In this document: positions 1 to 38,431 of the stretch, one piece after another | Layout of the letters: the number at the start of each line of letters is the position of its first letter | How positions within the stretch are numbered: the stretch's first letter is position 1 | DNA from: Methylococcaceae bacterium | Lineage (GTDB): Bacteria; Pseudomonadota; Gammaproteobacteria; Methylococcales; Methylomonadaceae | Assembly (NCBI GenBank): GCA_024636875.1 | Contig: JAGXGJ010000051.1 | Coordinates: 1-38,431, forward strand | Length of the DNA: 38,431 nucleotides | Direction of reading: 5' to 3' | Translations under genes and position numbers: made by a program | The notes under the pieces: generated by a model | Database searches by the model: none | The model's input: only the letters and a program-made list of their open reading frames with translations | What the model was told of the DNA's origin: nothing

Positions 1-5
1 AGCGT

Positions 6-22
6 TGAGGGGAAACCCCTCA
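6..22. repeat. short perfect hairpin TGAGGGG-AAA-CCCCTCA
   Basis: Direct reading: 7-bp perfect stem, 3-nt loop. Confidence 0.5.
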
Positions 23-227
23 GCTGAGTCCGTCTATTATACAGACCAACCCCAGTTAGTCAATAGCTTTTGAACTTTTATTCACTGCCCCGGTCTCGTT
101 GCAATTTTACTTGCCTCGAAAAGCCGATCATTTTAACCTGCCTAGCTTTTTTGTCAATGATGACTATAAATTTTGTTTGCCAGTATTACTGGTAGATTCA
201 TCCTATCAAAATAGATGCAAAAGCAGG

Positions 228-332
228 TATAGGAGCCAAAGTTGGTAAAACGACCATTGTAATACCCTCACCCTAACCCTCTCCCAAAGGGAGAGGGAAC
301 TTTGTGTCGCTTTACCAACGTCGGACTCTATA
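228..332 (-). repeat. MITE-like element copy 1 (105 bp), imperfect terminal inverted repeats TATAGGAGCCAAAGTTGGTAAA.../...TTTACCAACGTCGGACTCTATA
   Basis: Near-identical, in inverted orientation, to 5812..5916 and 32688..32798. Confidence 0.85.
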
Positions 333-342
333 CCTCAAGACT

Positions 343-374
343 GCTATAGAAACTTTTCAGAAAGTTTCTATAGC
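343..374. repeat. perfect 14-bp-stem hairpin GCTATAGAAACTTT-TCAG-AAAGTTTCTATAGC
   Basis: Direct reading of the inverted repeat; 11 bp from the MITE-like copy 1. Confidence 0.7.
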
Positions 375-664
375 ATCTGGTCTAAATTTTCAGGCCTACT
401 ATACTAATATTACATTTAACCAATAAATTAAAGAAGATGACAAAATGTATGCGAAGGCGACTATCCCGGTCCTTATTTCCGAATTCCTTTTTTGCCACAA
501 CCCCAAACAGGGAACAATAAGTTTCGTCCAGGCCTCTGGCTGCCCATCAGACCCCAGTGAACGATACCGCAACCCGGATGCTGGCGGTCTGAATAGAGCA
601 GTCAATGACGGGAACGACAGCATCGCAGTGAATACATCAGTTAATTGCTGGAGGAATATCTAAT

Positions 665-1471
665 ATGAAAGTTGTACTTTTCTGCGGGGGACATGGAACC
701 CGCTTGCGGGACCTTTCTGGTGAACTCCCTAAGCCAATGGTTAATATAGGACACAGGCCTATACTTTGGCATGTTATGAAATACTATGCTTATTACGGGC
801 ATAAAGATTTTATCTTATGTTTAGGATATAGAGCCCTAGCAATCAAAGAATTCTTTCTTAATTACAATGAATGTGTTTCCAACGATTTCATCATGACAAA
901 TAGTGGCAAGGAAATCAATCTAGTACAAAATGATATTGCAGATTGGAAAATTACATTTGTAGATACCGGTCTAAACTCAAACATTGGTCAGCGCTTAAAA
1001 AGGGTTGAGAAATACCTCGTTGGAGAGAAGTATTTCCTGGCCAATTATTCTGACGGATTAACCGACTTACCTCTGCCTGAGATGATCGATGTTTTTAAAA
1101 AAAGTGGGGATATCGCTACATTTCTCTGCGTCAAACCCTCGCACAGTTTTTCACTTGTGTCTCTTGTAAATGGGGATAGGGTTGAAAAAATAGAACCTGT
1201 TCAAGATACGAATTTAATTATTAATGGCGGTTTTTTTGTTTTTAAGCATGAAATCTTTCGATATATTAAATATGGCGAGGAATTAATCAGCGAGCCGTTT
1301 CAACGATTAATCGCAGAGCACAAATTGATGGGTTATAAATACGATAAATTCTGGCAATGTATGGATACCTTTAAAGAGCAAAAAGAATTAAATGAAAGAT
1401 TTGAGAGGGGCGATGCACCTTGGGTAGTCTGGAAGCGAAAATCTCGTGATTATGAAAGGATAATGGGATGA
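665..1471 (+). CDS. sugar nucleotidyltransferase, glucose-1-phosphate cytidylyltransferase (RfbF)-like
   Basis: N-terminal VVLFCGGHGTRLRD...LPKPMVNIGHRPILWHVMKYYAYYGHKDFILCLGY typical of RfbF-type NTP transferases. Confidence 0.85.
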   Translation: MKVVLFCGGHGTRLRDLSGELPKPMVNIGHRPILWHVMKYYAYYGHKDFILCLGYRALAIKEFFLNYNECVSNDFIMTNSGKEINLVQNDIADWKITFVDTGLNSNIGQRLKRVEKYLVGEKYFLANYSDGLTDLPLPEMIDVFKKSGDIATFLCVKPSHSFSLVSLVNGDRVEKIEPVQDTNLIINGGFFVFKHEIFRYIKYGEELISEPFQRLIAEHKLMGYKYDKFWQCMDTFKEQKELNERFERGDAPWVVWKRKSRDYERIMG

Positions 1472-2121
1472 AGACAATTGGATTTACCTCTCAAAAAAAC
1501 CAGTCCATAACGATATTGTGTTTGGGCGCCCACAGTGATGATATTGAAATCGGTTGTGGAGGCACTGTATTACGGCTATTAACTGAATATAACAATGTCG
1601 ATGCTCACTGGGTGGTTTTCGGCGCAAGTGGCATTAGAAATGCCGAAGCATTGGTGAGTGCAGATAAATTCCTAATGATGGCAAGAAGCAAACATGTTGT
1701 CGTAGAAAATTTCAAGGATGGCTTTTTCCCCTACATGGGGGGAGAAATTAAAACTTTTTTTGAAAAACTAAAACAAGAAATAAATCCAGATATAATTTTC
1801 ACTCATTATCGTCATGACCGCCACCAGGACCATCGACTCATTTCAGAACTGACCTGGAATACCTTCAGGGACCACCTGATCCTCGAATACGAAATCATGA
1901 AATATGATGGTGATATCGGTAATCCGAATTTTTTCGTTCATCTGGATTGTCATACCTGTCAGAAAAAGATAACGCAGATCGAGGAGACTTTCAAATCACA
2001 ATCGGGCCACCACTGGTTTAACGAGAGTGCTTTTTTTGCGTTGCTCAGGCTTAGAGGAATTGAATGTAATGCCCCGGAAAGCTATGCGGAGGGCTTTTAC
2101 TGTCGCAAAATTGTGATCTGA
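1468..2121 (+). CDS. PIG-L/LmbE family deacetylase
   Basis: ILCLGAHSDDIEIGCGGT and THYRHDRHQDHR motifs; ATGA-overlap with upstream gene. Confidence 0.85.
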   Translation: MKTIGFTSQKNQSITILCLGAHSDDIEIGCGGTVLRLLTEYNNVDAHWVVFGASGIRNAEALVSADKFLMMARSKHVVVENFKDGFFPYMGGEIKTFFEKLKQEINPDIIFTHYRHDRHQDHRLISELTWNTFRDHLILEYEIMKYDGDIGNPNFFVHLDCHTCQKKITQIEETFKSQSGHHWFNESAFFALLRLRGIECNAPESYAEGFYCRKIVI

Positions 2122-2292
2122 CATCTCCGAATTCTTACCTGGTCACCCACAAGCTTCAGCCAAAATTAAACCGGAGGAAGCCCAGGAATTCCTCAAGTAC
2201 CGTCACCTGTATAATTTGTGTATAACGATGAGAACTCCAGCTTGGGAATACGCGAATAGCCGAATTTTGCATTTATTATATAAATTCAAGAT

Positions 2293-3066
2293 CTATAGAT
2301 ATAAAAACTTTTCAACCCGTTCTATAAAAACACCCGGCTGTTGGACATGCAGCCAATGGCCGGCATTGGCAATAACGGTCAGCATAGCCTCTGGAAACAA
2401 GGCTCTCACGTCATCGATCTTGACATAGCCGGATTCTTCGCCCGCCAGAAACAAGGTTTTTCCGATAAACGCCGCACTATGCTTAACGCTGGGAAAGGCG
2501 GCGATATTGGGCGCCATCCGGTAAAAAATATCCAGATCAATGCGCCAGCAATACGCGCCATCCTTGAGGACAAGATTTTGCAATAAAAACTGGCGATAAC
2601 CGAGTTCGGGTATCGCCGACGCAAGCAGTTGCTCTGCCTGTTTTCGATTGCTGATTTCATGCAGCGGCAACGCTTTTAACGCATGAATCAGGCCGTCAAA
2701 AGAGTGTGTATAGCTGACGGGGGCAATATCCACCACAATCAACTTATCCATGCGCTCAGGATGATTCATCGCGAACCACATCGCCACTTTACCGCCCATG
2801 CTGTGCCCCAGCAAACTGGCTGTAGTTAAGCCTTGTTCGTCCATAAACAACAACAGATCCTCTGACATGGCCGGATAGTCCATTACCGGATGGTGTGGCG
2901 ACGCGCCATGATTACGCAAATCCAGCAGATAAACATGGAACCTGGCAGCCAGTTTTTCCGCTACCTGCCGCCAGTTACGCGAGGATGCGAAAAAACCATG
3001 CAGAATAATAATCGGAGCATCATCGGGACTGCCCAATTCTTCAAAAGTTAATTTCACGGCTTCCAT
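2293..3066 (-). CDS. alpha/beta fold hydrolase (YbfF-like esterase); start placed at MEAVKLTFEELG rather than the longest ORF
   Basis: ILHGFFASSRNW, LLGHSMGGKVAM nucleophile elbow, NAGHWLHVQQP histidine region. Confidence 0.85.
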   Translation of the reverse strand: MEAVKLTFEELGSPDDAPIIILHGFFASSRNWRQVAEKLAARFHVYLLDLRNHGASPHHPVMDYPAMSEDLLLFMDEQGLTTASLLGHSMGGKVAMWFAMNHPERMDKLIVVDIAPVSYTHSFDGLIHALKALPLHEISNRKQAEQLLASAIPELGYRQFLLQNLVLKDGAYCWRIDLDIFYRMAPNIAAFPSVKHSAAFIGKTLFLAGEESGYVKIDDVRALFPEAMLTVIANAGHWLHVQQPGVFIERVEKFLYL

Positions 3067-3788
3067 TAAGCAAACACGAACAATGCGCCCATCAAGCCGC
3101 CAAAAATTCCGCCCCAAACAACAAGCCAGCCCAAATGCTCACGAATGATCGCCTGAACCATTTCCTTAACCAGTTGCGGCGTTAATTCATTGAGGCGCTT
3201 GTCAATGACTGCTTCAATTTTATCGACAATATCGACCCCAATTTTATGCGCGTCCAGACCGTGCTTGAGTGCAGCTTTAAAGCGGTCAGACTCAATCATG
3301 TCGACCAGCGTGATTTTCATTTTTTCGGTAAACGGTTCTTTTAAAGGAGCCAGGGCTTCTTCGCCGCCCATCATTAGCAACATGCCGCCAAAAGAAGAAC
3401 CCATAATTGATGAAACCAGGCTTTCATAAATCCTGTCATAATCAACTGCATTCAAGAGAGGCTCCAGATTCAGCATCTTACTGCCCTGCTCTTCCTCTGT
3501 TTCAATAAATTGTTCGATATTATTTGCAGTAAAAAACTGCTGCATCATGAGTTGCTTGATTGAAAGTTTAAATTCCTCAAAGCGATTTGGTATAACCCCG
3601 GAACCATATAAAAAAGGCACCTTCTCAAACAGCATATAAATTGCCAGCCAATTGGTGACCGCCCCTGACAAGGCGAAAAAACCGATGGACTTGATCAATT
3701 CCTGTTGTAAAGGGCTTATGTAGCCGGTGGCAATGATGACAAGCGCAACAAGATTGGTAACAAAGCTTTTGTTAAAAAATTTTTTCAT
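3066..3788 (-). CDS. DUF445 family membrane protein
   Basis: N- and C-terminal hydrophobic segments, GALTNWLAIYMLFEKVPFLYGSGVIP-type motif of DUF445. Confidence 0.8.
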   Translation of the reverse strand: MKKFFNKSFVTNLVALVIIATGYISPLQQELIKSIGFFALSGAVTNWLAIYMLFEKVPFLYGSGVIPNRFEEFKLSIKQLMMQQFFTANNIEQFIETEEEQGSKMLNLEPLLNAVDYDRIYESLVSSIMGSSFGGMLLMMGGEEALAPLKEPFTEKMKITLVDMIESDRFKAALKHGLDAHKIGVDIVDKIEAVIDKRLNELTPQLVKEMVQAIIREHLGWLVVWGGIFGGLMGALFVFA

Positions 3789-5182
3789 CGTTTTTTAATA
3801 AAAAGATCGGTAATCGTGCCTTCAATCATTTCAGCTGACAATCCCAGTGTTTCGGCCAGAGTGGGATGTGCATGAACTGTTAAGGCCAGGTCTTCGATAT
3901 TGGCGCCCATTTCCAATGCCAGCACGGCTTCCGCAATCAATTCACCGGCATTGGTCCCCACGATACCCGCGCCAAGGATACGCCCGGTTTCTTTATCGGA
4001 AAGTAATTTCGTTACACCTTCCTTGCGCCCTATGCTTAAAGAACGGCCACTGGCTGCCCACGGAAAAGCCGCTTTTTCATAAGCGATGCCTTGAGCTTTG
4101 ACATCATTTTCAGTTAAACCCATCCAGGCTATTTCAGGGTCGGTATAGGCCACGGAAGGAATCGTCAATGCCTGCCACTCAGTTGCCATGCCTGCAATCA
4201 CTTCGGCGGCAATTTTGCCTTCATGTGTTGCTTTATGCGCCAGCATCGGGTTACCAACAACATCGCCAATTGCAAAAATATGCTTTACATTGGTGCGCTG
4301 CTGTTTATCAACACTGATAAATCCGCGTTCATCGACATTAATCCCGGCTTTATCGGCATCGAGTAAATGGCCATTAGGCCTACGCCCTACGGCAACCAGC
4401 ACTTTATCGAAAATATCCGATTCCGGTGCGGTTTTACCTTCGAAGGCGACTTTCAATCCTTCTGTTAAGGGTTCGATACTTTTAACTTTAGTTTCCAGAA
4501 AGATATTGTCATAGTCTTTCTTGATTTTAACCATAAGTGGCTTGACCAAATCCTTATCGCAACCGGGGATAATTTGCTCCTGCATTTCTACAATAGTGAT
4601 TTTACTACCCAGCGCGTTATAAACAGTCGCCATTTCCAGGCCAATAATACCACCACCGACTATCAACAGTTTTTTTGGAATATCTTCAAGATTGAGGGCA
4701 TCGGTTGAATCCATTAACCTTGGATCATCATTCGGAAATGCAGGAATTTTTACCGGCTGGGACCCGACTGCGATAATGGCCTGGTCAAATTCTATCAGCT
4801 GAGTGTCAACTTGAACTTGCGTATCCGACACAAACCGTCCTGTACCGTTAACAACCGTCACATTGCGCTGTTTTGCCAGCGCCGCCAAGCCGGTATTAAG
4901 CTGGGAACTGATCTTGTTTTTCCAGGTGCGCAATTGTTCCAGATTAATCTCAGGTTCTGAAAAGTTAATCCCTGCCGGATTTAATTCTTTGGCTTCATTT
5001 AACACATTAGCCACATGCAACAGGGTTTTTGAAGGGATACAACCGACGTTCAAACAAACACCGCCTAATACCGGATAACGTTCAACCAGGGTCACCTGTT
5101 TACCCAAATCAGCCGCGCGAAACGCCGCTGTATAACCGCCAGGGCCACCGCCCAGCACCAGAACTTGTGTTTTCAATTGCAT
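3785..5182 (-). CDS. lpdA: dihydrolipoyl dehydrogenase
   Basis: GGGPGGYTAAFRAADLGKQVTLVE, redox GGVCLNVGCIPSK, C-terminal HAHPTLAE. Confidence 0.95.
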   Translation of the reverse strand: MQLKTQVLVLGGGPGGYTAAFRAADLGKQVTLVERYPVLGGVCLNVGCIPSKTLLHVANVLNEAKELNPAGINFSEPEINLEQLRTWKNKISSQLNTGLAALAKQRNVTVVNGTGRFVSDTQVQVDTQLIEFDQAIIAVGSQPVKIPAFPNDDPRLMDSTDALNLEDIPKKLLIVGGGIIGLEMATVYNALGSKITIVEMQEQIIPGCDKDLVKPLMVKIKKDYDNIFLETKVKSIEPLTEGLKVAFEGKTAPESDIFDKVLVAVGRRPNGHLLDADKAGINVDERGFISVDKQQRTNVKHIFAIGDVVGNPMLAHKATHEGKIAAEVIAGMATEWQALTIPSVAYTDPEIAWMGLTENDVKAQGIAYEKAAFPWAASGRSLSIGRKEGVTKLLSDKETGRILGAGIVGTNAGELIAEAVLALEMGANIEDLALTVHAHPTLAETLGLSAEMIEGTITDLFIKKR

Positions 5183-5811
5183 ACCTTCAAAATTAGTAAG
5201 TTGGATTTACCCAATTATTCAATTAGCATGGGAATTTGGAAAAGTGTTTTTGATCGTTGTGACAGGCACCGCTTTCATATTTAGAGTAACTCACATCACT
5301 CCGTCATAAATTCTGTATCGGCTTTGAGTAATTCTGTAAATAACAATTTTTATATGCTGACTCAATGATGATGCAAATGCACTTCTTGCAAATGTAAACC
5401 TAATTAAACACCTTTGAATTCAAATTCCTTGAAAATTGGAATAGCTTGATCTTGGCTGTTAGTAAATTAAATTGCTGTGATCATCTTGCACCTAGATAAA
5501 CGGTGCTAACCATATGATACTTGACTGCCTACGTCAACCATAGGCCATATATCAAGTAAATTGTTAACCCCCCGCCACTTATGTTCAGCTTCACATTTTA
5601 CACCTGACTAATGCGAAGGAATAATAAAAGTCGGTACACAAATTTATTTTGAATAATAAAGCTTGTACACAAGAAATCTTAATATTTAATCTTTGTCATG
5701 CAATACAACTTTATCTTGAATGGAAATTCCCGGTTATCCAACCTGCATCCAGTAAAATTCCATCCTTTAGGTAACACCCAAAAAATACCCCAGTATTTTT
5801 TGACTTACACA

Positions 5812-5916
5812 TATAGAGTCCGACGTTGGTAAAGCGACACAAAGTCCCCTCTCCCTTTGGGAGAGGGTTAGGGTGAGGGTATTACAAAGGTCGCTTTACC
5901 AACTTTGGCTCCTATA
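5812..5916 (+). repeat. MITE-like element copy 2 (105 bp)
   Basis: TATAGAGTCCGACGTTGGTAAAGCGACACAAAGTCCCCTCTCCC...GGTCGCTTTACCAACTTTGGCTCCTATA; same as copies at 228..332 (inverted) and 32688..32798. Confidence 0.88.
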
Positions 5917-6013
5917 AGTCGCTCTATACACGCCATACACGACGGGATTCGGCATACAGTGCTTATAGCTGTGTTTGCGGTTTATCATTCATTCAGACAG
6001 TTGTCGTTCGGCT

Positions 6014-6090
6014 GTGGGAGCGATGCCCACATCGCGACTAAAGGGGAACATCTGGCGTTGAGCTAGTCGCGATGTGGGCATCGCTCCCAC
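6014..6090. repeat. REP/BIME-like inverted repeat pair GTGGGAGCGATGCCCACATCGCGACTA ... TAGTCGCGATGTGGGCATCGCTCCCAC
   Basis: 27-bp perfectly complementary arms at 6014-6040 and 6064-6090. Confidence 0.85.
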
Positions 6091-6254
6091 AAAATGCCTT
6101 GCATGTAACACTGAGTTTTTGTTGAGTAAATCGATAATGTGCCTTAAGCTTGAAATTTTAAAATCAATAAACTGATCATTTACCTTTATCGGAAAGCATT
6201 TCCAATAATGGTTCGAATTAAAAATAACCTGCACTCAACACTTATGGTTAAACT

Positions 6255-6848
6255 GTGACTCCTATTTACAACGCAGAAATTTCTGCCGGCTCCCTTATGC
6301 CCCTGGAGAGTCGGCGGATTGCCGCTTTGTTACTGACTCATCCCGATGATAAAGGGTGGAGACAGGCGTTAGTCGAAGACAATCTGCTGCAGAAGAATGC
6401 TCCAGCTACTGCTTTACGCCAAGCCAAATTAATCAGGAATCGTCTGAACACGCTTGATGTTACCACTTGGGAAATGATCGCCAATCGTGAACAAGAAGTT
6501 GTTATTCAGTTATTATTGGTTGCAGCAGTCACACATAGCCGACTTTTAGCGGATTTTATTTCGGATGTGTATATAGATCACCAGCGCCGATTGAACCTGG
6601 CAATCACCCCCGGTGATTGGGAAGGTTTTTTAACCGAATGCAGCCACAAAGATTCATCAGTGAATCAATGGTCAGCCTCAACGCAAGCTAAACTATTCCA
6701 AGTCATCCTTCGCATCCTTACAGAAGCCAAATATCTTGAAAGCACACGCAGCATGAAACTCACTCCGCAGTCTTTACATCCCGATGTTCGGCGTTATTTG
6801 TCAGGTCATGGAGAGTCTGCCTTAATAGAACTTTTGGAGCGTGCATAA
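6255..6848 (+). CDS. brxA: BREX inner membrane/DUF1819 family protein BrxA
   Basis: IYNAEISAGSLMPLESRRIAALLL; first gene of the canonical type I BREX order. Confidence 0.92.
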   Translation: MTPIYNAEISAGSLMPLESRRIAALLLTHPDDKGWRQALVEDNLLQKNAPATALRQAKLIRNRLNTLDVTTWEMIANREQEVVIQLLLVAAVTHSRLLADFISDVYIDHQRRLNLAITPGDWEGFLTECSHKDSSVNQWSASTQAKLFQVILRILTEAKYLESTRSMKLTPQSLHPDVRRYLSGHGESALIELLERA

Positions 6849-7435
6849 TGGCACTGTCTTTCGAGGAACGGCTCAATCAAATTCTGCCCAAAATAGGTTC
6901 TGATGAATTCCTGAACAGTAAAGGTTTAGGCAATGAAATCGGTTTCTGGATTTTCGATTACCCACCCGAACGGGAAATTGAGATGCGGGACTTTTTGACC
7001 CGAACGGTTCTTACCAGTCTTAATAAATCACAACCACCCATTCGGACAGGCGTCATTAATTTATTCGATCTTGTCATCCAGTTACTTCAGGAACGACAAC
7101 TGCTCGATAAGGCTATCGACATGCAACGGACAAAAGGTGATGAAGCGGTCATGGCGGCTTTACGACCGGTGCTTAAAGAAGATAAATTGGCTCAAAAAGT
7201 GGTTACCATGGTTGATCTCGATAATATTGATCTACTTATGCTTTGGGGTGTCGGTAGCGCTTATCCTATGCTTAGAACCCACACCTTGCTGTCTGCGCTA
7301 CATCCATTAATGGGCAGAACGCCTTTACTGATGTTTTACCCAGGCCGCTATGACGGCTATTCGTTGCGCCTGTTCAATAAATTATCCGAAGATCATTACT
7401 ACCGCGCCTTCAGGTTGATACCTGAGGTGCAATAA
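6848..7435 (+). CDS. brxB: BREX DUF1788 family protein BrxB
   Basis: FEERLNQILPKI...GNEIGFWIFDYPPEREIEMRDFL; LLMLWGVGSAYPMLRTHTLL; LMFYPGRYDGYSLRLF. Confidence 0.93.
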   Translation: MALSFEERLNQILPKIGSDEFLNSKGLGNEIGFWIFDYPPEREIEMRDFLTRTVLTSLNKSQPPIRTGVINLFDLVIQLLQERQLLDKAIDMQRTKGDEAVMAALRPVLKEDKLAQKVVTMVDLDNIDLLMLWGVGSAYPMLRTHTLLSALHPLMGRTPLLMFYPGRYDGYSLRLFNKLSEDHYYRAFRLIPEVQ

Positions 7436-7451
7436 CCGAGAAGAAAACGAC

Positions 7452-10400
7452 ATGGAAATAAGGGAGCTGTTCACCAAGCCTATTGACCGCCCGATCAATG
7501 GAGTCATCAAGGCCGACCAATTAGATGCTGAAAGTGTCTGGCAGGAATTGGAAGAGTACGTTGTCACCAAACAGCTCACCGAATATTTTCGGAAGTTTTT
7601 CGATGCTTATCTGGCAGCCGCAGAACAGCCCAAAGACTCGACTATTACAGCACGCATGGGCGTCTGGGTATCCGGATTCTTCGGCTCAGGAAAATCACAT
7701 TACATCAAAATACTGTCCTACTTGCTGGAAAATATTGAGGCCATTGACCCCAAAACCGGCAACCCTAAAAAAGCGGCTGATTTTTTTGACGAACACAAAA
7801 TCAAAGACCCGCTGCTGTTGGCTGACATCCACAAAGCCATTAAAGGTACTGCTGATGTCATCCTGTTTAATATCGATGCCAAGGCCGATGCAAAATCCGA
7901 CCGCGATGCCATCGTCCAGGTGTTTCTGCGGGTGTTTAACGAAAAGCAGGGACTTTGTGGTGATGCGCCCCATATTGCCGAAATGGAGCGTTATCTGATT
8001 GCCAAAGGCGCTTACGATACTTTCAAAACAATCTTTCAGGCTCGAAACGGCAATACCTGGCAACAAGAGCGTGATGCCGTGGATTTCCTGCGTGATGAGG
8101 TGATTGCCGCCTTGGCACAAGCACTCAACATGACTGAAGAATCGGCTGGACGTTGGTTTGATAACGCCCGTGATGATTACCGTATCAACATCGAAGGCTT
8201 GGCAAAACTGGTGCGTGATTATCTGGACACCAAACCCGCCGGTCATCGACTTATTTTTTTGGCTGATGAAGTTGGACAGTTTATCGGTGATAACACCCAA
8301 CTCATGTTGAGCCTGCAAACCATCGTTGAACAGTTGGGTACACTGTGCCAGGGACGCGCCTGGGTTATTGTCACCAGCCAGGAAGATATTGATGCCGCCA
8401 TTGGTGAGACCAACAAGGCTAAATCTCAGGACTTCTCCAAAATTCAAGGCCGTTTCCATACCCGGCTGTCTTTGTCCGGAGCCAATACTGACGAGGTCAT
8501 AGGCCAGCGCTTGCTGGCTAAAACTGAGCAAGCCCATGTTGCGTTAAGGGATGTATTTGCTCAAAAGGGCGACATCATAAACAACCAGCTGTCCTTTCTT
8601 GGCAATGCTGTCAATCTTCGTGGTTACCGGGATGCCGCCGAATTTGTGGCCTATTATCCGTTTACCCCTTATCAATTTCAATTGCTGCAAAAAATCTTCG
8701 AATCGATTCGCAAAGTCGGGGCAACTGGCCAACATTTATCGCGTGGTGAACGCTCCTTACTGAATGCCTTCCAGTCAGCTGCCGTACAAAATGCCGGCAA
8801 GCCCATTAATACCTTAATACCTCTCTATGATTTTTATCCGTCCATCGACAGCTTTATTGATAGCGTCGCCAAGAGATCAATTGATCAAGCCCCCTACAAC
8901 GAAGCTCTGGAACCCTACGATACCCTGTTACTTAAGGCTTTATTCCTGATTCGCTACATTTCCGAAACCATCAAGCCTACCATCGACAATCTGGCAACCC
9001 TCTGTGTTGATGAAGTGGATGCCGATAAACTCAGTCTTAAGCGCCGAATTCAGGAATCTTTAGCCAGACTGGAACAACAACAATTAGTTAGCCGTAACGG
9101 TGATCACTGGTTTTTCCTGACCAATGAAGAACGCGATGTTGCCAGAGAGTTGGGGCATGTGGACGTTTCATCAGCGGAAAGAACACGTTTGCTGTCTGAG
9201 CTGGTTTTTGAAGACATCCTCAGAGGGCAAACCAAAGTCAGGCATCGTAACACCAAAGGAGACTACGACTTTAACCGCCTGCTTGATGGTGCGCCGTGGA
9301 AAACGGCTAATCATACGCTAACGCTGGAAATCCTCAGCCCCTTGGGTGATGACTACGAACGGATGCACGAGGCCACTTGCATCATGCGCAGTAGCGAGTC
9401 AACGGGTCGAGCGATCATCCGCATGGCAGAAGGCCAACGGCTCTACGAAGAACTCACGCTTTATCTGCAAATTGAAAAATACATCATCAGTCCTAAAGCC
9501 GGACAGGCAACGCCGTCATTAAAACGTATCCTGGCTGACCGTAAAGAAGAAAACCGTGATCGAAAACTGCGTTTGGTCGAACAACTCAGCCATCTGATGA
9601 CCACTGGAGATTTTTATGTGTTGGGGCAAAAGCCCGGCATTAAAGCCGGATTGCATCCGGCCAGCCTGCTGGATGAAGTAGTCAATTATTTAATTGCCAA
9701 CACCTACAGTAAACTGCCTTATCTTAAATACCGCACACCAGACCCCATTGCAGAAATCAAAGCCGTTCTTTCCGGCGGTGATATTAAGCCGCTCTTGCAA
9801 GACACCCGGAACGAAGAACTTAACCCACTGGCAGTCAACGAACTGCGTCAATACCTGTTACTGGCAGCCTCAGAAAAGCGCGTGTTATTGTCCGATATAA
9901 TCGACCGATTTACCGGTATTCCCTGGGGCTGGAAACCGGAATGGGAAATTGTCTTGCTGCTTGCCAAGCTTTATATGGCCGGTGAGATTAAATTGATGCT
10001 CGAAGGCGCTGACATTGAACCAAAAGCTGCCATAGACCCCTTAACCAAATCGGTTCGATTTAAACAGGTTTCCCTACTCAAACGCAAACAACCACCTCCC
10101 GAATTGCTCAAACGCGCACGGGAATTGCACCGTGAACTGTTTGCCAAATTACCCAGAGAAGAGGAAGACGGCTTAATTACCGATACGCGTGACAGTTTCA
10201 CTACGTGGCAAAATGAACTTAAAAACTACAGTCATGCCGCAACCAGTAAATATTACCCCGGCAAAACAGTGATTGACCAAGCCATTAACCGCATTGGTAA
10301 ACAACTGGCTATTCGGGACAGTTACGAATTCATTGAAACCTTGCTTGCAGGCAAAGACGACTGGTTAGACCTGAGTGATGAGATTCACGATGTCATTAGC

Positions 10401-11045
10401 TTCTATAAAACCCAAATAACCACCTGGCAACGGCTGTTGGAGGCCATGACTGCCTTTACCGACAACCACGAAGCCCTGCAACAGGACATTAACGCCGCCA
10501 ATGCCCTCAAGGAATTAATAGCCATTCGAGATAATCCTGCGCCCTACAGTCAAATTAACCGTATTGATCCATTATTAAATACCGTTGAAACCGTTAACGA
10601 ACACCTGGCAGCCACTGAAAGAGAAATCGCGTTACTAGCCATTGAGCAGAAACTGGCCGAAATTGAAACAGCACTGGATCACGTTAAAGCCAATGCTGAC
10701 TTACGCAATAAAGCCTTGCACCCCATGCAGCAACTCAAAATCAGTATTGCCGGACTAAGCAGTATTCCCCAAATCCGCTACTTGGCTGAACGGGCAGGAA
10801 CTCATTTAGATACAGCAATGGATAATATTGCTGCTGCGCAAAAACAGCCTACTCCCGGCATCAAAGAACCTGGCGCTGGCAATACGGGTACGACGCCACA
10901 AAAACCCGTTAAAGTGATTCGCGCCCAAGAGCTAAGCAACAAAACTTATCTGGAGACAGAAGACGAAGTCGATGCTTACCTGACCAAGTTAAGGAAGGCC
11001 TTAGTAGCCGTCCTGCAAGAAGGCAAAAAAGCCCGGATTCAATAA
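7452..11045 (+). CDS. brxC: BREX P-loop ATPase BrxC (PglY-like)
   Basis: 1197 aa; [23 protein letters not shown] Walker A; position after brxB. Confidence 0.95.
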   Translation: [1197 protein letters not shown]

Positions 11046-11084
11046 CTTTACTTTGTCAGATTACATGATCATTTTTCCCAAGAT

Positions 11085-11181
11085 CGTCATTCCGGCAGGG
11101 ATTGCCGGAATCCAAGGCCCATGGATGGATTTAAGCTTGCCATCCATGGCGATGGATGCCCGCTTCCCGGCGGGCATGACG
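11085..11181. repeat. dispersed-type palindromic repeat CGTCATTCCGGCAGGGATTGCCGGAATCC...GGATGCCCGCTTCCCGGCGGGCATGACG
   Basis: Complementary termini plus internal hairpins (CCATGGATGG/CCATCCATGG; CCCGCTTCCCGGCGGG). Confidence 0.8.
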
Positions 11182-11296
11182 AGCTTGCGGATAATCTAGA
11201 AAAGTGGAATGAAAAGAGTTAAACACTCTAAACGTTGAACTTGAACATTCTAAAGCGGATAATTTGTTGAAAATTTCAACAACTGAGGAGACAATC

Positions 11297-11530
11297 ATGG
11301 CTACTGTCAATTTCAGCGTCCCTGACGATGTTAAAGAAGCGTTTAATATCGCTTACCAAGGACAAAACAAGAGTGCCGTTATTGCCGAACTGATGCGCGA
11401 AGCAGTTGAACGTGCCCAGCGCAAACAACGCAGTCACGATGCGATTGCAGGTATACTGGAACGGCGCAAGCATGCTCCGGCAATCACCGAAGAAGAATTT
11501 CGTGCAGCACGGGAAGAAGGCCGTCCATGA
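11297..11530 (+). CDS. ribbon-helix-helix-like antitoxin (VapB-type)
   Basis: MATVNFSVPDDVKEAFNIAYQGQNKSAVIAELMREAVE; overlaps the start of a PIN toxin. Confidence 0.8.
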   Translation: MATVNFSVPDDVKEAFNIAYQGQNKSAVIAELMREAVERAQRKQRSHDAIAGILERRKHAPAITEEEFRAAREEGRP

Positions 11531-11949
11531 TTTTGGTGGTCGATGCTAGCGTAGCAATTAAATGGTTCTTTCAGAACCGGGATAATGAAACTGATTGCGA
11601 CTTGGCATTGACCATTTTGGAAAGTGTGGACGCGGGGCGAATCCAACTGGTACAACCGCCGCATTTTATTGCGGAAGTGGCAGCTGTACTTGCCCGCGAA
11701 AAGCCCGGTGAAGCCCAAGATGATCTATCTGATTTGTTGTGCGTCGAATGTCACATCACCCAAGAGCCAGAGATTTATACAACAGCAATCGATCTCTCCA
11801 TTCGTTATCGGCATCATTTGTTCGATACCTTATACCACGCCGTTGCCTTACACACACCCGGCTCAAAATTCATTACTGCCGATGATGCTTACTACCGCAA
11901 AGCACAAGGCATGGGTCATATTGTTCGTTTGCAGGATTATGCTATATGA
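11527..11949 (+). CDS. PIN domain toxin (VapC-type), apparently intact
   Basis: MILVVDASVAIKWF, HHLFDTLYHAVAL, FITADDAYYRKAQ acidic PIN motifs. Confidence 0.87.
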   Translation: MILVVDASVAIKWFFQNRDNETDCDLALTILESVDAGRIQLVQPPHFIAEVAAVLAREKPGEAQDDLSDLLCVECHITQEPEIYTTAIDLSIRYRHHLFDTLYHAVALHTPGSKFITADDAYYRKAQGMGHIVRLQDYAI

Positions 11950-11996
11950 ACAAAGCCAAATTCAAATCCTGCGCCTCACAATCATGCAAAGATTAA
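11946..11996 (+). pseudogene. degenerate duplicate of the pglX 5' end (MNKAKFKSCASQSCKD*)
   Basis: In-frame alignment with the true pglX start at 12416 (MNKAKLKAYAPQARKD); shares ATGA with the vapC stop. Confidence 0.82.
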
Positions 11997-12010
11997 CTGG
12001 AGAAATCGCC

Positions 12011-12238
12011 ATGAACCCGGAAAGACTCGTTTTCAATGATACTCCGGCATTCATTCCGGTACCGGAAGCGCTGCAACATCGCAAAGTTGAAGTAATCCTT
12101 TGTCCATTGGATGAGGACGCCGAGATCGTCGAAGCGCCAACATCCACATGGACAGATTTTTTCAAGCAATTCAGCCGTCAGGTTGACGATGCAACGCCTT
12201 GTGCGCGGGAAGAATTGTATGCCGACCGTTTGCGTTGA
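12011..12238 (+). CDS. antitoxin-like protein of the TPAFIPVP..QHRK family
   Basis: MNPERLVFNDTPAFIPVPEALQHRKVEVILCPLDED; paralogous to 14244..14603, which precedes a PIN gene. Confidence 0.72.
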   Translation: MNPERLVFNDTPAFIPVPEALQHRKVEVILCPLDEDAEIVEAPTSTWTDFFKQFSRQVDDATPCAREELYADRLR

Positions 12239-12407
12239 TACCAACATCTGGATTTATGCGCTCAGTGTCCCAAGTGCTGGAGATTTAAGTAAACATCAAC
12301 TTGCACAAAGTAGCATTCAGACTGCCGGAAAAATCACCCTTACGGCGCAAACTATCAAGCATCAACAACAGATTGACGGCCTTCGCATCATTAACCCTTT
12401 TAAATAA
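12219..12407 (+). pseudogene. internally deleted PIN toxin remnant
   Basis: MPTVCVDTNIWIYALS is a PIN N-terminus; only 62 aa, ending LRIINPFK; the central PIN motifs are missing. Confidence 0.7.
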
Positions 12408-12415
12408 AATCACGG

Positions 12416-13360
12416 ATGAACAAAGCCAAACTCAAAGCCTACGCCCCACAAGCCCGTAAAGACTTTATTGCTGCGGTTACTGCCCGTGCCCATCGCATCG
12501 GACTGGCAGAAAAGAACGGTTCTGTGGCGATTGAGCCCGCCGAAAAGAGTGGTGATTTCGTCATCATTGCCGGACAGTCCTGGCCTGCCAAGATCAGCCA
12601 GCAGCGCGATAACCTGATTGCCCTTATTGAGAAAGATGGCTTTAGCCAAACCATGGAAGCGGTGGCTTACACCTGGTTCAACCGCTTTGCCGCATTGCGT
12701 TATATGGAAATCCACGATTACCTCGGCCACGGTTATCGGGTGCTTTCCAGTCGAGAAGGCGGCTTGCCGGAAATACTAAACGCTGCGCCGGAATTGGCAC
12801 AAAACCGCGAACTCCCAGATCTTAATCCGCAACAGGTCATTGAACTCAAACTGGCCGGTGATCAAGACGGCGAACTGTATCGCTTAACGCTGATTGCTCA
12901 ATGTAATGCCCTGTCCAAGGTCATGCCATTTCTGTTTGAACGCATCGACAATGAAACCGAACTGCTACTGCCCGATAATTTATTGCTGACCGATTCAGTT
13001 ATCGCCAAACTGGTCACAGCAATCCCGGAAGAAGACTGGAGCCAGGTAGAAATCATCGGCTGGCTGTATCAATTTTACATCAGCGAGAAAAAGGATCAGG
13101 TCATCGGCAAGGTGGTTAAGTCTGAAGATATTCCCGCCGCCACCCAGCTGTTTACGCCGAACTGGATTGTAAAATACCTGGTGCAAAACAGCATCGGGCG
13201 TTTGTGGTTGATGGCAAAACCAACGTCTGATTTGAAAAATCAATGGGAATACTACATTGAACCTGCCGAGCAAACGCCTGAAGTACAAGCGCAATTAGAC
13301 GCGCTTATTGCCGCGCGAATCGCGGAAGACGAAAAAACAAATTTGAAAAGGAGTGATTGA
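12416..13360 (+). CDS. pglX: BREX PglX, N-terminal fragment (314 aa) ending just before MTase motif I
   Basis: MNKAKLKAYAPQARKDFIAAVTARAHRIGL...RFAALRYMEIHDYL...TQLFTPNWIVKYLVQNSIGRLWL; continues logically into 15040..18141. Confidence 0.92.
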   Translation: MNKAKLKAYAPQARKDFIAAVTARAHRIGLAEKNGSVAIEPAEKSGDFVIIAGQSWPAKISQQRDNLIALIEKDGFSQTMEAVAYTWFNRFAALRYMEIHDYLGHGYRVLSSREGGLPEILNAAPELAQNRELPDLNPQQVIELKLAGDQDGELYRLTLIAQCNALSKVMPFLFERIDNETELLLPDNLLLTDSVIAKLVTAIPEEDWSQVEIIGWLYQFYISEKKDQVIGKVVKSEDIPAATQLFTPNWIVKYLVQNSIGRLWLMAKPTSDLKNQWEYYIEPAEQTPEVQAQLDALIAARIAEDEKTNLKRSD

Positions 13361-13363
13361 TAA

Positions 13364-13539
13364 ATGCCTGAAATATGTCGTTTTCTTGGAATAGTGATTA
13401 GCAAACTCTTAACGTCATTGATGGACATCTACCCGCAAAAGTGCGAGGTTTGGTTGAAGAATGGGCGGAATTACATCAACTTGAATTGATGACAATGTGG
13501 GATACCAAAGAATTTCATAAACTTAACCCTTTAGTTTAG
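13364..13539 (+). pseudogene. DUF4160-like toxin remnant with internal deletion and frameshift
   Basis: MPEICRFLGIVI followed in another frame by LNVIDGHLPAKVRGLVEEWAELHQLELMTMWDTKEFHKLNPLV*; next gene is DUF2442, the usual partner. Confidence 0.75.
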
Positions 13540-13548
13540 GCAAAAATA

Positions 13549-13815
13549 ATGATAGCAATTACAGAAGCGAACTACCAAAGTGGTTACCAAATTAAATTGA
13601 AGTTCAACACAGGTGAAGAAGGCGTGGTCGATTTGTTGGATCTTATCGAACGTTACAATGTTGCTGCGCCTTTAAAAAATGTGCGCGAATTTCAACAATT
13701 TTATCTTGATGAATGGCCGACGCTTGCCTGGTCATGCGGGTTTGATGTCGCTCCTGAAACGCTCTATGAACGAGCCACAGGCAACAGAGTGCCTTGGTGT
13801 GAAACACAAGATTAG
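13549..13815 (+). CDS. DUF2442 family protein (putative antitoxin partner of DUF4160)
   Basis: ITEANYQSGYQIKLKFNTGEEGVVDLLDLIE...WPTLAWSCGFDVAPETLYE. Confidence 0.82.
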   Translation: MIAITEANYQSGYQIKLKFNTGEEGVVDLLDLIERYNVAAPLKNVREFQQFYLDEWPTLAWSCGFDVAPETLYERATGNRVPWCETQD

Positions 13816-13824
13816 GAAAAACCC

Positions 13825-14055
13825 ATGCTGACAATAGAACTAGACAACGAAACCGAGCATGCCTTGCAAGAGCTGGCGCTACAGCAAGGTAAAACGTCGG
13901 AACAATGGTTAAAAGAAGTCACTGACCAATTCGTTCAAGTACAAACTCGCCGACAAGAATTTCCCGACCTTACAGAATTTCACAAGACTTTACCGATGCA
14001 AGAAGTCAGTGCAGGGGAGTTTTGCCATGCGATGCGTGACGGAGATCGCTACTAA
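13825..14055 (+). CDS. antitoxin-like protein
   Basis: MLTIELDNETEHALQELALQQGKTSEQWLKEV RHH-like N-terminus; stop is immediately followed by a PIN-like start (MQYVDTSAALA). Confidence 0.68.
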   Translation: MLTIELDNETEHALQELALQQGKTSEQWLKEVTDQFVQVQTRRQEFPDLTEFHKTLPMQEVSAGEFCHAMRDGDRY

Positions 14056-14087
14056 TGCAATATGTAGACACCAGCGCTGCGCTGGCT
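14055..14087 (+). pseudogene. N-terminal stub of a PIN toxin (MQYVDTSAALA) interrupted by repeats
   Basis: PIN-type start sequence directly after an antitoxin; sequence then becomes palindromic repeat. Confidence 0.55.
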
Positions 14088-14215
14088 CCCAAGCTCCTGC
14101 CTGGGAACCCAGATAGCGAAGCTCTTGCTTCGCGAGACAAGAAGCTAGAGCTTCTTGCACCGAATTCCCAAGCTGGAGCTTGGGAACTAGCAAGCTGGAG
14201 CTTGGGAACTAGCAA
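14088..14215. repeat. cluster of palindromic repeats around (T)TCCCAAGCTggAGCTTGGGAA, including a perfect 22-bp tandem duplication CAAGCTGGAGCTTGGGAACTAG x2 (14169-14190, 14191-14212)
   Basis: Direct reading. Confidence 0.85.
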
Positions 14216-14243
14216 AACTACTACTAGCCAAGAGGACATAATC

Positions 14244-14603
14244 ATGGACCACGCCCGGTTAATTTATGAAGACACACCCGCTTTTATTCCCGTACCAAAA
14301 GAAATGCAACACCGCAAAACAGAAATTACTTTTTTGCCGATGGATGATGAACTGGCACCAGAATCATCCACTACACCACAAACCACAGTAGAGCCAAGTA
14401 AATCATCTGCACTACATCCAGTCGAGTTAGCTGAAGTCAGAGACGTACTATTGTCTGATGAGTTTTTTGCATCTTTAGAAAAGGTAGAAACCAAAAACCC
14501 AAGATCACTGTTGGAACTCATCGGCAAAGGTCAAGGTTGTTTTAAAAATGCAGCTGAAGTTGACGCGTTTATCCGTGCGGAGCGTGATGCGTGGGACAAT
14601 TAA
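14244..14603 (+). CDS. antitoxin-like protein of the TPAFIPVP..QHRK family
   Basis: MDHARLIYEDTPAFIPVPKEMQHRKTEITFLPMDDE; overlaps the downstream PIN gene. Confidence 0.75.
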   Translation: MDHARLIYEDTPAFIPVPKEMQHRKTEITFLPMDDELAPESSTTPQTTVEPSKSSALHPVELAEVRDVLLSDEFFASLEKVETKNPRSLLELIGKGQGCFKNAAEVDAFIRAERDAWDN

Positions 14604-15046
14604 GGCAAGCCTTGCAAGGGCGGAATGTTTATTTAGATGCCAACATTTTTATTTATACCCTCGAAGGAATGGAGCCTTGGGCTAATTTATTATCAGACGT
14701 TTTCGCGGGTTTAACCACAGGTGAATTGTCGGCTGTTACCTGCAGTTTAAGTTTGTCTGAATGTTTGGTAATGCCATTTAAGCAAAACAAAAATGATTTA
14801 GTCGCCGTTTATCGTGAGGCACTCTTACCTGGTCATTATTTAACGATTGCGCCTATTGATGACAGAGTATTAATCTCAGCCGCAAACATTCGCGCCCAAA
14901 CCGGTTTAAAACTTCCCGATGCCATTCACGCCGCGACAGCCTTAATGCAACAATGCACAGCACAGCTCACCAACGACACAGGCTTTAGCCGCGTACCGGG
15001 CATCGAATTGTTTTTATTGTCTAACTGGATTTCCTCACCATGCTAA
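14591..15046 (+). CDS. PIN domain toxin, apparently intact
   Basis: VYLDANIFIYTLEGME, LSLSECLVMPFK, TGLKLPDAIHAATAL, LTNDTGFSRVPGIEL. Confidence 0.86.
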   Translation: MGQLRQALQGRNVYLDANIFIYTLEGMEPWANLLSDVFAGLTTGELSAVTCSLSLSECLVMPFKQNKNDLVAVYREALLPGHYLTIAPIDDRVLISAANIRAQTGLKLPDAIHAATALMQQCTAQLTNDTGFSRVPGIELFLLSNWISSPC

Positions 15047-18000
15047 ACCCCGAAACCATCACCGTCCTGGATCCCGCTTGTGGTTCGGGACATATCCTGG
15101 TGGAAGCCTATGAGGTGTTGAAGGCAATTTACCTGGAGCGTGGTTACCGGATGCGCGATATTCCGCGCCTGATTCTGGAAAAGAATCTTTATGGCCTGGA
15201 CATCGACGAACGCGCCGCGCAATTGGCAGGTTTTGCGTTATTGATGAAAGCTCGTGCCGATGATAGGCGGTTGCTGGATAATCCGCCCAAGCTCAACGTG
15301 CTGGCTTTGCAGGAAAGTCCTAAAGCAGTTGAGGGACAAGGGTTTAGGGGCGAGGGGTTAGGCACGAGTGATTTTGACGCATTGTTGCCATTTCTAAGCC
15401 CTCGTCCCTCGTCCCTCGTCCCTAATCCCTATAACCTCATCCCTATCTTGCTGGACACCTTTGCACATGCTAAAACCTTCGGCTCACTGATTCAAATTCC
15501 ATCCGATTTGAATGCGCAACTGCCAGCGATGGACGCCGGTTTGCAGTTGGCCATTCAGAGTGGCGACCTGCTTGCTCAAGAAGCGGCATTAAATCTGTTG
15601 CCTTTGGTGCGGCAGGCGCGGATTTTGGGGATGCAGTTTGATGCAGTAGTGGCGAATCCGCCATATATGGGCGGCAAGGGGATGAATCCGGCGTTGAAGG
15701 ATTATGCTAAACGTGAGTTTCCTGATAGTAAATCTGATTTGTTTGCCATGTTTATAGAGCGCGGATTTGAGTGGTGCAAATCGTCTGGCTTTAACAGCAT
15801 GGTGACTATGCAGAGCTGGATGTTTTTGTCGTCGTTTGAGGCGATGCGAGAAAAATTATTGAAAGAACGAACGCTATCGTGCATGGTTCACATGGGAAAT
15901 GGCGTGATGGGCATTGCTTTTGGAACTGCCGCGACAATTTTTATTAATAAGCATATAAATGACTACGCGGGAAATTTTTCATATTGCGATAATAGCGATT
16001 TAAATGTGCAAAATATACCTTCGCATTTCCCTGTTCAAAATGAACGATTAAAAATTGCTAAGCCAGATGACTTCAAAAATATTCCAGGTAGTCCAGTTGC
16101 ATACTGGATTTCTCAAAACATAAGGGAAACTTTCAAGTTTGGAAAAATTTCGAAGTATGCTGAGCCGGCGGGGCGGTGCAAAACCACACAAGATGATCTC
16201 TATGTGAGGAATGTGTGGGAAGTAAATTCTAAAATGGTTAATGACAAATGGAAGTTTTTATTTAAGGGTGGTAAATCGGTTAAGTATTATGGCAATAAAG
16301 ATTACGTTATAGACTGGTCGCCAGAAGCAAGGTTTTTTTATAGTAGAACTGGAGGCTTGCCTCATGAAAGATATTGGGGAAAAGAAGGTTTAACTTGGAC
16401 TTTTGCAACATCTAGTGAGACTCTCGCTTTCAGATTTAAAGATCAATCCTCTCAATATAGTACGGTCTCCCCAACAATAGTATTTACCGATTCATCAAAA
16501 TTATTTGTGTCGTTATGTCTTTTGAATAGTATTGTTGCAGATAAGCTACTCAAGATACTTAACCCTACGCTTGGACTTAACATTGGAGATGTTTTAAACA
16601 TTCCAATTGACAATATCAGCCAAGACGATTTCAAACTTCTTGAAAAGAATGGAACTGAATTAACTGATATAGCCAAACTTAACTGGGATTCTTATGAAAC
16701 TTCGTGGAGCTTTTTAACAAACCCACTTATCAGCACTCAGCAAAAAACATTAAAAGCTTGTTATTTGCAATGGCAAACGCTAAATAGCCAATCCTTCGCA
16801 AAAATGCAAAGTATTGAAGAAGCAAATAATCGCCTCTTCATTAAAGCCTACGGCCTGCAAGTCGAACTCTCACCCGAAGTTCCCGAAGAGCAAATCACCC
16901 TCGCCCGCGCCGACCGTGAAAAAGACAGCCAACGGCTTATTTCCTATGCCATCGGCTGCATGATGGGGCGTTACCGGCTGGATAAGCCGGGGTTAATTTA
17001 TGCACATGCGGGGAATGTTGATTTCAACAAAATTTATAACGGAGGGAATAGGGATGAGGGACGAGGGGCGAGTGAAATGTTACCAAGACCTGATTGTTTG
17101 GCAGAAAGCAATGGAGTTGGTCGAGCTAGTGTATCGAATGACCAAAGTATTTCCGAACGAGGAACGCTATGGATTAAGCAGCCAGATTCAACGGGCGGCG
17201 GTGTCGATACCCTCGAATATCGCGGAGGGACATGCGAGACAGAGCCGTGCAGAATACCGGAATTTTCTATCCATCGCACAGGGTTCGAGAGCGGAAGTGG
17301 AGACTCAAACGCTGATAGCAGTACGTTTAGGTTATGTAACAGCAGCCCAGACCAAGGAAATAATGTCCTTGCTAGAAGAACTATCGAAAATGCTCAATGC
17401 ACTGAGAACCAAACTAACCTCTCATCCCTAAACCCTAATCCCTTCCTTCCTGACGCCGACGGCATTGTGCCGGTTACCGATGAACTCTGGTTTGAAGACG
17501 ACGCCGCCAACCGTATCGATGAGTTTTTGCAGGCGGCTTTTTTAGGGGTGAGGGATGAGGGGTTAGTGGCTAGGGAACAGGGTTTAGAGGGCAATGAAAC
17601 ATTGGCTACCCCCTCGCCCCTAACCCCTAATCCCTCTAACCTACAATGGCTGGCAGAAAGCCTAGGTCAAAAAGGCAATGAAACCCCACAGGAGACCATT
17701 CGCCGCTATATTGCCGGCAGCTTTTTCAAAGATCACCTGCAAACCTACAAAAAACGCCCGATTTATTGGTTGTTCTCCAGCGGTAAACAAGGTGCATTTC
17801 AGGCCTTGGTTTACTTGCACCGTTACAATGAAAGCACACTCGCCAGAATGCGCGCCGAATATGTCGTGCCTCTCACCGGCAAAATCCAGTCCCGCATCGA
17901 GATGCTGGAAAAAGATGCCGCTGCCGCCTCATCCAACGCAGCCCGCAGCAAGTTGAACAAGGACATCGAAAAGCTCAAGAAAAAACACGTCGAACTCCTC

Positions 18001-18141
18001 GCCTACGACGAAAAACTCCGCCATTACGCCGACCTACGCATCCAGCTCGACCTGGATGACGGCGTAAAAGTAAACTACGGCAAGTTTGGCGATTTACTGG
18101 CGGAAGTGAAGGCGGTGACCGGAGGTACAGGCAATGATTGA
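15040..18141 (+). CDS. pglX: BREX PglX, C-terminal methyltransferase fragment (1033 aa) with three in-frame inserted elements
   Basis: VLDPACGSGHILVEAYEVL motif I, AVVANPPYMGGKG motif IV; ATGCTAA overlap with upstream PIN stop. Confidence 0.93.
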   Translation: MLNPETITVLDPACGSGHILVEAYEVLKAIYLERGYRMRDIPRLILEKNLYGLDIDERAAQLAGFALLMKARADDRRLLDNPPKLNVLALQESPKAVEGQGFRGEGLGTSDFDALLPFLSPRPSSLVPNPYNLIPILLDTFAHAKTFGSLIQIPSDLNAQLPAMDAGLQLAIQSGDLLAQEAALNLLPLVRQARILGMQFDAVVANPPYMGGKGMNPALKDYAKREFPDSKSDLFAMFIERGFEWCKSSGFNSMVTMQSWMFLSSFEAMREKLLKERTLSCMVHMGNGVMGIAFGTAATIFINKHINDYAGNFSYCDNSDLNVQNIPSHFPVQNERLKIAKPDDFKNIPGSPVAYWISQNIRETFKFGKISKYAEPAGRCKTTQDDLYVRNVWEVNSKMVNDKWKFLFKGGKSVKYYGNKDYVIDWSPEARFFYSRTGGLPHERYWGKEGLTWTFATSSETLAFRFKDQSSQYSTVSPTIVFTDSSKLFVSLCLLNSIVADKLLKILNPTLGLNIGDVLNIPIDNISQDDFKLLEKNGTELTDIAKLNWDSYETSWSFLTNPLISTQQKTLKACYLQWQTLNSQSFAKMQSIEEANNRLFIKAYGLQVELSPEVPEEQITLARADREKDSQRLISYAIGCMMGRYRLDKPGLIYAHAGNVDFNKIYNGGNRDEGRGASEMLPRPDCLAESNGVGRASVSNDQSISERGTLWIKQPDSTGGGVDTLEYRGGTCETEPCRIPEFSIHRTGFESGSGDSNADSSTFRLCNSSPDQGNNVLARRTIENAQCTENQTNLSSLNPNPFLPDADGIVPVTDELWFEDDAANRIDEFLQAAFLGVRDEGLVAREQGLEGNETLATPSPLTPNPSNLQWLAESLGQKGNETPQETIRRYIAGSFFKDHLQTYKKRPIYWLFSSGKQGAFQALVYLHRYNESTLARMRAEYVVPLTGKIQSRIEMLEKDAAAASSNAARSKLNKDIEKLKKKHVELLAYDEKLRHYADLRIQLDLDDGVKVNYGKFGDLLAEVKAVTGGTGND
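15331..15438 (+). mobile_element. small G-rich/C-rich inverted-repeat element inserted in-frame in pglX (insertion A)
   Basis: Left GAGGGACAAGGGTTTAGGGGCGAGGGGTTAGG; right CCCTCGTCCCTCGTCCCTCGTCCCTAATCCCTATAACCTC; encodes low-complexity VEGQGFRGEGLG...LSPRPSSLVPNPYNLIP. Confidence 0.72.
17041..17449 (+). mobile_element. intervening-sequence-like element carrying an S23/four-helix-bundle gene, inserted in-frame in pglX (insertion B)
   Basis: Left end GGAGGGAATAGGGATGAGGGACGAGGGGCGAG, right end CCTCTCATCCCTAAACCCTAATCCCTTCCTT (imperfect inverted repeats); interrupts the pglX sequence between GLIYAHAGN.. and DADGIVPVTDELWFEDDA. Confidence 0.82.
17054..17431 (+). CDS. four helix bundle protein (S23 / 23S rRNA intervening-sequence protein family), nested in pglX in another frame
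   Basis: CYQDLIVWQKAMELVELVYRMTKVFPNEERYGLSSQIQRAAVSIPSNIAEGHARQSRAEYRNFLSIAQGSRAEVETQTLIAVRLGYV is diagnostic of the family. Confidence 0.92.
   Translation: MRDEGRVKCYQDLIVWQKAMELVELVYRMTKVFPNEERYGLSSQIQRAAVSIPSNIAEGHARQSRAEYRNFLSIAQGSRAEVETQTLIAVRLGYVTAAQTKEIMSLLEELSKMLNALRTKLTSHP
17542..17640 (+). mobile_element. small G-rich/C-rich inverted-repeat element inserted in-frame in pglX (insertion C)
   Basis: TTAGGGGTGAGGGATGAGGGGTTAG ... CTACCCCCTCGCCCCTAACCCCTAATCCCTCTAA; encodes LGVRDEGLVAREQGLEGNETLATPSPLTPNPSN between conserved pglX segments. Confidence 0.78.
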
Positions 18142-19297
18142 AAAAATCCAAATCAAAAACTTTAAGTCGTTAGGCGATGAAGTTAGTTTGCCAATGGCAA
18201 AATTCAATTGCCTAATCGGCATGAATGGTTCTGGCAAAAGCACAGTGCTACAAGCACTTGATTTCATTTCTCAGATTATGATCGGTCACGTTCAAGAATG
18301 GCTGGATAGCCGCAGCTGGACCATCCATGATCTGAGCAGCAAGTTGCGTAAAGAGAGATATATTCTCCTTGCTGTACACTTTAAAACCTCAGACGGGCAA
18401 AAACTGATGTGGCATGGGTTTTTTAATAGGAATGAATTGCGATGCACCGGCGAGTTAGTCAAACTGAATGGAGATAAAATTTTTGAATCGGACGGGCGGC
18501 ATTTCCGACTCGAAGCGCAGCCCTGGCAAGGAATTGCCTTTAATTATCAAGGCTCTTTACTTTCTGTGTTGAAGGACTCCGAATTGTCTGTACCGGTACT
18601 GGAATTCCGTGATGCAATGCGGCGCATACGCTCGCTGGAGCTGCTTTCACCGCAACTAATGCGTAAAAGCGCACGTATTAACGATGTGGATATCGGCGCA
18701 GGTGGGGAAAAATTGGCTGGTTACTTGCACGGTATCAAAGGGGAGACCAGAAAAAAATTGGTCGAGTTGTTGAAAGCTTTTTATCCCAAACTCGAAGATT
18801 TCAAGGTGACAAATCAGCGTGCCGGTTGGAAAAAGTTATCGGTAATCGAACAATATGAAGGGCATCGCTTGGAAACGGAAGCCACACATCTCAGCGATGG
18901 CTTATTGCGGATTCTTGCCGTCCTTGCGCAATCGGGTTCTGATCGTTCATTGATCTTGCTCGATGAAATCGAGAATGGTATTAATCAGGAAATCATCGAA
19001 AAACTGGTTGATACCTTGGTAACCAGTCCGCAACAGATACTGGTCACCACCCATAGTCCATTGATTCTGAATTTTCTTGATGACGAAGTGGCACGCGAGG
19101 CGGTTCAGTTCATCTACAAGACACCGCAGGGTGAATCGCGCATACGGCCTTTCTTTGAGATTCCTCGCATCGGCGAGAAGCTGAGTTATATGGGTCCGGG
19201 TGATGCCTTTGTGGATACCAATCTGGAAGCTTTGACAGAAGAATGTATCGAATTGGATCGTTCCGACAAAAGCCCCCGTTTGGAAGAAATTGAATGA
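18134..19297 (+). CDS. AAA/ABC-type ATPase (AAA_21/AAA_15, OLD/RecF-like)
   Basis: KIQIKNFKSLGDEVSLPMAKFNCLIGMNGSGKSTVLQAL; LSDGLLRILAVLA; LILLDEIENGI; ILVTTHSPLILNF. Confidence 0.9.
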   Translation: MIEKIQIKNFKSLGDEVSLPMAKFNCLIGMNGSGKSTVLQALDFISQIMIGHVQEWLDSRSWTIHDLSSKLRKERYILLAVHFKTSDGQKLMWHGFFNRNELRCTGELVKLNGDKIFESDGRHFRLEAQPWQGIAFNYQGSLLSVLKDSELSVPVLEFRDAMRRIRSLELLSPQLMRKSARINDVDIGAGGEKLAGYLHGIKGETRKKLVELLKAFYPKLEDFKVTNQRAGWKKLSVIEQYEGHRLETEATHLSDGLLRILAVLAQSGSDRSLILLDEIENGINQEIIEKLVDTLVTSPQQILVTTHSPLILNFLDDEVAREAVQFIYKTPQGESRIRPFFEIPRIGEKLSYMGPGDAFVDTNLEALTEECIELDRSDKSPRLEEIE

Positions 19298-20028
19298 TAT
19301 TGGTGTTAAGTGGAGAAGGTCCAACTGATTTAGGCTCTTGCACCAATTCTCTCGGACAATGTTGCGGCGATGACTTAGCCATCGGGCCTTTAACCGTATT
19401 GATTGACCAAATAATCACCCGATTGCAAGGGCGCTCAGTGTTGGCAAATCGGGATCGGCTTTATTACGTAAGCGAATCAAAACTTCGGGAGCGTGCTAAA
19501 GCACTCCCAGGTCGGCTAAAACCAGCTCGAAGCAAAAAGAGAGAGGCTGAAACAGGCTATTTCTTTGGCAATGCTGTAGCCCTTGGTGTAATTGCAAAAG
19601 AACTTGAGACCGAAACCGGACAAAACGCAATCGCTGTTCTGCACCGTGACTGCGACTCTACACGTTCCGGCCAAGCTGGGATGTGGAAAATTAAACATAA
19701 CTCTATGCTTGATGGATTTAAGTTTACCCGATTTTCACAGGGTGTGCCGATGCTACCCAAGCCAACCTCGGAGGTTTGGTGGCTTTGCGCTGCACAGCAA
19801 CAATCCTATCAGCATTGTTCACAGCTCGAAGATTTGCCCGGCAATCAGGCTTCTCTAAATCATCCAAAGAAAAAACTGGAACAAGTATTTGGCGGACACA
19901 AAACCGCAGCCGAACTTTGCGAATGGCTTGATGAAAATCCTTTTGATTTTGACCGTGCCGAATCAATGCCGAGTTTTAAAGCATTCGAGGTTGAGCTCGA
20001 ACGTGTGGTTAACGAGTTGATACATTAA
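19294..20028 (+). CDS. TOPRIM-like protein (DUF4276-like), partner of the ATPase
   Basis: LVLSGEGPTDLG (acidic TOPRIM-like N-terminal motif), AVLHRDCDSTR (DxD-like), KPTSEVWWLCA; overlaps upstream ATPase by 4 nt. Confidence 0.68.
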   Translation: MILVLSGEGPTDLGSCTNSLGQCCGDDLAIGPLTVLIDQIITRLQGRSVLANRDRLYYVSESKLRERAKALPGRLKPARSKKREAETGYFFGNAVALGVIAKELETETGQNAIAVLHRDCDSTRSGQAGMWKIKHNSMLDGFKFTRFSQGVPMLPKPTSEVWWLCAAQQQSYQHCSQLEDLPGNQASLNHPKKKLEQVFGGHKTAAELCEWLDENPFDFDRAESMPSFKAFEVELERVVNELIH

Positions 20029-20039
20029 GGAACCCTATT

Positions 20040-22646
20040 TTGAGCCTACAACGCATCACCGATTCCCTGGCTGTCTTGTTTGCCTCGCATCCTATTGTGT
20101 TTTGGCATGATTCGGAAGGTGAATTTTCAGCAACGCTGGATAATCTTGCCCTGGATAATATCAATCTTGTCCGTTTGCAGGAGACACCGGCGCTACAAAT
20201 CAAAATGGCTATTGAACGCCAGCCTGAGCAGCGTTGGCTGTTTTATAGCACTCAGCCGGAACCGGACCCTGATAAAGATTGGTTATTGGATATTCGCTTA
20301 CGCAGTAAATCCTTTAAAGCCGATTCGACCTCAATCTTGCTGGATGATTTAGGTCTGGTTTCGCAAACTTTACGCGGGCATTTAAAAGAGCGAGCCAAGT
20401 TCCTACGCGCTAAAGAACGGGTTGAACGCTTAAGGCGTCTGGTGGCCGCCAGCGATAATGCAGACGACCTTGACCGGAAAATGTTGGCGGTTTTAACCCG
20501 TGCCGACCAGCCTGAATTGTTCTCTATTCTGCAACGCTTGTTTGCAACCTTGGTTGTTGATGGCGAAGTTAATCTCAATGCTCAGCCGAAAATCTGGCAG
20601 GACATCATCGCTAACGATCTGGAGGATGCCTTTTGGCTATTGGCAAAAACACAGCTAGGTTATGCCGAGACTGAACCGGGTTTGCGTGATTTATTGTTCC
20701 GTATTCTGGTGACTGATTTTTCTCGTTCATTCATGGATGAGCCCGCTGAAGCATTGAAGCATTTTATACTGCCTGAACGTAACCTCACCGCTAATGCTTC
20801 GGTGTTTGCTTCGCGATGGCGATCTGATTTAGCGCACTTTACCAGTTACAATCTGATTACAGCGGTGGTTGGACGTGACTTAGGGTTGGCTCATTTATTA
20901 GGTGGACTCTCGGCTGAGGACTTATCCGAGGTGATGACGTTTGAAGAAGTTGAACGCCGTATCATCAGTGATTTGAAGGATAGGGTTCTAGGTGCTGCGG
21001 GAGCCGCGATGGATTCTGTACTGACGCTGATTGCGCTGCGCAGGGATGGGCATTGGGCTAATCAAATTCTGGCTAATGCCAATGATGTGAACCGTGCTTT
21101 GGCTGCCAGTTATGATGCGTTGAAAGCCGCGACACATTTTTTAACCTTAAAGGATCAGCACAGGGAAGGTTTTAGTTTTGCTTCAAGTGCGGCGGGGTTT
21201 TCTACTTATCAAACAGAGTTATATCGATTTGATCAACTCTATCGACACTTTAACCGCGCTACCGAATTTGTCGAGCCTATGGGTTGGGCGGTTTTGCATG
21301 AATTAAAGCAACGTATTGAAGCGGCTTATTCAGGCTGGTTTATCCCCCAGTTAAGTTCGGCTTGGGGTAAGATTCTGGAAGGTGAGGCTGGATTGCTGTC
21401 ATCCTGGCGGATACCCGGCGTCATAAATCAGCAGAACTTTTTTGATAAGGTTGTATTGCCTTTGTCTGACGGTGGCACTAAACGGGTATTTGTCATCATT
21501 TCCGATGCGTTTCGTTTCGAGGTGGCAGAGGAGCTGGTTCAGATTATCAATAGTAAGAGCCGGTTTAAAGCGGTACTTTCCAGTCTATTAGGGGTATTGC
21601 CCAGTTATACCGGTTTGGGCATGGCATCACTGTTACCACATCAAACCTTGGCGTATAAAATTAACAGCAGTCTGGAACTGATGGCCGATGGCAAGCCGGT
21701 ATCGACCATGGAACAACGCAGCGCTTATTTAGCGGCGTATTCCGGGGCTGCCATTAAAGCCGAAGATTTGTTGGCAATGGGTAAAGATAAAGGCAGGGAA
21801 TTCGTTCGTGAACGCCGGTTGATTTATATTTACCATGACCGTATTGATTTGATTGGCGATAAACAGTCTTCCGAGACCAAGACTTTTGAGGCCGCCGCCG
21901 ATACTGTCATTGAGCTTGCCCAATTGGCCGGTTTTATCGTCAATAGTCTGAATGGCTATAATGTCCTGGTAACTGCCGATCATGGTTTTATGTACCAGGA
22001 ATCGGCGTTGGAAGAAGCCGATAAATCAACACTTTCTGAAAAACCGGAAGGGACGTTAGTGGCGAAAAAACGTTATTTATTGGGGCAAGGTATCGGTTGC
22101 AATGCTAAAGCCTGGTCTGGAAACACCGCATTGACGGCTGGGACTGAACCAGAAGGCAGTCTCGATTTCTGGATACCTAAAGGCGCAAACCGGTTTCATT
22201 TTAGCGGTGGCGCACGATTTGTTCATGGTAGTGCCATGCCTCAGGAAATAGTGGTTCCGGTGATTGCAATCCGTTCAACAGAATCGGCGTTAGCCAAAAC
22301 CAAGGTAGTTAGTATCAGTTTGCTGGGGGCATCCAACAAGGTGGTTACCAATACTCAACGTTTTGAGTTTATCCAGAATGAAGCCGTTTCCGAGCGTGTA
22401 TTACCTCGCGCATTAGTGATCTCTTTGCGTGATGGTGACCAGCCTATCAGTAATGAACAGACCGTCACCTTCGATAGCAGCTCGCAACTGCTTGATGAAC
22501 GCAAACGTTCGTTGTTGCTAACGGTGTTGTCGGGTTCTTATGACCGTAACAAAGACTATTATCTGGTTGCCCGTGATGCAGCAACCAAGGTAGAAGTGCT
22601 GCGTGCGCCAGTGAAAGTTGATCTGGCCTTCAGTAACGATTTTTAG
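20040..22646 (+). CDS. pglZ: BREX alkaline-phosphatase-superfamily protein PglZ (TTG start)
   Basis: VIISDAFRFEVAEELVQ and VLVTADHGFMYQ metal-site motifs; BREX context. Confidence 0.94.
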   Translation: MSLQRITDSLAVLFASHPIVFWHDSEGEFSATLDNLALDNINLVRLQETPALQIKMAIERQPEQRWLFYSTQPEPDPDKDWLLDIRLRSKSFKADSTSILLDDLGLVSQTLRGHLKERAKFLRAKERVERLRRLVAASDNADDLDRKMLAVLTRADQPELFSILQRLFATLVVDGEVNLNAQPKIWQDIIANDLEDAFWLLAKTQLGYAETEPGLRDLLFRILVTDFSRSFMDEPAEALKHFILPERNLTANASVFASRWRSDLAHFTSYNLITAVVGRDLGLAHLLGGLSAEDLSEVMTFEEVERRIISDLKDRVLGAAGAAMDSVLTLIALRRDGHWANQILANANDVNRALAASYDALKAATHFLTLKDQHREGFSFASSAAGFSTYQTELYRFDQLYRHFNRATEFVEPMGWAVLHELKQRIEAAYSGWFIPQLSSAWGKILEGEAGLLSSWRIPGVINQQNFFDKVVLPLSDGGTKRVFVIISDAFRFEVAEELVQIINSKSRFKAVLSSLLGVLPSYTGLGMASLLPHQTLAYKINSSLELMADGKPVSTMEQRSAYLAAYSGAAIKAEDLLAMGKDKGREFVRERRLIYIYHDRIDLIGDKQSSETKTFEAAADTVIELAQLAGFIVNSLNGYNVLVTADHGFMYQESALEEADKSTLSEKPEGTLVAKKRYLLGQGIGCNAKAWSGNTALTAGTEPEGSLDFWIPKGANRFHFSGGARFVHGSAMPQEIVVPVIAIRSTESALAKTKVVSISLLGASNKVVTNTQRFEFIQNEAVSERVLPRALVISLRDGDQPISNEQTVTFDSSSQLLDERKRSLLLTVLSGSYDRNKDYYLVARDAATKVEVLRAPVKVDLAFSNDF

Positions 22647-22651
22647 GATGG

Positions 22652-24709
22652 ATGATGAACGACACTGTAAACGCTGCCGATAGGGACAGAAGTCTGGATA
22701 CCTTATTAAACCAAAGTTTTGCCGGTAAAGTCGTGCGCAAGGATTTAACCAAGCTGATCAAGGAAGGCGCCAATGTGCCGGTTTATGTGCTGGAATATTT
22801 GCTTGGGATGTATTGTGCCAGTGATGATGAAGAAACCATTCAGGCAGGCTTGAAGAACGTTAAGCGCATTTTGGCGGATAACTATGTCCGGCCTGATGAA
22901 GCCGAGAAGGTCAAATCCAAAATCAGGGAAAGTGGCAGTTACAAGGTGATTGATAAAGTCACCGTTAAGCTTAATGAACGGCGTGATGTCTATGAAGCCA
23001 TCTTGTCCAATCTGGGTGTCAAAGGCGTTGAAATTTCTGACCGCACCGTTAAAGATTATGAAAAACTGTTGGCCGGGGGTATCTGGTGCATTATTACTCT
23101 GAAGTATTATTTTGAAGAGGGTCAGGCCGGATCGCCTTTTCAAGTCACTGAATTAAAACCCATCCAAATGCCGAATATGGATATGGACGTCTTGTTTGAA
23201 GGGCGCAAAGCGTTTGATAGTAAGCAATGGCTGGATGTGTTGCTGCGTTCCACCGGCATGGAACCAATGCATTTTAATGAACGGGCAAAATGGCATCTGC
23301 TGGCACGGATGATTCCCTTCGTTGAGAATAATTATAATGTCTGCGAATTGGGTCCACGCGGCACCGGAAAAAGTCATATTTATAAGGAAGTCAGCCCCAA
23401 CAGTATTTTGATTTCCGGTGGTCAAACAACCGTCGCCAATCTTTTTTATAATCTGGGCAGGCAATCGATTGGTCTGGTTGGCTTATGGGATGTCGTGGCT
23501 TTCGATGAAGTGGCCGGTATCTCGTTTAAGGATAAAGACGGCATCCAGATTATGAAAGACTTTATGGCCTCCGGTTCATTCGCCAGAGGCCGCGATTCGA
23601 TTGTGGCTTCCGCCAGTATGGTGTTTGTCGGCAATATCAATCAATCCGTTGATACCCTGGTTAAAACCAGTCACTTATTAACGCCCTTTCCGGATGTGAT
23701 GATTGATACCGCGTTTTTTGACCGATTCCATGCGTATATTCCCGGCTGGGAAATTCCCAAAATGCGGCCGGAGTTTTTTACTAATCAATATGGTTTGATT
23801 GTCGATTATCTGGCCGAGTTTATGCGGGAAATGCGTAAACGCAGTTTTTCCGATGCCATCGATAAATATTTCAAGCTGGGCAATAACCTGAATCAACGCG
23901 ATACCATTGCTGTCAGGCGCACGGTATCGGGTTTATTAAAGCTGCTCTATCCCCATGGTGAATACGACAAGGCAGCCGTGGCTCAATGCCTTGAGTATGC
24001 GCTGGAAACCCGTCGCCGCGTTAAGGAACAATTAAAAAAGATCGGCGGCATGGAGTTTTTCGACGTGCATTTCAGCTATATCGATCAGGACACCATGGAA
24101 GAGAAGTTTGTGAATGTCCCCGAGCAAGGAGGCGATAAGCTGATTCCGGAAGGTACTTTAAAGCCGGGTGTATTGCATACCATTTCCCAAGGGGTAAAAG
24201 GTCATTTGGGCCTGTTCAGAATTGAAACCCAAATGACAGCGGGTAATGGTAAACTGAATCTTTCCGGTTTTGGCAGCAACACCCAGGCTAAAGAAGCCAT
24301 TAAAGTTGGATTTGATTTCTATAAAGGCAATATTTCCAGAGTCAGCGGTTCGGCAAAAGCCGCAGATCACGACTATCATTTGCATCTAATCGAATTGCAC
24401 AACAGCGGCCCCTCGCAGAGTTTAACTATGGCGGGGTTTGTTGCCTTTTGCTCAGGCGTTCTTAATAAATCGATCCAAAGTCAGATGGTTATTCTAGGCA
24501 CCATGACGCTAGGCGGAAATATTATCCCGGTTGAAAATTTGGCGGAAACCCTGCAAATGGCGTTTGATTCCGGAGCCAAACGCATATTATTACCGATGGC
24601 CAGTGTCAGTGATATTCCAACCGTCAGAGGCGAATTATTCGCCAAATTCCAAACCAGTTTTTATTCTGACCCGGTTGATGCTGTGTTTAAGGCGCTGGGG
24701 GCTGAGTAA
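22652..24709 (+). CDS. brxL: BREX Lon-like ATPase BrxL
   Basis: CELGPRGTGKSHIYKEVSPNSILISGG Walker A, DVVAFDEVAGISF Walker B, C-terminal Lon-like domain. Confidence 0.94.
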   Translation: MMNDTVNAADRDRSLDTLLNQSFAGKVVRKDLTKLIKEGANVPVYVLEYLLGMYCASDDEETIQAGLKNVKRILADNYVRPDEAEKVKSKIRESGSYKVIDKVTVKLNERRDVYEAILSNLGVKGVEISDRTVKDYEKLLAGGIWCIITLKYYFEEGQAGSPFQVTELKPIQMPNMDMDVLFEGRKAFDSKQWLDVLLRSTGMEPMHFNERAKWHLLARMIPFVENNYNVCELGPRGTGKSHIYKEVSPNSILISGGQTTVANLFYNLGRQSIGLVGLWDVVAFDEVAGISFKDKDGIQIMKDFMASGSFARGRDSIVASASMVFVGNINQSVDTLVKTSHLLTPFPDVMIDTAFFDRFHAYIPGWEIPKMRPEFFTNQYGLIVDYLAEFMREMRKRSFSDAIDKYFKLGNNLNQRDTIAVRRTVSGLLKLLYPHGEYDKAAVAQCLEYALETRRRVKEQLKKIGGMEFFDVHFSYIDQDTMEEKFVNVPEQGGDKLIPEGTLKPGVLHTISQGVKGHLGLFRIETQMTAGNGKLNLSGFGSNTQAKEAIKVGFDFYKGNISRVSGSAKAADHDYHLHLIELHNSGPSQSLTMAGFVAFCSGVLNKSIQSQMVILGTMTLGGNIIPVENLAETLQMAFDSGAKRILLPMASVSDIPTVRGELFAKFQTSFYSDPVDAVFKALGAE

Positions 24710-24907
24710 TTTGAGCAAAATAGTGCACAAGCCATGGAACTCCACTCACTATCACGAAAACTGAACGAATCGGTGATGTGCCGTTTACGGTGAGATATGA
24801 GTTAGCGTGCAAAGTCTCACCGCCATTAATTTAAGCCCTCTTTCCATAGGTTTGTCTGTTGCGTGTGATTTCACTAACTTTATAGCAGTGGTACAAAGCC
24901 AGCACAC

Positions 24908-26086
24908 TTACGCATACTGCCCCGCGCACCATGCAGATGACCATGCCCACTGAAAATTGTAGCCGCCCAGCCAGCCGGTAACATCGACCACTTCACCGAT
25001 GAAATAAAGCCCGGGAACCTTTTTACTTTCCATTGTTTTAGAAGAAAGTTCATCACAGTCTACGCCGCCCACAGTAACTTCAGCGGTACGATAACCTTCG
25101 GTGCCGTTGGGTTTAATTGTCCACTTGTGCAACTGATCTGCAACCTGTTGAATCTGACGGTCAGATAAATCGGGCATCGAAATGTTCAATAACTCATCAG
25201 GCAGCAAACAGCTGATCAATCGTTTGGGTAAATAGCTATCCAAAATCGTTCTTAAGGTGTTCTTTAATTTTTGCTGGCGTAAGGATTTCAGCTCAGTTTC
25301 TAAATTAACCTGGGGCAACAGGTTTATCACCACGGCTTCTCCTGCCCGCCAGTAGGATGAAATCTGCAAAACAGCAGGGCCGCTCAGTCCACGATGTGTA
25401 AACAAAATATTTTCATTAAAAATCTGCCGTTTATTGCTGACGATGCAAGGCACGGCAATGCCTGATAAAGGTGAAAATTTTTCCTTATCTTCCGGTTGCA
25501 GGGTAAAAGGCACCAGACCTGCGCGGGTTGGCAATACATTAATGCCAAATTGCCCTGCTATTTTGTAACCCAGCGGCGTGGCGCCCATTTTCGATATTGA
25601 TAATCCGCCTGTCGCAATGACTAAAGACTGGCCAATTACAGTACCATGATCGGTTTTCAGCTGAAACCGATTAGTTACCTGCTCAATGCTTTCTATATGG
25701 GTGTTCAGTTGCACGACCACGCCGGCATCAGCGCATTCAGCCAGCAACATATTTAGAATATCTTTAGCACTATCGTTGCAAAACAACTGGCCGTGATCTC
25801 TTTCATGGTAGGGGATTTGATAGCGTGAAACTAAAGCCAGAAAATCCCACTGGCTATAACGGCTGAGTGCAGACTTGCAAAAATGCGGATTGTTTGAAAT
25901 AAAGTTATCGGGATCGATAGCATGATTAGTGAAATTACATCGGCCGCCGCCGGACATCAGAATTTTTTTTCCGGCCTTGTTGGCATGATCCAGAACAATC
26001 ACTTTCCGGTCCCGCTTGCCCGCTTCAATAGCACACATCAAACCCGATGCGCCTGCCCCGATAATGATGACATCGGTTTCAGTCAT
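24908..26086 (-). CDS. NAD(P)/FAD-dependent oxidoreductase, HI0933/YhiN (BaiN) family; start placed at MTETDVIIIG
   Basis: VIIIGAGASGLMCAIEAGKRDRKVIVLDHANKAGKKILMSGGGRCNFTN. Confidence 0.9.
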   Translation of the reverse strand: MTETDVIIIGAGASGLMCAIEAGKRDRKVIVLDHANKAGKKILMSGGGRCNFTNHAIDPDNFISNNPHFCKSALSRYSQWDFLALVSRYQIPYHERDHGQLFCNDSAKDILNMLLAECADAGVVVQLNTHIESIEQVTNRFQLKTDHGTVIGQSLVIATGGLSISKMGATPLGYKIAGQFGINVLPTRAGLVPFTLQPEDKEKFSPLSGIAVPCIVSNKRQIFNENILFTHRGLSGPAVLQISSYWRAGEAVVINLLPQVNLETELKSLRQQKLKNTLRTILDSYLPKRLISCLLPDELLNISMPDLSDRQIQQVADQLHKWTIKPNGTEGYRTAEVTVGGVDCDELSSKTMESKKVPGLYFIGEVVDVTGWLGGYNFQWAWSSAWCAGQYA

Positions 26087-26287
26087 GACCGCACTCACAC
26101 AAAAAGTGTCAACTATACTCCACATTGCTTTAATCTCTGTAACTGATGCTATGCGTGACCAATGGGAAGGTACGAATAACGTGTGACATCGATCTATAAA
26201 ACTAAAAAAAGTGATAAATCAGTAAAACTCATAGGCTGACTGCTGTTTTTTTGTATAATCAAACGCTTTACCGGTTGTTATTCAACA

Positions 26288-27172
26288 ATGCAAACTCCCT
26301 TTAAGACGATAGGTATCATAGGCAAACCCAGTGACCCAGGCATTGCTGAGACTTTGAACGGGCTTTACGATTATTTAACACAACATCAATATACCGTTTA
26401 TGTTGCTGAAGATAGTGTAGATTTTATTAAATATCAATCTGTTGACTCGTATTCGATAGAAACATTGGGACAGCATTGTGATCTGGTCATCGCTGTGGGG
26501 GGTGATGGAACTTTTTTAGCCGCCGCCCGCGCCATCGTCGAAGATGACATTCCTTTAATCGGCATTAACCTGGGACGCGTAGGTTTTCTTGTCGATATAT
26601 CTCCTAACGAACTGCCGGCAAAATTGCACCACATCCTTCAAGGCCACTACACGCAAGAGAAACGCTATTTATTGCGGGCGAAAATCATCCGCGACAACCA
26701 GGTTATTCACGAAGAAACCGCCGTCAATGAAGTGGCTATCCATCGCTGGGTAACGCCCAGCATGATTGAAATCGTGACAAAAATTGATAATGTTTTTTTA
26801 AATTCACAACGCTCTGACGGCTTGATTATTTCCACGCCGACCGGATCAACAGCCTATTCCTTGTCAGCCGGTGGTCCGATTCTGTATCCTTCATTAAACG
26901 CCCTGGTATTGGTGCCGCTGAATCCTCATACTTTTTCAAATCGCCCGATAGTGATTCATGATTCTGCTGAAATTGAAATCAGCTTTTGCCAAACCAAACA
27001 AATCAATGCCCTGGTGACTTGTGATCATATTGAAATTCCTGACGTATTGATCAGCGACAAGATTTTGATTAAAAAAGACCCAAAACCGATTAGAATTTTG
27101 CATCCTGAAGATCATGACTTCTTCCAAATCCTCAGGAACAAATTAAACTGGAGCAGCGGCAATCACAGTTAA
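26288..27172 (+). CDS. nadK: NAD kinase
   Basis: LVIAVGGDGTFLAAAR, INLGRVGFL, RSDGLIISTPTGSTAYSLSAGGPI. Confidence 0.96.
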   Translation: MQTPFKTIGIIGKPSDPGIAETLNGLYDYLTQHQYTVYVAEDSVDFIKYQSVDSYSIETLGQHCDLVIAVGGDGTFLAAARAIVEDDIPLIGINLGRVGFLVDISPNELPAKLHHILQGHYTQEKRYLLRAKIIRDNQVIHEETAVNEVAIHRWVTPSMIEIVTKIDNVFLNSQRSDGLIISTPTGSTAYSLSAGGPILYPSLNALVLVPLNPHTFSNRPIVIHDSAEIEISFCQTKQINALVTCDHIEIPDVLISDKILIKKDPKPIRILHPEDHDFFQILRNKLNWSSGNHS

Positions 27173-27174
27173 CT

Positions 27175-28890
27175 ATGCTAGTAAACCTTAATATCAATGA
27201 CCTGGCAGTAGTCAAATCACTCGATCTCGACCTGCAGAAAGGCATGTCGGTGCTTACCGGCGAAACCGGTGCTGGTAAATCTATTTTATTAACCGCTTTA
27301 GGCCTTGCACTGGGCGATAGAGCCGATTCCGGCTATGTCCGTCCTGAATGTAAACGCGCCGAAGTTAATCTTGAATTTGATTTGGCCGATGCACCTGGGG
27401 CGCAAGAATGGTTGAAAGAAAATGAACTGGATGATGAGCAAAACTGTTTAATCCGGCGTATTGTCAATCAGGATGGACGCTCAAAAGCTTACATCAACAA
27501 CCGCCCGGTTACCTTGCAGTTTTTACAGGAACTGAGTGAAAAACTTGTTGAGATTCATGGCCAACATGCCCACCTGACGTTGCTAAATAGTGATGAGCAG
27601 CGCCGTTTACTGGACGCCTATGCAAAAAACCAGAGCCTTCTGGATCGGGTAAACGTCTGTTATAAACACTGGCAGCTTGCCCATAAGGAACTCGCAAGCC
27701 TGATTAAAGCCAGCGCAGACCAAACTGAACGCGAAGAATTGCTGCGTTACCAGATCGAAGAATTACAGCAATTGGACCTGGCGAATTTCAGTTATTCTTC
27801 CGTTTCGGAAGAACACAGCAAACTGGCCAATCTGGGGCAGATTTTAAGCACAGGCAAGGCCCAGGTCGATCTGCTCTATGAAGGCGACCCGCAATCGGTC
27901 AATCAAATGCTTAGTCACAGCGTCAGCGAATTGACTTATATTGCCCGGTTCGCACCGGAATTAACGGATATATGCAATCTGTTATCGGAGGCCCAGATTC
28001 AAACAGAAGAAGCCGCCATTCAATTACGCCGTTTTCTCGAATCCCAGGAAGTCGATCCCCAACGTATGGAGGTGCTGGAAAACCAGATTGGTGTTATTCA
28101 GAGCCTTAGCCGCAAACATCACGTTACCCCGGATGAACTGCCTGAACTGGTAGGCATACTTGAAGCTGAACTCGATGGACTGACCCACAGCGGTGAACGC
28201 ATCGAAACGCTAAAAGCCGATACCGCCCAGTTGCTCGCCCAATACGATCAGCTCACTGCGCAACTGTCCGAACAACGCCGTCAAACCGGTCAGAAATTAC
28301 AACAACAGATTTCTACCATGATTAAAGAACTGGGCATGCCGCAAGGCGAGTTTTTGGTTGATATTACCGCTTTGGATACCGATATTCCGAAACTGAACGG
28401 CAGGGATAAAATCGAATTTTTAGTCAGCGCCAATCCCGGACTTCCACCCAAACCGCTGGCTAAAGTAGCTTCAGGGGGTGAATTATCGCGCATCAGTTTG
28501 GCGATTCAGGTTACGACGTCCAATGATAAAACCACGCCTAGCCTCATTTTTGATGAAGTGGATTCAGGTATAGGCGGCGGTGTTGCTGAAATTGTCGGGC
28601 AAAAACTTCGCAGTTTGAGCCACAACCGGCAAGTCATGTGCGTCACTCATTTACCGCAAGTTGCCGCGCAAGCGCATCATCATCTCTATGTTGAAAAGAA
28701 CAACAAAACCGATATAACTTCTTCCCATGTCAGGCTATTGAATGATGAAGAACGCGTTGAAGAAATTGCCCGAATGCTAGGAGGCGTTACCATCACCGTC
28801 AATACGCTGGCGCATGCCAAAGAAATGTTATGTCAATCCACTTCCGGTGCACAACCGGAAGGTACAACCTCAGGAAACCAAAAACAATGA
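27175..28890 (+). CDS. recN: DNA repair protein RecN
   Basis: VLTGETGAGKSILLTALGLALGDRAD; KVASGGELSRISLAIQV; FDEVDSGIGGGVAEIVG. Confidence 0.96.
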   Translation: MLVNLNINDLAVVKSLDLDLQKGMSVLTGETGAGKSILLTALGLALGDRADSGYVRPECKRAEVNLEFDLADAPGAQEWLKENELDDEQNCLIRRIVNQDGRSKAYINNRPVTLQFLQELSEKLVEIHGQHAHLTLLNSDEQRRLLDAYAKNQSLLDRVNVCYKHWQLAHKELASLIKASADQTEREELLRYQIEELQQLDLANFSYSSVSEEHSKLANLGQILSTGKAQVDLLYEGDPQSVNQMLSHSVSELTYIARFAPELTDICNLLSEAQIQTEEAAIQLRRFLESQEVDPQRMEVLENQIGVIQSLSRKHHVTPDELPELVGILEAELDGLTHSGERIETLKADTAQLLAQYDQLTAQLSEQRRQTGQKLQQQISTMIKELGMPQGEFLVDITALDTDIPKLNGRDKIEFLVSANPGLPPKPLAKVASGGELSRISLAIQVTTSNDKTTPSLIFDEVDSGIGGGVAEIVGQKLRSLSHNRQVMCVTHLPQVAAQAHHHLYVEKNNKTDITSSHVRLLNDEERVEEIARMLGGVTITVNTLAHAKEMLCQSTSGAQPEGTTSGNQKQ

Positions 28891-29918
28891 CTCGATTTCC
28901 AGCCGAATGGGAAAAACAATCCGCCGTATTAATCGCCTGGCCGCATATAACAGGCGACTTCAGCAATCGACTAGCAAGTGTAGAACAATCCTACAGCGTT
29001 ATTGCCGATACTATTACCCAATATCAACGACTCATTATCGTCTGCCGGGATGATAGCCATCAGCAACATATTCAAACCTTGATAAGCAATCACGACCATA
29101 TCGACTTCATCCACGCCGCCGTTAATGACATCTGGGTTAGAGATACGGTTTTTCTTAGCGTAAAGCAGGATGGTGAAATTTCACACATCAACTTTCTTTT
29201 CAACGGCTGGGGCGAAAAATACCAGCATCAGAACGACAATGCGCTAAATCACAAGCTGTTAAACGCCAAACCCTTTAAAGGCAATGCCTACAAGGACATC
29301 GATTTTATCCTGGAAGGCGGCAGTGTTGACAGTGACGGTATTGATACTATCCTGACAACCAAACAATGCCTGCTAAACCCCAATAGAAACAAGGGCCTGA
29401 CGCAAGAGGAAATTGAACAGCAACTGTTCCAGCATTTAGGTACGAAGCGGGTATTCTGGCTGGATCAGGAAAATCTGTCCGGTGATGATACCGATGCCCA
29501 CATCGACACCCTGGCCCGTTTCTGTTCAGCCAATACCATTGCCTATACCAGTTGCGACGATGCTGATGACCTGCACTATACGAACTTGAAATACATGGAA
29601 AGACAATTACAGGAATTCAGAACCCAGGAAAGTGATCCGTATCATTTAGTCCCGTTGCCGCTGCCAAAACCGATATATGATGAAGAAGGACAGCAATTAC
29701 CCGCCAATTACGCCAACTTTTTGATCATCAATCATGCTGTCATGGTTCCGGCCTATGGTGATCCGATGGACGAAATCGCTCTGCAACGATTGGCTGAGTG
29801 TTTTCCTCAGCATGAAATCATCCCGATACCTTGCGGGCCGCTGGTGTATCAATACGGCAGTTTGCATTGCATGACCATGCAGTTTCCTGAAGGGATTGTG
29901 GGGGTTGTTGGTTTATAA
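28887..29918 (+). CDS. aguA: agmatine deiminase / peptidyl-arginine deiminase family
   Basis: MTRFPAEWEKQSAVLIAWPH, WVRDTVFL, ILEGGSVDSDG, DAHIDTLARF; ATGA overlap with recN. Confidence 0.88.
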   Translation: MTRFPAEWEKQSAVLIAWPHITGDFSNRLASVEQSYSVIADTITQYQRLIIVCRDDSHQQHIQTLISNHDHIDFIHAAVNDIWVRDTVFLSVKQDGEISHINFLFNGWGEKYQHQNDNALNHKLLNAKPFKGNAYKDIDFILEGGSVDSDGIDTILTTKQCLLNPNRNKGLTQEEIEQQLFQHLGTKRVFWLDQENLSGDDTDAHIDTLARFCSANTIAYTSCDDADDLHYTNLKYMERQLQEFRTQESDPYHLVPLPLPKPIYDEEGQQLPANYANFLIINHAVMVPAYGDPMDEIALQRLAECFPQHEIIPIPCGPLVYQYGSLHCMTMQFPEGIVGVVGL

Positions 29919-30125
29919 AGCGCTGAATGGATTTGTGCTGGACGGGTTTTGTAAACCCCGCCCAGCACTATTGAAAGGACTATTGAATTCACTGATGAAG
30001 TAAGCGCATCTGAGCTAAAAGCTGTTGCGAAAGCACTCAAAATACTCGATACTTCAAATTTGACTGGCCTGGTCCAAAAGCAGAATAACCAGACCGGGGT
30101 CAAAACTTTTGGAGGCTACTAATTT

Positions 30126-30425
30126 ATGAAAAAAACGATTTTTTTAGGATTGTCCCTGGCTGTCATAGGGTTAAATCCTGTTATTGTATCTGCTGTAACC
30201 GACAGCAAATACCCGGCCGCAGATTTCGAGCCCAGCGTTATATACATTGATAAGGATGTAGTGGCTAAAGGTCAGTCTCAAAATGAATCCGACCCAAAAT
30301 ACCCGGCTTCAAACTTCACTCCTACCGTTATCTTTGTTGACGAGCAGTTAATCGATCAATCTCAAGCTGAATCTGATCCAAAATATCCCGCTGCCTACTT
30401 CAAGCCAAAAGTTATTTATCCGTGA
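30126..30425 (+). CDS. small predicted secreted protein with three imperfect repeats of a (S)DxKYPAxxFxPxVI(Y/F) motif
   Basis: Signal-peptide-like N-terminus MKKTIFLGLSLAVIGLNPVIVSA; repeats DSKYPAADFEPSVIY, DPKYPASNFTPTVIF, DPKYPAAYFKPKVIY; RBS GGAGG upstream. Confidence 0.75.
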   Translation: MKKTIFLGLSLAVIGLNPVIVSAVTDSKYPAADFEPSVIYIDKDVVAKGQSQNESDPKYPASNFTPTVIFVDEQLIDQSQAESDPKYPAAYFKPKVIYP

Positions 30426-30509
30426 TTTATTGCTGATTATAAATTGACAAAAATGGGGATAAATTTTCTATTATATTGATTTAGGTGTTGCAGTTCTTAA
30501 AGCTTATCA

Positions 30510-31124
30510 ATGAATAAAACATGGTTAACGATATTTTTTTCGGTACTGATATGGTCAGTTATAAATCCAAAAGATTATCTGACCTGGTTGCTTGAAACAG
30601 CGCCGGCAACAATTGCATTTATTGTTCTGATAGCGACTCGTTCACGATTTCCACTAACAAATCTGGCTTATGCTTTGATCCTGTTTCACAGCATCTTATT
30701 AATGATAGGCGGGCATTACACTTACGCAGAAGTTCCTCTGTTTGACTGGATTAAGAACCTATTTAATCTTGAACGCAATAATTACGATAAACTTGCACAT
30801 TTTGCACAAGGTTTTGTACCTGCAATCATTGCCCGGGAAATCATAATCAGAAACCATGTTGTAACTAATACAAGTTGGCTTAATTTTTTCGTTATCTGCA
30901 TCTGCCTGGCAATCAGTGCCTTTTACGAGCTTATAGAATGGTGTGTTGCGATAGTAAGCAAGGAAGCCGCTGATGCATTTTTAGGCACTCAGGGCTACAT
31001 TTGGGATACGCAATCAGATATGGCCTATGCGTTATTGGGTGCAATGGTAGCGCTAGTTTCCTTAAACCGCACTCATGACAGACTAATTAGCAAGTTAATC
31101 ACTAAACCTCGGTCATTCAATTAA
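30510..31124 (+). CDS. DUF2238 / YjdF-like membrane protein
   Basis: YDKLAHFAQGFVPAIIAREIIIR, SAFYELIEWCVAIVSKEAADAFLGTQGYIWDTQSDM. Confidence 0.88.
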   Translation: MNKTWLTIFFSVLIWSVINPKDYLTWLLETAPATIAFIVLIATRSRFPLTNLAYALILFHSILLMIGGHYTYAEVPLFDWIKNLFNLERNNYDKLAHFAQGFVPAIIAREIIIRNHVVTNTSWLNFFVICICLAISAFYELIEWCVAIVSKEAADAFLGTQGYIWDTQSDMAYALLGAMVALVSLNRTHDRLISKLITKPRSFN

Positions 31125-31259
31125 AATCGCTCGAAAAAATATACCACCACAGCTTCACAGAGTATAAAGAAGAGTAATCTGTGAATCTGTGGCGGCTTGC
31201 GGCCGTAATGCCGGACAACGAAACAGCTGTTGCCCGACCTGCAAGGCTTACTTCAGCCA

Positions 31260-32522
31260 TCACTGTTTGGGGGCATTGGACACGAAGCAGTAACCCTTCG
31301 GAACGACGGTGATGCCGGATTCAGAGACTGTGAAGCGGGCTGCGTCTGCGTTGGGATCAAACCCGATCCTCTCGCCGGACGGAACCTGTACGTTTTTGTC
31401 GATGATGCAGCGTCTCAAGTGAGCACCCGCTCCCACATGCACGCCGTCAAACAGGATAGAATCTTCGACTACGGCATCTTCATCAACCCGGACTTGAGGA
31501 AACAGTATCGAATGCCTGACCGTACCGCCGGAGATTACCGTCCCGTTGTTTATTAGAGAATTGACAAGTTGCCCTTCTTGTCCGAGAGATCCCGGGGCCA
31601 TGCGGGCAGGCGGATTTTGTCCGTGGTAGGTGCGTATAGGCCAATCGGATTGATACAGGTTCAGAGGCGGGACCGGCGCGAGCAGATCCATGTTTGCAGT
31701 GTAATATGAATCTATCGTGCCGACATCGCGCCAGTAACGGTCTGGCGAGACGCGTCCGGCTTCTCCGCCAAACCGGTAAGCACAAACACAATGGGTCTCA
31801 ATGAGTCGCGGAATGATGTCCTTGCCGAAATCATTGCTTGCTGCTGCGAGACCATGGTCGGCTTGCAATTCTCGCCTGAGCAGGTCCATATTGAAAATGT
31901 AGATGCCCATTGATGCCAGCGCATAATGCGGATCGTTCGGCAGGGGCCCGGGATTTTTCGGCTTCTCTTGGAACTTGCGAATTTGCTGTGCGTCATCAAC
32001 CGACATGATGCCAAAAGAACTGGCACTTGCGAGCGGCACTGGCATGCAGGCTACCGTTAGCCCTGCTTTCTGGTCAAGGTGAAACTGGAGCATTGCGGCA
32101 TAGTCCATCCGGTAAATGTGGTCTCCAGCCAGAATCAACACATAGCTCGCATTGCTGCGATCCAGCAGATACAGGTTCTGGCGGATGGCGTCGGCCGTCC
32201 CTGCATACCAGGATTCGCCGGTTCGCATCTGCGGCGGAACGGGCGTGATATATTCGGATATTTCCGGGTTGTAGATGGACCAGCCATCGCGCAGATGTTT
32301 TTGCAGCGAGTGTGACTTGTATTGAGTCAGCACCAGCACACGCCGAAATCCGGAGTGCAGACAGTTGGTCAGTGTGAAATCGATAATCCGGTAATTGCCA
32401 CCGAAAGGCACAGCCGGCTTGGCCCGGTCCGCCGTCAGAGGATGCAGGCGCGAACCCACACCGCCGGCCAGGATAATGGTAAGGGTTTTATCGAGCATCC
32501 GTCGTCTCATCTGTTCAATCAA
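31260..32522 (-). CDS. glgC: glucose-1-phosphate adenylyltransferase
   Basis: IILAGGVGSRLHPLTADRAKPAVPFGGNYRIIDFTLTNCLHSG; ILAGDHIYRMDY; DVGTIDSYYTANMDL. Confidence 0.96.
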   Translation of the reverse strand: MIEQMRRRMLDKTLTIILAGGVGSRLHPLTADRAKPAVPFGGNYRIIDFTLTNCLHSGFRRVLVLTQYKSHSLQKHLRDGWSIYNPEISEYITPVPPQMRTGESWYAGTADAIRQNLYLLDRSNASYVLILAGDHIYRMDYAAMLQFHLDQKAGLTVACMPVPLASASSFGIMSVDDAQQIRKFQEKPKNPGPLPNDPHYALASMGIYIFNMDLLRRELQADHGLAAASNDFGKDIIPRLIETHCVCAYRFGGEAGRVSPDRYWRDVGTIDSYYTANMDLLAPVPPLNLYQSDWPIRTYHGQNPPARMAPGSLGQEGQLVNSLINNGTVISGGTVRHSILFPQVRVDEDAVVEDSILFDGVHVGAGAHLRRCIIDKNVQVPSGERIGFDPNADAARFTVSESGITVVPKGYCFVSNAPKQ

Positions 32523-32687
32523 TAAGCATCATATTTCCCTTCAGGAGGAAAGCATTCCAAACAGTTTTATTTACTTGTGTCGAGCGCTTCCGTATCGCTG
32601 TCTCAAATCTCCCTCGCTTTCAAACGAAAGCACTTCTTATTTATGGCCGTAATCCTTAAAATGCGCTTCGATCGAACACATATACAG

Positions 32688-32798
32688 TATAGAGTCCGAC
32701 GTTGGTAAAGCGACACAAAGTCCCCTCTCCCTTTGGGAGAGGGTTAGGGTGAGGGTGAGGGTATTTCAAAGGTCGCTTTACCAACCTTGGCTCCTATA
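32688..32798 (+). repeat. MITE-like element copy 3 (111 bp; one extra 6-bp TGAGGG-type unit)
   Basis: Same termini as copies 1 and 2; contains GGGAGAGGGTTAGGGTGAGGGTGAGGG. Confidence 0.88.
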
Positions 32799-33136
32799 GC
32801 AACAAGTAGGAAAGTATTAAAGCCATCATAATTTTCTCCCCAAGTATGTGAATAATGATAACGCCGGACAATCACCACGACAATAAAATATTGGCATTAT
32901 TTATGCCATAAGCTGACTGTTTCACTTGGTTATTGCTAGCTCAGAGCAGCCGCGTTATTCCAGCAATTACCCAATTATCATAAGTCTGGATTTTCCGTAA
33001 ACTGTGAACCAAAATAGAGTTCTAGACTGCCGGCCTGCCCCAAACCAGTGCATATTGGAACTGGAGCGAAGCAGGCTAAGACAGTCATTACGCCGGTATC
33101 TATTACATTCCTGTAACCGAGTTGTCTCAGTATCCT

Positions 33137-33871
33137 TTAACAGCCTTCATCATGAGTAAACCTGACGCTTTCCTCAGCTGAACGCCCCAGCGCTTTAGCA
33201 AACCAGGGCGGGGGAGCCGCAAATACTTTCTGAAATTCCTTCAATTGATCTTCTGCTTCGGTTACCTCCGGAATCTTGATCGGGTAGATATCGGCGCGTA
33301 TCACTTTAGCCGCAGCCGGCCCACCGATAGATTGCACGAACAGAACATGGCAGTCTTTAATCAGATTGGCACGAAACAGGTTTCTATCTTCGCTGCTGTC
33401 GGCTTCAATAGTTGATCTTATATCAACCAGTTTGCAATCATCCTGTGATAACTGATAAACCAGAAAACGTATGCAGGAACCAAAATGCCCGTTAATCAAC
33501 GCGCCACTGTTGGAACCTATGGCGACGCGGATAGAATCGGGCATGTCGCCATCCCTGTAAGGTAATATCTCCGGCAGGTCTTCATCTTCAGCTTCGTCGC
33601 CCCACAGATAACGCACTGCCAGTTTGATATTGGCAAGACCGATGCCTATGTCTTCGCCATCTTCTTCTCCATCCAGACTGCCCAAGCCGGTTTTAAGATT
33701 GGTGACAGTGATGGATTTTAATTTTTCATCATCCAGGGGTGAGCCTATTCGCTCATGTAATATTCCCAGAAGCTTGGGTATATCAATACCAGGCAGGATG
33801 CGCGATGCCAGAGCGATGCGCAAGGCCAGTTCACGGGGCAATGCTTCCATTTCAATCTCCTGATTTAACAA
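33137..33871 (-). CDS. dinitrogenase iron-molybdenum cofactor biosynthesis/NafY-NifX-like protein
   Basis: C-terminal VAIGSNSGALINGHFGSCIRFLVYQLSQDDCKLVDIR... as in NifX/NafY; long N-terminal domain. Confidence 0.72.
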   Translation of the reverse strand: MLNQEIEMEALPRELALRIALASRILPGIDIPKLLGILHERIGSPLDDEKLKSITVTNLKTGLGSLDGEEDGEDIGIGLANIKLAVRYLWGDEAEDEDLPEILPYRDGDMPDSIRVAIGSNSGALINGHFGSCIRFLVYQLSQDDCKLVDIRSTIEADSSEDRNLFRANLIKDCHVLFVQSIGGPAAAKVIRADIYPIKIPEVTEAEDQLKEFQKVFAAPPPWFAKALGRSAEESVRFTHDEGC

Positions 33872-34304
33872 GCTTGGATAGTAGTTTAAGTATCTTTCTG
33901 GTGGAGGCTAAATCCAGCGCAGTAAAATCGTCGTGCGTTTTAAGGTCCGGATCAGCGTCAGCCGCTAATAGTTGTTCAACAACGGTTTCTCTGCCACTGG
34001 ATGCCGCAAAAATCAGGGCAGTAGCGCCAGAAGCGGAATTTTGATGATTAATTTCGACTCCTGCATGAATCAGTGCATCGATACACTCGCTGTTTTCAGC
34101 ATAACAAGCTACCCACAATGCGTTATTACCATAGTGATCCATAACATCCGTCGCTGCATTTTGCTCAAGCAAAAAATGAACAACGTCGCCACGGCCTTGC
34201 TGACTGGCTAAAATTAAAGGATAAATGCCGGCATTGTTCTTTAAAACCGGTTGGGCTACCGAGAAATAGTTATTTTGTAACCAGTCCCATATTTCTGGCT
34301 TCAT
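33852..34304 (-). CDS. ankyrin repeat protein
   Basis: YPLILASQQGRGDVVHFLLEQNAATDVMDHYGNNALWVACYAENSECIDALIHAGVEINHQNSASGATALIFAASSGRETVVEQLLAADAD. Confidence 0.88.
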   Translation of the reverse strand: MKPEIWDWLQNNYFSVAQPVLKNNAGIYPLILASQQGRGDVVHFLLEQNAATDVMDHYGNNALWVACYAENSECIDALIHAGVEINHQNSASGATALIFAASSGRETVVEQLLAADADPDLKTHDDFTALDLASTRKILKLLSKLVKSGD

Positions 34305-34612
34305 TATGCTTCCTGATGTTTATCTTTCCAGCTGGAATAGCCCCCTTCCAGGCTGTAAACATGCTTGAAGCCGAAATCGCTAAAAAACTCGGCAAGATGC
34401 TCGCTGGCATGGCCGTAATAACAATAAATCAACAAACTGCGTTGTTTATCGCCGCGTTTGACTAAAGAATGTTTCAAGCCTTCATGAACATGCAGGGCAT
34501 CTTCTAAATGCCCTGCCCTATAATCTTTCAAGTCCCGGCAGTCCAGAATCATGGGTTTTGATTCCTCAATCAGTTTTTCAGAATCGGCAATGGAGATAAT
34601 TTTGTATTTCAT
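34304..34612 (-). CDS. rhodanese-like domain protein
   Basis: MILDCRDLKDYRAGHLEDALHV; LLIYCYYGHASEHLAEFFSDFGFKHVYSLEGGYSSW. Confidence 0.88.
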   Translation of the reverse strand: MKYKIISIADSEKLIEESKPMILDCRDLKDYRAGHLEDALHVHEGLKHSLVKRGDKQRSLLIYCYYGHASEHLAEFFSDFGFKHVYSLEGGYSSWKDKHQEA

Positions 34613-35181
34613 CGTAGCGTTTATGACTTCTGAAAGTCATCCCTCAAAATGGCAAAATTGTAGTAAAACTGACAATAAAATAGATTTTGTTGCCTGGTAT
34701 GTAGCGATCAGCCATCTAGTCGCTCTATTTTATGGAATTAAGACACACTGGAGTAATCAAGCAAATTATTTGCCAACATACTGAATAGCGCGTGTTTTAA
34801 AGGATTGACTAGATTGGCAAACAAAAAAAAAGCGCCCTAGCCGAGAAAGTAGGACGCCAAAGGTACCAAGCCCAGGAGAGCACAATAAAAAAACAGTAAC
34901 TGCAAAAAATATAAAGCATTAATAATGCCAACGACTAATACCGTGATACTTCAAACATCGCGATAAAATGTGCCGAGGTACAATATGGGCCTACTTCGTC
35001 AGTGCACAGTATGGCCATGAGCTGGTTTGAGCGATAGACAATACGGCTCCTGTTTATTTTTCGACCAGTTTTCATTTTTCTTGCCCAGAGAAAGAATCCA
35101 GTCCGCCAACTGTTTGGTCTCCTCTGCATTGACCGCGGTTGTGGCGGCATATAGGCTATTTATGCTTATGTGTGTCCTGAC

Positions 35182-36894
35182 TTAGTGTTTTTCTGCAGAT
35201 TTCCCCAGATCCATGCCCCGGAAAATTGAGCAGCGTTTGAATACCTCCAATGTCGGCGCTACTTTTTTGTGTTGACAAAACTTCGCGACCAGCTTGGCAA
35301 GTCCTTTAATATCGCGGCCCGTTGCTTCCGGGAAGGTTTCCACTAATTGATTGATCAAATAAGCATCAACATCCAGAGCGAATTGCTCGATCATCACCTG
35401 CCAAATCCGTCTGCGTGCCTCACTGTCCGGCGGATAATACTTGATCAGGGCGATACAGCGGGAAACAATCGCTTCATCAATGTCATCAACACGATTAGTC
35501 GTCAAAAACAGCAAGCCGTTAAAATATTCAAGCACCCTCAAAAATACCCCGACCACGGCATTCATGGCGATGTTGTTATCGCGGCGCTTGATGTAGACAT
35601 CCGCCTCGTCAATCAGCATCACGGCGCCCCAGCGCTGAGCGCGGGTTAAGACATCTTTCAAGGCTTTTTCCATTTCCACTACATTGAGCCCCAGTTGTCC
35701 GGAATGGACGCGGTACAACGGACGCTTGATAATTTCGGAATAGACTTCGGCAGTCAACGTCTTACCGACGCCTGCAGGTCCTGCGCACAACACGGTTGTT
35801 CCTCCAGACTTGCCTTCAACAATATCATCCATCAAGACATCCATTTCGGCGGTCAGAATGTCAATCAAATCGATCTGTTCTTCACGCAGAACCAATTTTT
35901 GCTTCAATTCCGGCTGGTATCGATAAGGCTTGATGTCATTGACATGAACCCATAAATGATGATGCAGTTCCAGATGAAACATCAGCAAATAGCAATGTAC
36001 CGGCAGTTCGGTAAACAAACCTTTGGGTATTTGGGTTTGCGATGCCTCAACTTCATTTTCGACCTTGCAGTCATAGCGATTACTTTTAGCGGCTTTGCGC
36101 AAATATTTGGCAAGAATGTCGCCTTTGGCATCGACAGTCAAGGCGCGCTCGCTCAGAATACTTTCATCACAAACCAGGCATGCAGCTCCGCCTTCTGTCG
36201 ACAAAACCACGACATCTTTACGCGCCCAGTCGGTGCTGCGATGCGAAGCCGTGGGATCTTCAGCATAAAACCCGGTGCCTTTTCCGGAAAACTGTGCGCC
36301 GGACTGTCCGCACCATTCGAAATATCGTCCTGCTGCGTCGTCATAAGTTCTGATCAGTTCAGGCGTTTCTTTAAGAAAGCCTTTAGCTGCAAAAATTTCG
36401 GTAACCGTTTTATCGGCAATGTCCCGCGCGCGGATAGTGAGGGTTGAAATTGCCACTTTGCCTTTGGCGTTGGCTTTAAGCTCAAGCGTGACGCGTCCGG
36501 TTTCTTCCTCGCCCGAAGGCGTAAAGTCCAGCCGGGTAACTACGTAGGCCATGGGTTTTCCGGCCACGTTGGCCTGGAATAACCAGCCGCGTATGGCGTT
36601 ATTGATCATATAACGGGCAAGCGCCGGCAGCAGCATTTCCAGGTCATCTTCTTCAAACCTGACCGTATCATCGTTCATCGCTTTTTGCAGGGTTGACAGC
36701 TGCGCGGCATGACCCTGCATTTGCTTCCCTGCATTCTTGTACAAAAGCTGCAAAAAGCTGAGCTCGGTATTGGACAGTTGCCTGAAGGGTACTTCGGCTT
36801 TATTGCCAAAACGCAGTTGATCTTTCAAGGCTGACAGTCCCGGGAATTCATCAACCATTGTTTCTACATACTTGCGTTCAATCTGAAGTTTCAT
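35182..36894 (-). CDS. AAA+ ATPase, unknown function
   Basis: VLCAGPAGVGKTLTAEVYSEIIKRPLYRV, AVMLIDEADVYI, LLFLTTNRVDDIDEAIVSR; long uncharacterised N-terminal region. Confidence 0.85.
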   Translation of the reverse strand: MKLQIERKYVETMVDEFPGLSALKDQLRFGNKAEVPFRQLSNTELSFLQLLYKNAGKQMQGHAAQLSTLQKAMNDDTVRFEEDDLEMLLPALARYMINNAIRGWLFQANVAGKPMAYVVTRLDFTPSGEEETGRVTLELKANAKGKVAISTLTIRARDIADKTVTEIFAAKGFLKETPELIRTYDDAAGRYFEWCGQSGAQFSGKGTGFYAEDPTASHRSTDWARKDVVVLSTEGGAACLVCDESILSERALTVDAKGDILAKYLRKAAKSNRYDCKVENEVEASQTQIPKGLFTELPVHCYLLMFHLELHHHLWVHVNDIKPYRYQPELKQKLVLREEQIDLIDILTAEMDVLMDDIVEGKSGGTTVLCAGPAGVGKTLTAEVYSEIIKRPLYRVHSGQLGLNVVEMEKALKDVLTRAQRWGAVMLIDEADVYIKRRDNNIAMNAVVGVFLRVLEYFNGLLFLTTNRVDDIDEAIVSRCIALIKYYPPDSEARRRIWQVMIEQFALDVDAYLINQLVETFPEATGRDIKGLAKLVAKFCQHKKVAPTLEVFKRCSIFRGMDLGKSAEKH

Positions 36895-36911
36895 AGGTCT
36901 TCTAAAAATTC

Positions 36912-37481
36912 TTAAATTGCACCTACGGCTGCTTCTTTAACCACCACTATGGTATTTTCTTCTGCTTCTGCAAATGAAACGAGTGGCGTTTTTGGCTTAT
37001 ACGATTTGGCTGCCGCATAGGCGATAGCGACTTTATCTTCAGCAGATTGATTCTTCAGCTCGCTTTTTTCGATATATAGTTCTTCAAGTAATTCATTCCA
37101 TACCAGGCCTTGTCTAAAAGGAATCAATTTGTAGGACACACCTTCCAGTTCAACCTGCATTCCTTTACCGATATTTTCTACATAAATCAAGGCAATGCAG
37201 TCTGGAGCTATATCGTCTTTATATTTTTCAACAAAAACGGGCAGCAGATCGAGCGTTGGCAACAGGCCATTGATGAATTTGATCATGTCGTTTTCAACGA
37301 TCAGCGCAGAATGAATCAACAGAGCCTCAGGCGGTTTGCGGTCATTTGTTGTACCTTCTCGCAAAGCACCTTCTTTTAATACCAGGTCACCACGGTAAGC
37401 ATAAACACCCGCATCGCTGGTTTGACCATTAACCAGAGTTACAGTCAGTAAGCCTTTTGCTTGGTAGTTTTCTAGTAGCAT
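36912..37481 (-). CDS. hypothetical protein in apparent operon with AAA+ ATPase
   Basis: 189-aa ORF 17 nt upstream of the AAA+ gene on the same strand; no family recognised. Confidence 0.7.
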   Translation of the reverse strand: MLLENYQAKGLLTVTLVNGQTSDAGVYAYRGDLVLKEGALREGTTNDRKPPEALLIHSALIVENDMIKFINGLLPTLDLLPVFVEKYKDDIAPDCIALIYVENIGKGMQVELEGVSYKLIPFRQGLVWNELLEELYIEKSELKNQSAEDKVAIAYAAAKSYKPKTPLVSFAEAEENTIVVVKEAAVGAI

Positions 37482-37525
37482 TGTTTGTTTCTCCAGATGA
37501 GTTTAAGTAAAAATAAAATCGTTGA

Positions 37526-37942
37526 TCAGTTTATTACATGTTGTTCCTTTGTGGCTGCCAGTTCCACCAACGCTAAATGTCCAGACACATCAAACAGAAT
37601 ATGTTGTTCTCTAAAGAATTCGCCGGCCGCATCAATTGCATCCAGCAGAATGGCGATGACAAAACGCTCGGCATGGATTGATGCCACCATCTTTTCCGGT
37701 ACGGCGGACTCGATTCTTAGAATCTGCCCGACGCTGTCAAATGAGTGCAAACGCAAGCCTGCGAAGTCTGCTTTTTCTTGCCGACTGGGTAATAAAAATA
37801 CAATGTCCAGGACCGGCGTCCTCTGTTGTACGAGTCGATCACGAAATCCTGCCAACTCCGTAGCAACTTTTGTAATGGCTTTAATTAACTCACTCTCATC
37901 AAGAGAACGATCCGGGATCATGTAGCCAATGTGTAATGTCAT
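37526..37942 (-). CDS. hypothetical protein in apparent operon with AAA+ ATPase (start at MTLHIGYM)
   Basis: Same-strand ORF 44 nt upstream of 36912..37481; AGGTGAAT-type RBS before the chosen ATG. Confidence 0.65.
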   Translation of the reverse strand: MTLHIGYMIPDRSLDESELIKAITKVATELAGFRDRLVQQRTPVLDIVFLLPSRQEKADFAGLRLHSFDSVGQILRIESAVPEKMVASIHAERFVIAILLDAIDAAGEFFREQHILFDVSGHLALVELAATKEQHVIN

Positions 37943-38431
37943 ATTCACCTCTTTTATAAATTTTAAGCAAAACCCTTGCCAATATTTTATTCTGGATCGC
38001 AAGAGGATAAGGATCGGCTAACAAAAAATTGATTATTCCATTACTGCCTGATTTTATAGCTGATTTCTGATGAACATCAGATGAAACTTCTATAAGACAA
38101 GCGCTCATAACGCAGCCAGATTAAGCCCTGCACTGGCAAGTGCTTGTCGCAAACCTTACAAAATATTAAAAAGCAACTGTGATATAAGTAACAATCAGCC
38201 GGTTTAATGTCTTTGATTAAAGCCCTAATTTACTCGTCAGTCGTAAGTTAATTGCCAAATACAGGGGAGTAACGGTCCTCTATGCACCTGGCACATGAAT
38301 GCAGGATGAGGTTAAATTGAATCAGTAACTACCGTTTTGAACGGCAATTTTGTTTAATCGTCATCTATTTCATCAGAAACAGTCAGTAAATATGCGCGGA
38401 TTTGCTCGATGATGGTGTTTTGGCCTACTAG

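What the first reader, a model, noticed from the sequence alone, without database searches (positions are those of the whole stretch)
11946..11996. Degenerate duplicate of the pglX start forms a 16-codon leader ORF overlapping the vapC stop
Seen: 11946 ATGAACAAAGCCAAATTCAAATCCTGCGCCTCACAA... translates as MNKAKFKSCASQSCKD*, aligning in frame to the true pglX start at 12416 (MNKAKLKAYAPQARKD). The second TA remnant lies between the two. Its ATG is fused to the VapC stop (ATGA). Inference: the scar records an insertion/recombination in which the second module was placed after the original pglX 5' end, or a partial duplication during cassette acquisition. It could also act as an upstream ORF controlling re-initiation.
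Basis: seen in the sequence. Interest (0 to 1): 0.78.

Follow-up and report, generated by a model that had tools for sequence, protein, structure and literature searches.

The report
Recombination scar before split pglX
A decayed 47-base copy of the start of the BREX methyltransferase gene pglX lies between two toxin-antitoxin cassettes; comparison with relatives shows it is a scar left when one cassette was added to a locus that already held another, and similar scars recur in unrelated BREX loci.

Summary
In detail: 11946-11992 matches the pglX start at 12416-12462 at 39/47 bases; 2000 shuffles of the brxC-pglX interval gave at most 29.

Relatives supply the intermediates. In seven loci vapBC1 runs straight into pglX through the same ATGA/GTGA overlap. 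In two (L100, L009) module 2, with an intact PIN toxin gene, sits directly before pglX; L100 has the window's module-2/pglX junction. The window and two other genomes (G033, G203) carry both cassettes with the 47-nt stub between them, ending at one shared breakpoint.

So the stub is the footprint of additive cassette acquisition, most simply one homologous and one illegitimate joint. It evolves like junk (pN/pS about 0.8 against 0.17 for real pglX starts), which argues against a selected leader peptide.

The process recurs: seven independent pglX-5' stubs (30-390 nt), one mirror-image brxC-3' stub (L045) and one stub at an intragenic pglX cassette site (L123), each between two stacked cassettes. 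I found no earlier description in the library searched. Interest is moderate: a fossil record of how BREX loci accumulate embedded cassettes, by a known class of recombination. Which cassette arrived second is unresolved.

The parts
7452..11045 (+). brxC (BREX ATPase), left flank of the cassette interval
   Evidence: PADLOC BrxC E=0
11297..11530 (+). vapB1-like antitoxin of cassette 1
   Evidence: 98% nt identical to L112/L113, 78-92% in vapBC1-pglX relatives L110, L111, L115, L116, L117, L123; under purifying selection
11527..11949 (+). vapC1 PIN toxin of cassette 1; stop codon overlaps the stub ATG
   Evidence: Pfam PIN E=4.3e-10; conserved directly before pglX in seven relatives
11946..11992 (+). 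degenerate copy of the first 47 nt of pglX (stub, recombination scar)
   Evidence: 39/47 to 12416-12462; shuffles reach at most 29; same breakpoint in L007/L084/L113 (G033) and L085/L112 (G203)
11988..12010 (+). illegitimate joint: pglX codons 14-16 joined to the upstream region of the module-2 antitoxin; probable TAAA microhomology
   Evidence: L100 'CCTAAAAATTAATTGGATAAATCGCTATG', window 'GCAAAGATTAACTGGAGAAATCGCCATG', L007 'TGTAAAGATTGATTGGATAAATCGCCATG'
12011..12238 (+). module-2 antitoxin (no Pfam family)
   Evidence: 79% aa identical to L100/L114, 71% to L007/L113; no Pfam hit
12222..12407 (+). module-2 toxin remnant: PIN gene with internal deletion
   Evidence: intact homologue L100:1732-2139 is PIN, E=1.6e-7; window copy keeps only the two ends
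12385..12415 (+). module-2/pglX junction shared with module-2-only loci
   Evidence: 97% identical to L114 (same place as L100), 95% over 71% with L120 (sequences)
12416..13360 (+). pglX N-terminal half, with the intact pglX start
   Evidence: PADLOC PglX E=2e-130, profile positions 1-305 of 1174
15040..18141 (+). pglX C-terminal (methyltransferase) half, separated by a third cassette
   Evidence: PADLOC PglX from profile position 304 onward, E=1.6e-282

Best explanation
The 16-codon ORF is a truncated, decaying copy of the pglX 5' end, left when two cassette-bearing versions of the brxC-pglX interval recombined. One parent was brxC-vapBC1-pglX, with the pglX start overlapping the vapC stop. 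The other was brxC-module2-pglX. An incoming fragment joined by homologous recombination on one side and, on the other, by an illegitimate joint between pglX codons 14-16 and the region just upstream of the module-2 antitoxin, probably at a TAAA microhomology. The result stacks both cassettes in front of one intact pglX start and leaves a 47-nt stub between them. Shown: the stub, both parental arrangements, the shared breakpoint, the neutral-looking decay and the recurrence in other loci. Inferred: the order of arrival, the entry route, the microhomology, and whether the homologous joint lay in pglX (right) or brxC (left). The stub has no selected function that I can detect.
For: (1) Parental states: vapBC1 directly overlapping pglX in L005, L006, L037/L123, L086/L117, L087, L093/L115, L094/L116; module 2 directly before pglX in L100/L114 and L009/L120. 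(2) The right junction of module 2 with pglX in the window is near-identical to L114 (97%). (3) The left joint is the same in the window, G033 and G203, with shared derived bases (C16T, C39A, C40T) plus private ones. (4) Stub pN/pS (uncorrected) is 0.78 and 0.91 against pglX and 0.70 between the two stubs; real pglX starts pooled over 14 loci give 0.058/0.337 = 0.17. (5) Recurrence: independent pglX-5' stubs in L014, L020, L036, L038, L076 and L127, each with a cassette on both sides. (6) Mirror image in L045: a 69-nt brxC-3' copy running to the stop codon, between a PIN cassette and a second cassette. (7) The L076 stub differs from its own pglX mostly synonymously (14 N, 29 S over 105 codons) and matches L069 pglX over its full 390 nt, so it came from another functional allele, not from an in-place tandem duplication.
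Against: The direct ancestor and donor are not available; L100 is only about 80% identical. The TAAA microhomology is 4 nt and is inferred from a relative. Segment identities do not reveal which side carried the homologous joint. L003/L004 stack vapBC and module 2 with no stub, so stacking does not always leave one. Most are draft genomes or metagenome bins, although the same joint in three genomes makes an assembly error unlikely.
Confidence: 0.85

Rival explanations
1. The stub is a functional leader ORF: ribosomes finishing VapC re-initiate at ATGA, translate 16 codons and stop 14 nt before the module-2 antitoxin, controlling its translation.
For: The ATGA overlap and the stop just upstream of the antitoxin's GGAG and ATG are present. 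The frame is open in both known versions.
Against: Amino-acid-changing differences dominate (6 N:2 S and 7 N:2 S in codons 2-15); the G033/G203 copy starts with TTG; the overlap and frame are inherited from pglX, and so short a frame can stay open by chance.
Confidence: 0.06
2. Tandem duplication of the cassette and pglX start in place, followed by divergence or replacement of one cassette, without two parental loci.
For: It would also give a truncated copy upstream of an intact gene.
Against: Cassettes 1 and 2 have different antitoxins and each occurs alone next to pglX in other genomes. In L076 stub and gene are different functional alleles. L045 shows the mirror-image scar.
Confidence: 0.05
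3. Target-site duplication made by a mobile element that carries module 2 and inserts at the pglX start.
For: A cassette lies between two direct copies of the target.
Against: Copy lengths differ (30, 47, 64, 78, 88, about 147, about 390 nt), with the left edge at or near the ATG and the right edge variable, and the cassettes are unrelated (PIN, HipBA, AbiE, DUF1016, PLD). I saw no recombinase gene in the intervals for which ORFs were listed.
Confidence: 0.03

Closest known systems
Homology-facilitated illegitimate recombination (HFIR) and related single-crossover duplications (PMC3240628 and work cited there)
   Same: One homologous and one illegitimate joint, with 3-10 bp microhomology in most published HFIR joints; in the E. 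coli assay most integrants had a partial duplication of the target gene (109-950 bp)
   Different: Here it is inferred from sequence only, between natural BREX loci; most duplications are shorter, and the entry route is unknown
Defence genes embedded in BREX loci (PARIS, BrxU, nuclease and PIN effectors: PMC11341690, PMC12839542, PMC8565348)
   Same: Extra defence or toxin genes sit between BREX core genes; PIN effectors are listed among them
   Different: Those papers catalogue cargo; the passages I read do not describe how it stacks or the truncated pglX/brxC copies left between cassettes
VapBC type II toxin-antitoxin modules
   Same: A small antitoxin gene followed by a PIN-domain toxin
   Different: Cassette 1 is a normal pair by layout; module 2 has lost the middle of its toxin gene

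Membership tests
Homology-facilitated illegitimate recombination product | one joint in homologous DNA | tested here: met
   module-2/pglX junction shared with module-2-only L100/L114
Homology-facilitated illegitimate recombination product | other joint illegitimate, usually 3-10 bp microhomology | tested here: inconclusive
   4-nt TAAA between pglX codons 14-15 and the L100 upstream region; the true donor sequence is unknown
Homology-facilitated illegitimate recombination product | entry as a linear fragment (transformation or conjugation) | not testable with these tools
   no entry route can be read from the sequence
Transposon target-site duplication | constant short direct repeat on both sides of one element with a recombinase or terminal repeats | tested here: not met
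   lengths 30-390 nt, unrelated cassettes, no recombinase seen in the intervals listed
Selected leader peptide / uORF | conserved peptide or start codon | tested here: not met
   pN/pS 0.70-0.91 uncorrected; TTG in place of ATG in G033/G203
Selected leader peptide / uORF | effect on downstream translation | not testable with these tools
   needs Ribo-seq or a reporter
Type I BREX locus | brxA, brxB, brxC, pglX, pglZ, brxL together | tested here: met
   all six hit PADLOC models; pglX is in two pieces

The most novel reading that the evidence does not exclude
The pglX 5' end (and, in mirror image, the brxC 3' end) serves as a recurrent recombination anchor by which BREX loci stack and shed toxin-antitoxin and other cassettes: each stub is a direct repeat that while fresh (as in L127, 97.7% over 88 nt) could let the cassette be excised again, making the interval a reversible cassette array without a dedicated recombinase.
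Probability: 0.2. Interest if true: 0.65.

Novelty: new variant of a known kind. Interest (0 to 1): 0.42.

Why it matters
BREX loci are known to carry embedded defence and toxin genes, but how these accumulate is not explained in the passages I read. The stubs are a readable fossil record: they show that cassettes are added next to existing ones rather than only replacing them, that additions keep an intact pglX start, and that stubs then decay. This makes the stacking process directly testable, in sequence collections and by laboratory transformation.

Tried and rejected
A class-wide search for pglX N-termini found only four distant matches outside the own genome and gave no further stubs. 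Segment-by-segment identity did not tell which side carried the homologous joint, because brxC, vapBC1 and pglX have different closest relatives. Three Pfam calls failed through wrong frames and were repeated. Short brxC-3' matches of 14-25 nt in L006/L111, L021, L033, L039 and L042 were not counted as stubs. Leader-ORF, tandem-duplication and transposon readings were weighed and rejected as above.

Full report
Observation. The window holds a type I BREX locus: brxA 6255, brxB 6848, brxC 7452-11045, pglX in two halves (12416-13360 and 15040-18141), pglZ 20040, brxL 22652; all hit PADLOC models. Between brxC and pglX lie vapB1 (11297-11530), vapC1 (11527-11949, PIN), the 16-codon ORF 11946-11996, an antitoxin ORF 12011-12238, and a PIN remnant 12222-12407. 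The ORF matches the pglX start at 39/47 bases; the next best place for the 51-mer in 38 kb is 27/51, and shuffles of the interval never exceed 29/47.

Pre-insertion and single-cassette states. A scan with the PglX N-half gave 80 loci, and family-wide searches gave more. Seven distinct loci have vapBC1 directly before pglX with the vapC stop overlapping the pglX start: L005 (same contig as L089/L110), L006 (L088/L111), L037 (L091/L123), L086/L117, L087, L093/L115 and L094/L116. L100/L114 (G174) and L009/L120 (G203 contig C198) have module 2 with an undeleted PIN toxin gene (Pfam for L100) directly between brxC and pglX, without vapBC1. The window, L007/L084/L113 (G033) and L085/L112 (G203 contig C270) have vapBC1, stub, module-2 antitoxin and pglX in that order; in G033 and G203 the module-2 toxin is replaced by a second antitoxin-like ORF.

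The joints. On the right, the window's module-2 end and pglX start...CCTTTTAAATAAAATCACGG|ATGAACAAAG, is nearly that of L100. On the left, the stub ends in AAAGATTAACTGGAGAAATCGCC-ATG (window) or AAAGATTGATTGGATAAATCGCC-ATG (L007), against CCTAAAAATTAATTGGATAAATCGCT-ATG upstream of the antitoxin in L100 and CGTAAAGACTTT in pglX. The switch lies at TAAA(G/A)A. This is one event shared by three genomes: the two stub versions share C16T, C39A and C40T and have private changes as well. vapB1 is 98% identical between the window and G033/G203, while brxC is 84-86% identical to them and 92-94% to L123, so the block has probably also moved between loci by recombination.

The stub is decaying. Against the window's pglX start, codons 2-15 show 6 N:2 S (window) and 7 N:2 S (L007); real pglX starts of 14 loci pooled show 26.5 N over 456 sites and 44.5 S over 132 sites. 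In L007 the start codon is TTG. There is no sign of a selected peptide, though 14 codons is a small sample.

Recurrence. Six carry a second copy of the pglX 5' end there: L007 (the same event as the window), L014 (AbiEi/AbiEii | stub, 64 nt aligned | HipBA), L020 (PIN pair | stub 147 nt | PLD-like protein), L036 (vapBC-like | stub 78 nt | DUF1016/YhcG nuclease), L038 (HipA | stub 30 nt plus 62 nt upstream | AbiEi/AbiEii) and L076 (ParE-like toxin | stub up to 390 nt | two ORFs without Pfam hits). L127 (G171) adds a fresh one, 97.7% over 88 nt, between two PIN-containing stretches. L014 and L038 carry the same two systems in opposite order. L045 has the mirror image: the last 69 nt of brxC repeated between a PIN cassette and a second cassette. 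In L123 a decayed copy of the 3' end of the pglX N-half (57 nt, 79%) lies between two stacked cassettes at the intragenic site. In L076 stub and gene differ mainly at synonymous sites (14 N, 29 S) and the stub matches L069 over its full length, so two different functional alleles met.

Mechanism. One homologous plus one illegitimate joint explains an intact pglX, a truncated copy with variable right edge, both parental cassettes, and both mirror-image scars. Published HFIR has these joints, usually with 3-10 bp microhomology; in the E. coli conjugation assay of PMC3240628 most integrants instead had a partial duplication of the target gene, attributed to single crossing-over with a recircularised molecule. 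Either route fits here. All stubs found lie between two cassettes; none lies directly after brxC in an otherwise single-cassette locus, which mildly favours entry with the homologous joint in brxC, but the numbers are small.

Literature. PMC11341690 reports that about 7000 of about 9000 genomes with co-located pglZ and pglX have genes between BREX components; PMC12839542 lists nuclease and PIN effectors embedded in BREX loci. In the searches made and passages read I found no account of these stubs; the library lacks most subscription papers.

Limits. No experiment was run; direction and route are inferred; most genomes are drafts. The verdict is a well-supported, mostly ordinary recombination scar with an interesting recurrent pattern.

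Noticed in passing
window 13361-15046: pglX is split by a third cassette (DUF2442 13549-13815, a RelB-like ORF, an antitoxin ORF, a PIN toxin 14591-15046); the C-half ATG overlaps the PIN stop (ATGCTAA). L005, L006, L008, L022 and L037 are interrupted at about the same point, with other or diverged inserts. The N-half of the window and L110 is under strong purifying selection (ratio 0.084), so the split protein may still work.
   Followed up: partly
window 17000-17428: A 23S_rRNA_IVP (S23-like) ORF, Pfam E=1.4e-42, lies inside the pglX C-half in another frame; the pglX frame reads through it.
   Followed up: partly
window 18134-20028: An AAA_21-type ATPase gene and a 244-aa ORF without Pfam hit lie between pglX and pglZ; possibly a PARIS-like pair, not tested.
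   Followed up: partly
window 11060-11230 and 14081-14210: Palindromic repeat-like stretches: CATTCCGGCAGGGATTGCCGGAATCC between brxC and vapB1, and an array of TCCCAAGCTGGAGCTTGGGAAC in the third cassette.
   Followed up: no
L127:2150-2380: A fragment of the pglX 3' end (window C-half residues 964-1031) lies inside the stacked cassettes of G171.
   Followed up: no
G203 contigs C270, C137, C198 (L112, L119, L120): One genome holds three pglX-containing BREX contigs, one with the stub arrangement and one with module 2 alone, so recombination between co-resident loci is possible, unless the bin is mixed.
   Followed up: partly
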